Assembly: GCA_016178595.1 (NCBI GenBank)
Contig: JACOSY010000026.1
Location: 1 to 58,292, forward strand
Reading direction: 5' to 3'
Source: Ignavibacteria bacterium
GTDB lineage: Bacteria; Bacteroidota; Ignavibacteria; UBA10030; SZUA-254
DNA: 58,292 bases
A program made the position numbers and the translations under genes. This document shows, piece after piece, positions 1 to 58,292 of this stretch; the first letter of the stretch is position 1, and each line of letters opens with the position of its first letter. The notes under the pieces are model-generated. The model searched no databases. It worked only from the letters and a program-made list of their open reading frames with translations, and had not been told where the DNA came from.

Positions 1-132
1 ACAAACTTCGACGCTGTCTCCAATGCTGATGTGAAACGTTTAGAACGACGCATGAACAACAGACCAAGAAAAATATTACATTATCAAACACCACGCGAAG
101 TCTTTAACCGACGTGTTGCACTTGCTCATTGA
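1..132 (+). CDS. IS30-family transposase, C-terminal end (5' truncated by window)
   Basis: The first 43 codons read through to a TGA at 130-132 and contain NNRPRKILHYQTPREVF. This is the characteristic C-terminal segment of IS30-family DDE transposases (usual form NNRPRK.L.Y.TP.EVF). The catalytic core lies left of the window, so intactness cannot be judged. The last codons (GTTGCACTTG around 115-124) resemble IS30-type terminal inverted repeats, which often overlap the end of the transposase gene. The element's right end is therefore probably near 130-140. It abuts a T9SS sorting-domain fragment in the same frame. Confidence 0.85.
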   Translation, partial: TNFDAVSNADVKRLERRMNNRPRKILHYQTPREVFNRRVALAH

Positions 133-336
133 ATCCAGCTTGCTAATTTTCAATTTGTGAGCCTGAAGGTGTACGATGTCCTGGGAAGAGAAGTGGCAAC
201 GATTGTGGACGAGACGCTTCCACCCGGCACGTACACACGGACATGGAACGCGTCGAATACGTCCTCCGGCATCTACTTCTATCGGCTCACTGCCGGATCG
301 TTCACCGAGACGAAGAAGCTGGTGCTTATCCGATAG
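133..336 (+). pseudogene. T9SS type A sorting-domain remnant next to IS30 end
   Basis: Directly after the transposase stop, and in the same frame, the sequence reads IQLANFQFVSLKVYDVLGRE, then ATIVDE, then SSGIYFYRLTAGSF, and ends with KKLVLIR and TAG at 334-336. This is the C-terminal half of a type A T9SS sorting domain (VSLKVYDVLGREVAT and SGIYFYRL are hallmark strings). No start codon or upstream cargo domain is present. The simplest reading is that an IS30 element inserted into the sorting domain of a secreted cargo gene and left this tail. The remainder up to 418 carries only an inverted repeat. Confidence 0.8.
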
Positions 337-350
337 ATTTCCTTGAGATC

Positions 351-392
351 ATTGGGATGAAACGGATATCGGTGAATGCGCCGCATCCCAAT
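351..392 (-). terminator. Inverted repeat downstream of argS
   Basis: ATTGGGATG at 351-359 is the exact reverse complement of CATCCCAAT at 384-392, with a 24-base loop. It lies just past the argS stop on the minus strand and past the sorting-domain remnant on the plus strand. There is no U-tract, so intrinsic termination is uncertain. Confidence 0.3.
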
Positions 393-418
393 TATCCCCA
401 TCATCACAAGTGAATGTC

Positions 419-2050
419 CTACATCTTCTCAGGCGCGGTAATTCCTAAGATAGCGAAGCCATTAGCGATGACTGTCTTCGTCGCAAGGCAGAGTGCGCAG
501 CGCGCCACGGCAAGCGCGCGGTCGTCGGTGAGAACTTTATGAACGTGGTAGAACTTGTGGAAGCTTCCGGCAACATCGTGCAGGTACTCTGCAAGCCGGT
601 GCGGCTCAAAGGATGCGGCGCACGACTCAACCATGTCCGGAAAATTCACGAGCATCTTTATCAGTCCAAGCTCTTCCTCCGCTGCAAGAAGTGAGAGATC
701 GGCGGGCACGTTCACATCGATGCCCTGGCTCTCGGCATTGCGGATGATGCTGGCAATCCGCGCGTGCGCGTACTGGAGGTAGTAAACGGGGTTTTGTTCC
801 GATTGCTCCTTGGCAAGCCCAAGATCGAAATTCAAATGACTGCCGGCGCCGCGCATTAGAAAAAAGTATCGCGCCACGTCCGCCCCGACTTCATCGATCA
901 GCTCGTCGAGCGTGATGAAGTTCGCTTTCCGCGTCGACATTTTCACCACTTCCCCGTTTTGCACAATCGTCACAAACTGGTGGATCAGCACTTTGATCTT
1001 CGCCGGATCGAATCCTAACGCCTTCAGCCCGGCAAGGACGTCAGGATATGTTGCGACGTGATCGGCGCCAAGAACATCGATGACCAGCTCGAATCCTCGA
1101 CGAAGCTTCTCGCGGTGGTACGCGATGTCGGGGAGACGGTACGTCGGCTCGCCCGTGCCCTTGACGATCACCTTGTCCTTTTCGCCGCCGAGCACGCTTG
1201 TCTTCAGCCAAACCGCCCCATCCTGATCGTAAGCTAGTCCGCGCTGCTTGAACTCCTCGATGACTTCCTTCACTTTGCCTGTTTCATAGAGAGAGTTTTC
1301 ATTGTAGAAGACATCGTGCACGATATCGAGACGCTTCAATGTTTTCTTGATGTCATCGAAAATCTCTTGCTCGGCTTGCTGCTTGAAGATTCCTTCGGCG
1401 GCCTCGTTGCGCAATGAATCGGCGCGGTGATCGACGAGACGCTGAGCGATCTCTTTGATATATTCGCCCTGGTAGTAATCGTCCGGGAAGACGATTGCAT
1501 CACCGAGAAGCTCCAGGTAGCGGAGTCGAACGGAGTCGCCGAGGATGCGCATCTGCCTGCCGGCATTGTTGAAATAGTACTCTCGCGTGACGTCATGGTT
1601 TGTCCACTCAAGAAGACGCGCGACGGTATCGCCGTAGACGGCACCGCGGCCATGACCGACCGTGAGCGGACCCGTCGGATTTGCGCTTACGAATTCCACC
1701 TGCGTCTTCAGTGGTTTCCCGATGTTCGAATGTCCGTAGAAGTTTTTCTTCGTGAGAATTTGCTTGAGCTGCTCCCGATAGAATTTTCCCGTAAACCGGA
1801 AATTGATGAAGCCTGGTCCGGCAATCTCCACCTTATCGACCAGTGTCGAATCGAGTTCGATGCGATCAAGCAATTGCCGTGCAAGCTTGCGTGGATTGGT
1901 GCGAGCAGCTTTCGCTGCAATCATCGCGACGTTCGTCGTGAGATCGCCGTGCCCGGCGCTGTGCGGCCTCTCAAATGTCGGCGTCACCGTCTCCGCGAGT
2001 CCAAGTGATTGCAGACCCGCACTGATGCGCTCTCTCAGATACTCTTTCAT
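419..2050 (-). CDS. argS: Arginyl-tRNA synthetase
   Basis: This 543-residue class I aminoacyl-tRNA synthetase attaches arginine to tRNA-Arg in the cytoplasm. The N-terminal Add-1-type domain is followed by SANPTGPLTVGHGRG (HIGH-type signature, about residues 120-136), the Rossmann catalytic core, KMSTRKANF (the KMSKS equivalent) and a C-terminal DALR anticodon-binding domain ending in ILGITAPEKM. Length is normal for bacterial ArgS. The ATG at 2050 overlaps the stop of rsfS by four bases (ATGA), so the two are probably translationally coupled. It is the last gene of a minus-strand group with the LytR_C gene and rsfS. Confidence 0.97.
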   Translation of the reverse strand: MKEYLRERISAGLQSLGLAETVTPTFERPHSAGHGDLTTNVAMIAAKAARTNPRKLARQLLDRIELDSTLVDKVEIAGPGFINFRFTGKFYREQLKQILTKKNFYGHSNIGKPLKTQVEFVSANPTGPLTVGHGRGAVYGDTVARLLEWTNHDVTREYYFNNAGRQMRILGDSVRLRYLELLGDAIVFPDDYYQGEYIKEIAQRLVDHRADSLRNEAAEGIFKQQAEQEIFDDIKKTLKRLDIVHDVFYNENSLYETGKVKEVIEEFKQRGLAYDQDGAVWLKTSVLGGEKDKVIVKGTGEPTYRLPDIAYHREKLRRGFELVIDVLGADHVATYPDVLAGLKALGFDPAKIKVLIHQFVTIVQNGEVVKMSTRKANFITLDELIDEVGADVARYFFLMRGAGSHLNFDLGLAKEQSEQNPVYYLQYAHARIASIIRNAESQGIDVNVPADLSLLAAEEELGLIKMLVNFPDMVESCAASFEPHRLAEYLHDVAGSFHKFYHVHKVLTDDRALAVARCALCLATKTVIANGFAILGITAPEKM

Positions 2051-2463
2051 TTTGCAGCTTTAACGGCGCGTGGTTTTCCGGCAGGAGTTTTCTTATCAGC
2101 CTTCGTGGGTCTCTCCGAATCATCCTCGACAATTTCAATCTTGGCATCGCCCCACAATTTTTCGAGTCCGTAAAAGCGACGCGCTTCCCGGTGGAAGATG
2201 TGCACGACGACGTCAACGTAGTCAAGGAGGACCCATTGCCGCTGCGAGATTCCTTCCCGGTGCCATGCCGAGACGCCGATCATTTCGGTGCCATCGGTGA
2301 TGGTATCGGCGATCGCTTTGACCTGGATGTCGGAATCCGCCGAGCAGATGACGAAAAAGTCGGTCATATCAGTGAGCTTCCGGAGATCGAGGATGGTGAT
2401 TTTGTGGGCTTTCTTGGTGAGCGCGAGATGGGCAATCTTCTTCGCAAGAGTTTTCGGTGTCAA
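2047..2463 (-). CDS. rsfS: Ribosomal silencing factor RsfS
   Basis: This 138-residue DUF143/RsfS-family protein binds ribosomal protein uL14 and blocks subunit joining under nutrient limitation. Family strings are visible: KKAHKITILDLRKLTDMTDFF, then CSADSDIQVKAIAD, and near the end WVLLDYVDVVVHIF followed by REARRFYGLEKLWGDA. A basic tail (KADKKTPAGKPRAVKAAK) extends past the conserved core. The start is a TTG at 2463, chosen because AAAGGAAAGG lies just upstream and the first residues (TPKTLAKKIAHLAL) match the family N-terminus. It begins 14 bases after the LytR_C gene and overlaps argS by four bases. Confidence 0.93.
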   Translation of the reverse strand: MTPKTLAKKIAHLALTKKAHKITILDLRKLTDMTDFFVICSADSDIQVKAIADTITDGTEMIGVSAWHREGISQRQWVLLDYVDVVVHIFHREARRFYGLEKLWGDAKIEIVEDDSERPTKADKKTPAGKPRAVKAAK

Positions 2464-2477
2464 TGCCTTTCCTTTAT

Positions 2478-2978
2478 TTATTGATGCATGGGTTCGAGTG
2501 TCGTATAGTCTGCTCCGATGATGATCGACACGTCGACAAAATAATCGGGATTCAATTGCTGGACGACGTTCTTGTCCGAAACGCCAAGTGCAGCGGCAAC
2601 ACGTCGCGCTGCACCCATATCACCGACGCGATCGACAACCAGCGTCTTTCCCATCGTGGAGACTTTGTAGTTCTTCATCTCCACAACATCGAAACCCTGG
2701 CTGCGCAGATAGTTGGTGAACTTCGAGGCGGCGCCTCTTGCTCCGCATCCATTCAGAACATCGAGTTGAATGATGCGCGGCGGTTTCACCTGTGCCTGTT
2801 GTTGCTGCGCCGGTTCTATTGCGCTCCGGGCAATGTAGGTATAGGAAAAATATCCCGCGACGACAAGACCAAGCGCGATCGTGACATTCAGTAGTAACTT
2901 CGGCGTGCTCGACCCTGGACGCGGCGGAGCGGTTGTTGCCGGCTGGTGTTCCTGCATATATCGGTCGAGCTCGTCCAT
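2478..2978 (-). CDS. LytR C-terminal domain protein, single membrane anchor
   Basis: This 166-residue protein has a short proline-rich cytoplasmic N-terminus, one transmembrane helix at about residues 28-51 and a C-terminal LytR_C domain beginning LDVLNGCGARGAA and continuing with YLRSQGFDVVE. LytR_C domains occur at the end of LCP cell-wall ligases and as stand-alone proteins. Here there is no LCP catalytic domain, so enzyme activity is not implied. An envelope role is likely but unassigned. It heads the rsfS-argS group, and a good intrinsic terminator for the preceding gene lies immediately upstream. Confidence 0.8.
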   Translation of the reverse strand: MDELDRYMQEHQPATTAPPRPGSSTPKLLLNVTIALGLVVAGYFSYTYIARSAIEPAQQQQAQVKPPRIIQLDVLNGCGARGAASKFTNYLRSQGFDVVEMKNYKVSTMGKTLVVDRVGDMGAARRVAAALGVSDKNVVQQLNPDYFVDVSIIIGADYTTLEPMHQ

Positions 2979-2979
2979 G

Positions 2980-3023
2980 AATGAAATAAAAACCGAGTTA
3001 GCCTACTGAAAAGACTAACTCGG
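2980..3023 (-). terminator. Intrinsic terminator for the small exported protein gene
   Basis: CCGAGTTAG (2993-3001) pairs perfectly with CTAACTCGG (3015-3023) around a 13-base loop. On the minus strand the stem is followed by TTTTTATTT, a proper U-tract. It ends transcription of the 3070-3576 gene just before the LytR_C gene starts. Confidence 0.85.
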
Positions 3024-3069
3024 CAATGCTAAGAATCTTGCCACGGGTGCTGACAGCATTCAATGTCGT

Positions 3070-3576
3070 TTAATGATCTCCCGATGGTATTGTTGTCGAG
3101 TATGGGAATAGTTCATCATAGAACCCGTTGGAATAATTGCTATAACGCCCGAAGGGTCGCTGGCTAAACTGCAGCGTGATGAACATGTTGTCCGCCGGAT
3201 GGTAGTTCAACTCGGCGCGGCTGATGAAAAGCTTGTTGAAATCGTTCTGCCCCGACGATCCGTATTGTCCAAACGGTGAACCCTGGAGCGTCAAATCGAC
3301 GTGCAGGTTCAGCGGATCGGCGATGCGGTAGAACATGCTATTGGTATACGACGCAAGCGAAAGTCCCTGGCCGCCGGCTGACAGGTAACTGAAGGAGATG
3401 TTGTGGCGCATCATGAAATTATCGGAATTCAGGAAACCGAGAAAACTGTTAATGCTTTGCGCCGGCCGGATGAGCGACTCAGCAGCACTCACGCGCTCAT
3501 CCTGTGATTTTAGCTGCGCGTGTGTTGTTCCGAACGCAAGCATCAGTATCAATCCCACTACAGCCAGTTTCTTCAT
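3070..3576 (-). CDS. Small exported protein, probable outer-membrane associated, unknown function
   Basis: The 168-residue product starts with a clear Sec signal peptide (KKLAVVGLILMLAFGTTHAQ). The mature part mentions no known motif. Alternating segments such as MMRHNISFSYLSAGG, LNLHVDLTLQGSPFG and AELNYHPADNMFITLQFS look like a small beta-rich outer-membrane protein. I chose the ATG at 3576 because AAAGGA sits about 10 bases upstream. An in-frame ATG at 3606 exists, but the promoter -10 at 3615-3620 would leave it almost leaderless. The gene has its own promoter and terminator, so it is monocistronic. I do not recognise a family. Confidence 0.7.
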   Translation of the reverse strand: MKKLAVVGLILMLAFGTTHAQLKSQDERVSAAESLIRPAQSINSFLGFLNSDNFMMRHNISFSYLSAGGQGLSLASYTNSMFYRIADPLNLHVDLTLQGSPFGQYGSSGQNDFNKLFISRAELNYHPADNMFITLQFSQRPFGRYSNYSNGFYDELFPYSTTIPSGDH

Positions 3577-3614
3577 CGTCACTATTCCTTTCATACGAGA
3601 TACCATCTTGAGTA

Positions 3615-3643
3615 ATAATACAGAAAAAGCGTTTTATTGTCAA
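3615..3643 (-). promoter_or_regulatory. Sigma-70-type promoter for the 3070-3576 gene
   Basis: On the minus strand TTGACA (3638-3643) and TATTAT (3615-3620) are separated by exactly 17 bases. The predicted start of transcription is near 3608, giving a leader of about 30 bases. The extended -35 (TTGACAATAAAAC) is identical to that of the promoter at 41493-41521. Confidence 0.75.
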
Positions 3644-3647
3644 ACAG

Positions 3648-4424
3648 TCATGTCGTAGTTCTTGCGGCGATCGTTGCCCGCGCCGATTCGAGTTGTTGAA
3701 GATCATTAATGCCCATAACCTCAACGGGATCAAGGACTTTGACCGCCGAAACACGCCACTTATTTTTCCAGAACAGCTCGAAGACATCGGTCAAATAATA
3801 TTCTCCTTGCGCGTTGTTCGGTTGCAGTTGTAGGAGACACTCGAAGAGCTTCTGCTTATCAAACACGTAAATGCCGGAATTGATTTCGCGGATTGCAAGT
3901 TCCTTCTTGGATGCGTCCTTGTGCTCGACGATTTTCTGGACACTGCCATCATCACTCCGAGCGATGCGCCCGTAGTCGCCGGGATCCTTCAACTCGGCAG
4001 TGAGAATTGTCGCAGCAGCGTCGGTCGCACGATGGTAACCGATGTGTGCTCTGGCGGTCTTTTCGGTGAGAAGCGGAACGTCGCCGGACAACACAAGAAG
4101 ATCGCCTTCGAATTCCTTCAGTGCGGTCATCGCCTGCATCACGGCATGTCCTGTCCCGAGTTGTTGTGCCTGCTCGGCAAACTCCACGTTCGGATATGCT
4201 TGCGAAACATAGTCGATCACAGGTTGTTTCTGCCAGCCGACGATGAGCATGATTCTCTCGGCTTGGAGTTTCGTCGCCAGCTCAACAACATACCAGACCA
4301 TTGGCTTGCCGTTGATGTCGTACATAACTTTCGCCAAGTCGGGATTTTTCATGCGCGTTCCTTTTCCTGCTGCCATGATAACAACGGCAAGACTGCGGGG
4401 CGGTTTGATCAATTCAATGCTCAT
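3648..4424 (-). CDS. GlmU-like sugar-phosphate nucleotidyltransferase (no acetyltransferase domain)
   Basis: This 258-residue NTP_transferase-fold protein carries the nucleotide-binding signature VVIMAAGKGTRMKNPDLAKVM near the N-terminus, then EQAQQLGTGHAVMQA, VLSGDVPLL and the metal/sugar-site string EINSGIYVFDK. All are as in the uridyltransferase half of GlmU, and it closes with the GlmU-like VMGINDLQQLESA. The left-handed beta-helix acetyltransferase half of bifunctional GlmU is absent. It may be a stand-alone UDP-sugar pyrophosphorylase, with substrate unproven. It follows panC by 22 bases and is the last gene of the long envelope operon. Confidence 0.85.
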   Translation of the reverse strand: MSIELIKPPRSLAVVIMAAGKGTRMKNPDLAKVMYDINGKPMVWYVVELATKLQAERIMLIVGWQKQPVIDYVSQAYPNVEFAEQAQQLGTGHAVMQAMTALKEFEGDLLVLSGDVPLLTEKTARAHIGYHRATDAAATILTAELKDPGDYGRIARSDDGSVQKIVEHKDASKKELAIREINSGIYVFDKQKLFECLLQLQPNNAQGEYYLTDVFELFWKNKWRVSAVKVLDPVEVMGINDLQQLESARATIAARTTT

Positions 4425-4446
4425 GTGAACGCGCTGGTTTTTACAT

Positions 4447-5301
4447 TCAAGGAATATAGACGAGCATATTGTCGATCAACCGCGTCTGTCCAAACCGCAC
4501 GGCGAGAGAAATAAGCACGCTGCCATGATGTGGAATCGCCGATACGTCTTCGAGCGATGCAGGATCGGCAATCGAAATATAATCCACCCTTGCCGATGGC
4601 TGTGCCGTAATCATTTTCTTCATTTCACCAATAATGCGCGACGGTGTTTTTTCTCCACGATGGACATACTCCTCTGCGCGACGGAGGGCGCTGGAAAGAA
4701 CTATGCTCTGTTTCCGCTCCGACTCTGAAAGGTACACGTTCCGGGAACTCAACGCAAGTCCGTCCTGCTCGCGAACAATGGGCGCAACGATGATCTCCAG
4801 ATCGAAATTCAAATCCTTAACCATCTGTTTTATCACCACAACTTGTTGTGCGTCCTTTTGTCCAAAAACCGCAACGTGTGGTTTGGTGATATTAAAAAGT
4901 TTCGTGACGATGGTCGTTACCCCGCGAAAGTGAGTCGGACGGAACTGCCCTTCCAGCATTTTCGTGATTTGCTCGACCACGACATACGTTCGGTATTCCC
5001 GCGGGTACATCTCATCCGTCGACGGTGTGAAGAGAATATCTGTCCCCGCCGATTCTGCGAGCGCTGTGTCCCGTTCAATGTCGCGAGGGTATTTTGTAAA
5101 GTCTTCGTTCGGTGCAAACTGGGTCGGGTTAACGAAGATCGTTGTGATCACGACATCGGCATGCCGTCGCGCGAGGTGTATCAAGCTGAGATGACCTTCA
5201 TGTAAGTATCCCATGGTCGGCACAACGCCGATGAGTTTTCCTGCGCGACGGAAGTTGTCCGTCGCCTGCTGCATCTCACGGACCGACGAGATGATTCTCA
5301 T
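4447..5301 (-). CDS. panC: Pantoate--beta-alanine ligase
   Basis: This 284-residue PanC makes pantothenate from pantoate, beta-alanine and ATP in coenzyme A synthesis. Diagnostic strings are GVVPTMGYLHEGHLSLI (ATP-binding HIGH-like motif), IFVNPTQF, FTKYPRD, VFGQKDAQQ and ALSSRNVYLS (KMSK-equivalent loop). Length is normal. The start ATG overlaps the upstream barrel gene's stop by four bases (5298-5301), so it is coupled to an envelope operon and not to other coenzyme A genes. Confidence 0.97.
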   Translation of the reverse strand: MRIISSVREMQQATDNFRRAGKLIGVVPTMGYLHEGHLSLIHLARRHADVVITTIFVNPTQFAPNEDFTKYPRDIERDTALAESAGTDILFTPSTDEMYPREYRTYVVVEQITKMLEGQFRPTHFRGVTTIVTKLFNITKPHVAVFGQKDAQQVVVIKQMVKDLNFDLEIIVAPIVREQDGLALSSRNVYLSESERKQSIVLSSALRRAEEYVHRGEKTPSRIIGEMKKMITAQPSARVDYISIADPASLEDVSAIPHHGSVLISLAVRFGQTRLIDNMLVYIP

Positions 5302-6950
5302 TTGAGATTAATCTTCGCTTCCAGAGTGAGTTGCCGACCGGGTGCGGAATAGCCGCTCCACCATTCGTACGCCGTGTTAAAAATGTTTGTGATGTCGAAT
5401 GCGAGAGTTACCCGATGCAGCACGTGCGTGGAAAGTCCTGCGCTTACTATTGCAACGTCGCCGAGTGTTCGGTTGCCGAGGAGATCGATATTGCGCTTGC
5501 TGCGGTAATCAATGGAGGACCAGATGGTGACCGGCGTCTGCAAATCGATTTCACCGCGTCCATATAGTTGCAGCACCGGCACCATGGGAAGCTGTGTGCT
5601 CGTTCCCGCCTCGCGCGTCGGCTGAAGCGTACCGGAGAAAATCAGTCTCGTCCGTCCCGATAGAATCAGCGTTCCGGATGCCTGAGCGGCGACCCGCTCG
5701 GCATCGACATAGTAAAGACGAATTCTGCCGCTATCAGCAACCTCCAGCGCCCTATCCTGGCTGTGTGCAAAGGAGCCGCTCACATCGACCGACAGAAATT
5801 CGCTGTTATATTTCAGCGTGCTTCCAACATTTACCGGAATACGTTCCGGCCGCATGGCAAGCTCACGGATCAGGTACGGATTCTGGCGCGAGCGCTCATC
5901 ATAAGGGACGAGTCGGATTTCAGGCTGATACCAGAATGACCATACACGATCCCGGTCTCGCTCCCAGGTAATCACTGCCGTCGGTGCAACGAGCGTCCTA
6001 TCTCCCCCTTCGTTATCGGAACCACGATCATAAATTCCGCCAACGTTGATCATCCATTGATCGGTCATCCGCCACCGCGCACCAAGTGTGAATCCGAACG
6101 TCGATGGCGATTGTGTCGGGTGGGAATAATCAAGCGAAGAGCTTGCATAGCGTAACTCTGTGAAGAGTCGTACGGCATTCAGATCGGATGAAACCGTCGC
6201 CCGCAATGTCGGTGATACGACGGTAATATTTGAATCCCCTGTCGATTCTTTATCGGTGATGCCCAGGACACTTGTACCAAGATCGACGTCGACAACAGCT
6301 CCCTGCCTGTTTACCGACCCGAGCCGACCGGTAATGCTGAAATCGTTTCGCTTGCGGCGAACAGGGTAAAGTGGGATACCGAACATTCCATACTCATCGT
6401 GTACGAATGAAAGCCCGCCCGAAGCGCGGAACGACCGAAGGATTTCATTGTCGGTTATAACGAGTGAACGAGCGTTCAGTTCCAATTGCGTCGAAGTTGC
6501 CGAAGCATTGTCCGCATGACCTTGCGTGGTTCTGTAGCCGCCGTTACCGTGAATTCCCCATCGGAGCGTTGTATAATCGAGATAACCGCGCACGTGTCCG
6601 GTCATGAAACTCCCGAACGACCCTTCAGCCGAAAGTCGCCACGGATCAAGCTGCTGTTCGTACCGCGGTAAAGAACCGATTGGAAGCGACATCATTGTGC
6701 GCTCGCCCAGGAGCGACGTGTCCGGCGGTGGGGCTTCGTAGATGTTCACGTCGTAGATTTCTCCCTTTCGTGCGAAGGGAAGTGTGATGGCTTTCTTACC
6801 GACGATCGTGATTTCAGGAATTTCGAGTCTCGGCAATTGTCCGCCAACGGTATCCTTCGGTTGCTGGGTCTCGCGTTGTTGCTGGGTCTCCTGCCCAAAC
6901 GCAACAAGCGTCAATGAGGTGAAGAGAAAAAAAATCGGGAGTCGCTTCAT
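5298..6950 (-). CDS. TonB-dependent-receptor-like outer membrane beta-barrel
   Basis: The 550-residue product has a signal peptide (KRLPIFFLFTSLTLVAFG, cleavage near AFGQ), then a charged linker with PEITIVGKKAITLPFARKGE, which resembles a TonB-box region. The rest is amphipathic beta-strands rich in R, T, S and Y and ends with an aromatic-poor LTLEAKINLK. No clear plug domain is visible and the length is short for a full TonB receptor, so it may be a receptor-like barrel without a canonical plug. It overlaps the TPR gene stop and panC start by four bases each. Its operon also encodes a TonB-like protein, which makes an energised function plausible. Confidence 0.7.
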   Translation of the reverse strand: MKRLPIFFLFTSLTLVAFGQETQQQRETQQPKDTVGGQLPRLEIPEITIVGKKAITLPFARKGEIYDVNIYEAPPPDTSLLGERTMMSLPIGSLPRYEQQLDPWRLSAEGSFGSFMTGHVRGYLDYTTLRWGIHGNGGYRTTQGHADNASATSTQLELNARSLVITDNEILRSFRASGGLSFVHDEYGMFGIPLYPVRRKRNDFSITGRLGSVNRQGAVVDVDLGTSVLGITDKESTGDSNITVVSPTLRATVSSDLNAVRLFTELRYASSSLDYSHPTQSPSTFGFTLGARWRMTDQWMINVGGIYDRGSDNEGGDRTLVAPTAVITWERDRDRVWSFWYQPEIRLVPYDERSRQNPYLIRELAMRPERIPVNVGSTLKYNSEFLSVDVSGSFAHSQDRALEVADSGRIRLYYVDAERVAAQASGTLILSGRTRLIFSGTLQPTREAGTSTQLPMVPVLQLYGRGEIDLQTPVTIWSSIDYRSKRNIDLLGNRTLGDVAIVSAGLSTHVLHRVTLAFDITNIFNTAYEWWSGYSAPGRQLTLEAKINLK

Positions 6951-9900
6951 CGGCGTATCCTCCGAAGCCGTTCCCCGGCTTCTTTCTTCAACGCAGGATC
7001 TGTCGATGACGCTGCGACTTCTTCGTACATCGTGCGAGCACGTTTCTTGTCACGCTGCTGCTCGTATGCTTTTCCTAAACCTAACTTTGCTTGATCGATA
7101 GAACGCGGGAAATCCGTGTACTGCCGCGTAACATCGGTATACGCCTGCATTGCATCTTTGATCTTCTTCATATCGAAATATGTATCGCCAATCATCAGAA
7201 GCGCTTCGGCGGCAAGGTCGTCGCTCCGGTGCATGACCACGCTTGTCAACGTATCGATTGCCGGTTGATACTTTTTTCGCCCGCGGTAGATTTCTGCAAG
7301 ACGCATTCGGCTTCGATCGGCAAACACGTTGTCGGGATGTTTCTGGATGAGGGCGATGAACTGATCAATCGCAGCGTCGGCATTCGGAAGATTCTTGAGC
7401 GCGGTACCAACCTGATATCGCACTTCGGGAAGAAGCGGCGATTCCGGGTAACGGCGCTCGAAGTCACGAAATACATCCACAGCCTGTCCGTAGCGATGCA
7501 CTTTCATGTGTGCGCTGCCGAGCGCCAGTGTCGCCGCAGGTGCAACATCCGTTTCCGGGAGATTGGAAAGGATCTGTTCATAAAACGTAATTGCACGCTG
7601 CGGATTGTTCTCGAGTTCGTATGCGCGACCAAGTTGATTCAGAGCCTTGGCTTTCACGTCGTTCGTCGGTTTCATGCCAAGGAGGCGCTGATACTCATGG
7701 ATCGCGCCGGCGAAGTCACCCTGGCCAAAAAGAATATCGCCTTTCTTCAACAAGAGTTCCTCTCCCGATGCGCCCGCAGGTTTTTCCTTGATCACCTTTT
7801 CGATCTCTTCCGCCGCCGCAGCCGGTCGGCCTTCGGCTTCGTACGTGTACTGCAATCCTGAAAGTGCATCAGTGACGAGGAGGCTTGAAGAGAATTCATT
7901 CACGACGCGCCGGTAGTACACACGGGCGCTGTCGTATTGCTTCTGATTGTAGAAAGCATCGCCCGTATTCAACAGGACGCGCGGGAGAAGCTGGCTTCCC
8001 GTATACAATCGGAGAAGCGTGCGGAATTCATCCAGCGCCTTTTGATATTCTTCGAGCGAGAAGAACGTCCACGCAATATCGAATTGTGCCACTTCGCTGT
8101 AAATGGAGTTTGGATATCGCTGGAGGAATTTCTTGAGCTCCTCGACACCGCGATCGGCGTCGCCGCGCTGAACGTACGTGATGGCAAGCTGGAACGATGC
8201 ATACTCGGCCTGACGCCCGCTGGAACGCTCGGAAGCAAGCGATGTGTAAAGCGCGTTGGCTTTGTCGTACTGCCCCATTGAGAGATACGCATCCGCCTTG
8301 CGGAGAGAAGCTTCAAGAATACGTTGATCATCCGGGAATTCGGTCGTGAAACGCTCGAATGCCGTTGCCGCTTGTGCATACTTTTTTTGCTCGAACAAAG
8401 ACCAGGCAAGTCCGTAACTCGCGTCTGCACGCTTTGAATCTTTTGAGAGCCGCTTGATCGCTTCGCCATATGCTCGCTCAGCTTCATCGAACCGGTAGTC
8501 CTGAAAGAGCGCTTCACCCTTCCAGAGATATGCTTGCGGAACAAAGGGATCCGCCTGAAATTTTTGCAGGAATTCGGTGCTGCTTTCCACACTGCTCTTG
8601 AAACGACCGAGGTGATAGAGTGCGATTGTCTGCCGAAAGAGCGACGGTACAAGGATATCGGGATCGTTCGAAAGTTTTTTTACCTGCAGGAAGGCGTGCT
8701 GTGCATTCGCAAAATCACCGATGGCAATATTGCTTTCACCCAACATGTGGTATGCGTACGGGCGAAGCGTGCTTCCGGGAAAGAGCCGTGCTGCAAGCTG
8801 GAAATCGCGCCGGGCTTCACGATAATGTTTGCCGCGGTACTGAATGAGCCCCATCTGGTAGTACGCCTGTGCTGCATCCTGATCGTAGGGAGACACGGCC
8901 GTAAGCGTATCAAAGGTGGAAAGCGCGTTCATCAACTTCCCTTGCAGTAGTAAAAGAATTCCACTCTTATACATGGAAGCAAACGCGAGCGAATCCTTCC
9001 CCCCCCGGCTCAACGAATCAAAAACACGCTGTGCACCAGGGTAATCATTCGCTTTCAGTCGTGCCCATCCAAGCCCATAGAGAGCTTGGCGTATGAAAGG
9101 ACTTTCCGGAAATTGACGGGAAAATTCGCCATACGCTGATCGAGCATCACTGTAACGCCCAAGCTGCATGTTTGCTTCAGCCTGTAGCAGCAGGTATTCC
9201 TGCCGCTGCTGGTCATACTGCGGTTTCGTTTTTTCAAGCTCTCGCAGTGTACGGTCGATATTCCCCCGGCGAAGAGAGACCGAGGCCAACCGTATCTGTG
9301 CATCCGTACGGACATCGCTCTGCGGGTAACCTGAAAGGAGCTCTTCAAGACGATCCGCCGACAAGGAATACTCACCGCGACGTTCAAGCGACAGTGCCCA
9401 GCCGAGAAGAATGAAATCACGGTATGCCTGCGAGGAGGAATCATGGTAGCACTGCTGCATGTCGTCTTCTGCCTGCGACCAGTTGCCGCCGTCAAGCTCA
9501 GTCATTGCGTGCCAGAAACATGCAGCTCCCCTCTGCGAGTTGTCGTGCGCTTCATTCAGAAAACGCTCGAGAAGCGTGAGGGCTTCTTTGAGCCGATGGG
9601 TTTGGTACGCGCTCACCCCCTGGATAAAGAGCGCCATCTCGAACTGCGGATCGTTTGGGTAGTCCGAAACAAATTCTCCCGACCACTGATACGTTTGCTC
9701 GTAGTCCTGATCTTGAAAGGACGACTTCACGAGCAAATACAAGACATCACGATCCTGGCCATGCTCATCCGAATGCCGGAAAATTTTTTCGAGCTTCTGC
9801 CGCGCGACATGATAGGCGCCGGCATCAATCCATTCACGAACACTTCGTATATCCGTTTCATCTGTACGAAGTGGCGGGATTTGCGCGACGCTGGAGTGCG

Positions 9901-9967
9901 GCACCATGCCAACAACGAGCAACAGCACAACGATGCCGCTGAGTCTTTGCATGACGGTTCTCAACAT
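6947..9967 (-). CDS. Long periplasmic tetratricopeptide-repeat protein
   Basis: This 1006-residue exported protein starts with RLSGIVVLLLVVGMVPHSSV (signal peptide) and is otherwise an array of TPR/Sel1-like helical pairs. Repeated patterns of the type A..A...Y....A...P.S.....A are visible (for example QALYGLGWARLKANDYPGAQ and ADASYGLAWSLFEQKKYAQA). It looks like an expanded CpoB/BamD-type scaffold. I placed the start at the ATG at 9967 because GGAG lies upstream and the ompA stop is four bases away. An in-frame extension to 10111 would lie inside ompA. No catalytic motif is visible, so it probably organises the envelope proteins of its operon. Confidence 0.85.
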   Translation of the reverse strand: MLRTVMQRLSGIVVLLLVVGMVPHSSVAQIPPLRTDETDIRSVREWIDAGAYHVARQKLEKIFRHSDEHGQDRDVLYLLVKSSFQDQDYEQTYQWSGEFVSDYPNDPQFEMALFIQGVSAYQTHRLKEALTLLERFLNEAHDNSQRGAACFWHAMTELDGGNWSQAEDDMQQCYHDSSSQAYRDFILLGWALSLERRGEYSLSADRLEELLSGYPQSDVRTDAQIRLASVSLRRGNIDRTLRELEKTKPQYDQQRQEYLLLQAEANMQLGRYSDARSAYGEFSRQFPESPFIRQALYGLGWARLKANDYPGAQRVFDSLSRGGKDSLAFASMYKSGILLLLQGKLMNALSTFDTLTAVSPYDQDAAQAYYQMGLIQYRGKHYREARRDFQLAARLFPGSTLRPYAYHMLGESNIAIGDFANAQHAFLQVKKLSNDPDILVPSLFRQTIALYHLGRFKSSVESSTEFLQKFQADPFVPQAYLWKGEALFQDYRFDEAERAYGEAIKRLSKDSKRADASYGLAWSLFEQKKYAQAATAFERFTTEFPDDQRILEASLRKADAYLSMGQYDKANALYTSLASERSSGRQAEYASFQLAITYVQRGDADRGVEELKKFLQRYPNSIYSEVAQFDIAWTFFSLEEYQKALDEFRTLLRLYTGSQLLPRVLLNTGDAFYNQKQYDSARVYYRRVVNEFSSSLLVTDALSGLQYTYEAEGRPAAAAEEIEKVIKEKPAGASGEELLLKKGDILFGQGDFAGAIHEYQRLLGMKPTNDVKAKALNQLGRAYELENNPQRAITFYEQILSNLPETDVAPAATLALGSAHMKVHRYGQAVDVFRDFERRYPESPLLPEVRYQVGTALKNLPNADAAIDQFIALIQKHPDNVFADRSRMRLAEIYRGRKKYQPAIDTLTSVVMHRSDDLAAEALLMIGDTYFDMKKIKDAMQAYTDVTRQYTDFPRSIDQAKLGLGKAYEQQRDKKRARTMYEEVAASSTDPALKKEAGERLRRIRR

Positions 9968-9971
9968 CCAC

Positions 9972-11882
9972 TCACTCCGGTACGATGTCAATGACAACGC
10001 AGCGGTTATAGAAACGCTCCTCGGGTAAACGGTTATCGAACGGCGCGCGGCGCACATCTTCGCCGAAGCCATAGGTGTCGAACTTGACGTTCCGTGTGCC
10101 GAGACGTCCAAGCTCGCGCTGCAGCACGGTCATCGTCTCGTTGGCACGATCACGGGAAAGTTTCAAGTTGTGGCTCTCTTCGCCGACGATGTCGGTGTGA
10201 CCGTGAATGATGACGCTTCCGCCATTCGGAATGAGCGGGGCGACTGTCTTTGTAAGGAAACGCTCATACGTTGCAACGGTTTTCGACTGATCGAATTCAA
10301 ACAGAATGCTGAAGCGCAACCCCGGTTCCGACTCCGGCTCATCCGAACGTACAAGGCGGATGTTCTCTTCCTTTCGAATCGACTGCCCGGACTTTGTTTC
10401 GCCAAGCATAACGACTGTGTAGCGACCTTGTGACTGGTCGCTCAGAATGGTTCTGCCGGAAATTCGTTCTTGCTCGCCCGTGAACGGACCGTATCGCTTT
10501 ATCTTGCCGCTTTCATCCGTCACTTCCAGCGACCACGAGGAGAGAATATCGCTTGCACCAGGAACAGTGAAGAGAACATCGCTATCGAGCGGATCTTCCT
10601 GCAAAGAAATGATCTGGACGGGATCGAGAATATCAGGATTGCTGCTTGCAATCTCGACGCGGCGATCTTCCGGTCGGAGAAGATCGAGTTCGCGCGTAGC
10701 GCCGGCTACAACGGATGGAATAGTCGGCTTCTCGCCCCCTTCCGTTGCGATTCTCCCCCCCTCGATACCAAAGACATCAACGAGATAGCGTTTTAGAGAT
10801 TCCGCGAATTGCTTTCCTTCGGCGGCGCCTTTATCGGAAGACCCGATCAAGCGGATTGTTGCATCCGGATTGCGGCGCATGCGGTCGCCAACGACATTCA
10901 CGATGTTATGATAGACGGTAAGCTGGCGGCGTGATCGGCCTGCGACATCCTTCGGCTGCGGCTCGAGGAGCTGTTCCTCTTTGAACTTTCCGGCATCCTC
11001 GCTCGTCAACGTGACATATCGGGAAGGGAGATTCGTTGAGCCTTCATCGAAGAAAACGTAATTCCGCATCGGGAATGTCTCGCGTACTTTTCGCTCGATA
11101 GGAATGATCCTGGGCGCTTTGACGGAGAACCGAACTTCACTTTCAGCGACACGCTTCGCTTCCGCGGTCGTTCCGAATTTCACTCCGACTCCAAGTCGCA
11201 GCGACGTCAATGACCAGCTCTCTTCAGAACGTGGCCCTTGTCCAACATGAACAGCAAGGAAGGGAGAAATATTCACTTGCGTCGAAGCGTTCGGATCACT
11301 CAGGGGAATATCATATCCGACTCCGAGTTGGCCCGTGAGTACCGTGCCGCGGGCACCACTCCACTCGCCATCGACCTTCGTCCCATTCGAGGGCGTGTAG
11401 CTGAAAGATTTTGCAACGTTGAATCCAAGTCTGGGTCCTGCAAAGAAATAGAGCGGATATTCGAACGGCGAAATCTTGAGACTTGGCTCAAGGCTGATAT
11501 AGTTGATTGAAGTGGAGAGCTTTTCACTTGCACCCTGCGACGACACATCGTCGAACGAGCCGCTGCGCCCGTCGTAGCCCAGTGTGAGTATTCCACCCCA
11601 AACCGGATCCGGACGGTATTCCAGCAGAGGAGAGAGGAACAGTCCGGTGCCGGAGCCTTTGGTAAACGGGCTTCCGGAGTTGACTGTTGCATTCAATTGC
11701 TGGAGGCTTCCACTATAAAAGTTGAAGTTCGGTGCGACGGCTCCGCCAAACCACCACTGCGGCTGTCCGCGACGGTTCTCTTGAGCATGTGCCGCAACAC
11801 TGCTCAGGAGAACCACCGTGAAGAAAATTATGAGAAATTGGAATGTGAAGTTGCTTTGTCTCATAGGTGATGTGCCTTTCAT
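9972..11882 (-). CDS. OmpA-family outer membrane protein with two OmpA-like domains
   Basis: The 636-residue protein has a signal peptide (about residues 7-33, ending in SSVAAHAQ), an N-terminal barrel region up to about residue 250 and a first divergent OmpA-like domain starting YVFFDEGSTNLPSRY with NPDATIRLIGSS. A beta-rich linker follows, then a canonical OmpA_C peptidoglycan-binding domain (SILFEFDQSKT, then IHGHTDIVGEESHNLKLSRD and RANE). The canonical domain should bind diaminopimelate of peptidoglycan. Translation may start at ATG 11882 or at ATG 11864, which is better placed before the signal peptide. It lies three bases after the TonB-like gene and four before the TPR gene, so all three are one operon. 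Confidence 0.88.
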   Translation of the reverse strand: MKGTSPMRQSNFTFQFLIIFFTVVLLSSVAAHAQENRRGQPQWWFGGAVAPNFNFYSGSLQQLNATVNSGSPFTKGSGTGLFLSPLLEYRPDPVWGGILTLGYDGRSGSFDDVSSQGASEKLSTSINYISLEPSLKISPFEYPLYFFAGPRLGFNVAKSFSYTPSNGTKVDGEWSGARGTVLTGQLGVGYDIPLSDPNASTQVNISPFLAVHVGQGPRSEESWSLTSLRLGVGVKFGTTAEAKRVAESEVRFSVKAPRIIPIERKVRETFPMRNYVFFDEGSTNLPSRYVTLTSEDAGKFKEEQLLEPQPKDVAGRSRRQLTVYHNIVNVVGDRMRRNPDATIRLIGSSDKGAAEGKQFAESLKRYLVDVFGIEGGRIATEGGEKPTIPSVVAGATRELDLLRPEDRRVEIASSNPDILDPVQIISLQEDPLDSDVLFTVPGASDILSSWSLEVTDESGKIKRYGPFTGEQERISGRTILSDQSQGRYTVVMLGETKSGQSIRKEENIRLVRSDEPESEPGLRFSILFEFDQSKTVATYERFLTKTVAPLIPNGGSVIIHGHTDIVGEESHNLKLSRDRANETMTVLQRELGRLGTRNVKFDTYGFGEDVRRAPFDNRLPEERFYNRCVVIDIVPE

Positions 11883-11885
11883 CGT

Positions 11886-12662
11886 TTAGTGTTCGAGTTT
11901 GAAATTGAATGTCACTTTTCCAACTTGGTTCTTTTGCTCCATCTCCGTGGGAAGCGGATCGAAGCGCCACGTTCGCAGCGCGGAGATCGAAGCACCCTCA
12001 AGCAACTCATCGGTCTTGCGGGTCGGAATGATCGCATCGACGGAACCATCGGGCGACACCGTGAACTGCAACGTCACCGCCATCTGTTTGTCCGTTCCTT
12101 CCGGATATTTGGGGAGAACTCCACTGAGCAGTCTCCGACCGCCGGTCCCGCCCCAATCGATAGAATATCCGGTTCCACGACCGATACCGCCACCGCTCCC
12201 ACCTCCGGCTCCACCTCCCGTGCCCGGACCGGTACCACGACGTACCCATTGGGTGGGAAGATTCTCGGCAATAATGATTTTCTTCTGCTGTTTTTTCCCT
12301 TTCTTCGTGACCGTCGGTTTTGGCTCTTCTTTCACCGAAACCGGCTGAGCTTTTATTTCATCGCTGTATACCTTGATGTCGAGCAGCGTAAACTTACTCG
12401 TGTTCTCTAGACCGGTCGTACCTTGTTGCGGATCGCTCTGCGGTCCGAATTGGATGATGCGATCCTGCTCGTCTTCCCCACCACCTCCGCCGCTGCTGCC
12501 GAATTTCAACTCATTCGCTCTCGCCTCTTCGGCAATCTGAAGTTGCTGCCAGAACAGCCCAACCACAACCAGCGTGTGTATCACGATTCCCGTACCAACT
12601 GCGATAAGCCGTATGCGTCTGAGATCTCTCTCTGTGGTATACGTCCGCCTTACGCTGAACAT
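11886..12662 (-). CDS. TonB-family energy transducer with glycine-rich spacer
   Basis: The 258-residue protein has a short cytoplasmic start, one membrane helix ([19 protein letters not shown], about residues 19-38), a long periplasmic spacer and a TonB C-terminal domain ([20 protein letters not shown], then SPDGSV and [11 protein letters not shown]). TonB proteins transmit proton-motive force to outer-membrane receptors. The spacer is unusual: in place of the usual Pro-Glu/Pro-Lys rod it has two glycine runs (GSSGGGGG and [15 protein letters not shown]). No exbB or exbD is nearby, so the motor must be encoded elsewhere. It is followed by ompA and a TonB-receptor-like barrel. Confidence 0.88.
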
Positions 12663-12695
12663 CTGCCGATTCCATCACACAAACACAGGCTCATC

Positions 12696-13601
12696 TTACA
12701 AAATCTTTTTGCCAAATGCCGACTGCATCAACTCTACGGCAAACTCTGCCGACTGGTTGCGATTGTCGACGATTGGATTGACTTCCACTATCTCAAGCGA
12801 CGTCATTTTTTTTGATTCCGCAAGCATTTCCATAATGAGATGCGCTTCACGGTAATCGAGCCCACCTTTTACCGGCGTGCCAACCCCCGGTGCATACACC
12901 GGATCGACGCTATCGAGATCGAAACTCACATGGAGGTAGTCGACGTTCTTTGCCACTTGCTGCAATGCATTCTTCATTACCTTGTGAATTCCAAACTTGT
13001 CGACCTCTTCCATCGTGAAGATGCGGACGCCGTTCTTCAGCAAGTTCCGGCGCTCGCCTTTATCGAGGTTACGAAGGCCGATGATGGCAACATTGCGTGG
13101 TTTCACTTTCGTGAATGATCCCCCGACATTCACAAGCGGTCGCGGACCGAGACCCGTACAAACAGCAAGCGGCATCCCATGGACATTTCCGGATGGGGAC
13201 GTGCCGGGAGTGTTGAAGTCGCCGTGCGCATCGATCCAGAAGACGCCGATCTTCTTCCGTCGTTTGCGTGCAAAGGCGGCAACGCCGCTGATAGTACCGA
13301 TGGCAATCGAGTGATCGCCGCCGAGCACCAGGGGAAAGTGGCCCTGTTCAAGTACTCTTTCCACCTTGCGGGAGAGGACTGTAACGGCACGTGTGATTTC
13401 CGGAAGGTACTTTGCGTGCGGGTCTTTAATGCGTTGTTCTTCCTGCGTCTTGATGGCAAGATCACCTTCATCGACAACCTTGTAGCCGAGCTCCTGCAGG
13501 CGCTCACCGATACCGGCAATACGGATCGCCGACGGACCCATGTCGACTCCGCGCCGGCCGGCTCCTAAATCCATCGGCACACCGATGATGTGAACGGTCA
13601 T
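12696..13601 (-). CDS. rocF: Arginase
   Basis: This 301-residue ureohydrolase hydrolyses arginine to ornithine and urea. The binuclear manganese ligands are all present: H97 in [11 protein letters not shown]124/H126/D128 in WIDAHGDFN, and D228/D230 in SFDLDSVDP. The N-terminus [20 protein letters not shown] and the length match the arginase branch better than agmatinase. It ends 33 bases before the TonB-like gene, so it may be co-transcribed. The start at 13601 has no Shine-Dalgarno sequence and a very short predicted leader. Confidence 0.92.
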
Positions 13602-13615
13602 GAGCTTATATAAGA

Positions 13616-13645
13616 ATTCTAAAGTAAACTCTCAATGATAAACAA
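13616..13645 (-). promoter_or_regulatory. Candidate promoter for rocF (and possibly the envelope operon)
   Basis: On the minus strand TTGTTT (13640-13645) and TAGAAT (13616-13621) are 18 bases apart. The predicted transcription start is within about 10 bases of the rocF ATG, so the message would be nearly leaderless. A second weaker match, TTGAGA-17-TATATA, overlaps it. Confidence 0.4.
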
Positions 13646-13646
13646 A

Positions 13647-13988
13647 TTATTTGAGAAAAACCATCTTTTGGATGTTGCTGAAGGAATGATTGCGACTGGT
13701 GGCGGTGAGCCGGTAGAAGTATACACCGCTCGCAAGTAGGTGGGATTGTTTGATTGCATTGAAATTGACCGACTTGTTTCCTGCTTCCTGAAATTCATTC
13801 ACGATTGTTGCAACTTCTTCTCCGAGGATGTTAAATATTCTTAACGTGATGAAACTTCGTTCAGGAAGTTCGTAGCGGATGGTCGTCGATGGATTGAAGG
13901 GGTTGCGGGAGTTTTGATGGAGAGTAAAATCTTCAAGTAATTCGTGTGAGGGATAACCGTGGACAGTTGCGATCGTGTATGATATCAA
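13647..13988 (-). pseudogene. Orphan T9SS type A sorting domain
   Basis: A 113-residue reading frame consists almost only of a type A sorting domain. It contains NPFNPSTTIRYELPERSF, ITLRIFNILGEEVATIV and LASGVYFYRLTA, and ends KMVFLK. There is no signal peptide and no cargo domain; upstream is only about 80 bases before accD. In an intact gene this module sits at the end of a much larger secreted protein. I read it as the 3' remnant of a degraded cargo gene, though expression from ATG 13988 cannot be excluded. Confidence 0.75.
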
Positions 13989-14067
13989 TCTGCAAATTCA
14001 GAGAATCGGAGAGATGATCGATTGGAACGAGTTTAGGAATAATCCTCTTCCTTGCCCCTTCCATTTG

Positions 14068-14910
14068 TTATTCCCACATCATCTTCAGGAGATTGGAGAT
14101 CGTTTCTTTTAAATCCTTCCGATGAACGACCATATCGATGAAGCCGTGCTCGAGCTGGAATTCTGAGCGCTGGAATCCCTCCGGCAGATCTTTCCCGATC
14201 GTTTGCTTGATGACGCGCGGCCCGGCAAAGCCGATGAGCGCTCCAGGCTCTGCGAGGTTCACATCGCCGAGCATTGCATAACTTGCCGTCACGCCGCCGG
14301 TGGTCGGGTCTGTCATGACGGAGACGAACGGAATACCGGCGTCGGAGAGCTGCGCGAGTTTGGCGCTCGTCTTGGCAAGCTGCATCAGCGAGAGCGCGCC
14401 TTCCATCATGCGTGCGCCGCCGCTGGACGAAACAATGACGAGTGGAAGTTTCGATCGCAGCGCCTTGTTGGCAATGCGGGCAATCTTCTCGCCGACGACC
14501 GATCCCATACTGCCGCCGATGAATCCGAAATCCATCGCACCAATTGCGACCGGCATCTTGTTGATCTTGCCCGTGCCGGTACGAACGGCATCGGATAACT
14601 CCGTTCTCCGCATCGACTCCTTGATGCGGTCTTTGTAGTGCTTGGTATCGGTGAACTCGAGCGGATCCGTGGAGCGCATTTTGCGATCCAATTCCCTGAA
14701 CGAATTCTCATCCAGCAGTATATTCACGTACTCGCGGCTGCCAATCCGAAAGTGATAGTTGCACTTGATGCAGGTATAGAATTGCTGTTCGAGCTGCTTG
14801 CGGTGAATAATCTCACCGCAGCCGTCGCATTTCGTCCACATGCCGTCAGGGGCGTCTTTGCGTGGCTGGTCTGGCTGAACGCTTGCTTTTGTCCGTCGGA
14901 ACCAGGCCAT
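14068..14910 (-). CDS. accD: Acetyl-CoA carboxylase carboxyltransferase subunit beta
   Basis: This 280-residue AccD transfers the carboxyl group from biotin to acetyl-CoA in fatty acid synthesis, paired with AccA (not in the window). The N-terminal zinc ribbon has C28, C31, C47 and C50 (KCDGCGEIIHRKQLE, YTCIKCNYHF). The crotonase-fold core shows VVSSSGGARMMEGALSLMQ and DPTTGGVTASYAMLGD. Its ATG shares one base with the stop of tsaB (TGATG), so translation is coupled. Confidence 0.97.
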   Translation of the reverse strand: MAWFRRTKASVQPDQPRKDAPDGMWTKCDGCGEIIHRKQLEQQFYTCIKCNYHFRIGSREYVNILLDENSFRELDRKMRSTDPLEFTDTKHYKDRIKESMRRTELSDAVRTGTGKINKMPVAIGAMDFGFIGGSMGSVVGEKIARIANKALRSKLPLVIVSSSGGARMMEGALSLMQLAKTSAKLAQLSDAGIPFVSVMTDPTTGGVTASYAMLGDVNLAEPGALIGFAGPRVIKQTIGKDLPEGFQRSEFQLEHGFIDMVVHRKDLKETISNLLKMMWE

Positions 14911-15617
14911 CAGTGCAGTACCTTGTTGTGTTGAAGTTTCATCGTTGTATAAAACTCTTTCACATAGAATGGTTCAAGAGTCGCCGTATCGACGATGCTG
15001 CCGCGGCGAACCAGTTGTTCGCCAGTCACGGCGACTAACGCGGCGCTGCAGAGGCGCTTCTCACGCGGCGGAATGGTGATGCGTGGCCAATGCTCCGCGA
15101 ATTTCTCGGCGCCATCGCCCATCACGATCACCGGCAGATCGTCTTCGGGGATCATCGTGCTACACTCGCTGGCGCTTACGGCACGCGGAGCCACGATTTC
15201 ATTCAAGCTTTCAGCCCGCATCTCGTAGAGCGCAGTGTAGACCTCTCCGCGCCGGGCCTCGATCATGGGGAGAATGTACCCTTGCTGTCCGACAAACCGT
15301 TCTGTTATTGCACGTAACGCAAGCGCCCGCAGTGTAGGAACAGCGACGATCGGAAGGTTGCATGCGATTGCAAGCCCTTTGGCAACACTTAATCCGATTC
15401 TCAGCCCACTGAATGAGCCGGGACCGATCGAGACCGCGATTGCATCAAGCTGTGATACCGTACGATGGCATGATTGAAGTGTCCGATCGATGAGGATGAC
15501 CAGTTTTTCAGAGTGCGTGTGCTGTGCTTCAAACCAATTCTCGGCAACGATACGCCCGTCTTCAGCAAGGGCTGCACCACAGACTGCTGTTGCCGTTTCA
15601 ATTCCAAGCACATTCAT
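14910..15617 (-). CDS. tsaB: tRNA t6A37 biosynthesis protein TsaB
   Basis: This 235-residue ASKHA-fold partner of TsaD is needed for threonylcarbamoyl-adenosine at position 37 of ANN-decoding tRNAs. Hallmarks are MNVLGIETATAVCGAAL, then AVSIGPGSFSGLRIGLSVAK and MIEARRGEVYTALY. I set the start at ATG 15617, where the family N-terminus begins and which overlaps the tsaE stop by four bases. An upstream in-frame extension is arginine-rich sequence lying inside tsaE and is not convincing. Its stop shares a base with the accD start. Confidence 0.95.
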   Translation of the reverse strand: MNVLGIETATAVCGAALAEDGRIVAENWFEAQHTHSEKLVILIDRTLQSCHRTVSQLDAIAVSIGPGSFSGLRIGLSVAKGLAIACNLPIVAVPTLRALALRAITERFVGQQGYILPMIEARRGEVYTALYEMRAESLNEIVAPRAVSASECSTMIPEDDLPVIVMGDGAEKFAEHWPRITIPPREKRLCSAALVAVTGEQLVRRGSIVDTATLEPFYVKEFYTTMKLQHNKVLH

Positions 15618-16069
15618 GTCGTTATTCCCGCGCCAGCGGTGATGACAATTTCTCTCGCCTGATTTTTTTCCCCGAGTCTCATCCGGACGTCGTATCGCCG
15701 CGGCGGAAGAAGTTCCAGCACGCGGTCCGCCCACTCGATGAGACAAATTGCATCTCCGGATGAAAGGTATTCTTCGAACCCGATCTCGTGAACTTCTCGG
15801 AGTGACAGCACGCGATAGAAATCGAAATGGTAGACCGCCAAGTCGCCTTTATGATATTCGTTCACGATAGTAAAGGTCGGGCTTGCAACGTGTTCGGTGA
15901 CACCGAGACCTTTGCAGATACCTTTGATGAAGCACGTCTTGCCGCTCCCCAAATCGCCAATCACCGCAACAACATCGCCGGGTAGGAGCGCTCCGGCAAA
16001 TTCTTCTCCGTACCGGATCGTCTCATCTTCGCTCAGTGTCTCGCGGAGAACCATTGATGCCGGGTGCAC
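15614..16069 (-). CDS. tsaE: tRNA t6A37 biosynthesis ATPase TsaE
   Basis: This 151-residue P-loop ATPase supports turnover of the TsaBD complex. The Walker A motif is GDLGSGKTCFIKG. SPTFTIVNEYHKGDLAVYHFDFYR and CLIEWADRV are typical TsaE strings. The start is a GTG at 16069, one base after the porX stop; an ATG at 16054 is an alternative that still keeps the core. It is packed between porX and tsaB, an arrangement that couples the T9SS regulator gene to housekeeping tRNA modification. Confidence 0.94.
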   Translation of the reverse strand: MHPASMVLRETLSEDETIRYGEEFAGALLPGDVVAVIGDLGSGKTCFIKGICKGLGVTEHVASPTFTIVNEYHKGDLAVYHFDFYRVLSLREVHEIGFEEYLSSGDAICLIEWADRVLELLPPRRYDVRMRLGEKNQAREIVITAGAGITT

Positions 16070-16070
16070 G

Positions 16071-17645
16071 TTAGCGCTTCGGCACCATTTTTACAACGGG
16101 CAAAATCATTTCTTCCATGGAAATACCGCCGTGCTGAAAGCTGTCGCGGTACTGGTTCACATACTTGTGGAAGTCCGTTGGGTACACAAAATAGTAATCT
16201 TCCTTTGCGATAATGTAATTAATCGTGACGCTTCGTCGCGGCAAACGGTATTCAGACGGACTTTTGACAAAGATGGCATATCGTTCATCGACTTTGAGAT
16301 TCCGCCCGTACTTGTAGCGGAGATTTGGCGACGCCTCCCGGTCTGCAATGACCTTCGTATTGCGCAGGCAACGGATACTACCGTGGTCTGTCGTCAGCAC
16401 GATGGTGACATTCTTCTGCCGCGAGAGTGTGCGCAACATCCCGAGCAAGGATGAGTGCATGAACCATGACTTCGTGAGCGAGCGGTATGCCGCCTCATCC
16501 GGCGCAATTTCTTTCAGGAGCTGGGAGTCGGAGCGGCCATGCGCAAGCATGTCAACGAAATTGATAACGATGGACGTGAGCGGGTTCTTTGCATACGAAA
16601 GGATGTTTTGCTCGATGCTGCGCCCAAATTCGGGATCAAGAATCTTCACGTATTTTGAGTCGGGCTTGAGCTGGATCTTCCGGCGTTCCAACAACTTATC
16701 GAGAAACTGGTGCTCGTACCGATTGCGGCTGTTATCGTCATCTTCCCACTGTTCCCAGATTTCCGGAAAGCGCTTTTCGATCTCATCCGGAAACACGCCG
16801 CTGAAAATTGCATTACGCGAGTACGGCGTCGCTGTTGGAAGAATGGAATAGTAATGATCTCGCGTGATGTCGAAATACTCGCGGAGGACGCGCTCCATCT
16901 CCATCCACTGATCCATCCGGAGACAGTCGATCACGAAAAAGAAGACGGAACGATCGGCTTTGAGTTCGGGAATGAGGAACTTGTCTACAACATCGACGGA
17001 AAGGGTCGGCTTGTTCTTTTGCTCCAGCCAGCCGCGATAGTTCCGCTCCACGAATTTTGAAAACTGGATGTTGCACTCGCGGATCTGGTCGGTAAGTGTT
17101 TGTCTAAGACCAAGTTCTGCGTGTGTATCCATCTCCAGCGACCAATCGACGAGTTTCAAATAGATGTCGATCCACTCCGATGCCGAAAGAGTATTCTGGA
17201 GCGCCATCGTAATCTCGTTGAACTCCTTGATATAGTCGCGTGAAACCTGAGCGCCGGTTATCTTTTTCCCTTCGAGGAACTTTTTCGCCGCAAGAAGCAC
17301 CTGGCTCGGGTTCACCGGTTTCGTGAGGTAGTCGCTGATCTTCACGCCGATCGCTTCCTCCATCAATCCTTCGTCTTCATTTTTCGTGACCATGATAACA
17401 GGAAGTTCCGGTCGAATGTCTTTAATCTCGGAGAGCGTGCGAAGTCCGCCCATCCCTGCCATCATTTCATCGAGGAAGACGAGATCGAAGGTGCGGCTCT
17501 TTACCATGGTGATCGCGTCTTCACCGTTGGTGGCGGTATCGACGGTGTAACCTCGTTCGGAGAGAAGAAGGATGTGAGAGCGAAGAAGTTCAATTTCGTC
17601 ATCGACCCAAAGTATGCGTCCTTTTGTCGAAGTCATTACGTTCAT
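16071..17645 (-). CDS. porX: PorX-type response regulator with PglZ phosphatase domain
   Basis: The 524-residue protein has an N-terminal receiver domain (WVDDEIELLRS; phospho-acceptor D59 in VFLDEMM; a TKP motif near residue 113) fused to an alkaline-phosphatase-superfamily PglZ domain. The latter shows VIDCLRMDQW, the catalytic threonine T273 in LPTATPYSRNAIFSG and the metal site TTDHGSIRC. This is the architecture of PorX, the T9SS response regulator known in Porphyromonas and Flavobacterium, where the PglZ domain cleaves oligonucleotides. Length matches. Start may be M1 or M4. It sits between sprA and tsaE; its sensor PorY is not in the window. Confidence 0.93.
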   Translation of the reverse strand: MNVMTSTKGRILWVDDEIELLRSHILLLSERGYTVDTATNGEDAITMVKSRTFDLVFLDEMMAGMGGLRTLSEIKDIRPELPVIMVTKNEDEGLMEEAIGVKISDYLTKPVNPSQVLLAAKKFLEGKKITGAQVSRDYIKEFNEITMALQNTLSASEWIDIYLKLVDWSLEMDTHAELGLRQTLTDQIRECNIQFSKFVERNYRGWLEQKNKPTLSVDVVDKFLIPELKADRSVFFFVIDCLRMDQWMEMERVLREYFDITRDHYYSILPTATPYSRNAIFSGVFPDEIEKRFPEIWEQWEDDDNSRNRYEHQFLDKLLERRKIQLKPDSKYVKILDPEFGRSIEQNILSYAKNPLTSIVINFVDMLAHGRSDSQLLKEIAPDEAAYRSLTKSWFMHSSLLGMLRTLSRQKNVTIVLTTDHGSIRCLRNTKVIADREASPNLRYKYGRNLKVDERYAIFVKSPSEYRLPRRSVTINYIIAKEDYYFVYPTDFHKYVNQYRDSFQHGGISMEEMILPVVKMVPKR

Positions 17646-17690
17646 ACGATTACCTCACTGCGTAAAGTAACTATTTCGGTTACGAGAAGC

Positions 17691-17713
17691 AATGAGTGCG
17701 GACAGCACTCATT
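17691..17713 (-). terminator. Hairpin between sprA and porX
   Basis: AATGAGTGC (17691-17699) and GCACTCATT (17705-17713) form a perfect 9-bp stem with a 5-base loop just after the sprA stop. The following minus-strand sequence (GCTTCTCG) has no real U-tract, so it may act as a partial terminator or an mRNA-end stabiliser between sprA and porX. Confidence 0.45.
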
Positions 17714-17749
17714 GTAGCATGACTGCATTTCGTGCGGAATAGACAAGTG

Positions 17750-20700
17750 TCAGATTGTGATATGAATGTCGAGACCGGCCTCGTTGGTGGTCGTTCCAAT
17801 GGTCGCCGAGCCGCCCTCGTCGGGTGCGAGCTTCGATAAACGGTAGAAGAGCGATGCGCGCACGCGCGAGCTCAAATCGTATCGGATGCGTGGCTCGAGC
17901 AACGTCCGCGTGTTGCCTTCGAGTGGCACGCCTTCCTGATTCTGACTCAGCGTATGAGGGTCGTGACTGCGACGAGAATTCTTTGTACGTGAAAAGGTTA
18001 CGGTCAGGTCGACGTCGTTGGAGAGATTCAATCCGAATATCGGGAACTTGAAACCTTTGCGCGAGTACGAGAGCGTCAAAGCCATTTCTTGCGAAAGCGT
18101 CTCGACAATATTCAGCGATGCGGCGTTCAGGTCAAGAATCGTCGACGTGTTATACCGCAACGATCCGCTGAGACCTCCTTTCAAGAATTCTTTGAAAGAT
18201 GCATTCACTGCGGCAAGCGGCGAGAAACCATAGCTTACACGTTCTACATCAGTCCGCTCACTGCCTGTTAAGAAGTCACCGCGGAAGTCGCGGTGGAACG
18301 ATGACGAGTAACTATGTTCGAGTGACAGCTTCGTAAAAACGGACTTGAGCCCGTAGATTTTCTCTATGCCATCCCAGCGCATCGTCCAGTTCGGCCGCGG
18401 AACATATTGTCCGAACACTTTATTGAGGAATGGCATTGCTTCCATGCCCTTTTCGAACGCCTCAACAAGCGCTTCGTTCGCAGGCTTGCTGGCGGAATAC
18501 TGGTCGAACTTCTTGCCAACATCCTCGAGATTACTCTTGAACACTTTCAAGAAGAGGACAGGGGGGAGCGTCAGGAATGAACGCTCAACACTTCCCCCTA
18601 CCGTCACAACACCTGGTATTGGCATTCCGTCGTCCAGGGTCGTGATCGTCGTCGACTTACTGAACTGCCAACCGACTTTCCAGTTCACTTCGAGGGTTGC
18701 ACCTTCCCAGAGCGGACGGTTGGTGCGCAGGCCGATACTGTTGCTCTGTGCAAACTGATCCGCTGACTGGATGTTCGGTGCTCGTCGGCCGGGAATAGTG
18801 CGCCATCCTATAAAAGGGAAGCTCGACGTCGGTGCATACTCCAGCCGACCGCTCGGATCGGAGCTTAATCCCAATTGGTAGAGACGGGAGGGACCGTACT
18901 CCGGGAGAGATCCCTGGAACGGCAATCGTCCCCAGAAATTCTGGAACCCGGCCGAACCGATAACACCGCCGTTCGCAACGCGGTTCGATTGCGAGAAGTT
19001 AATGCTGATCGACTCATAGTCGAGAAGCGGAATCTTGATGAATATTCGTGCAAGTGTCTTAAGCCCTCCGAAGACGTCGGGCCCTTTTCTTTTCCCTGTA
19101 TCAGGCTCAACCAATTGAGCACCGGAACTATCTTTCGTCTGTCCGGGTCCACCACCGCCCTTGGGACGATTCACCGGGGTTAGCTGCGGCCGGCTTGCAT
19201 CATCTCCTGATGCGAACCATGGATCGGTCAATGACTTGAGTTTGAAATTCGTGCCGAGGGTAATGCTGTTATCGAAGCCGGCACTCTTTCCGCGATCCTC
19301 GGGCTGGAATGTATTCCGCCAGTTGTATGTCACGGTGTAGCCTGCATTGAGATCCAAATACTTTGTCAGGCCGAGGATGTCGAGAATCCTGGGTTTTGAG
19401 TTTATCGTCATGCGCTGAGAGTACTGATTATCCGCTCCGCTAAAGAGCATGTTTTTCAGAATCGACGAGAAGTTGCGACCAACGGTGTCGTTATCGATGT
19501 TGTACAAGTTTCGGTCGAGGGACAATCCGTAATCGCCGGAGAGGTTCAGCAAACCGCCCTCCGTCAGCTTCCATCCGAATCCCGCCTGTTTTCCGGCAGT
19601 GAAGCTTCGCGTGTCGCGTGGCTGGCTTCCTGCGAATCGCGTCTGTTCGAATGTACGCGACCGCTGTGCACCGAGGTTGCCAGAAAAATTGGTGAACGGA
19701 ACATAGTACAGCTTCCAATCTTTGAATTGATCCAGCAGGAAAATTCCCTTGAAGATATTTTTAAACGGCTGGAGGAAGTAATCCGATGAAATCGAAACGC
19801 CATAGCTCACTTTGAAATTCCATACCCAGCTTCGCCGTTCGGCGATCGAAGGATCGCGATCCTGGGCCAGGCTATACTGGAATCCAAATGCCAGTTTGCT
19901 AAACGTGTCGCGAACAAGCCACCACTGAGTCGGCAGGCTGATACGGAAGTTGCTCAACGAATAGGAATCGCGCACCTGTAATGTTTGAGAAGACGTTACG
20001 AGATCGTCGGCCAATGCCTGCGCGTTCGGGTCAGGTCGCTCCGCTACCCGGCTGGCTGCTACCTGAACGACGACATCGGTATTCGGCAAGTATTTTGGTT
20101 TGACGAGGTTCTCCGAATGTGAATACCCGAAGTTCACCGACGTTCCCTGCCATTCCTGCGGGAAGTATTTATCAAGCGAGACGCTGGAGCTAATAGCCCA
20201 ATTCACGCTTGTGTTCTGGCTGCCAAACCGTTGATCGAGCGCATGGAATGATGGATCCGTCTGCGCATAGCTGAACTGAACACTCCCAAAGTCGGCAAGT
20301 TTGATTTGACTATCGAAATGGTACGCTAAGCCTTTGGCGTTATCGACATCCGTGAGGCGAAGCTCGTTCACCCATACCTGTCCGATGAGAGGACGGGTCC
20401 CTCCTTGCGCAGATGGGTTCGTTACACCGATGGAGATTTCACGAACCTGTCGCAACGAAGGGTTTCCTTTAATGCCATAGCTGGCGCCCTTGTTGTTGGC
20501 AGCAACGCGGTAGATTTGGTTCGCCGAATCTCGCGCAGCTTTGATGGATGTCAGCTCCGCAAAGTTGATCGTAATCTGGTTATCCGGATGCCAGCCAGGT
20601 TTCACCGGAGTTCTATATTCGTAATAGTTGGCAGAGTCCGAACCGAAGCGGATGAAGACTTCTGCATCGTAGCGATCGGGCGCATAGTAATTGAAACGGG

Positions 20701-23700
20701 TGTCGCCATGCACGAACATCTTCATTGCCTTGTAGTTGAAAAGATCGAGCGGTCTCACCGTGAAGGAGCGGTACACTTCTCGCGAGTCGCCGCGAACGAG
20801 TCCATTGAGGATCAACGACATTGATTGTTCGTTCCCTTCAATCACCTGATCGGGTTGAGTTTTATCGCGCTCGCGAACGATGCCGAGTGCACGGTAGTCG
20901 TCGCTATTATACTCGGGATTATCTTCAATGCTGACAACCGACGGTTTCATGATCGAGTCGTTCTGGATCCGCTGCGACCACTGGCTACCGACGAAATTCA
21001 TCTCAGCGATTTTTACATTGACGGAGTCCTTAAACCCCGTGAACCACAATCTCATATACTCTACGCTGCGGAGGAGGTCTTCTTGCGACCGGTTGGCCGG
21101 AATGGTTCGCGTCGCGCCACGCAACGGTAAACGAATTTGATACCAGCCGTTATCACCGCGTCCGACGATGTACGGATTGTGTCCCACCCTGTTCAATGAA
21201 TCAACCACAAGACTATCGAGAGGCACTTCGTATTCGAGGTACTGATTGTCCGTATCGGTAACACCGTTGCTGTTCAAGTCTTCTGTATCTGGGAATTGGC
21301 CTACCGGTGACTGCCGACCGAAGCGGTTCTGCTTGTTCCCCTCAGTGCCGTTAGCGTGTGTGATATCCGGGCTGCAGGTTTCAAAATCCCAATCGTCGCC
21401 GGCCGGGTCGTCAACATCGACATCCTTGTCGTATTCGACGCCGGGGGGGATGTTTTGCCGTGGATTGTTCTGGAGGAAATTTGCATGAACCGATCGCTCC
21501 TGTTCATCCGGTATCATGTCTAAACCGAGGTCCTGTCCGGGGTGAATGACACCGGTCGGGTTTCCTCTCGGGTTTTCGGGAAAGGGGATATAGTCTTCTG
21601 AATTCCGTTGCCCGTCAGGGATCGCGTCCTCACTGATCTTGCCGATGTCGATATACAAACGACCCCGGCGCAAGTCATCGATGTCGTCGCTGCTCGCCTT
21701 CAGCCATATTTCCAGATACTCTGCGTTTTGCTCCAACAATCCGACAGAATTAGAGATGAAGCGCATCGCGCCGCCCCAGTTCTTTCGCCGATCTTCATCC
21801 GTTCCATGTCGCCGATGGTAAAGCGTTGAATCGAGGTTGGGTGAGAAGTTATAGGTTCCACGGTGATCGGGATCGTAATGGAAACCGAGGACGGTGACAA
21901 ATTCCTGGCCGCGGCGAACTTGTTTTCGGTTTCCAAAAATCTCCGTGACAAGGACAGGTTGAAAACAAGTCGAGTTGTTATACCAGTTAAGTCGTGCTTT
22001 GTAGTATGTCTTTTCAGAATCTGGAATGTTTCCCAGAAACGTGTAAACCGGTGCACTTGCCAGGTGCCAGCCCGTGTAGGGAAGCGAGAGCGGAATTGTT
22101 CGGCGCGCTCCTTCAAAATCGTCAAGGTAAGCGACACCCACATTATTATCGCTCTGGATACTGCTGCGCTTGGTGTTAGGATCGGGAATCATGTATGCCG
22201 CTTCGCCGCCGAAGTGAATGGAAGAGCCCTCGCGTGTCCGGATGAATGGAAGCGCATCGAGCGCGTCGGTGAGGAACGGGAGATCGAGTGTTGTTGATAT
22301 ATCGGCACCGATGATGGAGTTGTTGGTCGGCTCTTCACCCAGTCGTACTTTGTCGCTCAACGTGGCCTGGTTGAGGTTCATAAAGGTAAAGCCCAGGTTC
22401 GTGTTCGGCAAAAAATTCGGCATTTCACCCCGCGCACCGATAAGCGTCTTCGACGCAAGCTGGAAGAGGTCGTTCTGCTCATACTTCACCTGGACATTCG
22501 CTCCGGGTACGAGTGCCAGTGGGTTGGTGATCTTTACTTCACCAACGATATAGTCAACAGAATAGTCGACGTTTGGTGTCAAGGTGCGGCCGTCCATGAG
22601 TACTTGGACACTTCCTTCGACTACGTTAAAACCGAGCTTGATCGGGCCATTCTGTCCTCCGGCAGCCGCGGCAGTCGCCTTGACGTGCATAACGTATTTG
22701 TTCTTGATCGCCAACTGCCGTGCCGCGTATGCGGTCGTATCATAGACTTCGCGGAAGAGCACGGTATCCAGACCGTCGGTCGGCAAATTATTGCGTCGGA
22801 AATATTCGATAATACCCTGATCGAATGGCCGCAACGAAGGAAAGATAACTTCACCTCGTTCGACGTCGATAGTAAGTCCTCTGATGAAGTCGAACTGCCC
22901 GTCCGGCCTCGGCGCGTTCGTGTTGTCGAACCGGTCGAGTCCCATGATGGTCAGGAGATCTTTATTAAATAACTGAAACGCTTCCGGGCCATCGGTCCGT
23001 CGTGCAATCTTGAACTCGAAGTCCTTCTCATCCACATTTCGTCCACCAATCGGATAAATATTCTTCAGCATCAAGTCCCATGCCGGCTTGTACTCCGGGT
23101 GATTACCAAGGTCAATGGGTTTGATAAGTTTCAGGTAGGGATCGTTCCTGCCGGGAATACTGTCACCATAGACCATGCTCAAGAACTTACCCTGATGGAA
23201 CGGGTCAGGATAACCCTGGACGGTATAACTGACTGCATATGCTTGCTGGTCCTCCAGTGAATTGAATACGATATAACCGCCGTCTTTGTCGAACTTGTAA
23301 TCCTTGCTCGGATCGAGCCGAATCCAATAGGCCTGTTTGTATCGACCGCTAGAAGAGCTGTCGAGCAAATTGGTAAAGCCGGGTTGGTAGCTTTCATCAA
23401 AGAGATGGGGTGGCAGGTCAACGTATGCCTTCTGTAAAATGGCAATAGTGGCATTTTGGGACGTCGGCACGACGGTCTTCCATACATCAATTTGGAGAAT
23501 CCGGTGAGCCTGGATATCTGCGGTAACCGGCGGGACAGGTGAACTGTGAAGCGTATCCCAATATTGCCGGTATACTGTATCGACGAAATAGTAGTTCTTC
23601 GAGTATCCGTCCGGGTAGATGTCCTGTGGCCCGCTTGATTGTGCGCCACCGGAGACAGTGAGTTCCCTCGCTTGTCCCTTCTTCTGCGACACGAGTGTCG

Positions 23701-24808
23701 TGAGTGTCAGCGGGCCAGTCTGCAGTTTCGCCTTGATGCCAAAAAGCGCCTGACTGCCGCCGATAAGCCCGGGCGTTTGCAGCGAGACGTTTCCTGCCTC
23801 AACACTCTGGATGATCTCGTCATCGTAGCCGGTGTAATTTATTTTGAGCTGGTTCTCATACTCGAATGTACGCTGCGTATTCCAGTCGGCGCGAATTTTA
23901 AGTTTGTCGCCGATCAAACCATCGACGAGGATTTGCACGTCCTGGTTGAAGTCCGGCTCATTGCTCGACTGGTCGAAGCGCGATGTCGTCGCAGCATCCG
24001 ATTTCGAGTTACGGAATGCCGCACGGATATCGACCGCGCCGGATACGTTCAGTTTGATACCACGTCCACCAAAAATATTGAAGAGTGGATTTGCCGGGAT
24101 AGGTATCTCAATGTTTTTGAGGTTGTTGAGAACGCCGCCAAGCTCGTCTTTTGTCTCCGTAAATCTATAATCCTTCACGATTTTTCCCCACGATGACTTG
24201 CGTTCACTGTCGCGCCGCAGCGTGATGTAATCATCAAGCGAGACCGTGAGCGGCACTTTGACGTCAAGGCCATTAACCTGTTCCCGGACCGTTACAGATT
24301 GACTCGCCGAGTCAATCTGAAATTCCCTCTTGTATGCCGGAGATTTCACATCGAGATAGAGGCTGTAATCATCGCGCGGGAAAAGATCTGCCGTGGGAGA
24401 ATCGTAACGCCGGTGGACGAATTGCTCCACACGGGCTGTCGAATCCAGATACACAACCCAGGTGGAGTCTTTTTTCGCGAGGGAGTCCGTTGCCGCTTTG
24501 AGTGAGTCAAGTGGAAATTCAAGTGAATCCTCGCCCCCCTGCTGTCGCAGAGCGTTCAGGGAATCTGCATGACGGAGAGAATCGACAAACCGTTTTTGCC
24601 GCGCTTCGCTCGTGCTATCACCCGGATTCGAGAAAGGAGACACTCCACTCTTGGACGAATCGAGGTAAGTCGTATCGGGAGAGAATTGCCCAAAATTCTG
24701 TGAGAATGAAGACGCGCTAACCAGAGGTGTCGATCCCGGGACGAATGCAAGAGCGTGCGACACTGAGCCCGCCAGAAGAAAAACCCAGAGAACGCGTAAA
24801 CGCGGCAT
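17750..24808 (-). CDS. sprA: T9SS outer-membrane translocon SprA
   Basis: The 2352-residue product is the giant single-chain beta-barrel that forms the T9SS pore in the outer membrane. I chose ATG 24808, which gives the signal peptide PRLRVLWVFLLAGSVSHALA; an in-frame TTG at 24847 adds 13 residues. Family features include the enormous size, repeated barrel strands, KIRADWNTQRTFEYENQLKI in the N-terminal part, ARRTIPLSLPYTGWHLASAP mid-way, and a long run of amphipathic strands to a beta-type C-terminus (NEAGLDIHITI). In known systems SprA pairs with PorV, which is also in this window at 35940-37112. An intergenic stretch of 332 bases separates it from divergent lptF. Confidence 0.95.
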   Translation of the reverse strand: MPRLRVLWVFLLAGSVSHALAFVPGSTPLVSASSFSQNFGQFSPDTTYLDSSKSGVSPFSNPGDSTSEARQKRFVDSLRHADSLNALRQQGGEDSLEFPLDSLKAATDSLAKKDSTWVVYLDSTARVEQFVHRRYDSPTADLFPRDDYSLYLDVKSPAYKREFQIDSASQSVTVREQVNGLDVKVPLTVSLDDYITLRRDSERKSSWGKIVKDYRFTETKDELGGVLNNLKNIEIPIPANPLFNIFGGRGIKLNVSGAVDIRAAFRNSKSDAATTSRFDQSSNEPDFNQDVQILVDGLIGDKLKIRADWNTQRTFEYENQLKINYTGYDDEIIQSVEAGNVSLQTPGLIGGSQALFGIKAKLQTGPLTLTTLVSQKKGQARELTVSGGAQSSGPQDIYPDGYSKNYYFVDTVYRQYWDTLHSSPVPPVTADIQAHRILQIDVWKTVVPTSQNATIAILQKAYVDLPPHLFDESYQPGFTNLLDSSSSGRYKQAYWIRLDPSKDYKFDKDGGYIVFNSLEDQQAYAVSYTVQGYPDPFHQGKFLSMVYGDSIPGRNDPYLKLIKPIDLGNHPEYKPAWDLMLKNIYPIGGRNVDEKDFEFKIARRTDGPEAFQLFNKDLLTIMGLDRFDNTNAPRPDGQFDFIRGLTIDVERGEVIFPSLRPFDQGIIEYFRRNNLPTDGLDTVLFREVYDTTAYAARQLAIKNKYVMHVKATAAAAGGQNGPIKLGFNVVEGSVQVLMDGRTLTPNVDYSVDYIVGEVKITNPLALVPGANVQVKYEQNDLFQLASKTLIGARGEMPNFLPNTNLGFTFMNLNQATLSDKVRLGEEPTNNSIIGADISTTLDLPFLTDALDALPFIRTREGSSIHFGGEAAYMIPDPNTKRSSIQSDNNVGVAYLDDFEGARRTIPLSLPYTGWHLASAPVYTFLGNIPDSEKTYYKARLNWYNNSTCFQPVLVTEIFGNRKQVRRGQEFVTVLGFHYDPDHRGTYNFSPNLDSTLYHRRHGTDEDRRKNWGGAMRFISNSVGLLEQNAEYLEIWLKASSDDIDDLRRGRLYIDIGKISEDAIPDGQRNSEDYIPFPENPRGNPTGVIHPGQDLGLDMIPDEQERSVHANFLQNNPRQNIPPGVEYDKDVDVDDPAGDDWDFETCSPDITHANGTEGNKQNRFGRQSPVGQFPDTEDLNSNGVTDTDNQYLEYEVPLDSLVVDSLNRVGHNPYIVGRGDNGWYQIRLPLRGATRTIPANRSQEDLLRSVEYMRLWFTGFKDSVNVKIAEMNFVGSQWSQRIQNDSIMKPSVVSIEDNPEYNSDDYRALGIVRERDKTQPDQVIEGNEQSMSLILNGLVRGDSREVYRSFTVRPLDLFNYKAMKMFVHGDTRFNYYAPDRYDAEVFIRFGSDSANYYEYRTPVKPGWHPDNQITINFAELTSIKAARDSANQIYRVAANNKGASYGIKGNPSLRQVREISIGVTNPSAQGGTRPLIGQVWVNELRLTDVDNAKGLAYHFDSQIKLADFGSVQFSYAQTDPSFHALDQRFGSQNTSVNWAISSSVSLDKYFPQEWQGTSVNFGYSHSENLVKPKYLPNTDVVVQVAASRVAERPDPNAQALADDLVTSSQTLQVRDSYSLSNFRISLPTQWWLVRDTFSKLAFGFQYSLAQDRDPSIAERRSWVWNFKVSYGVSISSDYFLQPFKNIFKGIFLLDQFKDWKLYYVPFTNFSGNLGAQRSRTFEQTRFAGSQPRDTRSFTAGKQAGFGWKLTEGGLLNLSGDYGLSLDRNLYNIDNDTVGRNFSSILKNMLFSGADNQYSQRMTINSKPRILDILGLTKYLDLNAGYTVTYNWRNTFQPEDRGKSAGFDNSITLGTNFKLKSLTDPWFASGDDASRPQLTPVNRPKGGGGPGQTKDSSGAQLVEPDTGKRKGPDVFGGLKTLARIFIKIPLLDYESISINFSQSNRVANGGVIGSAGFQNFWGRLPFQGSLPEYGPSRLYQLGLSSDPSGRLEYAPTSSFPFIGWRTIPGRRAPNIQSADQFAQSNSIGLRTNRPLWEGATLEVNWKVGWQFSKSTTITTLDDGMPIPGVVTVGGSVERSFLTLPPVLFLKVFKSNLEDVGKKFDQYSASKPANEALVEAFEKGMEAMPFLNKVFGQYVPRPNWTMRWDGIEKIYGLKSVFTKLSLEHSYSSSFHRDFRGDFLTGSERTDVERVSYGFSPLAAVNASFKEFLKGGLSGSLRYNTSTILDLNAASLNIVETLSQEMALTLSYSRKGFKFPIFGLNLSNDVDLTVTFSRTKNSRRSHDPHTLSQNQEGVPLEGNTRTLLEPRIRYDLSSRVRASLFYRLSKLAPDEGGSATIGTTTNEAGLDIHITI

Positions 24809-24847
24809 AAAAGGCGTTGCACGACAACGTGCGTGAAAAAGAGTCAA

Positions 24848-25133
24848 GTTGTGTAGTGCGATCTTGTTGTTGTGTCTATTGCAGACCGATAATACCGCAA
24901 CGATCTACAATGGCTGAACTGCTATCAAGACTCGATACCAACTACTCCTTTCGCTAACGCCGAGGTGTCAATGACTACAAGCGAATAACATGCGACTTCT
25001 ACTTTCGGCAGAGAGTATCTCCTCGAGCAACCGATACTCAAACAATAGTGCGTCGAAATCACTTCAAAAATGTATAAAAAAGGTACTACAGATGCAAGTA
25101 CGCTATCAAGAATAACACGTAGACCGTGATTGT
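24848..25133. other. Divergent intergenic region between sprA and lptF
   Basis: I find no gene, tRNA or strong hairpin in these 286 bases. Sequence is more AT-rich toward lptF, as expected for a divergent promoter region. A confident promoter for sprA was not identified. Confidence 0.5.
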
Positions 25134-25162
25134 TTGTAAAATCAACAAATTGACGCTATATT
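25134..25162 (+). promoter_or_regulatory. Sigma-70-type promoter for lptF-lptG
   Basis: TTGTAA (25134-25139) and TATATT (25157-25162) are separated by exactly 17 bases. The predicted start near 25169 leaves only about 10 bases before the lptF ATG at 25180, so the leader is very short and lacks a Shine-Dalgarno sequence. Confidence 0.6.
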
Positions 25163-25179
25163 ATTCACGTTGACTCTTC

Positions 25180-26580
25180 ATGCGACTTTCGTTTCACATA
25201 CTTCGCGCTCACATCGGGCCATTCTTCTTCGCACTGTTCACCATCATGTTCATCTTTCTGCTACAGTTCCTGATGAAATTTGCCGACGATCTCGTCGGAA
25301 AGGGATTGAGCTGGTGGATCATTGGTGAATTGATGGCGCTCAGCTTAGCGTGGATGGTCGTGCTCGCTGTTCCCATGGCAGTTCTTGTGTCAACATTGAT
25401 GGCTTTTGGCAATCTCTCAGCTCAAAACGAAATTACTGCGATGAAAGCAACCGGCATGAGCCTCTACCGAATGATGCTGCCGGTGGTCTTGGCCTCCACC
25501 GCGTTGACCTACCTCTTAATACAGTTCAACAATAGTGTACTTCCAGAGGCAAATCACCGTGTGAAGGTCTTGATGGTTGATATCCGGAGAATCAAACCGA
25601 CACTCACCATCGTGCCCGGACTTTTCTCGCAGGATATTCAGGGCTACAGCATCCTTGCACGGAAGACCTACGAGCACTCCAACGACCTCGAAGGGATTAC
25701 GATTTACGATTATACCGACCCGGCAAGAAATGTTGTCGTCACCGCAGAACACGGTACTGTCTCGTTTACTCCCGACTACAGGAAGCTCATCATGGATCTT
25801 TATGCAGGCGAGATTCACCAGATCGGGACGATGGATCGCTCGGCATACCGCAAGATGCGATTTACCAAGCATCGCATCATCATGGACGCTGAGGAGTTTG
25901 ACTTCGAGCGATCGAATGAAAACGCTATCTCTCGCGGCGATCGTGAAATGAGTGCGCAGATGATGGAGGCGATTGTCGACAGCCTGGAACGATCTATCGC
26001 TACGACGCGCGACGAAGTGTTTTCCACTCGATTCGATCGCAACGCGATTGAGCCTGTGAGACGCATTCCGATACCGCACGCGCAACAAGAGTCGACCCAC
26101 TTCCAGCAGCAGGCGCTCTTTCTCGCATTAAGCCGTGCGCGGCAAACACTCAACCAGATCGACAACCAGATTATGCTTGAGAAGTATAACCATGACCAGA
26201 TCGATCAATACCTCGTCGAGATTCATAAGAAGTACTCTATACCTATCGCCTGTCTCGTCTTTGTGTTTATCGGTGCACCGCTCGGCGTCATGGCGCGTCG
26301 CGGTACGTTCGGTGTCGCTGCTTCACTCAGCTTCGGCTTTTTCCTGCTCTACTGGGCATCGCTCATCGGCGGCGAAAAACTTGCGGATCGCGGCATCATT
26401 GCTCCCTGGGTCGGCATGTGGAGCGCGAATATCGTCCTGAGCATCCTCGGCATTTTTCTGACGTTACGCATGGGCCGCGAAACAATAACGATAAACTGGT
26501 TGGCGTTGCGCCGATTCGTGCCGCGATCGTTCCGCTCACCCGAGCCCGCCGATGGTACCGCGGCTGGAGGGGCTGAATGA
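25180..26580 (+). CDS. lptF: LptF/LptG-family permease (first of pair)
   Basis: This 466-residue YjgP/YjgQ-family protein has three N-terminal transmembrane helices (about residues 12-35, 48-78 and 98-118), a periplasmic jellyroll domain and three C-terminal helices. The coupling-helix region NEITAMKATGMSLYRMM is typical. LptF and LptG form the inner-membrane part of the LptBFG exporter that extracts lipopolysaccharide. Its stop overlaps the lptG start by four bases. An extra charged insertion at about residues 245-330 before the last helices is longer than in E. coli LptF. Confidence 0.92.
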   Translation: MRLSFHILRAHIGPFFFALFTIMFIFLLQFLMKFADDLVGKGLSWWIIGELMALSLAWMVVLAVPMAVLVSTLMAFGNLSAQNEITAMKATGMSLYRMMLPVVLASTALTYLLIQFNNSVLPEANHRVKVLMVDIRRIKPTLTIVPGLFSQDIQGYSILARKTYEHSNDLEGITIYDYTDPARNVVVTAEHGTVSFTPDYRKLIMDLYAGEIHQIGTMDRSAYRKMRFTKHRIIMDAEEFDFERSNENAISRGDREMSAQMMEAIVDSLERSIATTRDEVFSTRFDRNAIEPVRRIPIPHAQQESTHFQQQALFLALSRARQTLNQIDNQIMLEKYNHDQIDQYLVEIHKKYSIPIACLVFVFIGAPLGVMARRGTFGVAASLSFGFFLLYWASLIGGEKLADRGIIAPWVGMWSANIVLSILGIFLTLRMGRETITINWLALRRFVPRSFRSPEPADGTAAGGAE

Positions 26581-27662
26581 CGCGCATCGATCGCTATGTC
26601 CTCCGGCAGTTCATCCAGATGGCACTCTTCGTGCTCGTCGGATTTATGGTGCTCTTCGTCGTCGTCGACATGATGGAGAACCTGGACGATTTCCTCGACA
26701 AGCAGGCAGCCGCCGGCATCATTGCAACATATTATTTTTATTTCCTCCCGGAAATTATTAAACTGACAATTCCCGTCGCGATGCTTCTGTCGGCGCTGTT
26801 CACGACTGGACGGTTGTCCACGTTCAATGAGCTCGCCGCAATGAAATCGAGCGGCATGAGCCTCTACCGGTTTATGGCGCCGCTCCTTCTCTTCGCCTTC
26901 CTGGTGAGCGGCGTTTCGATCTACTTCAACGGATGGGTGGTACCCTACGCGAACAAAAAGAAGTTCGACATCGGTCGCGTCTATTTCCAGAAGAACATCC
27001 AGTACGTTGCGAGGAACAACATCTTCATCCAGGATTCGCCGACGCGGATTCTTTCGATCGGACTTTTCGACGATACGCGCGGGGTTGCGCAACAAGTGAG
27101 CATTCAAGACTTCGTCCCAGACGATCCGACACGCCTTGCCGGCCGGTATGACGCAGCGGAGATGCGATGGGACCCGCAGTCAAAGACATGGACGCTCGTG
27201 AATGGCACGGAGCGGCGCTTCGTCGCAGACCACGAACAGAGCCACCAGTTTGCGACGGTACATATCGGCGCACTCAACTTTGCACCGGAAGACATCCGCA
27301 AGAAACAGCAGAAACCAGAGGAAATGGACTACAACGAGCTGCAACAGTTTATTGAGAATCAGAAACGATCGGGGCACGATGTTTCGCGCTGGCTGGTCGA
27401 GCACTACGAGAAAGTTGCCTTCCCTATGGCGAGTGTCATTGTGGTGCTCTTCGGCGTGCCGATCTCATCGATCAAGAGGCGAAGCGGACTCGGCGTACAG
27501 TTTGCAATCGGACTTCTCGTGTGCTTTCTCTACATCGTCTTCCTGAAGATCAGTCAGGCATTCGGCTACAACGGCGATCTCGATCCCCTCCTCACCGCAT
27601 GGCTGGCGAACATTATTTTCTTCACGGTGGGAATCTATAATCTTATCCGCGTACCGAAGTAG
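26577..27662 (+). CDS. lptG: LptF/LptG-family permease (second of pair)
   Basis: This 361-residue permease has the same plan: helices near residues 12-32, 52-80 and 97-118, the coupling segment NELAAMKSSGMSLYRFM, a periplasmic beta domain and three C-terminal helices with FPMASVIVVLFGVPISSIKR. Together with lptF it makes the LptFG heterodimer. Which of the two is F and which G is assigned by gene order and length only. It is translationally coupled to lptF by ATGA overlap and converges on the gene at 27743. Confidence 0.92.
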   Translation: MTRIDRYVLRQFIQMALFVLVGFMVLFVVVDMMENLDDFLDKQAAAGIIATYYFYFLPEIIKLTIPVAMLLSALFTTGRLSTFNELAAMKSSGMSLYRFMAPLLLFAFLVSGVSIYFNGWVVPYANKKKFDIGRVYFQKNIQYVARNNIFIQDSPTRILSIGLFDDTRGVAQQVSIQDFVPDDPTRLAGRYDAAEMRWDPQSKTWTLVNGTERRFVADHEQSHQFATVHIGALNFAPEDIRKKQQKPEEMDYNELQQFIENQKRSGHDVSRWLVEHYEKVAFPMASVIVVLFGVPISSIKRRSGLGVQFAIGLLVCFLYIVFLKISQAFGYNGDLDPLLTAWLANIIFFTVGIYNLIRVPK

Positions 27663-27742
27663 CCCCCGCAATTTCCCAAGCAGAGCCTGGGAGCGAGCCT
27701 GTAATAACAAAGGCGACGTCACGTGCAGAGGGAAGGAATGAA

Positions 27743-28732
27743 TTAAAACGTGTAGCTTATCTTCGCCTCCGTCAATGGCGCGACGCCGAATCGCGTCGGC
27801 TGGACGCGCATACGTACTTCGGCATGCAACGACTTGTTGAATCGTGTCGCCGACCAGAAGGCATCGATCGCGCTGACGAGATGATTGATAACCGCGACGC
27901 TCACGAATGTGCTCGCAACATCGTAGTAATCGTTCGCCTGAGCACGCATGTTCCGGTACTCGATCATGTGACCAGACGCTGGAAGCGCTATTGGCAGACT
28001 ACTCTCGTCGATGCGATCCGGAAGCCCATCGTCATCCCATCCGCTTCTGAACTGTGAGTACTTGCCGATAAGCTCGTAGTACTGTTGCTCACCCCACGAT
28101 GGGAGCTGATGGGAGTAACCGTTATCTGGGAACTGCCGGATAGCGTCTTCCATTGCGTTCATCGCACCCCAGTTCATTTCTCTGAAAGGAGGATCATAGC
28201 TCGGGGGAGCGCCTCGATCATAGCCATCGGGATAAATCCTCTCACCATATTCTTCTTGTACACTAGTATAACCCGGGTCTGGGCGCAAGTTCGGGTTCAA
28301 AACGTCAATGTTCTCGAGCGTCCAGTTGACATACTTGCTTGCTTTCCAGTGCGTATTCGCATAATCGTGATAGTCGTACGTCTGCCGGTCTCCTTTTTTA
28401 TTGTAGTTGTAGGCAACAATCCAGGATGTCGCTTCGATTGCGGCAAAGAGCGCGGCCTTGATGTAGCTCTTCGAATATACTTCACCGGCGCCGGGCACTG
28501 CCAGTGAGAGCGTGCCCGCAAGCCACGGCGATTTTTCATCTCTGCCGGATGGAAGCGCATCTTCCTGTGAGATATGTGCGAGCGAGAGCGCCTCGCCGGG
28601 CACATGCTGAGTAGCGCTGAAGAAATCGACCGTGGGGTTTCCTGTCAGATGAAGCGTTGCAGGAGGTTCACCGGCATACACAAATGCAGCGATGAAGATA
28701 CAAGCAATGATAACGAGTGTTCGAAGCGCCAT
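27743..28732 (-). CDS. DUF5683-like exported membrane protein
   Basis: The 329-residue product has a signal peptide (ALRTLVIIACIFIAAFVYAG) followed by a hydrophobic patch SLAVPGAGEVYSKSYIKAAL and FAAIEATSWIVAYNY. That patch recalls the DUF5683 family (PG.GQ.Y...Y.KA). The C-terminal part includes another hydrophobic stretch and ends in a beta-like ISYTF, suggesting outer-membrane association. I set the start at ATG 28732, with AAAGGA upstream and placed after the preceding gene's stop (28758). A longer in-frame start at 28813 would lie within that gene. Function unknown. Confidence 0.6.
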   Translation of the reverse strand: MALRTLVIIACIFIAAFVYAGEPPATLHLTGNPTVDFFSATQHVPGEALSLAHISQEDALPSGRDEKSPWLAGTLSLAVPGAGEVYSKSYIKAALFAAIEATSWIVAYNYNKKGDRQTYDYHDYANTHWKASKYVNWTLENIDVLNPNLRPDPGYTSVQEEYGERIYPDGYDRGAPPSYDPPFREMNWGAMNAMEDAIRQFPDNGYSHQLPSWGEQQYYELIGKYSQFRSGWDDDGLPDRIDESSLPIALPASGHMIEYRNMRAQANDYYDVASTFVSVAVINHLVSAIDAFWSATRFNKSLHAEVRMRVQPTRFGVAPLTEAKISYTF

Positions 28733-28757
28733 GCGCGTGCAGTCCTTTCTTGAATGT

Positions 28758-31700
28758 TTAATCAAAATCAAAACCGAAGAGAACGCCGAAGTGGAAGTTC
28801 CACTCTTTCCCATACGTCACCGCCGGCACTCCACTCGATGGTACGTAGTGTTGAAACTGGTCGAAGCCATACGTGGCATTAAAGAATATTCGTGTTGGAA
28901 AAGCATAGTATGAAAACGCTTCAAGTCGCAGCTCGGCACCGGCGTCGCGCTTGAACTGTTGTCCGCTCGGACCGCCGCCGGTCCATGCCGATCCCACATC
29001 GCCGTAGAATGCAGCATACAGCTTATCGAAGTACAATTGCAGTATGCGAAGATCGATGTGCTCGAAGACCGGAAAACGGTATGTGAGGTTGGCGTAGGCA
29101 AACTCGTTGCCGCCAAGCGAATAGAAGGGATACCCTTTCATGCCGGCAAGGCCGCCGATGTAAAAGTCGAAGAAGTTGTCTACCGGTGGACCGAAGATCG
29201 TTCCGCCGCGAAGCTGTGCCGTCAGTGTGTGCTTCCAGCCGGGAAGCTGTTGGTGCTCCTTCCAACTAACATCGAGTCGATGGAAGTTCGGATGCTGGTA
29301 TTTGGGAACGAGCAGACCGTCCGTGATCTCGTACTCGTTGTCCGGATTGAACTTGTTGAATTCGTACTCGTAACGCACGCGAATCTTCCGGCCAACGGGA
29401 TTGATCTCTTGCGTGCGCGAGATGCCAATGCCGTTGAACGTCCACGTGAGAGAAATATCGTTGCCCACGAAATAGAGCGTACCGAAGGCCTGAAACACTT
29501 GCGACGGTGCGTTCGAGAGCGGATCGTAGAACACAAAACTACCGATACTCGCGTTGTACCGGCTATGCGCGTATCGCAATTCGACGTCCAGCGCTTCCGT
29601 AAAGATCTTCTGTTTCATTGCAATATCGAACTCGAGCAGGCTGTACGTGATTTCAACCGGCACGAGTAAATCTTCTCGAAGCTTCAGCGTGTTGTCGGTT
29701 TTGCGCGTGATGTTGTACGCTTCCAACGAGACTGCAGGCTCAAACCCGAGCTGGTACAAACCCGGAACTTTTCCTCTGTAATCGAATGTGAAGAACAAAT
29801 CGCGCTCGCCTTTTCGATTGAACGCTGCGCCGGCAAAGAATCCGTATCGATCGGTCATGTCATACGAGTAACCATAGAGACCAAGCTTCAAGACATCGAT
29901 CCCCTTATTCTTGGGATTATAGTTATCGACACGCAGAAATGGGATGAATGTCAAACTCGTTGCTACAGTCGTATACGTCGTGTCGGTGTGCGCGGGAAGT
30001 TGAGAGTCGTCGTAGTTGCGAAGTGCAGACCAGTTGAATGGCTGTCCCTGCGAGTCTGTTCCGTTGGATGCAATCTGGACGCGCTCGTTGAATGCTGTTT
30101 GCTCTCTCGCTTCGTATGCAGCAGGCGACTGGAGAGGATGAACGGCAGAGAGCAACGCCAGCTTGTATCCCGTTGATGTATACGATGCAAAGGCAACCTC
30201 TCCTGTCGCGTTCACTGCCGGCATGAAAGCGCCGCCCAGAACGTTCGTAAGCTGAACGATCTCTTTCGTCGCAAGATCGTATTCATAGAGATTGAAAATG
30301 CCTGTCTTGTCGGATGAAAAGATGACCTTTGTTCCATCCCGGTTGAAGACGGCATTACGTTCATCTGTTGGTGTTGCCAATATGAACGCGACTGTTCCAC
30401 CGTCGGCAGGAATGGATGCAACATCGCGTCCATCCTTGATCGAGTAATCGAAGATGATCGTTTTTCCATCCGGCGACCATTTTGGATTGTAGACCTGCTC
30501 GCCGCTCGTGTACTGAGTAAGCTGGTGAATATTCGTTCCATCCGCACTCATCGTGAAGATGTTCAGCGTCCCGTCACTCCCCGCAACAAAGGCGATCGTT
30601 GTCCCGCCGGGCGAGGCGGCAGGTGCATTGGCACGCGCACCGTGTGTCAAACGGGTTTCTTCCTGTTGATCGATGTCATAGACATAGAGGTCAAGGAGGT
30701 TTGACCAGTGATCGTTAGAGCGCCTCGTCTTCGCGTAATAGATTTTTTTTCCATCCGGCGACCATGAAAAACTCGAACGAACACCCGACTTCAGAAGCTT
30801 CTCTTCCTTCGTTACGAGATCGTACAAATACAGCGATGACTGTGAGAAGTAATCCGATTCCTTGTTGGAGACATAGGCAAGCGTTTTGCCGTCAGGCGAA
30901 AATGCCGGATAGAAATTCGCGAAACCTACTTTGCCGATCGTATCGCCGGTAACGAGTGCGCCTTTGATTCCTTCCGTTCGTTTTGCATAATCGGTGCGGA
31001 AGTACTCGCGCCATTCATTGTAAAGATCCTGGCCGCTCTTGCCGGTTGCCGCTTCAATCGCACCATCGATGGTGACGCGATGGAGGGAGGAAAGTGCGCG
31101 GGAAATTTCTTCCAGTTTCCCATCGCCGTAGCGCTCACCGATGTACCGGACAAAGGCGAAACCCGCGTTGTAGGAACTCTCGTTGCCAAGACTCGTCTTC
31201 CCAAAAACCGCCATCTCGTTCCAGGTCAGCATGTTATTGTCGAGCGCATACATGCGAAGAATCATGTCGCGGTGGGCATCCCATTGATCGTAGCCGAGCT
31301 CTTTGCGGTTGAACTGCGCAACGCCTTCCGCAAACCAGCTCGGCATCACGAAACCGGAAATGGGATACGAGACAATGCCGTTCGGATAGCCATAGAGAAC
31401 GTCCGTCCTCCGCTCCGATTCATATTGCAGCCACTGGAGGTAAATGGCCGGAACTCTGCGGCCGAACTTGAGCGCAGTTTGTATCTGGACGATGTGTGTA
31501 AACTCGTGCGTGACCACGTTGCGCAGCCAGTTGTGCGTGCCGCGGAGATCGAAGTCGAGGGCGGATGCCCAAATCTCGATCTTGTTGTCGAAGAAGTAGG
31601 CGGCCCCGTTCGAGAAATCATCGTAATCCTTGATGACGAAACTGACCTTGCCATCAGGCTGGTGGTGATACAGCGACGTGACAGGCTCGTAGATCTCCTC

Positions 31701-31883
31701 AGCAACTTTCGCAACGACACGAGCCGTGTGCTCCGTGCCGGTGTGGTAGTGGACGTAGAAATGATCGGTCTCGATGGTTCGCCAATTCAGTTCAGGGTGG
31801 TAGAATTCATCTTCTTGCGAGAAGAGAAGCGAACTCAAAGCGAAAAAGCATGCGAGCGCAATCCAGATTTTCATTCGTATCAT
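28758..31883 (-). CDS. Gluzincin-like / TolB propeller / BamA-like barrel fusion protein
   Basis: This 1041-residue secreted protein combines three modules. After a signal peptide (ends near LLFS) comes a peptidase-MA-type domain with HEFTH at residues 126-130 and the third zinc ligand in WFAEGVAQF (E186). Next is a TolB/WD40-like PD40 propeller with repeated SPDGK, for example NFYPAFSPDGKTLAYVSN, SWSPDGKKIYYAK and PKWSPDGKTIIFDY. The last roughly 380 residues are a beta-barrel of the D15/surface-antigen type (for example GGLAGMKGYPFYSLGGNEFA) ending HFGVLFGFDFD. It overlaps the lipoprotein gene upstream by four bases. The likely role is an outer-membrane metalloprotease; substrate unknown. 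Confidence 0.82.
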   Translation of the reverse strand: MIRMKIWIALACFFALSSLLFSQEDEFYHPELNWRTIETDHFYVHYHTGTEHTARVVAKVAEEIYEPVTSLYHHQPDGKVSFVIKDYDDFSNGAAYFFDNKIEIWASALDFDLRGTHNWLRNVVTHEFTHIVQIQTALKFGRRVPAIYLQWLQYESERRTDVLYGYPNGIVSYPISGFVMPSWFAEGVAQFNRKELGYDQWDAHRDMILRMYALDNNMLTWNEMAVFGKTSLGNESSYNAGFAFVRYIGERYGDGKLEEISRALSSLHRVTIDGAIEAATGKSGQDLYNEWREYFRTDYAKRTEGIKGALVTGDTIGKVGFANFYPAFSPDGKTLAYVSNKESDYFSQSSLYLYDLVTKEEKLLKSGVRSSFSWSPDGKKIYYAKTRRSNDHWSNLLDLYVYDIDQQEETRLTHGARANAPAASPGGTTIAFVAGSDGTLNIFTMSADGTNIHQLTQYTSGEQVYNPKWSPDGKTIIFDYSIKDGRDVASIPADGGTVAFILATPTDERNAVFNRDGTKVIFSSDKTGIFNLYEYDLATKEIVQLTNVLGGAFMPAVNATGEVAFASYTSTGYKLALLSAVHPLQSPAAYEAREQTAFNERVQIASNGTDSQGQPFNWSALRNYDDSQLPAHTDTTYTTVATSLTFIPFLRVDNYNPKNKGIDVLKLGLYGYSYDMTDRYGFFAGAAFNRKGERDLFFTFDYRGKVPGLYQLGFEPAVSLEAYNITRKTDNTLKLREDLLVPVEITYSLLEFDIAMKQKIFTEALDVELRYAHSRYNASIGSFVFYDPLSNAPSQVFQAFGTLYFVGNDISLTWTFNGIGISRTQEINPVGRKIRVRYEYEFNKFNPDNEYEITDGLLVPKYQHPNFHRLDVSWKEHQQLPGWKHTLTAQLRGGTIFGPPVDNFFDFYIGGLAGMKGYPFYSLGGNEFAYANLTYRFPVFEHIDLRILQLYFDKLYAAFYGDVGSAWTGGGPSGQQFKRDAGAELRLEAFSYYAFPTRIFFNATYGFDQFQHYVPSSGVPAVTYGKEWNFHFGVLFGFDFD

Positions 31884-32542
31884 TCAAGTGTAAATGCGAC
31901 GGTTGTAATTCTGTTTTTGTCAAGTGAAACGCCGGTGTATGTTTTGGAGAGCGGCGACTTCGTGAAGACGAGATCGATCTCCGGCAGTACCCGGTAGGTT
32001 CCTTCATACGTATTGTTCGAACGATAGTGATCGAACATTTCCTCAACCGGCAGCCGTGCTGCGGAGAGCGTGAACCGCCCCTTTGGATCGGTCGTCGTCG
32101 TGCGATGTCCATCGATAATGACAGTCGAATACTTTACGATCAGGGTATCGACAACGTATCGGATAAGATACTTTCCACTGGGAACGAGTGCGCCATCGGC
32201 ATCATGTCCATCCCACGTGAATCGCGGCACCGGTCCAACCGGCCAGTAGCTCAAGTAGAGCTGCCGGACGAACTGGTAGTCCGGCGTGTACACGGCAACG
32301 TCGACGATCCGGCTGGGATCTTTCACCAACACTTGCTGCGTATCGATCGGCGTTGTCTGCACCAGATCGTAGTTGTAGAACACGCGAACATCGACACTGT
32401 CCAACGGGATACCATTCGGCGTCGTCACCGTTCCATTCAATTGAAATCCGCGTGTTGAATTCGATGGCTGGAGCGGCAGAATGTCGCGGCAGGAAAATGC
32501 CAGGATGCCGACAACAACAATCAATGCTGAGCGCACATGCAT
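31880..32542 (-). CDS. Lipoprotein with carboxypeptidase-regulatory-like and FlgD-like folds
   Basis: The 220-residue product has a lipoprotein signal (LIVVVGILAFSC, lipobox LAFSC). FQLNGTVTTPNGIPLDSVDV follows, a carboxypeptidase-regulatory-like beta-sandwich start. WDGHDADGALVPSGKYLIRY is the FlgD/T9SS-type Ig motif. The ATG at 32542 is preferred over the adjacent GTG at 32545 because GAGGTG precedes it. It lies between an exported M6-like protein (four bases upstream) and the gluzincin fusion, which it overlaps by four bases, so the three are one transcript and may form a surface complex. Confidence 0.7.
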   Translation of the reverse strand: MHVRSALIVVVGILAFSCRDILPLQPSNSTRGFQLNGTVTTPNGIPLDSVDVRVFYNYDLVQTTPIDTQQVLVKDPSRIVDVAVYTPDYQFVRQLYLSYWPVGPVPRFTWDGHDADGALVPSGKYLIRYVVDTLIVKYSTVIIDGHRTTTTDPKGRFTLSAARLPVEEMFDHYRSNNTYEGTYRVLPEIDLVFTKSPLSKTYTGVSLDKNRITTVAFTLE

Positions 32543-32546
32543 CACC

Positions 32547-35500
32547 TCACTTCACGACCGCTATCTTGATCACTGTCGAGCTATTTCCACCCGCTCCATT
32601 TGCATCGATGTGGGCAAGGTAGATACCGCTCTGGATATTGCTCACGTCCCATTCGATTTCATTATCGACGCCACCGACTGCTTGCCCTTGCAACTCGGTC
32701 ACAAGGTCGCCGGCAATATCGAAGATCTTGATCTGTACGTTTGCATCCGTCCCGACGAAGTAGCGGATGCGCGTCTTGAAACCGTTCTCGCGCCCGACGG
32801 GGTTGGGCCAGTTGTAAGCACGCTCGGATGGAAAGAACTGTGGCGTAATCGGCGTTCCGCCGGGAATAGAGTCGTCGAGTCCGGTATTCTGCGCATCGTG
32901 CATGTATTGCGGCCACGGAGAAACCCATTCGGGTATTCCATCGGCTGGTAACGGTCCCAGGGTGCCGGTCTGCCATGCATAGACATGGCCGTCATCCGAG
33001 GCGACAGCGAGCCCAATGCCTGCAACGCCGCGAGGATTGATGGAGAACGTGAACGCTGCCGGCGTCGAGCCATTATTGATGCCGGCTTGCAGCGGAAATC
33101 CCGCCAGCATTTTTCCCGATTTGTCATACGCAACGACTAAGCCTTCTTGCGTGACTCCAACAATGTCCGGCAATCCATCGCCATTGAGATCGGCAACGAT
33201 GGGAGATGTGAGAATTGTTTTTGATGTCGGAGTCGTAATCGGGAAGTTGTCGAGTATGACGCCTGCATGATTGATCGCATAGATTTTATTGCCGCTGAAG
33301 ACGACGATGTCTTTCTGTCCATCAAGATCGATGTCGGCGAGGGCGGGAGAGTTAAGGATATCGCCACCGGTGGAAACCGGGAATCCGAGGAAGTCCTTGA
33401 AATAAACATCCATCAGAAATACCGATCCATCTTTCGTTGCAAGCGCGATTGCTTGTCCTAGGCTCGATGACAAGAATCCAGAAACTGCAGATGCAGTCAC
33501 CGATTTTCCAAGCTCTCGCGAAGTAATTCGATCCGGAATAGCGCCCGGAGTGAAGTACTCTAGCGAACCGTTCTCGGAGATTGCAACAAACTCATTGCGC
33601 GGACCCAAGAGGTTGATCCCGACGATATCGGATGAGTCATTTGACCGAATTCGTATGGTGTCGAAACTCGAACCGTCGTGGCGAAGAACGTAAATTGTCG
33701 CATCGTTCGTACCGACTGCGAAGAATGAATCCGACAGGACCAGACTGGTTGTAAATAATGGCGCTCTATCGGTGAAGCTGGAAAAAAAGAGCTGACGAGC
33801 TGTGCTATCAGATTGTGGTGTTATCGCCGACCAGCCGGCAATAATTGGAAACAGAAAAAGGTCATTCACGAATCTGAATGATCCGATCGTGGCAAAATCA
33901 CCAAATCCGTCCGCGTCAAAATCGCCGACAACCGGTTTCCCTCTTACTCTGCCTGAGCCGAAACTCCGAGGGAAAGCTACGATCCCGTCAGACCGGTACC
34001 CATTGAGCGCATGGCCATCCGGCTTCCAGCCATATAAGAAATCGTTTGAAACAAGAATTGCGGTTGTCTGTGCCCCAACATGTTCCGATACGGTCACTGA
34101 GTTCCTCCCAATCTTCGATGACGTGGCAAGCGACATTCCTTTAGGAAATCCCGAAAGCGGCGCGATCTGCCCATCCCCCACCTGTATCCTTGCAGTCATG
34201 TATGGGCCGCGGACGGAGAAGTCTTTCATATAAATGTGGCTGTTGGCAAGGTCGTTGCTGCGGCTGTCGGGAAGCGACGTCGGTGTGAACGCGTTCGACT
34301 GCCTCCGCAATGGAGCGTTGTTGCCGCTGTACCAGAAATCGAGCTGCGTGCCGTCTTCGCTGCCGGAGCCCGGATCGAGAAAACCGTACGATTGTCCGAT
34401 GTCTTGCGAGCCGTCGGCTTCTTCGAGATCGACGCCGCGCCGGTTCGGATCGGCATTCACCGCATCAACGGCGATGTTCGCATCGATGACGTTCTCATCG
34501 ATATGCCAGATGAGCATTCCGCCATCGAACCATTCCCCGGTCCGCGTATTCACGCCGCCGGGCAAGCTCCAATCGAATTCATCCACATCCGTCACAACGC
34601 CAACGAGTGACGAAGTGCTGAAGGCGTTGAATCCCACCGTATCGCGGTACCACGTGCGCGTGATCGTCGAATCGTGGATCAGCATCGTTACCGTTGCGCC
34701 GTCGCGGTTCGCATCGCGGTTGCGGTTTTCGACAAGGAAATATTCCCGGTCGGAAATCAGTACACGGTAGACGGAGTCTGGCTGGTTCGCAAGACCGATT
34801 GCGGGAAGATTGTACACGGTATCGCCGTTCGAAATCGTGATGGGTCGAATCCATCCGAGGAAATATCGTTCCCAGGCAGACGGTTCCGGCGGGAAGAGTC
34901 CGTTCCAGCTAAAGATCGATTGTCCGTCCATCAATCCGAATCGTCCGATACCGGATGCACCCGTCTTCGTGTCGAACAAATCGGGAAGTCCGAGGTGACT
35001 GCCGATGCTTGCCGCGAGAAGTCCGTTCATTCCGAGCCTCAAATTCGCTCCGACACAATCGAGATAACGTGATTCCGTCTCGGGCAGAATGATCGAGTTC
35101 TTAAGAAAATACGAACCGTTCCGTACGGCTACGCCCTGGTACGAGTCGCCGAAGATTTTCTTGAGCGCGGGAAGATTCAGGTAGATGGAAGGAAGATCGA
35201 ACGGCGTCGGGTCAAATCCGCCGCAGATGCTGACGAGATCGATATCACGTCCGACTCCCGCGTGGAAAAGAATGAATACATCGTACGCCTCGTACGGAAT
35301 TCCGGGGGTAACAGAATCAATGAGGTGCCATGCATCCTCGACAAGCATTCCCAGCTCTGCATTCGTCGTGCTGCTGCGCGCCGGACTGTAGTGCTGCATC
35401 GGATAGGGAAGGCGGTACACGCTGTCGGTCAATGCGAGTTTCACGATTTGCAGCTTCCCATCCGAAACTTTGCGAAAATAATTTTGCGCGAATTCCAGGT

Positions 35501-35840
35501 GTTGATGGAAGTACTCTTTGTTATGCGGCGGTGCATCAAGAATGCGACCGAGGGTATCGGAGAGATTGAAGCTCCCGTTGCCGGTCGTCCGGCTATCGTT
35601 ATCTTCTTGAAATGCCACCATCGCAGCGAGAACCCGCAGAGTCTCCGGTTGGGTGATAAATGTTCGCGGAGAGAGTCGGGCAGGATTCACAGGAACGACT
35701 TCGGGATTCAGCGGATGGCTGAACGTCGCCCGTGATGGTATCGGTTGTGCATGAACGGCAAAGATAGAGAGTAAGATCAGGGCAATAGCAGGAAAAACAG
35801 ACAGGTGTCTGATGGTACGATACGGGGGTTGTCTCGTCAT
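32547..35840 (-). CDS. Secreted M6-metalloprotease-like protein, catalytically degenerate, with T9SS-type C-terminal domain
   Basis: The 1097-residue protein has a signal peptide (SVFPAIALILLSIFAVHA) and an M6/immune-inhibitor-A-like domain to about residue 400. FG-GAP/VCBS propeller repeats follow (VVGDFDADGFGDF, ALADIDLDGQKDIVVF, IVADLNGDGLPDIVGV). The C-terminal domain YNWPNPVGRENGFKTRIRYF continues with VQIKIFDIAGDLVTEL and SGIYLAHIDA and matches T9SS type A sorting. Where the M6 family has HExGHxLGLPDLYD, this protein has ASIGSHLGLPDLFD (about residues 278-291). Both histidines and the glutamate of the zinc site are lost although the surrounding fold strings remain. A binding or adhesive role is more likely than proteolysis. 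Confidence 0.85.
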   Translation of the reverse strand: MTRQPPYRTIRHLSVFPAIALILLSIFAVHAQPIPSRATFSHPLNPEVVPVNPARLSPRTFITQPETLRVLAAMVAFQEDNDSRTTGNGSFNLSDTLGRILDAPPHNKEYFHQHLEFAQNYFRKVSDGKLQIVKLALTDSVYRLPYPMQHYSPARSSTTNAELGMLVEDAWHLIDSVTPGIPYEAYDVFILFHAGVGRDIDLVSICGGFDPTPFDLPSIYLNLPALKKIFGDSYQGVAVRNGSYFLKNSIILPETESRYLDCVGANLRLGMNGLLAASIGSHLGLPDLFDTKTGASGIGRFGLMDGQSIFSWNGLFPPEPSAWERYFLGWIRPITISNGDTVYNLPAIGLANQPDSVYRVLISDREYFLVENRNRDANRDGATVTMLIHDSTITRTWYRDTVGFNAFSTSSLVGVVTDVDEFDWSLPGGVNTRTGEWFDGGMLIWHIDENVIDANIAVDAVNADPNRRGVDLEEADGSQDIGQSYGFLDPGSGSEDGTQLDFWYSGNNAPLRRQSNAFTPTSLPDSRSNDLANSHIYMKDFSVRGPYMTARIQVGDGQIAPLSGFPKGMSLATSSKIGRNSVTVSEHVGAQTTAILVSNDFLYGWKPDGHALNGYRSDGIVAFPRSFGSGRVRGKPVVGDFDADGFGDFATIGSFRFVNDLFLFPIIAGWSAITPQSDSTARQLFFSSFTDRAPLFTTSLVLSDSFFAVGTNDATIYVLRHDGSSFDTIRIRSNDSSDIVGINLLGPRNEFVAISENGSLEYFTPGAIPDRITSRELGKSVTASAVSGFLSSSLGQAIALATKDGSVFLMDVYFKDFLGFPVSTGGDILNSPALADIDLDGQKDIVVFSGNKIYAINHAGVILDNFPITTPTSKTILTSPIVADLNGDGLPDIVGVTQEGLVVAYDKSGKMLAGFPLQAGINNGSTPAAFTFSINPRGVAGIGLAVASDDGHVYAWQTGTLGPLPADGIPEWVSPWPQYMHDAQNTGLDDSIPGGTPITPQFFPSERAYNWPNPVGRENGFKTRIRYFVGTDANVQIKIFDIAGDLVTELQGQAVGGVDNEIEWDVSNIQSGIYLAHIDANGAGGNSSTVIKIAVVK

Positions 35841-35878
35841 GCCTCTGGTGTCGTAAGGGTGGCGGATGATTCAACAGT

Positions 35879-35927
35879 GGTCGAGTCCATATCGATTCTC
35901 CAGACGATGATCAGTTTGGACTCGACC
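35879..35927. repeat. Perfect 11-bp inverted repeat between porV and the M6-like gene
   Basis: GGTCGAGTCCA (35879-35889) is the exact reverse complement of TGGACTCGACC (35917-35927), with a 27-base loop. It lies downstream of the porV stop and 39 bases upstream of the M6-like start on the minus strand. No U-tract follows, so it may be a processing or stability element, or an operator. Confidence 0.45.
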
Positions 35928-35939
35928 CCGATGATTGAA

Positions 35940-37112
35940 TTACTGTTGTTGTTGACCGCCCCAGGCGATCAACAGGGTAAAGCGCAAGGTTTCACCCAGG
36001 GGATTATTCTCTTCAATGGTAGAGAGATAGCTGAAGTCAAATCCATAGATGTCGTAGCGAACGCCTGCGCCAAAAGTAAGGAATTTCCGTCCACCATTGT
36101 CCGGCGGCGGCGCCTCGTAGAAATATCCGAATCGTAATGCGATGAGTTTCGGACTACCATACCAGTACTCCATACCGCCGCCGATCGTCACCTTCTTCAA
36201 TCCGCGGTCACCCCACGCACTGAAGAGCGATTTTGGCAGATTGTCGACCGACGCGGACTGGATCGTGAGGTTCGTTGTCGAGTCTATGATTTCAGGGCGA
36301 CGTCGAACGAGAATGCGGTTGAAATCAAGAACGAGGTTAAGACTATTGAACTCCGTCTTCAGGACCTCTGCGGCAAAACCGAGGCGAAGATTTGTCGGAA
36401 GGGGATCGGCTTGTTCGGCATCGATATACGTTAGCTTGGGTCCAAGGTTGGAAAGGTTCAGGCCGACACTGAACCGACCACCGAGATTACCTACTCCCGG
36501 GACGTCCAGCGAATGCGGTTTCCACAGCATAGCAACGTCGAAGCTTACCGTGGAAGCGATACCTTTTCGCTGCTGATCCTGCACGTTGAACGGTGCAAGC
36601 GAGCTGCGGATATAGCGAAGGTTCACACCGACACCAAGATCATCGAAGGCGCGTGTAGAGTACCCAGCCGTCACTGCCATCTCATACGCTTTGAATGTGC
36701 TCAAGGGAGTTGGATCAGGTCCTGTTTCCACAAACTCACCGAGATTCAAGTAGGTGATCGTGGCGGCAAACGTTCCACCCCAATCGTCGATGTGATTGCG
36801 GTACGCCAGGTAATCGTAGAACAGGTCCGATTGCTGGAACTGTGGCAGCCAGGCCGAGTGCGTGACGCTCACCTCTTGTCCTAACTGAAACGCCAGACCT
36901 GCCGGGTTCCAGTGCGATGCTGCAGCATCATCGGAGAGGGCGCCGCCTGCTTCCCCCATGCCGTCTGCGCGGGCGTTGGGTGCGATCAACAAAAATGGCA
37001 CCGCCGATTCGCCCTGTGCCCATCCTTGCTGCGGCACGAATGTCGCTGTAACGAGCACGAGGAAAATAACGACCGTCAAGGAGAGTGCTCTCCTGTTTTC
37101 TTTTGACATCAT
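35940..37112 (-). CDS. porV: PorV-type T9SS outer-membrane shuttle protein
   Basis: This 390-residue FadL-fold barrel of the PorV/PorQ family starts with a signal peptide (SLTVVIFLVLVTATFVP) and the family string VPFLLIAPNARADGMGEAGG, then DAAASHWNPAGLAF. PorV picks up T9SS substrates from SprA and hands them to the PorU sortase; both partners are in this window. The start at 37112 is supported by AAGGAAAG about 6 bases upstream. It has its own promoter and lies 113 bases downstream of porU on the same strand. Confidence 0.9.
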   Translation of the reverse strand: MMSKENRRALSLTVVIFLVLVTATFVPQQGWAQGESAVPFLLIAPNARADGMGEAGGALSDDAAASHWNPAGLAFQLGQEVSVTHSAWLPQFQQSDLFYDYLAYRNHIDDWGGTFAATITYLNLGEFVETGPDPTPLSTFKAYEMAVTAGYSTRAFDDLGVGVNLRYIRSSLAPFNVQDQQRKGIASTVSFDVAMLWKPHSLDVPGVGNLGGRFSVGLNLSNLGPKLTYIDAEQADPLPTNLRLGFAAEVLKTEFNSLNLVLDFNRILVRRRPEIIDSTTNLTIQSASVDNLPKSLFSAWGDRGLKKVTIGGGMEYWYGSPKLIALRFGYFYEAPPPDNGGRKFLTFGAGVRYDIYGFDFSYLSTIEENNPLGETLRFTLLIAWGGQQQQ

Positions 37113-37184
37113 ACGACTTTCCTTCTATTGTAGAGTAAAGATGAAGTGGTGGTTACATTGAACTCCTGATGTTCCGGGGATAGT

Positions 37185-37213
37185 AATGTAGCATCTTTCA
37201 GGCAGAGAGTCAA
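37185..37213 (-). promoter_or_regulatory. Sigma-70-type promoter for porV
   Basis: On the minus strand TTGACT (37208-37213) and TACATT (37185-37190) are exactly 17 bases apart. The predicted start near 37178 gives a leader of about 65 bases before porV, which may therefore be expressed separately from porU. Confidence 0.6.
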
Positions 37214-37225
37214 CATGGCTATCCA

Positions 37226-40200
37226 TTACCGTACAATACTTACTTTTCCGAGCGCTTCGCTGGCAAAACGACGATCCTGCGTCGAAGCACTCACCTTATA
37301 CAAATAGACTCCATTCGCCAGCACGTCGCCATCCCGGTCTCGTCCATCCCACGGTATCCGGACGAATTGACTGGTTACGTTTTTCACTGCGAGTGATTGG
37401 ATCAAGCGGCCTGCCACCGTGTAGATTTTTACCTCGGCATCGATAGGTGTTATCTGGTTGTGTTCGAATGTGAACGTCGTTGCCAAAGAGAATGGGTTCG
37501 GGAAGTTATAGACATTACCAAGCCGCAAGCCGATGCCGGTGATCACGTCAAAAACAGTTTCCTTTGTTGAGGGATTGTTGTACGTATCCCACGCCCGGAG
37601 ACGGATCTTGTGCGTTCCTTCGCCAAGCGTGCCGAGGGGATACTCGATCGTTCCCTGCTGATACGTATTCTGCTTGCTCTTGTAGTAGCTGCTCATGTCT
37701 GTACCTTCGGATCGGGCATCGAGCCACATTTCCAATCGATGACCGACACCCGAGCCCGATGTGTTGATGCCGCTCTCGTCACTGAGATCGGCAATGAAAA
37801 CAGGAGACCCGCTCACAACATCGCCAGGCTTAAATCCCCGACCGTCAAGATACAACTCGACCTCAGGGCCTTTCGTATCGTTTGTTGCCGCTGTATCAGT
37901 GCCGCCGATTCGCACGTTTGTCGAATATCCAGCACCATCTGACGTAGAGTTCCAGAAGTAAAATGTGACGCGACCATTACTGTTGCCGTAGGAGATGTCT
38001 TTCGGAACAATAAACGTCGTTCCCATCATCCCGCCGGAAACAGACTGCTCACCGCGAAAGAGAACACTTCCCGATGTCTTATACGAAATTCGTCCGGCAT
38101 CCGGATCAGTGTACTGAACTTGCCGGTCCGCGTCGTAGACGGCAACCTGTGCCTGGCCGCTAAAGCTTGAGATCAGCTGCATGAGCGAATCACGCACGCT
38201 TGCAACGAGCGATGCCTTGCTGAGCGCACGCAATTGTACGATCTGTTGTGCCGGTAAATTGTTGATGCTATCGATTGAAGCAAACAGCGGTGGAAAAGAA
38301 ATTCGCAGTGCAGGATCCCCAAGGAGAAAGTATTTCTTATCATTCTCTCCAGTGCGCGTTTGTTTGGTTCGGTATATCACGTCGCCAAGCCGCTGAGAGC
38401 GAATACGACCGAATGCATCGACCTGGAAAAGCTGGCGAAAAAGGGTGTCGTTGATTTCCTGGTTCTGGCTTGCTTCTACAGACCGCGTGGCAGAAAAGAC
38501 TGCTATCGCCCCAGCATCCGGTGTAGCAACAAGTATTTCTCCTCCGCTCTGTTCGTCGATGACGTCAAATGCCGAGAAGTTGCATGTAGCGGCAACAAGA
38601 AAGAAATATTTTCCCTTGTTATGAAGAAGTGGAAAATCACTTTCTCGAACGAAGACACGTTCATGCGCCCAGAGGCGAGGGTTCCCATGTCCGGAATAAT
38701 TGAGAATGAGCGTTCCCTGGTTGATCTGGTCATCAAGCGCTTGGTTCACGTCCGGTTTTCGCCTCCCGGCCGAGCTGTATACCGTTGGATAATCGAAGAG
38801 ATAGATCTTCCTTGTTTCGAAGAGTGCCGGAATATCCCGGGCAATCGTCTCCGCATGAACGAGATGCGTAGTAAAATCGTTTTCAACTCTTCCGTCAGCG
38901 CCAACACCGGCAAGTGCATCATCCGCAACAAGGGTAACACGAATCTTCCAAGGGTCTTGTGCGGACTTTGTTTCATATTCGATGATCTTATCGACCATTG
39001 TATTCGCTTCGTGCAATGATCGAGCGGTCAACCGACCGACGCCCATATTCACGCGATCTCCTGATCCGAAAACCGCGAAGTTATCATCAGTAGCATAGGA
39101 ACCTTCTGGATCGAACGATTCAAGCGTCTCCCATGGTGGAATCCAGTTAGGACCGCTGCTAATAATACCACGGTAGTCATAATCACCATCACCGAAGAGC
39201 AACACATAACGCGGCGGCTCAGACGAATTCGCATACACATAGCGGAGGTAATTACGAACCGCGACAGGAGTCGGAACTCCACCGCTAAACTCGTTATAAA
39301 TCTGATCTATATCGACGACTCGTGTACGAAGAGTATTCGCCCCTACTTGTTCGCGGAACATTTTTAAGCGTTCTGCGGCAGAGGAAAAATCGCTGTGTGT
39401 AACAATAATGTAATCAACCTTGGCCGAGTCGCCGTGGAGATTCTGATTCGCAACGCGCACGAGCGTGCCTGGTGTTTTCAATCCCGATTGACCAACGACG
39501 ACAAGATCAGCGGCATGCCCCGTTGTCAACTGCATCTGGAATTGACAGGTATCGAGGGCACGTCGTGGATTGCTGATCGTCACAACACTATCAAATTTTG
39601 TCACGTCGAAGACGAATACAGGTCCATTCGAGAAACCGGTAACGGTGAACTCCGCGAGTGCGGTCGTATCGGGTGCATGGAAAGCACAAACATCATTCTG
39701 TGCAACCGGGAGCCGGTTGTAAAAAATTTCATACCAATCAACGTAGCCATTCCCGCCTGCACTTGACGTTAGGAACGAAAATCGCAATTGACTTTGGTTG
39801 TCGGCAAATACCGGCTTGAGCAACGGCTCAAGGATATCATCTTTGAGCTGCCTATCGAAGAAATAATCGATAATCGTACTTGGCAGAATTGCGGAGTCCA
39901 GAATTGCTGTATGCTCACGCACCGTGAATTTTGAATATGTGGCCGATCGGGCCCCGAGATGGATCCGGTAGAAAATCGACTTACTTGTATCAAGACCGGG
40001 AAGCGGCGTCACGTAGAGCATTTGGTCACCCGGGTTCATCGCCTGACCAAGCCACTCTTGACCTGATGCAAGGAGATTCACTTTCTCTTCCTCACGGAAG
40101 CTCTTGCTTCCCACCGATGTGAGATGTAGTGCCGATGGATCGTTCGTGGAAGTCACTGGCGTCATTGCCTTGGCGACCCCTGATCCGTACGTCAACCAAT

Positions 40201-41266
40201 AGATGTTCGTTTCGGTAAAATGATTGATGTAGTGCGAAAATTTTTTTTGCAACGGATCGTACGACCACCCTCGTGTACCCTTGCCGTAAAAGAGGAGATA
40301 ATCATCAGGGTCGAGTCGTCCTTGCGTGCCATTATCGCTGACGTAGACGGCATTCTCGATCAAGTCGTCGGCAAAGGGTGCCGTGACACTCGATGGCACT
40401 TCAAACCCGCCATTACCATACACGTTGATCGTGTGCGGATCTACCGAAGCGGGAATTCCAGCATCCAATAATATCTGCCCGCTGAGTTTGTATACTCCGT
40501 CTTCGGTGACAGCGAATTTGTACCAAGCACCAGAGGCAAGAACACTATTGTGGAACGCGGCATTACTTGCGGTCGAGATCGTTCCCGATTGTACCAGAAA
40601 AGATGCCAGTGAATCGTTCAGGGCGATACCCCGCAAGAGGTCGTCGGGCCGTGTATGAATGGTAGCATGAGGTCCGAACGTTACGCGCGCCACGATTCGA
40701 TGATACTTACGGAGTACGCGCTCGTGCGGATTGTATTGAAACGGATGGAAGTACAGTGTTCCGAGAACGACTCCGCGTGTTTCACCGACATGTCCCAGCG
40801 AAACGATCTCCTGTGGGAGGAAGACAGACTTTGCATACTCCCCAGGATCAGCCGAATAGGTCCGAGAGACTCCGATGTCGGATTTCTGCATTCCCGGAAC
40901 AGATGCGAGCATTACGCCTGGCACATCCTCATAATCCACGTTGAGTGGTTCAATAGTATTATTTTCCATTCCTGCAAGCTTGAGTGTGGTGGCGCGTATC
41001 GGAATTCCCGGGGAACCTGGCTGCTGGGACTCATCCACTATAGTCCCTTCGACGTTATGGCGAATACTCCGAATGCCATTGATAGTCTCGGCGACTTCTG
41101 ACAGAAAAATAGGTACGTACTCCACCACGACTCCATGTCCGTCAGATTGTAAAACTCGAATGTCCATATTCTGAGCTTGGGCTGTTATTATGGACAAAAA
41201 AACGGCAAGAAACATGAGGACGGGAGCGATTCTTGAAAGACTTGTATGTTGATGCAAGTGTGTCAC
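37226..41266 (-). CDS. porU: T9SS sortase PorU (C25 family)
   Basis: The 1346-residue protein has a signal peptide (APVLMFLAVFLSIITAQAQ) and a large N-terminal beta region. A C25/gingipain-like caspase-fold core follows (YVLLFGDGDYDYRG; catalytic H860 in NYSGHGNPRLWAHE; catalytic C895 in FFLVAATCNFSAFD). It then has an Ig-like segment and its own C-terminal domain (YNFPNPFSLATTFTFE, WDGRDRDGDVLANGVYLYKV). PorU cleaves T9SS sorting domains and links cargo to the cell surface. Both catalytic residues are intact. The annotated start is a GTG at 41266 without a clear Shine-Dalgarno, directly downstream of two terminator-like hairpins. Confidence 0.93.
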   Translation of the reverse strand: MTHLHQHTSLSRIAPVLMFLAVFLSIITAQAQNMDIRVLQSDGHGVVVEYVPIFLSEVAETINGIRSIRHNVEGTIVDESQQPGSPGIPIRATTLKLAGMENNTIEPLNVDYEDVPGVMLASVPGMQKSDIGVSRTYSADPGEYAKSVFLPQEIVSLGHVGETRGVVLGTLYFHPFQYNPHERVLRKYHRIVARVTFGPHATIHTRPDDLLRGIALNDSLASFLVQSGTISTASNAAFHNSVLASGAWYKFAVTEDGVYKLSGQILLDAGIPASVDPHTINVYGNGGFEVPSSVTAPFADDLIENAVYVSDNGTQGRLDPDDYLLFYGKGTRGWSYDPLQKKFSHYINHFTETNIYWLTYGSGVAKAMTPVTSTNDPSALHLTSVGSKSFREEEKVNLLASGQEWLGQAMNPGDQMLYVTPLPGLDTSKSIFYRIHLGARSATYSKFTVREHTAILDSAILPSTIIDYFFDRQLKDDILEPLLKPVFADNQSQLRFSFLTSSAGGNGYVDWYEIFYNRLPVAQNDVCAFHAPDTTALAEFTVTGFSNGPVFVFDVTKFDSVVTISNPRRALDTCQFQMQLTTGHAADLVVVGQSGLKTPGTLVRVANQNLHGDSAKVDYIIVTHSDFSSAAERLKMFREQVGANTLRTRVVDIDQIYNEFSGGVPTPVAVRNYLRYVYANSSEPPRYVLLFGDGDYDYRGIISSGPNWIPPWETLESFDPEGSYATDDNFAVFGSGDRVNMGVGRLTARSLHEANTMVDKIIEYETKSAQDPWKIRVTLVADDALAGVGADGRVENDFTTHLVHAETIARDIPALFETRKIYLFDYPTVYSSAGRRKPDVNQALDDQINQGTLILNYSGHGNPRLWAHERVFVRESDFPLLHNKGKYFFLVAATCNFSAFDVIDEQSGGEILVATPDAGAIAVFSATRSVEASQNQEINDTLFRQLFQVDAFGRIRSQRLGDVIYRTKQTRTGENDKKYFLLGDPALRISFPPLFASIDSINNLPAQQIVQLRALSKASLVASVRDSLMQLISSFSGQAQVAVYDADRQVQYTDPDAGRISYKTSGSVLFRGEQSVSGGMMGTTFIVPKDISYGNSNGRVTFYFWNSTSDGAGYSTNVRIGGTDTAATNDTKGPEVELYLDGRGFKPGDVVSGSPVFIADLSDESGINTSGSGVGHRLEMWLDARSEGTDMSSYYKSKQNTYQQGTIEYPLGTLGEGTHKIRLRAWDTYNNPSTKETVFDVITGIGLRLGNVYNFPNPFSLATTFTFEHNQITPIDAEVKIYTVAGRLIQSLAVKNVTSQFVRIPWDGRDRDGDVLANGVYLYKVSASTQDRRFASEALGKVSIVR

Positions 41267-41283
41267 AATATTCTCTAAAACAA

Positions 41284-41320
41284 AAAACCGAACGTCGGTG
41301 ATTATCAGACGTTCGGTTTT
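41284..41320 (-). terminator. Strong terminator-like hairpin just upstream of porU
   Basis: AAAACCGAACGTC (41284-41296) pairs perfectly with GACGTTCGGTTTT (41308-41320). On the minus strand the stem runs into TTTTTTGTTTT, a strong U-tract; on the plus strand the stem also ends in TTTT. It lies 18 bases before the porU start, so reaching porU from the promoter at 41493-41521 requires read-through. Confidence 0.75.
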
Positions 41321-41360
41321 GAGACTTTGTATGCCGCACCGAATCTGCTAAGGTCACCGT

Positions 41361-41389
41361 CAATAAAAAGCCAGCGAATACTCCGCTGG
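41361..41389 (-). terminator. Terminator of the putative small RNA upstream of porU
   Basis: On the minus strand CCAGCG, a 7-base loop and CGCTGG (41389-41371) are followed by CTTTTTATTG, a typical intrinsic terminator. It is about 100 bases downstream of the promoter at 41493-41521. Confidence 0.7.
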
Positions 41390-41486
41390 GTTCAAATTAC
41401 ATCCCTCATTGAGAGGAATAACGACGAAACCTTATCAATAACTCGATGCAGGGACTCCACTGTGAAACATCTATTACGTAAACTCT
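41361..41486 (-). ncRNA. Candidate small RNA or structured leader upstream of porU
   Basis: A consensus promoter (41493-41521) and an intrinsic terminator (41361-41389) on the minus strand bound about 125 bases that contain no plausible reading frame. Inside, TCCCTGCATCGA (41454-41443) pairs with TCAATGAGGGA (41412-41402) with one bulge and one mismatch, giving a long closing stem. This is a unit with its own start and stop. Alternatively it is the 5' leader of porU, with the first of two attenuators. I recognise no Rfam family. Confidence 0.45.
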
Positions 41487-41492
41487 GGAGAT

Positions 41493-41521
41493 AATATAGA
41501 GAAACTTTGTTTTATTGTCAA
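41493..41521 (-). promoter_or_regulatory. Consensus sigma-70 promoter toward porU
   Basis: On the minus strand TTGACA (41516-41521) and TATATT (41493-41498) are exactly 17 bases apart. Predicted start is near 41486. It is back-to-back with the plus-strand promoter at 41530-41558, with only 8 bases between the two -35 boxes, so one regulator could control both directions. Confidence 0.75.
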
Positions 41522-41529
41522 GAACATCC

Positions 41530-41558
41530 TTGATTTTCAAGCGTAAAATGCGTAAATT
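41530..41558 (+). promoter_or_regulatory. Sigma-70-type promoter for the glycogen-synthase-like gene
   Basis: TTGATT (41530-41535) and TAAATT (41553-41558) are exactly 17 bases apart. Transcription would start near 41565, with a leader of about 35 bases before ATG 41600. Confidence 0.55.
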
Positions 41559-41599
41559 ATTGTACAAACCTATGCGTTTTTCAACTTTTCTGTAGTTTC

Positions 41600-42463
41600 A
41601 TGTCCAGACCAATAGATATCCTCTTCGTTGCCAGTGAGGCAGGCCCATTTATTAAGTCCGGAAGTATCGGAGAACTAGCGGGGACTCTACCGAAGATCGT
41701 GAAAACGATGGGGCATGATATTCGTGTTATGCTGCCGGGGTACGGATTTATCAACAACCGTCGGTTCCAGATCCATAACCTGCTCAGGATGAAGGATATT
41801 GCGATTCCGATCGGCAACTCGACGGAACGAGCAAATATCAAATCATCATATCTCAACAGTGAAAATCAAAAAGTCTTGGTTTACTTTCTCGCGAATGAGC
41901 GCTACTTCAGCCGCGAAGGACTTTACTTCCATCCAGAGACTAAGAAGTATTTCCCTGACAATGATGAGCGGTTTATCTTTTTCTGCCGCGGCGTACTGGA
42001 GACACTGAAGCGCCTCCATTGGCAGCCACAAATTATTCATTGTATCGACTGGCAGTCGGGACTGATTCCAGCATACCTTAGCTCAATCTATAAGAATGAT
42101 CCCTACTTTAGGAATGTTAAGACAGTATTCACAGTGTGCAGTCTTGCTTCTCACGCGTCGTTTCCAAAGGACTCATACGAAAAAAGTGGTCTTCCGAGCG
42201 GAATGCTCGGCACTAATGGCTTGTACTCGGAGAAACTCAACTTCCTGCGAGCAGGCCTTGCCTACGCGGATCTCGTGACAACCTTTGGCACGAAAGCCGA
42301 GAAGGGTATTCGCATTGCACCGCAAGATGACCTTGCGGGTGTCCTTGAACAGCGACATTCCTCTATCGTCTCGATGAACAATGGCATGCAGAACGAAAAC
42401 CATCAGGAGCTCCTCGCCCGGAAGTTCGTTGATATCTACCGTGATCTTGTGAAAAATGGCTGA
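41600..42463 (+). CDS. Glycogen/starch-synthase-like protein, N-terminal GT5 domain only
   Basis: The 287-residue product matches only the N-terminal Rossmann half of GT5 glycogen synthase: DILFVASEAGPFIKSG, VKTMGHDIRVMLPGYG and QIIHCIDWQSGLIPAYL. The ADP-glucose-binding KxGGL motif is altered to KSGSIGEL and the C-terminal GT-B half is missing. Short proteins of this kind are common in Bacteroidota next to DUF4270 and panC genes, so this is a conserved variant and not a recent truncation. Catalysis as glycogen synthase is doubtful. Its stop overlaps the gmhB start. Confidence 0.85.
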   Translation: MSRPIDILFVASEAGPFIKSGSIGELAGTLPKIVKTMGHDIRVMLPGYGFINNRRFQIHNLLRMKDIAIPIGNSTERANIKSSYLNSENQKVLVYFLANERYFSREGLYFHPETKKYFPDNDERFIFFCRGVLETLKRLHWQPQIIHCIDWQSGLIPAYLSSIYKNDPYFRNVKTVFTVCSLASHASFPKDSYEKSGLPSGMLGTNGLYSEKLNFLRAGLAYADLVTTFGTKAEKGIRIAPQDDLAGVLEQRHSSIVSMNNGMQNENHQELLARKFVDIYRDLVKNG

Positions 42464-43059
42464 TGAAGAAAACCGTGGGTATTTTTCTCGACCGAGACGG
42501 CACGATCAATGAAGAAGTAGATTTTCTTTCCAACCCTGATAATCTCAACTTGATTCCCAGATCCGTCGATGCAATCCGTGAAGCTAATACGCTGGGCTTC
42601 AAGGTATTTATCATCACCAACCAGTCGGGGATCGCGCGCGGCTTCCTGAGCGAGGAGCGGCTTTCAGAAATTCACAAGCGGCTTCTTGCATCTTTGAAAG
42701 TTAAACATGCCGCCATTGACGCAATCTACTATTGTCCACACCACCCTGAGCTCGGTAACGCCCCCTTCGTAAAGGACTGTGACTGCCGCAAACCGCGCAT
42801 CGGAATGCTTCAACAAGCAGCAACAGAATTCAATGTCGATCTTACACGGTCGTTCGTTATCGGCGATCGCATGATTGACATACAAACAGGCAACAATGCC
42901 GGCGCCACTTCCATTCTCGTTCTTACCGGCTACGGTAAAGAAGAGCTTGATCTCTGTCGGCAGAACAATGTGCCGATCGCATGTATCGCGAATGATCTTT
43001 TCGACGCAATGGAGTTTGTCAAACGTACAGCGCAACACAAACAACCGTCAATTTGTTAA
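42463..43059 (+). CDS. gmhB: D,D-heptose 1,7-bisphosphate phosphatase (HAD family)
   Basis: This 198-residue HAD phosphatase shows IFLDRDGTINEE (nucleophile D10, acid D12), FIITNQSGIARG and the zinc-site strings YYCPHHPE and DCDCRKPRIGM. VIGDRMIDIQTGNNAGA holds the metal-binding acidic residues. GmhB removes the 7-phosphate in ADP-heptose synthesis for lipopolysaccharide inner core; some homologues act on histidinol phosphate. It is coupled to the preceding gene by a one-base stop/start overlap (TGATG). Confidence 0.9.
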   Translation: MKKTVGIFLDRDGTINEEVDFLSNPDNLNLIPRSVDAIREANTLGFKVFIITNQSGIARGFLSEERLSEIHKRLLASLKVKHAAIDAIYYCPHHPELGNAPFVKDCDCRKPRIGMLQQAATEFNVDLTRSFVIGDRMIDIQTGNNAGATSILVLTGYGKEELDLCRQNNVPIACIANDLFDAMEFVKRTAQHKQPSIC

Positions 43060-43073
43060 GAGACCTGGATTCG

Positions 43074-44213
43074 ATGAACGTTACCTTTTGCTCGTTCGCA
43101 ATGCTCGTTGTCGTTTCTTTCCTCGCCGGATGCAGTGATGAGCCGACGGATGTCGGCCGCGGGCTTATCCCGCCACAAGATACACTTCGCATTGAAGCCC
43201 GCGAATTCGCTTCGACATACGATACAACGTTCCTTGTCCGCATCGCTCCCAATGCAGGCCGGTTACTCATCGGGAAACACGACGACATCGAGGCGGCTTC
43301 CATCGTGGAATTCGGCGGCGTCCCGAACTTCACAGCATCGCAGCGAATTGATTCGGCGGTCATCGCTTTCTCCATCAACTATTTCTTCGTCGATTCCTCC
43401 GGACCATTTGGGATGAATGCCTACAAGGTAACAAATTCGTGGAGCGCGTCGAGTTTCTTGTGGGACAGTCTCGCGACTTTCTCTACAGACACAGTTGTAG
43501 GTTTTTTTGCAGCGACCATAAGTCCGCGGGATTCTGTTATTCGCTTAAAAGTGGACACTTCCCTTATCCGCAGTTGGGGAGCAACTGGAAGCGGTTCTCT
43601 GGCTCTACGTGCAGCAAACAACGTCGTGGGCATGAATCTCGTCCTTGGCTTCCTCAATTATATCGGAACGTCGTTGCGGCCGGAGTTGACCATCAGCTAC
43701 CGCGATACGGCTGACACGACAATTCAAATCAAGAGCACCGCACAACGCGCAATCAGTGTCGTACATAGTACACCTCTAACGCAAAGCAATCTGATGACGC
43801 TGCAATCCGGCACAACAACACGCGGAATTGTCCGGTTCGATTCGCTGGCTATTCCACCCAAAGCGAGTATTACGGATGCTCGGTTGATTCTCTCGCTCGA
43901 TCCGGGCTCGTCGCTCTTGAACAACCACTCCCGCGATTCGCTCATCGCATATTTTTTACGAGGGACGACGTTTCCGTACGATACTGTCGCGCTTGCGTCG
44001 ATTTGCTCGCCAATCAGTGAGAATGGACAGAAAAAATATTCCGCCGACGTGAAGACCATCGTCCAGCAGTGGATCGCCGGGCGTCCAAACTATGGATTTA
44101 TTCTCCACACGTACGGCGAGTTCTCTTCTCTGGATCGGTTCGGATTGTACAACACTCAGGCGATACCGGCACTGAGGCCAAGACTTCGAGTTACATACAC
44201 TGTTTTCCCGTAA
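43074..44213 (+). CDS. DUF4270-like lipoprotein
   Basis: The 379-residue product has a lipoprotein signal with lipobox FLAGC and continues SDEPTDVGRGLIPPQDTLRI, the start typical of DUF4270 proteins. The remainder is beta-rich with DNRLxAY-type repeats (NVTF..., AVIAFSINYFFVD, ARLILSLDPGSSLL) and ends RPRLRVTYTVFP. I chose ATG 43074 over an upstream TTG at 43053 because the TTG lies inside gmhB and AAGAGA precedes the ATG. DUF4270 genes often sit next to the short glycogen-synthase-like gene in Bacteroidota, as here. Function is unknown; surface lipoprotein likely. Confidence 0.78.
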   Translation: MNVTFCSFAMLVVVSFLAGCSDEPTDVGRGLIPPQDTLRIEAREFASTYDTTFLVRIAPNAGRLLIGKHDDIEAASIVEFGGVPNFTASQRIDSAVIAFSINYFFVDSSGPFGMNAYKVTNSWSASSFLWDSLATFSTDTVVGFFAATISPRDSVIRLKVDTSLIRSWGATGSGSLALRAANNVVGMNLVLGFLNYIGTSLRPELTISYRDTADTTIQIKSTAQRAISVVHSTPLTQSNLMTLQSGTTTRGIVRFDSLAIPPKASITDARLILSLDPGSSLLNNHSRDSLIAYFLRGTTFPYDTVALASICSPISENGQKKYSADVKTIVQQWIAGRPNYGFILHTYGEFSSLDRFGLYNTQAIPALRPRLRVTYTVFP

Positions 44214-44214
44214 G

Positions 44215-45474
44215 ATGCTTATGAACAGGCTTCTCGCACTACTCTCGATTAGTATACTTGCATGCACGTCGGCAATCGTGGCAGGCAACGGCGGCTCGGG
44301 GTATTCACGCTATGGCATCGGGGACATCTATTATGACGCAACGAGTCGCACCATGGGAATGGGAGGCGCCGGCCTCGGCGTTCTCTCCAACAACGCAATC
44401 GACCGCATGAATCCAGCCGCATGGTCGCGAATCAATCGTGTGCGTTTTTCTGTGAGCGCACTGTATGAAGGCTTCTCCACTGCCGACGATCGGACATCGG
44501 CATACCTCGCCGGCACGCAATTCAATGGTCTTATGCTGGCGGTTCCCCTCGTGCAAAAATATGGCGTCGTCTTCGGCGCAGGTATTACTCCTTTCAGTCG
44601 CGTAAATTATCATATTATTCTTCCAACAACACAAGGTGGTTACAACTACGACCTTGACTACACCGGCGATGGCGGAACCTCCCAGGGACACATCGGCTTG
44701 TCCGGCACTCCGACGGACGATCTCTCGCTCGGTATTAAGTTTCAGTATTACTTCGGCACGCTTCGTCATTCAATTACGCAGACGTTTACAGGAACCACGT
44801 ACACGAACGGTGAAGTCGTCCGTTCCACGCGCATGAATGGTGTTGGAATAACAGTTGGTGCGATCTTCTCAGGATTGAAACATGTCTTCGGCTTTTCGGA
44901 AAGCCAGGCATTGAATGTTGGATTTGTCCTCTCGACTGCTTCGAATCTCACGATGGCGAACGAGCGCTATTACGCTTATACAACGTCGCTCACAACACGT
45001 GACACGTCGATCTCTCCCGACGGGACTTTGCATTTCCCCCTCGCCGTCGGCGGCGGAGTTGCGTACGCGGGCGAACAGATCCTCCTTGCAGCCGATGGAT
45101 ATTATCAGAACTGGAACGCAGCGACATTCGACGGAGTGAAAGACCCGAACCTTCGCGACAGCTACCGGCTCAGCGTTGGCGGTGAGTTGACGCCGAGGCG
45201 AAATTCCGACGCACCGTTCTTCCAGCGTCTCGCGTATCGCGCGGGTTTCTTCTACAACGCAACGTACTACCAGGTAAAGGGACAGTCGATCAACGAGCTT
45301 GGTTTCACGGGCGGTTTTGGTATTCCGATCTTCAGCGACACACGGCTTGGCATCGCTGCTGAGTACAGCTTCCGTGGAACCACCGAGCAACAGTTGCAAA
45401 AAGACAGAATTCTCCGTATATCGTTTACGCTCAGCGTCGGCGAGCTCTGGTTTGTCAAACCACAGGAAGAGTAG
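44215..45474 (+). CDS. FadL/OMPP1-like outer membrane protein
   Basis: The 419-residue product has a signal peptide (NRLLALLSISILACTSAIVA) followed by SGYSRYGIGDIYYDATSRTM and GMGGAGLGVLSNNAIDRMNP, the N-terminal pattern shared by FadL-fold transporters and PorV/PorQ proteins. The remainder alternates beta-strands and ends RILRISFTLSVGELWF. It starts two bases after the DUF4270 stop, so they are co-transcribed. A hydrophobic-substrate channel is a reasonable guess; a PorV paralogue role is the alternative. Confidence 0.75.
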   Translation: MLMNRLLALLSISILACTSAIVAGNGGSGYSRYGIGDIYYDATSRTMGMGGAGLGVLSNNAIDRMNPAAWSRINRVRFSVSALYEGFSTADDRTSAYLAGTQFNGLMLAVPLVQKYGVVFGAGITPFSRVNYHIILPTTQGGYNYDLDYTGDGGTSQGHIGLSGTPTDDLSLGIKFQYYFGTLRHSITQTFTGTTYTNGEVVRSTRMNGVGITVGAIFSGLKHVFGFSESQALNVGFVLSTASNLTMANERYYAYTTSLTTRDTSISPDGTLHFPLAVGGGVAYAGEQILLAADGYYQNWNAATFDGVKDPNLRDSYRLSVGGELTPRRNSDAPFFQRLAYRAGFFYNATYYQVKGQSINELGFTGGFGIPIFSDTRLGIAAEYSFRGTTEQQLQKDRILRISFTLSVGELWFVKPQEE

Positions 45475-45479
45475 AAGGA

Positions 45480-45917
45480 ATGATTGCCATCGGCGCCGAT
45501 CATGCCGGATACGAAATCAAGGAGAAGATTAAAACCCTCTTGAAAACAATGGGGTTGGAGTTCCAGGACTTCGGCACGAACTCGACGGAGTCGACCGACT
45601 ATCCCGACTACGCGCACCTGGTTGCGCAATCGGTTGGCGCGGGGAAGTCTGAGTACGGCATCCTGGTGTGTGGAACCGGCATCGGGATGTCGATCGTCGC
45701 CAACAAGCACAATGGTGTTCGCGCAAGCAACGTCGAGTCTGTAGATGCGGCACGGCTTGCACGCGAACATAATGACGCAAACGTCCTCGCACTCGGTGCG
45801 CGTCTGACTCCGTGGGAGAAGGCGCAGGAGATCGTGAAGACGTTCCTGACGGCCAGGTTCGAAGGCGGCAGGCACCAGCGTCGCATCGATAAGATTCACA
45901 CGCTGACCAATCTGTAA
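45480..45917 (+). CDS. rpiB: Ribose-5-phosphate isomerase B
   Basis: This 145-residue RpiB/LacAB-family enzyme interconverts ribose 5-phosphate and ribulose 5-phosphate. It shows IAIGADHAGYEIKE, FGTNSTESTDYPDYAH, the catalytic-cysteine loop GILVCGTGIGMSIVANK, and RLAREHNDANVLALGARL. Length is exact for the family. It starts 5 bases after the FadL-like gene, so it belongs to the same transcript. Confidence 0.96.
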   Translation: MIAIGADHAGYEIKEKIKTLLKTMGLEFQDFGTNSTESTDYPDYAHLVAQSVGAGKSEYGILVCGTGIGMSIVANKHNGVRASNVESVDAARLAREHNDANVLALGARLTPWEKAQEIVKTFLTARFEGGRHQRRIDKIHTLTNL

Positions 45918-45959
45918 CTCACCATCGTTCCGTACACACATTTGTTACTGGATTGAGGC

Positions 45960-47258
45960 ATGAACATCCTCAGCAAGCACGACCCGGAGGTCTCCAACGC
46001 CATCAGGAATGAAATACATCGTCAGAATACAACGCTTGAATTGATTGCTTCCGAAAACTTCGTTAGCCGCGCCGTGCTGGAAGCGATGGGCTCCGTTCTT
46101 ACCAACAAGTATGCGGAAGGCTATCCGGGAAAGCGCTACTACGGCGGCTGCGAGTTCGTCGATGTTGCCGAAAACCTTGCACGCGATCGCGCGAAACAGC
46201 TCTTTGGCGCCGAGTACACAAACGTCCAGCCGCATTCCGGCTCGCAGGCAAACATGGCGGTCTACTTTACGTTTGCCAAGCCGGGCGATAAAGTTATGGG
46301 CATGCATCTTTCGCATGGCGGGCATCTCACTCACGGATCTCCGGTGAATTTCTCCGGACAGCTCTACAACTTCGTTGCGTACGGCGTCAACAAAGACACC
46401 GGCATGATCGATTACAATGAAGTCGAGTCGCTCGCGCTGAAAGAGAAGCCGAAAATGATCACCGTCGGTGCGAGCGCATACTCACGCAACATCGACTATA
46501 AGGCATTCCGCCAGATCGCAGACAAAATCGGTGCGTTTCTCTTTGCCGACATCGCTCACCCGGCGGGACTTATTGCCAAGAAATTCCTGAACGATCCGCT
46601 TCCCCACTGTCACGTCGTCACGTCGACGACGCACAAGACATTGCGCGGTCCTCGCGGCGGATTGATTCTGATGGGAAAGGATTTCGAGAACCCGTTTGGA
46701 ATTGTTGCGCCGAAATCTGGCAGGACGAAAATGATGTCGGAGTTGTTGGATTCGATGGTCATCCCCGGCATCCAGGGCGGACCACTCATGCACGTGATTG
46801 CTGCGAAAGCGGTGGGATTCAAAGAAAATCTCCAGCCGGAATTCGAGACGTACGCACGACAGATCATCAAGAACGCACAGGCGCTTGCAAAGAAATTGAT
46901 AAGCCTTGGATATTACATTATCTCAAACGGCACCGACAACCACTTGATGCTCATCGACTTAAAAAATAAAAATCTCACCGGCAAAGACGCACAAGAAGCG
47001 CTCGATCAATCCGGCGTCACCGTCAACAAGAATGCCGTTCCGTTCGATGACAAGAGTCCGCTCATTACCAGCGGCATTCGCATCGGCACACCGGCACTGA
47101 CGACGCGCGGTATGAAAGAAGCGGAGATGGAAATTGTGGGGGATTTGATCGATCAAGTATTGTGCAACATTGGCAAGGCCGATGTGTATCGAAGTGTTGA
47201 GCAGAAGGTGAAGGAGTTGTGCGAGAGGTTTCCGCTGTATGATGAATTAATAAACTGA
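45960..47258 (+). CDS. glyA: Serine hydroxymethyltransferase
   Basis: This 432-residue PLP enzyme converts serine and tetrahydrofolate to glycine and methylene-tetrahydrofolate. Key strings are [39 protein letters not shown] and the PLP lysine K226 in [15 protein letters not shown]. Length is normal, with a slightly extended central segment. It is 42 bases downstream of rpiB and is followed after 19 bases by a toxin-antitoxin-like pair. Confidence 0.97.
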
Positions 47259-47277
47259 GACTGAAGGAAAAAACTTT

Positions 47278-47703
47278 ATGACAACAACGGTTCAAAAGGA
47301 AGAGAAAGAGGGAAAATATATCGTTCGGTTTTCTCTCGAAGGATTAACTGAAAATGAGAGTTCTATCTTCAAGACCGTTCCATCTTTCTCTATTACCATT
47401 CCTACCAAAAAATATTACGTCGAAGTTGAAGATGAATTACAACAGGCGTTTGGCGATTTGCCAACCCACTTTGAGGAAGACTTAGAAATCGAATTGAAGA
47501 AACTCAACCAATACCGTTTCCTTTTTCGTTCGCCAAACGAGCGTGAATCCTTCATAAAGGAAGTCCTGTACGCAATCAAAGCGAACGAGGAAGTACTAAA
47601 AATTGCCGGCGGTGCTCGGAAAGCGCTAGACAAAAATTCCAGAGAGTACAAAGAAATCATTGAGAAAAATCGCGAGGCTTTTGAGAAACTCTCAAAACTA
47701 TGA
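47278..47703 (+). CDS. Putative antitoxin partner of Doc, unfamiliar family
   Basis: The 141-residue product has a beta-rich N-terminal half (KYIVRFSLEGLTENES, FSITIPTKKYYVEVEDEL) and a helical, strongly charged C-terminal half (REYKEIIEKNREAFEKLSKL). It overlaps the Doc gene by four bases (ATGA), the usual antitoxin-first arrangement. It has no Phd/YefM-like N-terminus and is about twice as long as Phd. I do not recognise the family. AAGGAAAAAA precedes the ATG. An antitoxin role is inferred from position only. Confidence 0.6.
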   Translation: MTTTVQKEEKEGKYIVRFSLEGLTENESSIFKTVPSFSITIPTKKYYVEVEDELQQAFGDLPTHFEEDLEIELKKLNQYRFLFRSPNERESFIKEVLYAIKANEEVLKIAGGARKALDKNSREYKEIIEKNREAFEKLSKL

Positions 47704-48092
47704 CCAACATCCATGACATCTCCGATGTCATCAGGCTTCATGATTCAATCGTCGGACAGTTTGGCGGGATGGGAGGAATTCAGGATGCCAAGCTGCTTTC
47801 TTCTGCTCTTGAGCAACCGTTTACGGGACTTTCCGATGGAACAGAATTTTTTGAGACAATTGAAAAGAAAGCAGGCGTGCTGTTGCAATCGCTGATCAAG
47901 TTCCATCCTTTCATCGATGGAAATAAACGAACCGGCGTCGCAATCACACAAATCTATTTGTTGGAGAGCGGCTATCATTGGGATTTCACACAAACCGAGA
48001 TTGTTGACTTTGCAGTCGCCGTTGCCGACAATCGATATACACTCGATGAGATTATCGAATGGATCAAGACAAGGATGAAAAGCATTGGCTGA
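47700..48092 (+). CDS. doc: Doc (death-on-curing) family toxin
   Basis: This 130-residue Fic/Doc-fold protein has the Doc-type motif HPFIDGNKRTG at residues 69-79 and the usual N-terminal GGxGGIxDxxLLxSALxxP. Doc phosphorylates and inactivates elongation factor Tu; the K in GNKR distinguishes Doc from AMPylating Fic proteins (GNGR). The length matches Doc. It overlaps the upstream partner gene and, by 8 bases, the TTG start proposed for tatC. The pair interrupts an otherwise housekeeping run (glyA to tatC), which fits acquisition by transfer. Confidence 0.88.
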   Translation: MTNIHDISDVIRLHDSIVGQFGGMGGIQDAKLLSSALEQPFTGLSDGTEFFETIEKKAGVLLQSLIKFHPFIDGNKRTGVAITQIYLLESGYHWDFTQTEIVDFAVAVADNRYTLDEIIEWIKTRMKSIG

Positions 48093-48855
48093 CCCCACTG
48101 AAGATGTAAACACCGAGTACGAACCCGAAGAAACCGAGATGTCGTTCCTCGATCATCTCGAGGAATTGCGCTGGCGCATCGTCAAGGCTGTGCTCGGCTT
48201 ACTGGCGGGGGTGATAGTCTGCGGCATCTTTTCCGACTGGATCGTCAACCAGGTCGTTCTCCGCCCAAGCCAGATCGTCAATCCGCCGCTGAAGCTTATC
48301 AATACCATTCCCTACGGTCAGATCACGTTCTACATGATGGTGGTGATCGTCGGCGGGCTTATCCTCAGCTCGCCGTGGATCATCTTTCAGCTTTGGAGAT
48401 TCGTCGAGCCGGGCTTGAAGCCGAAGGAGCGGAAGTACATCTCCAGCATCGTTGTTTACACAACGCTATGCTTCCTGCTCGGCGTCGCCTTTGCCTACTT
48501 CGTTATGCTTCCCTACATGCTCGGGTTCTTTGCCGCCTTCGGCACGGCGGGCATCACCAACATGATCTCGATAGATGAATACATGAGCTTCGTCATCCAG
48601 CTCGTGCTGCTTTCCGGACTGATCTTCGAGCTGCCGATGGTCTCGTATTTTCTTGCACGCTTCGGCATCATGACGCCGGCATTCATGCGCCACTACCGCC
48701 GGCACGCCATCGTCGTCATCATGATCATCGCGGCAATCGTAACACCGACGACCGATCCGGTGACGATGACCATCTTTGCGCTCCCGATGCTTGTTCTCTA
48801 CGAAGTCAGCATCTGGATTGCATCGGTGGCAAAACGCAAGCGCGACGAAGCATGA
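48085..48855 (+). CDS. tatC: Twin-arginine translocase subunit TatC
   Basis: This 256-residue integral membrane protein has the TatC signature FLDHLEELRWRI near the N-terminus, six predicted helices and FVEPGLKPKERKYI after the second. TatC recognises twin-arginine signal peptides of folded substrates. The start is a TTG at 48085 overlapping doc; an ATG at 48139 (MSFLDHLEELRWR) would also give a complete TatC. No tatA or tatB gene is adjacent. A palindromic repeat region follows. Confidence 0.95.
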   Translation: MADPTEDVNTEYEPEETEMSFLDHLEELRWRIVKAVLGLLAGVIVCGIFSDWIVNQVVLRPSQIVNPPLKLINTIPYGQITFYMMVVIVGGLILSSPWIIFQLWRFVEPGLKPKERKYISSIVVYTTLCFLLGVAFAYFVMLPYMLGFFAAFGTAGITNMISIDEYMSFVIQLVLLSGLIFELPMVSYFLARFGIMTPAFMRHYRRHAIVVIMIIAAIVTPTTDPVTMTIFALPMLVLYEVSIWIASVAKRKRDEA

Positions 48856-48897
48856 GACAGCTTGAGAATGATTTCGGTATGAGATATGACTGTATAG

Positions 48898-49014
48898 CCA
48901 CAAGCTTCAGCTCGTGGAACACGTTAACCAAACAAGCACGATGGGTTTTAACCCATTCGCGGGGCTGAAGCCCTGCTGATTTCGGCGCATCTACCCACGA
49001 CCTAAAGGTCGTGG
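48898..49014. repeat. Cluster of REP-like palindromes
   Basis: Four short palindromes lie in 117 bases: CCACAAGCTTCAGCTCGTGG (48898-48917, one mismatch), ATGGGTTTTAACCCAT (48941-48956), GGGCTGAAGCCC (48962-48973) and CCACGACCTAAAGGTCGTGG (48995-49014, perfect 8-bp stem). The layout, with similar outer hairpins around inner ones, is that of REP/BIME-type repeats mobilised by IS200-like TnpA-REP proteins. It separates tatC from the polyprenyl synthase gene and could also act as a tatC terminator. Confidence 0.65.
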
Positions 49015-49071
49015 CAACAACGTGCGTCAACAACCGAGCGAAAAACGAACACAAAAATAATAAAAGATTCA

Positions 49072-50043
49072 ATGGACCTTCGCGACATCATACAGCCAAT
49101 CGACCACGAGCTTGATCTCTTCGACGAGTATTTCCGGAAGGCGATGCGCTCGAAGGTGGCATTCGTCGATATGGTCGCGCGATACATCGTGAAGCAGAAG
49201 GGAAAGAGAATCCGCCCGGCGCTCGTGCTGCTCACGGCAAAAGCCTGCGGCACGATCAATGAAAGCTCGTATCGCGGCGCGGCGCTCGTCGAGATTCTTC
49301 ACACTGCAACGCTGATTCACGACGACGTGGTGGATGATGCCGATACGCGGCGCGGCTTTCCATCCATCAACGCCGTCTGGAAGAACAAGATCGCAGTCCT
49401 GATGGGCGATTACATGCTCGCCAAGGGATTGCTTCTCTCGCTCGATAATGACGACTTTGTTTTCTTGAAAATTATTTCCGACGCCGTCCGCAGGATGAGC
49501 GAGGCCGAGATACTGCAAATTGCCAAGAGCCGCCAGCTCGACCTCGACGAAGAAACGTATTTGAAGATCATCTCCGACAAAACCGCATCGCTCATTTCCA
49601 CCTGCTGCCAGATCGGTGCGGCAAGTGTCACCCGCGATGTTGACGTGTTGAACCACATCAGGGAGTTTGGTGAGAATGTAGGAATGGTGTTCCAGATTCG
49701 CGACGACTTGCTCGATTACACAGGCCGGAGAAGCATTACCGGGAAGCCGACCGGCTTAGATGTGAAAGAAAAGAAGCTCACGCTTCCGCTCATCTATGCG
49801 TTCACCAAAGCCCCGCGCGTGCAGACGAAGGCGATCCTCCGCATCATCAAGAATGGCGCACGGGCAAGAGAGTTAGAGCAGGTGGTGGAGTTTGCGCACG
49901 AATTTGGCGGGATCGATTACACGATGAAGAGAGCGGAAGAATACTCCGCCCGTGCGCTCGCGGCACTTGCCATCCTTTCTCCATCACACGCCAAAGACTC
50001 TCTCACCAGTTTTGTGGAATTCTTCCTGGCCAGAAGTAAATAG
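49072..50043 (+). CDS. Polyprenyl diphosphate synthase
   Basis: This 323-residue trans-isoprenyl synthase has the first aspartate-rich motif in LIHDDVVDDADTRRG and the second in FQIRDDLLDYTGRR. KGKRIRPALVLL and the GKPTGLDVKEKKLTLPLIYA segment are typical. Such enzymes (IspB/HepT/SdsA group) make the C35-C50 side chain of quinones; chain length cannot be told from sequence here. It stands alone, with a repeat cluster upstream and a degraded sorting-domain fragment downstream. Confidence 0.93.
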   Translation: MDLRDIIQPIDHELDLFDEYFRKAMRSKVAFVDMVARYIVKQKGKRIRPALVLLTAKACGTINESSYRGAALVEILHTATLIHDDVVDDADTRRGFPSINAVWKNKIAVLMGDYMLAKGLLLSLDNDDFVFLKIISDAVRRMSEAEILQIAKSRQLDLDEETYLKIISDKTASLISTCCQIGAASVTRDVDVLNHIREFGENVGMVFQIRDDLLDYTGRRSITGKPTGLDVKEKKLTLPLIYAFTKAPRVQTKAILRIIKNGARARELEQVVEFAHEFGGIDYTMKRAEEYSARALAALAILSPSHAKDSLTSFVEFFLARSK

Positions 50044-50066
50044 GGCTTCTTCGACCCGAATTTATT

Positions 50067-50200
50067 TCAGGAGTATCTGATCTCCACGAACGACCCTGCT
50101 CGTAACGTGTTGAAGCACATGCCATTAGCTACTGTACCTGCATCCCATGTGAGTGTGTATTCACCAGATTGATCACTTTTTCACGAATCATATCATGAAA
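50067..50200 (-). pseudogene. Degraded T9SS type A sorting-domain fragment
   Basis: On the minus strand a frame ending at TGA 50067-50069 reads SGEYTLTWDAGTVANGM, then CFNTLRAGSFVEIRYS. This clearly derives from the last 35-40 residues of a type A sorting domain (usual form GEYTVTWDA..VANGVYFYRLRAGSFVETRKL). Substitutions such as GMCFNTL for GVYFYRL, the missing upstream half and the altered end show it is decaying. It is the only feature I can support between the polyprenyl synthase and the small membrane protein. Confidence 0.7.
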
Positions 50201-50281
50201 ACTGGGAAATGATTGATACGGCTCAACACATATCGCACAGAGAATTCGTACATTACGACAGCACGGTGAAGGAGATTTGCT

Positions 50282-50446
50282 ATGTGCATATCGTCATGCT
50301 TACCGATGTTCATCTCGATCGTGGATATCTTCGTCTGGTCATCCTTTGTCTTTGCAGGAGTGATGCTCTGTTTCCTCGTGTACAAATTGTGGAAGCGCTT
50401 CTCAAACAGCAAAGCCCCGGACGACAACGACATCGATGATTACTGA
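50282..50446 (+). CDS. Small single-span membrane protein (54 residues)
   Basis: An ATG at 50282 preceded by GAAGGAG with a 7-base spacing opens a 54-codon frame ending at TGA 50444-50446. The product has a hydrophobic segment (MFISIVDIFVWSSFVFAGVM then LCFLVY, about residues 9-34), a basic patch (KLWKRFSNSK) and an acidic tail (DDNDIDDY). The strong ribosome-binding site, single transmembrane span and positive-inside pattern argue that it is real. I know no family for it. It sits upstream of the YdeI-family gene. Confidence 0.6.
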   Translation: MCISSCLPMFISIVDIFVWSSFVFAGVMLCFLVYKLWKRFSNSKAPDDNDIDDY

Positions 50447-50555
50447 ACGGGTGGGGGAAAAGCACCTACCTGTATGCAAACCGCCTTTGCATTTCACTCC
50501 GCATTTCTTATACTACACATCATTTTCCACCACTCGCACAATACAGGACTCTTGG

Positions 50556-51122
50556 ATGCAGATCGGAAGGGCGCTGTACGTCTCCACACGGAAAGCATGG
50601 CGCGCCTGGTTTGCAGCGCACTCCGCCACCGCAAACGAGATCTGGCTCATCTATTATAAGAAGCAGAGCGGGAAGCCGCGCATCCCTTACAACGACGCGG
50701 TGGAGGAGGCTCTCTACTACGGCTGGATCGACAGCATCACGAAGCCGATCGACAACGAGAAATATGCACAGCGGTTCACTCCACGCAAGCCGAAGGCACA
50801 GTGGTCTGCAATGAACATCGAGCGATTACGACGATTGATCCGGCAGAAGAAGGTTACCAAAGCCGGGTTGGAAGCAGCCAAGGATATTCTCGGAACTCTT
50901 CTCTGGAAACCGAAAGAGATTGCGATCCCTCCCGACATCCTGAGAGCGCTCAAGAAGGATCCGACGACCTGGAAGAATTTCTCGTGCTTCCCGGCGTCGT
51001 ACAAACGCATCCGTGTTGGCTGGATTGATGCTTCGCGGAGACGTCCCGATGTGTTTCAGCAGCGACTGCGCTATTTCCTGAAAATGACCGCACAGAACAA
51101 ACGGTTTGGGATGGTGCAATAG
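50556..51122 (+). CDS. YdeI/OmpD-associated family protein
   Basis: The 188-residue product matches the YdeI/OmdA family: WRAWFAAHSATANEIWLIYY, then GWIDSITKPIDNEKYAQRFTPR. The C-terminal OmdA-type segment has IPPDILRALKKDPTTWKNF and KRIRVGWIDASRRR. I set the start at ATG 50556, where family homology begins and AGGA lies upstream; a longer in-frame start at 50436 overlaps the small membrane protein. E. coli YdeI-like proteins are linked to stress and antimicrobial-peptide tolerance, but biochemistry is not established. It converges with the usp gene. Confidence 0.85.
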   Translation: MQIGRALYVSTRKAWRAWFAAHSATANEIWLIYYKKQSGKPRIPYNDAVEEALYYGWIDSITKPIDNEKYAQRFTPRKPKAQWSAMNIERLRRLIRQKKVTKAGLEAAKDILGTLLWKPKEIAIPPDILRALKKDPTTWKNFSCFPASYKRIRVGWIDASRRRPDVFQQRLRYFLKMTAQNKRFGMVQ

Positions 51123-51152
51123 TCGCCTACCGCGCCCACGTACTCCGTTCGC

Positions 51153-51662
51153 TTAATGCTCAATCATCCGCACAATCAGCACAGGGCATGGCGCGCGTTT
51201 CACCACTTTCTCAGTCGTGCTGCCGAAGATGAAATGCTCGACCCCTGTATGCCCATGCGTTGCGATGACGATGAGGTCGGCGTTCTCCTCCACTGCAGTG
51301 GTAATGATCTCGTGGAAAGGTTTGCCGCTGCGCACCATCGTCCGTGCTTTTGCGCGTCCGGCAATATTCGACTCAACGAGCTTCTCCAACTCGATCTTCC
51401 CTCGCTGCGCCAGTTCGTGCTCGATGTTCGGCAACGTTACCTGACCAAAGCCTAAATCTGCGGGATACACCGCAGGCTCAACGACATAGAGGAGAAGCAA
51501 TTCGGAATCGAACCTGCTCGCGGCGGAAATGGCATACGCAAGCGCGTTCTTCGAGTAGCCGGAGAAATCGATCGGGACGAGGATACGCTCGAACCTCACC
51601 TCGTCCGGCGAGAGTATCGTTGTTTCCGATGATGGATGCTTCTTCTGCTCTTTCGTTTTCAC
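51153..51662 (-). CDS. Universal stress protein (UspA family)
   Basis: This 169-residue single-domain Usp protein shows RILVPIDFSGYSKNALAYAI at the start and the ATP-binding motif THGHTGVEHFIFGSTTEKVV at the end (GxxG-x9-GS/T), so it likely binds ATP. A 23-residue charged N-terminal extension precedes the fold. The start codon is a GTG at 51662, supported by AGGAGG 8 bases upstream. It converges with the YdeI gene and is read separately from ilvE, which ends 55 bases upstream. Confidence 0.93.
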   Translation of the reverse strand: MKTKEQKKHPSSETTILSPDEVRFERILVPIDFSGYSKNALAYAISAASRFDSELLLLYVVEPAVYPADLGFGQVTLPNIEHELAQRGKIELEKLVESNIAGRAKARTMVRSGKPFHEIITTAVEENADLIVIATHGHTGVEHFIFGSTTEKVVKRAPCPVLIVRMIEH

Positions 51663-51716
51663 ACCAGAATCCTCCTGAGTTGTATTCTATGCGATCGCGT
51701 GAAATCCTTCAATCCT

Positions 51717-52643
51717 TCAATCATTGACGATGAACTTCAGCCAGCCGTGCGTATCGTTGCCATTCTTGACGACATCGAAGAACATTCGTTGGACATCTTT
51801 CGTGATCGGTCCCGGTTTGCCGCTGCCGATCGGCATACGGTCAACGGACCGGATCGGCGTAACCTCGGCGGCAGTGCCGGTGAAGAACAGCTCGTCGGCA
51901 ATCGTGAGCATCTCGCGCGAGACGGGCGCTTCAATCAGCCGGAGGCCGGATTCTTTTACCAGCGTCATGATCGTGGACCGCGTGACGCCTGGAAGAATGC
52001 TGGATGTAAACGGCGGCGTGTAGACGTCGCCATTCTTCACCATGAAAATGTTCTCACCGCTTCCTTCGCTGACATGGCCGAAGATATCCAGTGCAATTCC
52101 CTCGGTGAATCCCGCTTTCAGTGCTTCGATCTTAATAAGCTGTGCGTTCAGGTAGTTGCCTCCGGCTTTTGCGATTGTTGGAAGTGTATTCGGCGCCGGG
52201 CGTGTCCACGACGATACGCAACAGTCGATCCCATTGGAGAGCGCTTCTGCACCGAGATACGTGCCCCATTCCCAGACGGCAATCGCAACATCGACCGGAT
52301 TGTTGAGAGGGTTCACCCCGACGTCGCCATAACCGCGATACACGATGGGCCGGATGTAACACGACTTCATTCCATTGACCTGGATCGTCTGCAGGATTGC
52401 ATCTTCCAATTCCTTGCGTAAGAATGGAATTTCAGAATGATAGATCTTGACGGAATCGTACAAGCGTTCCAGGTGTTTATCCAGACGAAAGATCGCGGAG
52501 CCTTTCTTCGTCTCGTAACAGCGTATTCCTTCGAACCAACTCGATCCATAATGAACAACGTGCGAGAGGATGTGGATGTTTGCATTCGCCCAATCGACCA
52601 GCTTCCCATTCATCCATATTTTCGCAACAGGTTTAATCGGCAT
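51717..52643 (-). CDS. ilvE: Branched-chain amino acid aminotransferase
   Basis: This 308-residue fold-type IV PLP aminotransferase carries out the last step of valine, leucine and isoleucine synthesis. The PLP lysine is K159 in TIAKAGGNYLNAQL. SSWFEGIRCYETKKG, CYIRPIVYRGYGDVG and EGSGENIFMVKNGDVYTPP are typical of the IlvE-I group. Length is normal. It follows the GNAT gene by 12 bases and might share its transcript; branched-chain acyl precursors would be relevant to iso-branched sphingoid bases, but that link is inference. Confidence 0.95.
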   Translation of the reverse strand: MPIKPVAKIWMNGKLVDWANANIHILSHVVHYGSSWFEGIRCYETKKGSAIFRLDKHLERLYDSVKIYHSEIPFLRKELEDAILQTIQVNGMKSCYIRPIVYRGYGDVGVNPLNNPVDVAIAVWEWGTYLGAEALSNGIDCCVSSWTRPAPNTLPTIAKAGGNYLNAQLIKIEALKAGFTEGIALDIFGHVSEGSGENIFMVKNGDVYTPPFTSSILPGVTRSTIMTLVKESGLRLIEAPVSREMLTIADELFFTGTAAEVTPIRSVDRMPIGSGKPGPITKDVQRMFFDVVKNGNDTHGWLKFIVND

Positions 52644-52655
52644 CGGCTTGTCCTT

Positions 52656-53774
52656 TCAGATTGGCATTTCGTAAATTCGATACGTCTTGTACCGCTCACC
52701 GCTCATCATTGCAGCGGCACGATTCATCATAACGTTGTCTTCCAACACCCATCCGGCTTCACCGAATACATATCCCAAATCTACCGCTCGCTTTCCCGTC
52801 TCGTAAAACAACACACTCGCAGCGCCGGTTTTCTTATGCTCGGGGATGACGCCAAGAACGATGACGCGCGCTTTGTTGATGGTCTTCTTGTACCGCATCA
52901 AGCAATAAAGTCCGGGCAGCAGATACCCCTTCGTATTGTGTTTGAGGGCCATGTTGAGGTCCGGCAGCGATAGCGAAAATCCAATCGGTTCGCCCTTGTA
53001 CTCTACAATAAGAACGAGATCCGGCACGACGACCGGCTTCAGATCCTTTGCCAGCGCCTCGAATTCCTGATCGGTCATTGGGACGGAACCCCAGTTGTAC
53101 TGCCACGCTCTATTATAGAGCTGCTTGATGGTCGCAACTTCGCGGTTGAAGTTCTTCATATCGATGCTGCGAAACGTGAGTCCCTCCTTTTTCCGCACCA
53201 TTTCGGTTACCCGCGCAAGTTTCTCGGATACGAAGCTCTTGCCTCTCAAAAGGTAGGAGTAGAGGTCTTTGACCTTTCGCAGTCCAACCGATTCAAAAAG
53301 CTCCGCATAGTATGGTGGATTGTACGGCATCAGCACTGCCGGCGTTTCGTTGAAGCCATCGATCAGCACTCCGTATTCGTCATTCACGGACGGGCTTGCC
53401 GGGCCTCTCATTGCCGTGACGTTTCGCTTCTTCAACCATTCGTGGGCCGTATCGAAGAGACTCTTTGCCACATCACGGTCATTGATGGATTCATAGAAGC
53501 CAAAGAACCCTATCGACTCGTTGTGTTCTTTATTGTGATTGGCATTGATGATAGCGCCGATGCGACCGACGATTTCACCATTGCGCCGCGCAAGAAAAAA
53601 TTCCGCTTCCGCATGTTTGTAGAAGGGATTGTTCTTTCGATCCATAAGTTTCCGCCGGTCCATGAGAAGCGGTGGAACCCATTGCGGATAGCCGCGGTAC
53701 ATCGACCAGGGAAATGTTATGAATTGTTTTCGATCGCGACTCGAAGAAATTCGCTGTACGGAGATCGTACTCAT
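52656..53774 (-). CDS. GNAT-superfamily acyltransferase, probable bacterial ceramide synthase
   Basis: The 372-residue product contains a GNAT-type fold. The N-terminal part includes FFLARRNGEIVGRIGAIINA and GFYESINDRDVAKSLFDTA; the C-terminal part includes IGFSLSLPDLNMALK, IVLGVIPEHKKTGAASVLFY and a final AGWVLEDNVMMNRAAAMM. Bacterial ceramide synthases belong to the GNAT superfamily and are encoded near serine palmitoyltransferase. Here the gene is directly next to spt (96 bases), with a CerR-like reductase divergent beyond it. Function as N-acyltransferase of the sphingoid base is inferred from this context. Confidence 0.7.
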   Translation of the reverse strand: MSTISVQRISSSRDRKQFITFPWSMYRGYPQWVPPLLMDRRKLMDRKNNPFYKHAEAEFFLARRNGEIVGRIGAIINANHNKEHNESIGFFGFYESINDRDVAKSLFDTAHEWLKKRNVTAMRGPASPSVNDEYGVLIDGFNETPAVLMPYNPPYYAELFESVGLRKVKDLYSYLLRGKSFVSEKLARVTEMVRKKEGLTFRSIDMKNFNREVATIKQLYNRAWQYNWGSVPMTDQEFEALAKDLKPVVVPDLVLIVEYKGEPIGFSLSLPDLNMALKHNTKGYLLPGLYCLMRYKKTINKARVIVLGVIPEHKKTGAASVLFYETGKRAVDLGYVFGEAGWVLEDNVMMNRAAAMMSGERYKTYRIYEMPI

Positions 53775-53870
53775 TTCCTCACGTGTGATAAAAAGAACGG
53801 TACCTTCGCATCAGGGAGCGGCTGCGGAGATGCAGTCGAAGGTGCAATCGGTGTTTCAGAAGAGCGGTGC

Positions 53871-55118
53871 TCAAGGAATAATTCCGAGCTCTTTTCCCAT
53901 CTGCCCGAAGATTTCAAGAATGCGATCGAGGTGCTGATCCTCGTGCGTCGCCATGTAACTCGTGCGCATCATCTGCATGCCGGGTGGAACGCCGGGACTG
54001 ATAAAAGCGTTCACGAACACGCCCGCATCGAACAACTTGCGCCAGAACTGGAACGCAAGCATATCGTCTCCCACAATCACCGGCACCACTGCAGACTGAC
54101 CATCGAGAACTTTGAAGCCGAGCTGTTTGAAGCCCGCACGCATCTTGTTTGCGTTCCGAAGAAGCCGGGTGATCCGTTCGGGTTCCTTCTCAAGGATATC
54201 GATGGCGGCAAGCGCCGCCGCAACGGATGCAGGCGTTGGACTTGCACTGAAGATGAGTGCGGGAGAATGATGCTTCAGATAGTTGATGACCCGCTCTTCC
54301 CCGACCACGAACCCGCCGAGCGATGCGAACGTTTTCGAGAACGTACCCATCGTCATATCGACTGCTTGTTCGAGTCCGAAGTGGCTCGCCGTTCCTCTGC
54401 CACCCTTGCCGATCACGCCGATGGCATGGGCATCATCAACAAGAATGCGCGCGTTATATTTTTTTGCAATGGGAACAAGTTCCAGGAGGTCGACAATCTC
54501 GCCGCTCGTGCTAAAAATACCATCGGTCACAATGAGCTTGCCGGCGTGCAGCGGCAGTCGTGAAATGACGCGCTCGAGATCTGCCATGTCGTTGTGCTTG
54601 TAACGGACGAAATCGGCAAACATGCCCTTGGCCATCATGTAACCTGCAACGATACACGCATGATTATCCTTATCCGTGACAACGTATTCGCCGCGCTGGA
54701 CGAGTGTTGGAATAATGCCCTGAGCCGTCTGATACCCGGTACTAAAGAGGAGACACGACTCCTTGTCCATATACCGTGCGAGTCTCACTTCGAGTTCATT
54801 GTGGAGATCGAGTGTACCGGTGAGATAGCGGGACCCGGAACATCCCGTCCCATATTTCTCGATAGCTTTAGCGGCAGCTTCTTTCACCTTTGGATGCGCA
54901 GTGAGACCAAGGTAATTGTTCGAGCCTGCCATGATGATCTTACGGCCTTCGATCCGAACGACAGGACCCTCATTCTCTTCGATGGCCCTGAAGTACGGGT
55001 AAAAACCTGCCGCTTTCACCTCGTCGGCGCGGGTGAACTCCAGGCATTTCTGAAAGAGATCGTTTGGCTTTTTGGTGTCGTCGATCTTTGGGGTCTGTGT
55101 TGTCTGAGGACGATTCAT
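53871..55118 (-). CDS. spt: Serine palmitoyltransferase-like alpha-oxoamine synthase
   Basis: This 415-residue PLP enzyme of the alpha-oxoamine synthase family (with BioF, Kbl and HemA) has [32 protein letters not shown] and the stacking H153 in DKDNHACI. It also has D229/H231 in [10 protein letters not shown] and the PLP lysine K262 in [14 protein letters not shown]. The N-terminal extension with [17 protein letters not shown] is characteristic of Bacteroidota serine palmitoyltransferases and is longer than BioF. It would condense serine with an acyl-CoA, the first step of sphingolipid synthesis. A BioF or Kbl role is the alternative, but no biotin or threonine genes are nearby. Confidence 0.82.
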
Positions 55119-55263
55119 TCTATATCATTGGTAGTGTAGGAAATCTGTACGGCATGAGATCGTGGTCGTACTCCGTGATGATTCTGAGTACGTACGTCAT
55201 TGGGTCCAGTGGAATCCTGGGAATCGCCTTAATACATCCGGTCGTGGTAAAATCTCGATCGGC

Positions 55264-55292
55264 TTGCGTGCCAAATTTTTTTTTAATATACT
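55264..55292 (+). promoter_or_regulatory. Promoter for the CerR-like gene
   Basis: TTGCGT (55264-55269) and TATACT (55287-55292) are exactly 17 bases apart, the spacer including a run of nine T. Predicted start near 55299 gives a leader of about 70 bases before ATG 55372. Confidence 0.55.
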
Positions 55293-55371
55293 TGATTGGC
55301 GTTTAAAAGTCAATAAAGTGTTCTGCCGCCATTTCGCCGCCTTCTTTTCCAAAGAAATCTCACAGAATTGC

Positions 55372-56358
55372 ATGCGCGTTCTTATCACTGGTGCAACAGG
55401 ATTCATCGGCAGTCATCTCACTGAAGCACTTCACGCGAAGGGGCATCAGATACGCTGCCTTGTCCGCCGAACATCAAATCTTGTTTGGATCAAACATCTG
55501 CCGATCGACTACATCTACGGAGATCTGTTCGATCACGATGTCTTAAAAAAGGCGGTCGATACCATCGACTGCATCTACCATCTTGCAGGCATTACCAAAG
55601 CAAAGACGAAAGCAGAGTATTTTCTCGGAAATCATATCGCGACAAAGAACCTTCTTCAGGCCATCCTCGCATCAAATTCACGGCTCACCAGGTTTGTGCA
55701 TGTCAGCAGTCAAGCAGCCGTTGGCCCAAGCCTCAACGGAAAAGCTGTCGATGAAGAAACGCCCTTCCATCCGATTACGACATACGGAGTCAGCAAGATG
55801 GAAGCGGAGAAGGAATGCCTGGTGGTCCGCGATCGAATTCCAATAACTATCACTCGCCCTCCGGCAGTATACGGACCCCGCGATAAAGATGTCTTCGCGT
55901 TCTTCAATGCGATGAACGGCGGCTTTCAACCGATGATTGGATTCAACAATAAACTGGTGAGCCTCATTCACGTGAAGGATTTGATCGGCGGAATCGTTCT
56001 CGCCGGTGAACATCCCAAAGCAACGGGCCAAACGTACTTCATTTCGAGCAATCGTTATTACGGCTGGCGCGAAGTAGGCGAAGTCACCGCACGTGTTATG
56101 GGGAAGAAGCGCGTCGTGCGGTTACGAATACCGGAATTCGGCGTGTACACGATAGCGGCATTTTCCGAACTGTTCGGATTACTGAGTTCGAAACCCGTGC
56201 TCTTGAATTTTGAAAAGGCGAGAGATATTGTGCAGGATGCCTGGACGTGTGATATTTCGAAAGCAACGCGGGAGCTTGGTTTTCGAGAAGCGTTTACACT
56301 GGAAGAAGGAATACGAAATACTGTTGAGTGGTACCGTCAACAAGGCTGGTTGAAGTAA
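55372..56358 (+). CDS. NAD-dependent epimerase/dehydratase, probable ceramide-pathway reductase (CerR-like)
   Basis: This 328-residue extended short-chain dehydrogenase has the NAD(P)-binding motif TGATGFIGSHL at the N-terminus and HLAGITKAKTKAEYFLGN. The catalytic YxxxK is in TTYGVSKMEAEKE, followed by TRPPAVYGPRDKDVF. The C-terminal DISKATRELGF and NTVEWYRQQGWL resemble Bacteroidota CerR proteins, which reduce the oxidised sphingoid intermediate. I placed the start at ATG 55372; an in-frame extension to 55162 lacks homology and crosses the promoter. It is divergent from spt, completing the three-gene set. Other sugar-nucleotide roles remain possible. Confidence 0.75.
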   Translation: MRVLITGATGFIGSHLTEALHAKGHQIRCLVRRTSNLVWIKHLPIDYIYGDLFDHDVLKKAVDTIDCIYHLAGITKAKTKAEYFLGNHIATKNLLQAILASNSRLTRFVHVSSQAAVGPSLNGKAVDEETPFHPITTYGVSKMEAEKECLVVRDRIPITITRPPAVYGPRDKDVFAFFNAMNGGFQPMIGFNNKLVSLIHVKDLIGGIVLAGEHPKATGQTYFISSNRYYGWREVGEVTARVMGKKRVVRLRIPEFGVYTIAAFSELFGLLSSKPVLLNFEKARDIVQDAWTCDISKATRELGFREAFTLEEGIRNTVEWYRQQGWLK

Positions 56359-56364
56359 ATACGT

Positions 56365-56393
56365 TTGCTTTGGCAGGATTCGTTTCGTATATT
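56365..56393 (+). promoter_or_regulatory. Promoter for the initiator tRNA
   Basis: TTGCTT (56365-56370) and TATATT (56388-56393) are exactly 17 bases apart and place the transcription start about 10 bases before the tRNA. Confidence 0.7.
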
Positions 56394-56409
56394 AGTAACA
56401 CACAATGAT

Positions 56410-56482
56410 CGCGGGGTGGAGCAATTGGTAGCTCGTTGGGCTCATAACCCAAAGGCTGCAGGTTCAAGTCCTGCCCCCGCTA
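56410..56482 (+). tRNA. Initiator tRNA-fMet (CAT)
   Basis: The 73-base gene folds into a full cloverleaf: acceptor CGCGGGG/CCCCGCT, D-stem GAGC/GCTC, anticodon loop CTCATAA (CAT), T-stem GCAGG/CCTGC with loop TTCAAGT. Three consecutive G:C pairs close the anticodon loop (GGG-CTCATAA-CCC) and base 1 does not pair with base 72 (C1 and U72). These are initiator hallmarks, and the sequence is close to E. coli tRNA-fMet. CCA is not encoded. Its 3' end overlaps the end of the recombinase gene on the other strand. Confidence 0.95.
56464..56482. other. Probable attachment site of an integrated element in tRNA-fMet
   Basis: The recombinase reading frame ends (TGA, complement of 56464-56466) inside the T-arm of tRNA-fMet, so the last few codons are written in tRNA sequence. 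Integration at the 3' end of a tRNA, restoring the gene, is a common att arrangement. The second copy of the core would lie right of the window and cannot be seen. The exact core boundaries are inferred. Confidence 0.5.
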
Positions 56483-58236
56483 CTTCGGGGACTCGCAATT
56501 TCGATTGAGGGTCCCCTTCTGTTTTTGAACAGATCCTCTATTTCTGGTGAGACAGCCGGAACTCGCCTCACGTAAAACCGCACGACCTCTTTCTCCCTAT
56601 CTACGATAATCTGTGAGATGATCTTCCTTATCAAATCTTTCTGATCTTCTATGGGTGCGGTGTGGATTCGGCTTTCAAAGTCAAGGACAAATTCTGCCAC
56701 TCTTTGCGAAATTGACAGCGGATTAGGTTTTTGACTTTCATCGTCCCGATCCATCATCCTTTTGAGGGATGAAAGCTTTGTTTTCAGAGCTTCCGCTTCC
56801 GCCTCGATTTCTTTTAACCGAACAAACAGTGACTGGATCCCCCCACTCTGTTCAATGGCATCAGTAATGTTTTTAGCCTTCTGAGCGGCTTCCACCAAGA
56901 GTTTCTCCAATCGTTCAATCTCAGAGTTGTTCTCAGAGGGTGATGCTGTTAGGAGCAATTCTAACTCGTCCTCAATTTCCCGAATGAGGAGTGGATGTGA
57001 CAAGGTCTCCTTGATCGCTTGAAGCGCAAAATCCTCAAGCTCACTTTTTCTTATTCCAAGATGCGAACAGACCCCTTTGTTCTTCCATCCGCCATCGATG
57101 TACTTTTCGTACTTCTTACCGTCGACCCCACTTGAACACCCTTGAAACGGGAACCCACAACGAGAGCACTTAATAAGTCCCGTCAAAAGATATCTTCCTT
57201 TGTACATGTATCCATTACTTTTTTTCTTCATCTCCGTTTGTATCAGGTTGTTAACTTCTTGCCAGAGTTCTTTGGTGATGATTGCTTCGTGGGCACCCTC
57301 TTCGATGAGCCATTCCGACCTATCATTCCTCCAATGAGGATAAGAAACACCGTGTTTTTGATCCATCCCTTTCTGTTGTGCTTGGATTTTGCTCATGGAG
57401 TTCCGGTTATACACTCTGGCGCCGTAATAGGTGGGATTCTCCAGAATGGTTCTCACGGTCACCGTGCTCCATTTCTGGTCCTTATTTCTCCACCTGCCTC
57501 GCTTGGGACATGGAATGGAACGATCATTGAGAGACTTTGTAATTAAAAATAGACTAACGCCATTATGGCGCATCTGGAAAATCATTTTCACCACATTGAT
57601 TTCCTCCGGATCTCCGAGGGCCCAACAGACTTTCTCCTGGCCGGAGATGCTCCACTCGCCTGCTTGAAGTAGTCTACGGTTACCGGTTTTGGTATTAATG
57701 GCGATTCGCTGATATCCGTAGGGTGCTGTTCCGCCGTTGGAATAGATGCCATTATTCTTGGCGCCTCGGAGGGTGAGTTCCGAAAGCTTCTTACTGTATT
57801 GAGAAGCTTGAACGCCTTCAAAGGCTGATAGCATCGGAGCGAATTCATTGGTGCGATCCACTGACGTTTTCACCAAGACAACATCCACTCCAAACTTTCT
57901 GAAGTGCACTCGCCAGTACGTATTCTCCTCAGCATCAATAGCTCGTCCCCAGCGAGATTCATCATAACAGATGACCGCTTGAAAATTTGGTTTGCAATCG
58001 ATTGTGGTCTTCAGGCGTTGAAATTCTGGCCGCTGTTCGAAGGTTGTCCCCGATTTGCCAAAGTCAATATACCATCCTGTGACTTCATATCCTTTTGTAG
58101 AGGCAAAGTCCAGAATCGCCTTCCGCTGCTGATCGGGCGAATCCTCCTGCGTCTCGGTCGAGCAGCGTACGTATGCAACGGCAGCTTTCATCACCATCCC
58201 TGCATCCATCCGGATCTTCGAATAGGTCGCGGCCAT
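56464..58236 (-). CDS. Large serine recombinase (site-specific integrase)
   Basis: The 590-residue protein has a resolvase-type N-terminal domain with catalytic serine S26 in AYVRCSTETQEDSPDQQ, and ESRWGRAIDAEEN. It then has the Recombinase domain (GGTAPYGYQR, ILENPTYYGARVYNRNSM) and a zinc ribbon (IKCSRCGFPFQGCS with a later VCSHLG). A coiled coil lies at about residues 425-495, before the C-terminal part. Large serine recombinases integrate and excise phages or conjugative elements. The true start may be ATG 58191 (AGGG upstream) or an intermediate ATG instead of 58236. It is probably the edge gene of an element that continues beyond the window. Confidence 0.92.
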   Translation of the reverse strand: MAATYSKIRMDAGMVMKAAVAYVRCSTETQEDSPDQQRKAILDFASTKGYEVTGWYIDFGKSGTTFEQRPEFQRLKTTIDCKPNFQAVICYDESRWGRAIDAEENTYWRVHFRKFGVDVVLVKTSVDRTNEFAPMLSAFEGVQASQYSKKLSELTLRGAKNNGIYSNGGTAPYGYQRIAINTKTGNRRLLQAGEWSISGQEKVCWALGDPEEINVVKMIFQMRHNGVSLFLITKSLNDRSIPCPKRGRWRNKDQKWSTVTVRTILENPTYYGARVYNRNSMSKIQAQQKGMDQKHGVSYPHWRNDRSEWLIEEGAHEAIITKELWQEVNNLIQTEMKKKSNGYMYKGRYLLTGLIKCSRCGFPFQGCSSGVDGKKYEKYIDGGWKNKGVCSHLGIRKSELEDFALQAIKETLSHPLLIREIEDELELLLTASPSENNSEIERLEKLLVEAAQKAKNITDAIEQSGGIQSLFVRLKEIEAEAEALKTKLSSLKRMMDRDDESQKPNPLSISQRVAEFVLDFESRIHTAPIEDQKDLIRKIISQIIVDREKEVVRFYVRRVPAVSPEIEDLFKNRRGPSIEIASPRSSGGRT

Positions 58237-58292
58237 CGAGGCCGGTCGATAGGTTCTTGGTCCGGGACTTGAGTTCCACGCGCAGCCTGTTC

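Follow-up and report, generated by a model that had tools for sequence, protein, structure and literature searches.

A large serine recombinase gene that ends inside the initiator tRNA gene of an Ignavibacteria bacterium, and the tRNA-associated recombinase clade to which it belongs

The window (the whole stretch of DNA analyzed, 58,292 nucleotides) is the entire contig C22 of the fragmented Ignavibacteria bacterium assembly GCA_016178595.1 (here G000, 61 contigs). Toward its right end lies a tRNA-Met(CAT) gene with the C1:U72 mismatch of the initiator type (Table 1). In G000, a 101-bp query across this gene has a single full match and five partial ones (14 to 19 bp), and the gene is the sole initiator tRNA gene found in this bacterium. 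The homologue of the host gene to its left adjoins tRNA-fMet in G007, G008, and G013 as well, with 62 to 66% identity. From the other side, a gene for a large serine recombinase (LSR) adjoins the intact tRNA, the arrangement by which tRNA-targeted elements are recognized. The LSR contains, in order, the domains PF00239 (Resolvase, residues 19 to 160), PF07508 (Recombinase, 210 to 333), and PF13408 (Zn-ribbon, 350 to 409), all of which exceed the Pfam cutoffs. Its stop codon, placed in the T-arm by an earlier sequence-only reading, indeed lies at 56464 to 56466 within the T-loop TTCAAGT, with an overlap of 20 nt between open reading frame and tRNA. The element-side arm following the tRNA also codes for part of the LSR C terminus.

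Table 1. Positions of the features around the tRNA-fMet gene in the window.
Feature	Position	Strand	Basis
Host gene, 398 aa, NAD-epimerase-like (by eye), left of the tRNA (host side)	55162-56358	+	Synteny
Initiator tRNA-fMet (CAT), probable target	56410-56483	+	ARAGORN; sole tRNA gene on the contig
tRNA nt 66-74 (CCCCGCTAC), putative core shared by attP and attB	56475-56483	+	Analogy with the repeats of G077, L227, and L228 and the G008 copies
Element-side arm after the tRNA; terminator-like hairpin GGGGAC...GTCCCC, then T-rich	56484-56527	+	Read by eye
Large serine recombinase (LSR)	56464-58191 (575 aa, probable ATG 58191) or 56464-58236 (590 aa)	-	Pfam domains
3' end (33 codons) of a gene that probably codes for the large subunit of a GpA-type terminase; truncated at the contig end	58191-58292	-	Alignment to terminase tails

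The ATG of the shorter LSR frame overlaps the stop codon of the upstream frame (TGATG), and the protein read from there begins with MKAAVAYVRCST, as in its relatives. The upstream frame ends in ...RRSGWMQGW, and its 33 residues resemble the ends of the GpA-type terminases of L227, L228, L229, and contig C44 of G000. The summed score of this tail against the four terminase tails is reached by 3 of 2000 shuffles; for the remaining two frames, the numbers are 776 and 309 of 2000. The overlap and the terminase-like tail together indicate that the LSR probably starts at 58191 and not at 58236, directly after a phage terminase gene. Terminase genes adjoin clade LSRs in L227, L228, L229, and C44, which supports the view that the window probably contains part of a prophage whose terminase is of the GpA type. 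Only the left end of the element is visible, as the contig stops at 58292. For the cargo, which the sequence-only reading left blank, the tail points to a probable prophage.

G000 contains three LSRs of the same clade, located at tRNA-fMet (C22), tRNA-Leu(CAG) (C4), and tRNA-Glu(CTC) (C44). The C44 paralogue lies next to its GpA terminase, and the C4 paralogue lies at a contig end and has a broken frame. The ends of contigs C22 and C4 are identical over exactly 141 bp, presumably the largest k-mer of the assembler. This identity indicates that the two elements probably share sequence beyond the contig ends.

Ten aligned LSRs served as the query for a clade search in 98 genomes of the order and in an overlapping sample of 395 genomes from the phylum. 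The order yields 17 matches at an E value of ≤1e-60 in 15 of the 98 genomes, and the phylum sample adds two at ≤1e-100, both in G363. In 18 of these 19 clade members, the LSR frame enters or crosses a tRNA gene from the 3' end. The targets are initiator Met (8 members), another CAT tRNA (4, a class pooling elongator Met and Ile2), Leu-CAG (3), Glu-CTC (2), and Pro-CGG (1). The recurrence of one architecture in 18 of 19 members and at five tRNA types is more than chance would produce. The LSR tree of the 19 members shows two groups with full support, and the 18 tRNA labels require at least seven target changes, the minimum for five labels being four; with 6 of 16 inner branches open and five rows partial, the exact course of these changes is uncertain. 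The labels are nevertheless clustered on the tree: with the unlabelled row counted as a sixth state, eight changes are needed, a number as low in 4 of 200 shuffles.

All 34 LSR-domain matches in the 98 genomes served as a control, and the 17 outside the clade were inspected. These proteins are 20 to 26% identical to the clade, apart from the fragment L226 with 37% over 79 residues. Four of the 17 overlap a tRNA (Asn in three cases and Asp in one), one lies 2.4 kb from a tRNA-Asn, and 11 have no tRNA in the stretch examined, one of which, L224, runs off its contig end. This indicates that the use of tRNA genes is neither confined to the clade nor general among LSRs. The four overlapping genes, L216, L217, L221, and L222, form a distant second group at the 3' ends of tRNA-Asn and tRNA-Asp, with L220 situated 234 bp from a tRNA-Asn. 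They resemble the clade in that the LSR frame enters the tRNA 3' end and differ from it in sequence, with 20 to 23% identity to the nearest clade member. Within the clade, the LSR of G008 has an open frame of 577 codons with an in-frame stop just before the start codon. L045 (G053:C184) is an LSR without a catalytic N terminus, and the sequence in frame before approximately query residue 133 is unlike that of other LSRs.

The junction between recombinase and tRNA varies among relatives. At least five family members (G001, G005, G006, G009, and G014) carry other DNA after the tRNA and no clade recombinase at that place, which speaks against the fixed junction that the sequence-only reading had named as the outcome contrary to its own proposal. 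Decayed LSR ends overlap tRNAs in G013, G009, and G029, and another lies ∼0.75 kb from tRNA-Glu in G033. Such decay, together with the immediate end of the contig, would fit an old immobile LSR remnant at the tRNA with no element beyond it. This explanation is improbable for the window, where the LSR frame is intact and R24, C25, S26, T27, R95, and R98 are among the columns of the catalytic region that are invariant in the ten aligned clade members. The terminase-like tail that follows the gene also stands against it, as does the 141-bp sequence, which follows the tRNA-Leu paralogue too and implies repeated sequence beyond. The element in G000 may still be active.

The elements of the relatives differ in content. 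In addition to its terminase gene, L227 carries a ParB-like and a Mom-like gene. A second element type occurs at tRNA-Leu, tRNA-fMet, and another CAT tRNA (in G028, G036, G052, and G008) with a common backbone of several genes. Despite this shared backbone, the LSR of G052 belongs to the other main tree group than those of G028, G036, and G008, so that LSR and backbone appear exchangeable. In the tRNA-Leu element of G028 (L040-L041, G028:C15:1-39999), matches to AbiEii, SIR2, HerA, SngB, SngC, and a CBASS cyclase lie close together, by profile alone; this cluster may represent a defense island on an LSR element. The same element contains, ∼13.5 kb from the tRNA, a gene in which a phage-integrase N-terminal domain is found. 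Another integrase, such as a tyrosine integrase farther inside, could have inserted the window's element into the tRNA with the LSR as a passenger; according to an excerpt of the Islander database paper, the enzymes ordinarily found at tRNA genes are tyrosine integrases (PMC4383910). This proposal is improbable: only N-terminal SAM-like domains are found in the G028 gene, the LSR itself is the gene next to the tRNA in 18 of 19 clade members, across elements of differing content, and the attP-like repeats described below sit at the LSR 3' end.

Five of the seven matches in viral contigs are relatives of the clade, with 37 to 57% identity. L229 has its LSR at an intact tRNA-Glu, and L230 and L231 terminate with the LSR. 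L227 and L228 contain no tRNA; just the last 10 and 14 nt of one, respectively, lie beside the LSR. The 19th clade member, in G077, likewise has the last 10 nt of tRNA-Glu beside the LSR instead of a tRNA. The longest perfect inverted repeats around these tRNA ends measure 11 bp (G077), 9 bp (L227), and 6 bp (L228), and all of them are centered between nt 65 and 66 or on nt 66, the boundary of T-stem and acceptor stem. A tRNA end centered in an inverted repeat is as expected of an attP, and the three sites are accordingly termed attP-like here. Equally long repeats arise in 0 (G077), 21 (L227), and 1655 (L228) of 20000 shuffles of the left arm. At 23 tRNA junctions beside an LSR or LSR remnant, the repeats measure 3 to 6 bp with scattered centers, and 2 of the 23 equal the 6 bp of L228. 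When matched arm positions are counted at center 0, shuffles are as good in 43 of 5000 cases for L227 and 1011 of 5000 for L228; with a floating center, the numbers are 882 and 626 of 2000, the best center of L228 being at +3. L228 alone is thus a weak case for an attP, and G077 and L227 are clearer. In G077, a second copy of left arm and core is followed by other DNA, as in an attR; its LSR is broken, and the adjoining frame is one we take to be transposase-like. L227 and L228 are short linear contigs in which exact terminal repeats of 20 to 199 bp are absent, and they may represent a rearranged chromosomal locus. The frame just past the attP-like site of L227 (6442-6744) could be a phage cargo gene or host DNA; its end presumably resembles a type IX secretion sorting domain. 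Further scans of viral contigs, four with single proteins and one with the alignment, gave nothing new. An attP-like pattern run over the viral contigs matched 39 of them, two of which (L227 and L268, the contig of L228) are known LSR carriers, and was discarded as too loose.

The closely related LSRs of G093 and G053 allow the exchange to be placed. The DNA directly after the tRNA is shared, and the T-stems differ on both strands, which points to an exchange in the segment that separates the T-stem from the tRNA end and agrees with the center of the attP-like repeats. The crossover is therefore placed, by comparison of sequences, at nt 65|66, which in the window would correspond to approximately 56474|56475. 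The sequence-only reading held that the element takes its last codons from tRNA bases. With this crossover, only the 11 bases 56464 to 56474 would stem from the host tRNA; the remaining bases up to 56483 would belong to the element and merely have the tRNA sequence. Mismatches in the T-stem were considered as scars of the crossover and rejected, as the same mismatches occur in tRNAs without an LSR. Fixed bases after the tRNA likewise failed as an LSR signature, an A at +8 being present in 18 of 23 tRNAs with an LSR and 6 of 8 without. The bases after the tRNA vary between elements, and the attP-like sites contain only 10 to 14 nt of tRNA sequence. From these two points it could be argued that the target is the DNA just outside the tRNA, the overlap being incidental. 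That seems improbable, given repeats that center within the tRNA sequence and core copies in G008 that correspond to tRNA nt 66-74.

These copies come from a comparison of G008 with G013, a member of the same genus. The two genomes are collinear up to the end of tRNA-fMet; the match then resumes after 125,776 bp in G008 and after 119 bp, containing an LSR remnant, in G013. The ∼126-kb insertion of G008 contains five further copies of the 9-nt core, every one of them on the tRNA strand, and the opposite strand has none. Of 500 draws of permuted 9-mers, two reach five copies and two more reach four; the draws may include the same 9-mer. Two of the five copies have a common left arm. The copy at G008:C7:615658 is followed by a C-terminal LSR remnant (36 residues; E value, 7e-4) and also by an arm like that of G002. 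The insertion may be read as several elements accumulated at one tRNA. No single element can be delimited in it, as the gene order of G013 differs and this genome has a second core at 29716, within a 215-bp match to the G008 copy at 581258. As a marker of the right host flank, the yhiN-like gene of G013 was rejected for other genera: it is present in 12 of 15 family genomes (E value of ≤0.001), with no tRNA in the stretches around it outside G013. An extra 11 kb of G013 (L052 and L096, G013:C18:16071-27499) with genes that appear restriction-modification-like by eye is missing at this place in G008.

Searches for longer copies of the tRNA end gave no second end. In G000, a 20-nt tRNA-end pattern with up to two mismatches matched only tRNA-fMet, the second CAT tRNA, and one two-mismatch site on C58. 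The 20-nt Met/fMet pattern in 12 genomes found the tRNAs themselves and two-mismatch matches, the reversed control giving 0 to 2 per strand and genome, and the Leu pattern in seven genomes gave one exact match each and four two-mismatch matches. With 11-nt seeds at 15 loci, the only longer copy was a truncated tandem repeat of the tRNA, located on its upstream side in G036; the other matches were short and looked like chance. Such searches miss the second tRNA end because the core comprises only ∼9 to 10 nt (nt 66-74). The second copy of the tRNA 3' sequence predicted by the sequence-only reading is thus seen in relatives, as the cores of the G008 insertion and the attR-like site of G077, and not by the 20-nt pattern in G000. 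Dead copies of tRNA-fMet with a palindromic hairpin replacing the D-loop at the same place occur in L050 (G036:C49, first 122 bases, reverse strand) and L110 (G003:C19:76668-76742); in the G003 copy, the T-loop is replaced as well.

Comparison of window positions 57785-58292 with G000:C4:103285-103791 shows exact runs of 28, 98, and 141 bp in paralogous LSR DNA that is strongly divergent elsewhere. These runs could stem from gene conversion or from an assembly chimera. An assembly artefact at the window as a whole, either a misjoin of LSR and tRNA or a gene chimeric from the two paralogues, would suit these runs and the 61-contig assembly and is the least probable explanation, since the same tRNA junction is seen in independent genomes whose LSRs have diverged, and the runs in common fall within the 5' portion of the gene, >1.2 kb from the tRNA.

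The tRNA-LSR junction in the window is best read as the attL of a mobile element that was placed into tRNA-fMet by its own LSR and that most likely is a temperate phage whose terminase is of the GpA type, a reading to which a probability of roughly 0.8 is assigned. The insertion by the recombinase at the tRNA 3' end, as originally proposed, agrees with the clade-wide pattern, with the attP-like sites that carry a tRNA end, and with the G008 insertion relative to G013. In the proposed mechanism, the LSR would recombine two sites, an attB within the tRNA gene and an attP in which the final 9 to 14 nt of the tRNA are flanked by inverted-repeat arms, with the crossover at or next to the boundary of T-stem and acceptor stem. 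The element would then provide the 3' strand of the acceptor stem and a new downstream region, the tRNA would remain whole, and the displaced host remnant would comprise only ∼9 nt. As the LSR gene lies directly against attP and its frame continues across this site, the last codons would consist of host tRNA bases in the integrated form and of element bases in the free form, and each integration would swap the C-terminal tail. The tail reads SSGGRT* in the integrated copy of the window; in the attP-like copies of other elements, a longer tail follows SSGG or SSGD. A tentative extension, which we consider possible without favoring it, is that a tRNA-specialized LSR lineage moves between isoacceptors by means of the tRNA end, with the crossover at the T-stem/acceptor boundary, and that the tail exchanged at each integration might switch the activity or stability of the enzyme depending on integration.

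Among characterized serine recombinases, the TP901-1 integrase and TnpX have target sites that, to our knowledge, are not tRNA genes. Their catalytic regions (3bvp_A and 2mhc_A) match the N-terminal region of the clade LSR, the match being confined to approximately the first 126 residues. In searches of phage records, only distant relatives with <30% identity occur among the matches listed (in one search, the best 10 of 318), and those same listed matches name no Paracoccus phage. The phage phiPam-6 of Paracoccus aminophilus is described in an excerpt as inducible, with a serine-family recombinase and an assignment to tRNA-Met (PMC3925955). In a partial text of a later comparison, where it is named vB_PamS_Pami6, it alone of the 15 serine recombinases compared has a predicted site (PMC6536676). 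It resembles the window's element in combining a serine recombinase with tRNA-Met, and its 17-bp flanking repeats look, in our own reading, like a tRNA-Met 3' end; it differs as an alphaproteobacterial phage. The excerpted part of the Islander database paper leaves out serine-family integrases as not known to target tRNA genes (PMC4383910). As far as these excerpts go, phiPam-6 is a published counter-example to that statement and, among phages with a serine integrase, the sole precedent found for the use of tRNA-Met. A clade of tRNA-using serine integrases was not encountered in the open-licence literature, as represented by such partial texts. The tyrosine-integrase islands described there (PMC4383910) are alike in that the integrase adjoins the tRNA, the element restores the tRNA, and targets switch in evolution; they differ in the unrelated enzyme family and, in the LSR clade, in the ∼9-nt displaced remnant.

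The use of tRNA genes by serine integrases is thus of a rarely reported kind, and the clade extends it with a testable attP and crossover. Tyrosine integrases are the enzymes to which the targeting of tRNA genes is ascribed, a view from which this LSR clade departs. The very short displaced remnant suggests that tools seeking longer tRNA repeats would miss such elements. With at least seven target changes, the clade offers natural att pairs for studying how the specificity of serine integrases changes.
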